NCBI GenBank assembly: GCA_025453925.1
Contig: JALOPK010000257.1
Location: forward strand, 1 to 5,200
Direction: 5' to 3'
DNA from: Candidatus Eiseniibacteriota bacterium
GTDB taxonomy: Bacteria; JAFGKV01
DNA length: 5,200 nucleotides
Shown here: one piece after another, positions 1 through 5,200 of the stretch
How positions within the stretch are numbered: position 1 is the stretch's first letter
Layout: each line of letters begins with the position of its first letter
The notes under the pieces: generated by a model
What the model was told of the DNA's origin: nothing
Database searches by the model: none
The model's input: the letters and a program-made list of their open reading frames with translations, nothing else
Made by a program: the position numbers and the translations under genes

Positions 1-2
1 CC

Positions 3-443
3 TACGAACTGCAAGGAACAGGACTGCAGTTCCAGGCTAACACCGTGTCTCTTCCGCCCCCCAGCAACCACAGCCCGATCGACTTCACCTACGATCTGGA
101 CGAGGCAGGTCTCAGGGCGTTCTTCGATCGCACGGATCTCCTGGTTGCGCCATACATTCGTGCTGACGGGCTTCCGCTGGCGCTCTTAGAAGCGTTGAAC
201 TGTGGAGTCCCCGTCGTCGGCTTCGATTCTCCGGGCGTTGGTCGCCTGCTTCGTGAGAATGGCCAGATCGTGATTCCAGCCAACTACGGCGCCTTGCGCG
301 AAGCGGTAAGCAGTTGGGCACGTGGAGAACTCCTCGTCAAACCACCAACTCAAGGGCGCATCGCGGGATGGGATGAGCAGATGGGCCACTACATGCGACT
401 CATCGAAGATGTCTTTTCCCAGAGCGCGCCACCAGTCCGATGA
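3..443 (+). CDS. Glycosyltransferase, GT4-type (GT-B fold), C-terminal part only
   Basis: C-terminal nucleotide-sugar-binding part of a retaining GT-B glycosyltransferase, a family that moves a sugar from an NDP-sugar to a glycan, lipid or peptide acceptor, usually on the cytoplasmic face of the membrane. Seen: the frame is open to the left window edge, so the GTG at 45 is probably internal and the real start lies outside. The stretch FFDRTDLLVAPY corresponds to the family's 'adv.v.PS' strand, and DGLPLALLEALNCGVPVV matches the donor-binding signature (usual form E-G-F/P-x-x-x-L-E-A-x-A-x-G-x-P-V-V). The usual E-x7-E pair is present as D-x7-E: Asp at 165-167, Glu at 189-191. A TTA leucine codon, rare in high-GC actinobacteria, sits at 186-188. 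The stop overlaps the start of the next gene (ATGA at 440-443), so the two are probably co-translated. Donor and acceptor cannot be told from this fragment. Confidence 0.85.
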   Translation, partial: YELQGTGLQFQANTVSLPPPSNHSPIDFTYDLDEAGLRAFFDRTDLLVAPYIRADGLPLALLEALNCGVPVVGFDSPGVGRLLRENGQIVIPANYGALREAVSSWARGELLVKPPTQGRIAGWDEQMGHYMRLIEDVFSQSAPPVR

Positions 444-1336
444 CGATCGGTCACACGGTGAGGTCCCCCAGGTTGGGTATCGGGGTGACCTTCACGTTCC
501 GATCGACCGAGGATGCCGCGCTCGTACGCGATTGTGTATTAGGCAGAATCTCGGGGGCCCGAATGCCAGCACTTCAGTGGGACGATGCTCCTACCCCGGG
601 CTCCCCCAATGTAGCTGTGCATGTCAAGGACAATGGAAGCAACCTAAGCATCGGCTACACGGGTGCCGTTACGACCCCTGAGTACCTGACCACTAGAGAG
701 GGTCTCCACTGGGACTTCGGCAAGGTCTTCACGACCCTAGCCCTTCCGCAGCTGTGCAGGATTCCTGCAGTTGCCCTGCATGCGGCAGTGCTTGGCCACG
801 GACGGGATGAGGCGGTCCTTCTCCCAGGATCTTCTGGTGCAGGCAAGAGCGCCATATCGATTGCTGCGCTTGGCCTTGGTAAAGAGGTCCTGGCGAGCGA
901 GTTAGCCTTCGTGGGTGGTGCAAGAATCATCGCTGGGAATTCGCAACTGACCATCGATCCCCGGGCGCTCGATGCCTTCGAGTTTACCATACCTGGTGGT
1001 GCGCGGTCGTTGAACGGACGCGTTGTCATCGATCTCCCCGAGTGTTCTCTCCACCACATTGTACGTGTCGCATTTCCGAAGGTGACATTCTCGGGGTTAC
1101 GAGTACGCGAAATCACTTCCAGACGCGCCAGAATGCTTCTATTTGAGAACGCGGTGAGTCAGCTCGGGATGAGTCAGTTGGTGGCCCAAGAGACCCATCC
1201 GCTCGGCTGTCCGCCTGTTGCCGAGGAGCTGGAAATCATGGCGCAACAAGTGGTTCGCCTTTCGGGGAGCGAGTGCGTGATCGTCGAGGGACGTCCCGAG
1301 GAGATCGCGGCGTTCGTGACGTCAGGCGAAGCGTGA
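440..1336 (+). CDS. HPr kinase/PEPCK-like P-loop protein (HprK-related serine kinase-like)
   Basis: 298-aa protein with the P-loop of the HPr-kinase/PEPCK-like fold. Seen: residues 112-120 (ALHAAVLGH) followed by LLPGSSGAGKS (127-137), the usual 'H(A/G)..v...g.a.l..G.SGaGKS' arrangement. The N-terminal ~100 residues match no family I recognise and may bind a substrate. In true HprK the segment after the P-loop carries an Asp pair (LVADD); here the equivalent is VLASELAF (150-157), with Ser153-Glu154 in its place, so kinase activity is uncertain. Homologues that are not linked to sugar uptake occur in exopolysaccharide loci and in lasso-peptide clusters, where some phosphorylate a precursor peptide. 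The start is set by the ATGA overlap with the glycosyltransferase; there is no clear Shine-Dalgarno, which fits translational coupling. Three TTA codons (539, 902, 1097) suggest a lower-GC origin. Its 3' end overlaps the convergent gene by 15 bp. Fold is likely; substrate is unknown. Confidence 0.75.
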   Translation: MTIGHTVRSPRLGIGVTFTFRSTEDAALVRDCVLGRISGARMPALQWDDAPTPGSPNVAVHVKDNGSNLSIGYTGAVTTPEYLTTREGLHWDFGKVFTTLALPQLCRIPAVALHAAVLGHGRDEAVLLPGSSGAGKSAISIAALGLGKEVLASELAFVGGARIIAGNSQLTIDPRALDAFEFTIPGGARSLNGRVVIDLPECSLHHIVRVAFPKVTFSGLRVREITSRRARMLLFENAVSQLGMSQLVAQETHPLGCPPVAEELEIMAQQVVRLSGSECVIVEGRPEEIAAFVTSGEA

Positions 1337-1852
1337 CCAAGGGTGGCCGGTCGGGAGGGTAGTGAAGAGCCAGTCCTTCGCTTCCGGCGTGAGCCGAGGG
1401 ACCGTCTCCCGTGCGTCATGCCAGTCGATCCCTCGAAGGGACCGGCCCTTCGAAAGAAGCACGAGTTCTGGGGCGAGCACTGGAATGCCAACCCGCGAGA
1501 CGAGAGCCCTCTTCCAGGGAATGCATATCGATGGGTCTCGGCGGTATACCCAGCCGTCATCGGTTGCGGGGCTTAGGAAGACCTCGACGCGCTTCTTGGT
1601 GGAGCGGCTGATGCATGCCCGACCCGACCCGCCCGGGATCCATCCGTCAAGTGTCTCTTGGAGCTCTAACCGCTGGCCGAGCCAAGTGACCGAACCGACC
1701 AAGTCCCTGCAGAATACGGCGACGTCGACGTCGTGGTGTTCTCGCCATTGGGTCTCACTGTAGAGGGACAGGGCCCACCCCCCGGTGATCCACCAAAGGA
1801 ATGGAGCCCCGTCGAGTTCCTGCGCGGCTTCGGCTGGCGTCATCCATTCCAT
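1322..1852 (-). CDS. Nucleotidyltransferase, ANT(2'')/AadB-like family
   Basis: 176-aa soluble protein of the polymerase-beta-type nucleotidyltransferase fold, close in layout to the aminoglycoside-2''-adenylyltransferase-like group widespread in actinobacteria. Seen: ITGGWAL (22-28) is the G-G-W-A substrate-loop motif, and REHHDVDVAVF (37-47) gives the metal-binding D-x-D (Asp41, Asp43). Glu90 in RVEVFLS is the likely third acidic ligand. WVYRRDP (101-107), LAPELVLLSKG (127-136) and the tail PRLTPEAKDWL...TGHPW match the conserved C-terminal half of the group, so the protein is full length. Known members add AMP to aminoglycosides or lincosamides, but most relatives are untested; antibiotic modification here is only a possibility. 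The start is well supported: GAGGAG five bases before ATG. A TANNNT box (TATTGT, minus strand, 1894-1889) about 36 bases upstream of the start could be a -10 element. It is convergent with the kinase-like gene and has no visible HEPN/antitoxin partner. Confidence 0.85.
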   Translation of the reverse strand: MEWMTPAEAAQELDGAPFLWWITGGWALSLYSETQWREHHDVDVAVFCRDLVGSVTWLGQRLELQETLDGWIPGGSGRACISRSTKKRVEVFLSPATDDGWVYRRDPSICIPWKRALVSRVGIPVLAPELVLLSKGRSLRGIDWHDARETVPRLTPEAKDWLFTTLPTGHPWSRFA

Positions 1853-1857
1853 CAGGT

Positions 1858-1863
1858 CTCCTC
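1858..1863 (-). promoter_or_regulatory. Ribosome binding site of the nucleotidyltransferase gene
   Basis: GAGGAG on the minus strand, five bases before the ATG at 1852-1850. Its strength and spacing choose this ATG over the second in-frame ATG three codons downstream (1843-1841). Confidence 0.7.
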
Positions 1864-2535
1864 AAGGCCGAGGGTTTGATGGCTCTTCACAATAGGAGCC
1901 GGTTTGATGCCAGCGGGTTCTTTCGAGGACACGCCCAGGACCTGATTACGGAGAGTACGGCAGGTCCAGAGACTGAATCCGTTGGCGGCCGGTGCCCGTG
2001 CGCTGACCATCGCGGGTGTGCGAACGGTTTCGATGCCCAGCTCGCCGCTCGCACCACGGTCGTTCACTTCCCTAGCGATGGCAGACTCGTTCCTCATCGC
2101 GGTCGGCATGGCCGCTACAGCACGCTCGTGCCGCTACACGTCGCCGACCGGGACTCGGCCCATTCGGAGCACGATCATGAGTTCGGTGGGCCGTCGTGTA
2201 GCGGTGTAGCGGCAGAATCGGCAGCCAGCACGGCCGCCGATCTGCCTGCGGTCAGGCCCCCATCTCCGCGGGGCGTGGGCTCGGGAAGGATACGTTCGCG
2301 AGAGCTCGCGCTTGTGTGGGCGTGTCCGTCCACGGCCGATGTCCGACGAGGGCGGTTAGTGTCACCGCGGACCGTGGACCAGCGGTGAATCGTCCAGGCC
2401 GGAAGCTTGCCCAGCAGATGGTCAGGAGCACTGGGGAGCAGCTTGTTGGCTGGATGCTCGATCGGCTCATCCGCTGCCACGAAGGTCTCGTGGCGCGAGT
2501 CGATGTGACAGCAAGAGCATAACTTGGTGCGGTGC
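1864..2535. other. Gene-poor stretch, possibly decayed coding DNA
   Basis: About 670 bp with no gene I can support. Both strands carry open stretches with moderately GC-rich third positions, but none shows a recognisable domain. The most suggestive is on the minus strand: an 84-residue frame from an ATG at 2109 whose TGA (1854-1852) overlaps the nucleotidyltransferase ATG as TGATG. In the same frame the reading continues upstream through a single TAG (2130-2128), as a broken gene would. A second minus-strand frame from a GTG at 2480 to 2175 contains LPAWTIHRW, vaguely like a helix-turn-helix segment, but no family is recognised. The repeat cluster at 2112-2212 lies inside this stretch. It may be a remnant of a gene lost during island turnover, or long regulatory spacer. 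Confidence 0.45.
2112..2212. repeat. Cluster of four TGTAGCGG / CCGCTACA 8-mers
   Basis: The 8-mer CCGCTACA occurs at 2112-2119 and 2131-2138. Its reverse complement TGTAGCGG occurs twice in direct tandem at 2197-2204 and 2205-2212. The inner pair extends to a perfect 10-bp inverted repeat (CCGCTACACG at 2131-2140 against CGTGTAGCGG at 2195-2204) with 54 bases between. Four copies of one 8-mer in about 100 bases is far from random expectation. Candidate operator or other DNA-binding sites, or a long-loop hairpin; the binding protein is unknown. Confidence 0.6.
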
Positions 2536-2554
2536 TAAATTATGGCGAGGAGGT
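2536..2554 (+). promoter_or_regulatory. Possible -10 box and Shine-Dalgarno of the AlbA_2/ATPase gene
   Basis: TAAATT at 2536-2541 fits the actinobacterial TANNNT -10 pattern. It stands out as AT-rich in GC-rich surroundings, but no -35 hexamer is found at normal spacing. AGGAGGT at 2548-2554 is a strong Shine-Dalgarno lying 11 bases before ATG 2566, slightly longer than ideal. It lies downstream of the other in-frame ATG at 2542, which therefore has no ribosome binding site of its own. Confidence 0.4.
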
Positions 2555-2565
2555 GTCCTGGCGCG

Positions 2566-4320
2566 ATGTCCATACGATTTGGCTCTGACCCAGTAGGCGA
2601 TGAGATCGCTCGCGTGCTCAGCTTGCTGGAGGCTGGCAGCTGGGAGCGAGCGGAGTCATCGTTCGTGGACGTGAAGGAGGAGGCGGGGCGGCGGGATCGC
2701 GCGGGCAACCTGCTGCCGGGGTCGGCGCACAGTGATGCGGCTGCGCAGCAGGTCGCTGCGGAAGCGGCCTGCATGGCAAACACCCCGGGCGGGGGAGGCC
2801 TGATCGTCGGAGTAGCCGACGACGGCGAACTGATCGGGACGGCGATCGAGGAGGCGTGGCTGCGTCACCGCGTCTATGAGCTGACGGATCGTACGTTGAC
2901 TATCGAAGCTCGGGCGGTGGAGGTAGCCGGGACGAGGATTCTCGTGATCACCGCACCTCAAGCGATCGAGCCGATCAGGTGGCGCGGTCGAGTCCTCTGG
3001 CGTGTCGATGACCACTGCGTGGAAGTGGATCCCGCGACCTGGCATGCCAAGCGGATGATCCGGACCAACTTCGACTGGTCGGCTCAGTCATCCCATATCG
3101 AGTGGTCGGAGTCGCGAGAGGCTTCTGTCGAGGTCGCTCGGCGTTTCTTGCGGGCCAGCGGTGAGGTCCATGCAGTGGAGTTGGCGGGCCGACCGACCCC
3201 GGAGCTCCTCAGGAGGCTCAACGTCGTCACAGGTGATGGGCTGCTCACCAACGCTGGGGTAATTGCGTTCGTCGGCCGTGGGGAGCCCGGGCTGGACTAC
3301 TTGCGCCGGGACGTGGCCGGTGGTGACAGCCGCCAGCGTGTTCTCGAGGGGTCCCGGGGGCTGCTCGAGGAGTTGCAGGAGGTCTTCACCCACATCGCGG
3401 CGAACAACGCAGTCAGCCATCTTCCTCGGGGGGTGGCCGTGGGCCAAGTGCGTGATGTGCCAGAGCAGGCCGTTCGAGAGGCCGTGGTGAACGGACTGGC
3501 GCACCGGGAGTGGGGCCTGAGCGCGCCGACCACGGTCGAGCACGTTGGGCGGACTCTCCGAGTCACGAGCCCGGGTGGGTTCTTCGGCGGAGTGAACGCC
3601 AGCAACATCATCACCCATCCCTCCCAATCGAGGAACCGCGCGTTGACCGAGCTCTTCGCTGCGATTCGCGTAGCCGAGCGTGAGGGGGTTGGGGTCGACC
3701 GCATGGTTCGCGAGATGGTCCGAATGGGGCACGGGGCGCCGGACATCGAGGAGATCCCAGGGCCGTTCGTCCGCGTCTCGCTCGTGGGAGACGCGGCCGA
3801 CGTTGCGTGGATCCAGTGGCTCGGCTCGATGAGCCCGCCCGAACTGACCGAGGACCTCAACGCGCTGCTGCTCCTTCGTCACCTCGTCGATGAGGGATGG
3901 GTCGACGTCGCGTCGGCTGCGCCCATCCTGCAGCTCAACCGAGCTGAGACCCAGGGCGCAATCAGCCGACTCGGGCAAGCCTCCCTGGGCGGAGGCGCGA
4001 TCATCGCGCTCGTCCCCGGAGCACCCGATGACGACCCCCCGGCCTGGGCGCTGTCGATGGACGCGCGCCACGCGCTCCAGGCCCTCGACGAGCAGGTGCG
4101 CACGTCGCGGGTCTGGCCCACCCGGGAGCGCATCGCCCGGTCGTACTCCCGCCTGCGCGGGCGGATCAGCACGACGGAGCTCGGCGGACTTGTGGGTGCC
4201 AGCCCGACGAACGTGGGGAACGTACTCAAGGAGTTGGAGAGGGCAGGGCGCCTGCGTCCTTCGCGCGAGAACCGCCGTGGCCCGGGCTTCTACTACCTGC
4301 ACTGCGACCCACCAGCTTGA
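2566..4320 (+). CDS. AlbA_2 (Schlafen-type) domain ATP-binding protein with C-terminal winged helix
   Basis: 584-aa cytoplasmic protein (592 aa if the RBS-less ATG at 2542 is used). Seen, numbering from ATG 2566: an AlbA_2 domain at about 30-157, with the acidic/basic strand SSFVDVKEE and the hallmark NTPGGGGLIVGVADDGELIG (72-91). A RecG-C/HATPase_c_4-like region follows, with the N-box EAVVNGLAHREW (305-316), SPGGF (335-339), RNRAL (356-360) and the glycine loop EGVGVDRM (373-380). Winged-helix-like segments lie at about 432-472 and 521-565 (ISTTELGGLVGASPTNVG). Known: such proteins are annotated as 'ATP-binding protein' or putative transcriptional regulator; some AlbA_2/Schlafen-type proteins take part in phage defence, and few have been tested. 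Inferred: ATP-dependent DNA- or RNA-binding regulator or defence protein. It is alone on its strand, about 210 bp from the proposed island end, a usual place for cargo. No frameshift or missing motif is seen. Confidence 0.88.
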   Translation: MSIRFGSDPVGDEIARVLSLLEAGSWERAESSFVDVKEEAGRRDRAGNLLPGSAHSDAAAQQVAAEAACMANTPGGGGLIVGVADDGELIGTAIEEAWLRHRVYELTDRTLTIEARAVEVAGTRILVITAPQAIEPIRWRGRVLWRVDDHCVEVDPATWHAKRMIRTNFDWSAQSSHIEWSESREASVEVARRFLRASGEVHAVELAGRPTPELLRRLNVVTGDGLLTNAGVIAFVGRGEPGLDYLRRDVAGGDSRQRVLEGSRGLLEELQEVFTHIAANNAVSHLPRGVAVGQVRDVPEQAVREAVVNGLAHREWGLSAPTTVEHVGRTLRVTSPGGFFGGVNASNIITHPSQSRNRALTELFAAIRVAEREGVGVDRMVREMVRMGHGAPDIEEIPGPFVRVSLVGDAADVAWIQWLGSMSPPELTEDLNALLLLRHLVDEGWVDVASAAPILQLNRAETQGAISRLGQASLGGGAIIALVPGAPDDDPPAWALSMDARHALQALDEQVRTSRVWPTRERIARSYSRLRGRISTTELGGLVGASPTNVGNVLKELERAGRLRPSRENRRGPGFYYLHCDPPA

Positions 4321-4341
4321 CTTACCTGGCGATGATGGCGT

Positions 4342-4370
4342 CGTGCGTGGGCCTCCTTGTGAGGCGCGCG
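4342..4370 (+). terminator. Hairpin downstream of the AlbA_2/ATPase gene, possible terminator
   Basis: The inner stem GCCTC (4351-4355) pairs with GAGGC (4361-4365) around a 5-base loop. The outer stem CGTGC (4342-4346) pairs with GCGCG (4366-4370), including one G-U pair, with a 4-base bulge. It starts 21 bases after the stop codon. There is no T-run, so it may be an actinobacterial-style U-less terminator or just a GC-rich fold. Confidence 0.3.
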
Positions 4371-4412
4371 ATCTCCCGGGCTCGAATGGCCGTGTCCGAT
4401 TCCTGCCAGCCG

Positions 4413-4434
4413 CTTGTAACTAACTTGTCACTAC
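4413..4434 (+). repeat. Tandem 11-bp repeat on the island side of the att site
   Basis: CTTGTAACTAA (4413-4423) is followed directly by CTTGTCACTAC (4424-4434), matching at 9 of 11 positions. The period equals about one helical turn. The first unit also repeats the CTTGTAA of the tRNA anticodon loop at 4529-4535. Paired short direct repeats near an att core are the usual form of arm-type integrase sites; that role is inferred. Confidence 0.45.
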
Positions 4435-4466
4435 GCCCCTGAAAGCCACGCGATCCAGTGGACGGT

Positions 4467-4526
4467 TTCGAACGCCACCGAGCACGATCTTCGAACGCGG
4501 AATGACGTGATAGACACTTCGAAGCC
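4467..4526. repeat. Three TTCGAA palindromes beside the att core
   Basis: TTCGAACGC at 4467-4475 and again at 4490-4498 (9 of 9 identical), and TTCGAAGCC at 4518-4526, the last ending three bases before the tRNA fragment. Spacings are 23 and 28 bases. In GC-rich DNA three copies in 60 bases are unlikely by chance. Candidate binding sites for an integrase, excisionase or host bending protein; no function is proven. Confidence 0.45.
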
Positions 4527-4528
4527 GC

Positions 4529-4570
4529 CTTGTAAACAGGTGGTTCCCGGTTCGAGTCCGGGCGTCGGCT
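4529..4570 (+). other. 3' fragment of tRNA-Thr(TGT): proposed attR of an integrated island
   Basis: Seen: the anticodon loop CTTGTAA (4529-4535, anticodon TGT at 4531-4533), the 3' anticodon strand ACAGG, the variable loop, a perfect T arm (CCCGG at 4546-4550, TTCGAGT, CCGGG at 4558-4562), the 3' acceptor strand CGTCGGC (4563-4569) and discriminator T at 4570. CCA is not encoded. The 5' side is missing: the bases before 4529 (GCCGC) do not pair with ACAGG, and no D arm or matching 5' acceptor (GCCGACG expected) lies within 80 bases upstream. Known: tyrosine recombinases often cross over in the anticodon or T arm of tRNA genes, leaving an intact tRNA at one end of the element and a 3' fragment at the other. 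Inferred: 4529-4570 is the original chromosomal 3' half, the island lies to the left and chromosome to the right. It cannot make a functional tRNA. Confidence 0.8.
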
Positions 4571-4629
4571 CTGTATCGTCGCAGGTCAGGAGGCAGTTTG
4601 GCCTGCTCGGATGGCGGGGCTTAGGCCCG

Positions 4630-4653
4630 GATTTGCCTACAGATTTGCCTACG
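4630..4653 (+). repeat. Tandem 12-bp repeat between the tRNA fragment and the thiolase gene
   Basis: GATTTGCCTACA (4630-4641) is followed directly by GATTTGCCTACG (4642-4653), matching at 11 of 12 positions. It begins 60 bases after the tRNA fragment. On the minus strand it reads VGKSVGKS in a frame open from about 4673 down to a TAG at 4433-4431 but lacking a start codon. The rest of the 4571-4781 spacer shows no gene and no strong terminator for the thiolase gene. Confidence 0.6.
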
Positions 4654-4781
4654 ATCGGGTCTTCGAGCGTTGTTCAGGCTGCTCACGAGCCGTCCGGCCG
4701 CACTGGCGGGCACGTCATGGACGCTTTGGGACCCAATGAACAGTCTGCTCCTGTTCCGCGATCAGGTGCGCGGCAACTCCC

Positions 4782-5200
4782 TCAGGTCAGGGTGCGGATG
4801 AGGATGGCGTCGCCCTGGCCGCCGCCCCCGCAGAGGGCGGCTGCTCCGGTTCCGCCGCCGCGGCGGGCGAGCTCGAGGGCCAGGTGCAGGGTGATCCGGT
4901 TGCCGGACATGCCCAGGGGGTGGCCGATGGCGATGGCGCCGCCGTTGACGTTGACGATGTCGGTGCTGATCCCGAGGTCGTCGGCGGAGGCGACTCCGAC
5001 GGCGGCGAAGGCTTCGTTGATCTCGAACAGGTCGATGTCGCCGATGGCGATTCCCGCGCGGTCGGCGGCGGCCTTGATGGCGCGTGAGGGTTGGTGGAGC
5101 AGGGAGGCGTCGGGTCCGGCGACCTGCCCGAAGGAGATGATCTCGGCCAGCGGGCTCACGCCGAGCTGTTCGGCGGTCTCGAGGGTGGTGATGATCAGGG
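4782..5200 (-). CDS. Acetyl-CoA acetyltransferase (thiolase), C-terminal part
   Basis: C-terminal ~139 residues of a type-II thiolase, which joins two acetyl-CoA into acetoacetyl-CoA or, in the other direction, cleaves 3-ketoacyl-CoA in fatty-acid breakdown; cytoplasmic tetramer. Seen: INEAFAAV (the NEAF loop), the signature [20 protein letters not shown] with catalytic His at 4922-4920, and near the end [10 protein letters not shown] with catalytic Cys at 4832-4830, both intact. The frame is open to the right window edge through [13 protein letters not shown], so the GTG at 5159 is internal and the N-terminal half, with the nucleophilic Cys, lies outside. The very G/C-ending codons differ from the left-hand island genes. 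This looks like core metabolism and marks the chromosomal side of the island boundary. Whether it is the biosynthetic (AtoB/PhaA) or degradative type cannot be decided here. Confidence 0.95.

Follow-up and report, generated by a model that had tools for sequence, protein, structure and literature searches.

A tRNA-Thr(TGT) 3' half as putative attachment-site core on a probably misbinned actinomycete contig

The 5,200-bp window analysed here, which is the entire contig C289 of a MAG, contains the 3' half of a tRNA-Thr(TGT) gene that, judged by its sequence and by related loci, is the putative attachment-site core of tyrosine-recombinase elements. We favour, at a probability of roughly 0.55, the reading that the site is the core of an actinomycete element targeting the anticodon loop of tRNA-Thr(TGT), that it passed through accretion and then decay, and that the contig was misbinned into the MAG. 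The source genome comprises 502 contigs and is 82% complete; its phylum is represented by three genomes in the collection. The window has the following features.

3 to 443, plus strand: GT4 glycosyltransferase, C-terminal part, cut by the contig end
440 to 1,336, plus strand: HprK-related kinase-like protein, 298 aa (weak assignment)
1,322 to 1,852, minus strand: predicted small nucleotidyltransferase-like protein, 176 aa, weak N-terminal match to PF10706
2,542 to 4,320, plus strand: accessory gene, SLFN/AlbA_2 plus RecG-C-like ATP-binding protein, 592 aa (PF04326, PF13749)
4,321 to 4,528, no strand: left flank, end of the accessory DNA
4,529 to 4,570, plus strand: tRNA-Thr(TGT) 3' half lacking the 5' half, putative attachment-site core
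4,571 to 4,781, no strand: right flank, from the tRNA half to the thiolase stop, with candidate arm sites and no recognisable integrase
4,631 to 4,652, plus strand: two direct copies of ATTTGCCTAC with a 12-bp period, candidate integrase arm-type sites (integrase side, P' arm)
4,782 to 5,198, minus strand: acetyl-CoA acyltransferase (thiolase), C-terminal 138 aa, cut by the contig end

The tRNA half begins with the anticodon loop CTTGTAA (anticodon TGT), which is followed by the 3' anticodon strand ACAGG, a variable loop of 5 nt (TGGTT), a perfect T arm (CCCGG-TTCGAGT-CCGGG), the 3' acceptor strand CGTCGGC, and the discriminator T (T73). Its 5' flank reads GAAGCCGC instead of the expected strand CCTGT. 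The descriptor TTGTAA-N14-GTTCRANTC-N10-CT matched once in the window and in none of 200 shuffles. Together with the letters themselves, this confirms the initial annotation in recognising a tRNA-Thr(TGT) 3' half that extends from the anticodon loop to the discriminator without a 5' half. ARAGORN called no tRNA in the window and Rfam reported nothing there, even at E ≤ 5, as expected because only half a gene is present. When up to three mismatches were allowed, the copy was unique in the assembly and had no counterpart in either the 396 genomes searched from the phylum of G041 or 43 additional ones; an intact partner tRNA with a matching 3' half was not found in the assembly (502 contigs, 82% complete). 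The exact 42-mer had no match in the viral contigs, and BLAST searches of the surroundings of the tRNA half against plasmids and phages returned short tRNA matches or nothing useful. The first 17 nt, CTTGTAAACAGGTGGTT, followed by GGTTCGAGTCC, are also present in intact actinomycete tRNA-Thr(TGT) genes, a family that was recovered with the T-stem relaxed in the pattern.

Genomes sampled from the order of Nostocoides yielded 18 tRNA-Thr(TGT)-like matches, two of which are halves broken at the same point as the half in the window. In genome G629, an intact tRNA-Thr(TGT) has a tyrosine integrase (PF00589, 3.7e-13) beside it, encoded on the opposite strand and with its stop 20 bp past the tRNA end; a displaced tRNA 3' half lies 39.5 kb downstream. 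The T-stem bases of this displaced half are divergent, and it is presumably the original half of the host. The general geometry that had been proposed, with an intact tRNA and an adjacent tyrosine recombinase at one end of an element and a displaced half at the other, is thus realised in this relative. In G678, both copies are on one strand: the displaced half follows the intact gene at a distance of 4,162 bp, and 46 bp are shared exactly between them. The insert between them (L183:5673-9835, 4.2 kb, tRNA-Thr(TGT)) has exact 46-bp flanks and contains an AbiEii-type toxin gene and no recognised integrase; it is a remnant or a cargo island. A lone displaced tRNA-Thr half was detected in G689. 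G220 has a tRNA-Thr and an adjacent integrase arranged as in G629, and no displaced partner half was found within about 108 kb past this integrase. The equivalent segment forms a direct repeat around the inserts of G678 and G629, and the loci of these relatives confirm the initially proposed integration mechanism for this tRNA. The claim that it fixes a boundary to the base was too strong: crossover is possible anywhere along the shared anticodon-loop segment.

The right flank of the tRNA half carries a second candidate recombination feature. Positions 4,631 to 4,652, 60 bp right of the core, read ATTTGCCTAC-AG-ATTTGCCTAC, by which TTTGCC is placed at core+103 and core+115. Neither shuffles of the window nor 246 other Actinomycetes genomes yielded the double repeat, and a literature search on the repeat yielded nothing relevant. 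Among 18 actinomycete tRNA-Thr loci used for comparison, TTTGCC occurs within 100 bp past the tRNA end at both integrase-bearing loci (in each case at core+97) and at none of the 16 others; the background frequency is 0.7% of 98-bp windows. In G629, a repeat with a 12-bp period is present at both element ends, past the intact tRNA and at −124/−112 inside the displaced end, which is the layout expected of P' and P arm sites. No such arm site was found on the outer side of the displaced halves in G678, G689, and G629. The tRNA half of the window, by comparison, has two candidate arm sites on its outer (right) side and zero on the left, where neither TTTGCC nor GGCAAA was found between 4,321 and 4,528. 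The window is therefore odd, as it lacks the tRNA 5' part like a displaced end, yet has candidate integrase-side arm sites outside. The copies of ATTTGCCTAC in the window and the sites of the relatives have only TTTGCC plus similar neighbours in common, so it is position and one short motif that suggest their equivalence.

The exact 20-base pair pattern was found in one prophage (two contigs) of the viral contig collection, 4 bp past the integrase stop, with the relative orientation preserved; another site is located on the far side of the neighbouring 260-bp gap. A looser pair pattern gave 24 viral-contig matches and added the integrases of L193/L194 (38 bp past the stop), L199 (overlapping the integrase stop), and L211 (within the C-terminal end of the integrase). 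Many of the TTTGCCTAC-pair matches in viral contigs fall within genes that have nothing to do with integrases; these were left out of the supporting evidence. The adjacency of TTTGCCTAC pairs to tyrosine integrase stop codons in the unrelated viral contigs L191/L192, L193/L194, L199, and L211 is an observation in its own right, and a shared arm-type site motif near integrase stops is worth cataloguing. The open frame through the repeats of the window, stopped a few codons upstream, encodes VGKSVGKS and resembles the C-terminal frame of the integrases in G220 (DGQNDGS) and G629 (GGQSGGS). No convincing alignment to an integrase remnant was obtained for positions 4,653 to 4,781. Because candidate arm-type repeats are located where the integrase-bearing relatives have theirs, and none is present on the left, the right flank does not appear to be ordinary core DNA. 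It looks like a putative integrase-side arm, either an accretion relic or attP-like, rather than plain chromosome.

The initial annotation had placed an island on the left and core DNA, marked by the thiolase gene, on the right. The part of this claim that holds is that the tRNA half is an integration core; the assignment of the sides is weaker, as the right flank bears candidate integrase arm-type repeats and the left none. Nor did the predicted arrangement of an intact tRNA directly before the thiolase gene occur in any relative examined: the distance from thiolase to tRNA-Thr is about 750 kb in G166 and about 520 kb in G678, and the two are on different contigs in G711, G629, and G587. At 30 thiolase genes, no tRNA-Thr was found within about 1.5 kb past the gene. 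The relatives sharing the tRNA type are all rather distant (their thiolases are about 65% identical), which leaves room for a local rearrangement in the true host. In some actinomycetes (L236, L239, and L069), the thiolase gene is followed within about 0.8 kb by a tRNA-Arg(TCT); the thiolase neighbourhood may have a different tRNA site. The 5.2-kb window does not determine where the island ends or on which side it lies.

The organism in which this site arose is probably not the one represented by the MAG. The MAG host has its own intact tRNA-Thr(TGT), which is identical in a genus mate over the 52 bases compared and is unlike the tRNA half; as a source of the half it was rejected because of this sequence difference. 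CCA is encoded in 28 of the 33 host tRNAs examined, and the tRNA half instead runs into CTGT. The thiolase of the window is closest to Actinomycetota and had no match in the two nearest relatives of the host. Its best DNA matches in the sample of the order of Nostocoides (G166, G678, G700, G711, G587, G573, G629, G689, and others) come largely from the same genomes as the closest tRNA-Thr(TGT) genes. The differing host tRNA-Thr, the CCA pattern, the absence of the thiolase from the nearest relatives, and the coinciding actinomycete matches indicate that C289 is probably a misbinned actinomycete fragment. In tetranucleotide composition, the contig (0.42) lies within the range of the MAG's own chunks (0.36–0.72), so by this measure the MAG could still be the host. 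Apart from this contig, C40, C96, and C155 of the MAG G000 (L014, L017, and L007) carry tRNAs without CCA, including two different tRNA-Lys(TTT); the other G000 tRNAs mostly encode CCA, and these three contigs are possibly misbinned too.

In the sequence of events that we propose, a tyrosine-recombinase element with the tRNA-Thr(TGT) anticodon loop as its target would have been integrated first in an actinomycete, oriented so that its integrase end was the right-hand one. By accretion, a subsequent insertion on the left side would have parted the 3' half, along with the P' arm, from the 5' half of the tRNA, and the accessory genes on the left would be part of this later insert. The integrase of the older element would since have been lost, with about 200 bp remaining before the thiolase gene. 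In a simpler arrangement, a single element is located on the left, the tRNA half is an attR with the displaced half of the host, the right side is native chromosome, and the ATTTGCCTAC pair is a coincidence or an unrelated chromosomal feature. The geometry of the displaced halves of G678, G689, and G629, the housekeeping-type thiolase gene, and the accessory-type genes on the left all speak for it. A simple attR should have an outer flank free of arm sites, however, and the window has two candidates there; the arm-type repeat occupies the integrase-side position on the right with none on the left, and the thiolase gene is not beside tRNA-Thr(TGT) among the relatives examined. We therefore regard a single left-hand element as unlikely, though it deserves more weight than the other alternatives.

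Alternatively, the contig might stem from an excised element, circular or in tandem, and represent its attP region, with the P arm on the left, P' on the right, the integrase elsewhere, and the thiolase gene as cargo. A core without the tRNA 5' half that is flanked on the right by integrase-side arm sites has the appearance of an attP, and prophage L192 has arm sites on both sides of the gap beside its integrase. The left side of the window, by contrast, has no matching arm site, no integrase is present within 210 bp of the arm, and a housekeeping-type thiolase gene comes directly after, all of which makes an attP rather improbable. That the half is a random tRNA-like pseudogene or a decayed tRNA fragment unrelated to integration would fit a window without an integrase, but it is very hard to reconcile with the intact 3' half, with a break point that coincides with the anticodon loop, and with similar breaks in three relatives, of which two retain an intact partner on the same strand; we give this almost no credence.

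The left flank has motifs of its own. Three TTCGAA-centred motifs at 4,467, 4,490, and 4,518 (spanning 4,467–4,523), at most 62 bp left of the core, comprise TTCGAACGC twice and CTTCGAAGC once and may be putative sites of another recombinase or an excisionase. A speculative and improbable extension is a composite junction: two unrelated recombinases would share a single tRNA 3' half, with TTCGAA-type sites on the left and TTTGCCTAC arms on the right; if it were true, the single core could let either or both elements mobilise in cis. For the protein encoded at 2,542 to 4,320, which adjoins the att core, PADLOC matched the C-terminal region weakly to pAgo-type models, and its gene is possibly a candidate regulator or defence gene.

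Integration at tRNA-Thr genes of actinomycetes has precedents in the literature. Six pSE211-type integrases use a tRNA-Thr gene (PMC3218068). These actinomycete elements are similar in having a tyrosine recombinase, the tRNA-Thr 3' end as target, and the element between the intact tRNA and a displaced repeat; they differ from the 5.2-kb contig, in which no integrase, replication, or transfer gene is seen. A Streptomyces ICE and AICE family 13 share one tRNA-Thr site, and accretion and decay of AICEs at single tRNA sites, with remnants between direct repeats, have been described (PMC9513070). The direct repeats of the Streptomyces ICE are 93 nt long, in contrast to the single 42-nt copy visible here, whose partner is missing (PMC9513070). 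Attachment cores of mycobacteriophages and other actinophages typically contain the tRNA 3' half within a common core of 30–45 bp (PMC10865867). Their attB sites in the anticodon loop resemble the window in the putative arm-type Int sites around the attP core and in the crossover at the anticodon loop; the tabulated phages considered, unlike the element proposed here, use other tRNAs (Lys, Gly, Leu, Ile2, Met, and Thr-CGT). The closest likeness is to the 39.5-kb element of G629, which has the same tRNA-Thr(TGT), the same break region, TTTGCC-type arm repeats, and the 12-bp period; it differs in its arm sequence (GCTTTGCCCACC versus GATTTGCCTACA in the window) and in possessing an integrase.

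The site in the window is a real and ordinary integration-site remnant of a kind already known in actinomycetes. The contig is a warning in that it is unfit for inferring islands or thiolases in the rare phylum of the MAG. With this remnant, tRNA-Thr(TGT) joins the catalogue of actinomycete integration sites, and the relatives display its stages: an integrase-bearing end, a full 39.5-kb element, a 4-kb remnant, and a lone displaced half. Arm-type repeats can tell the element side of a tRNA half.
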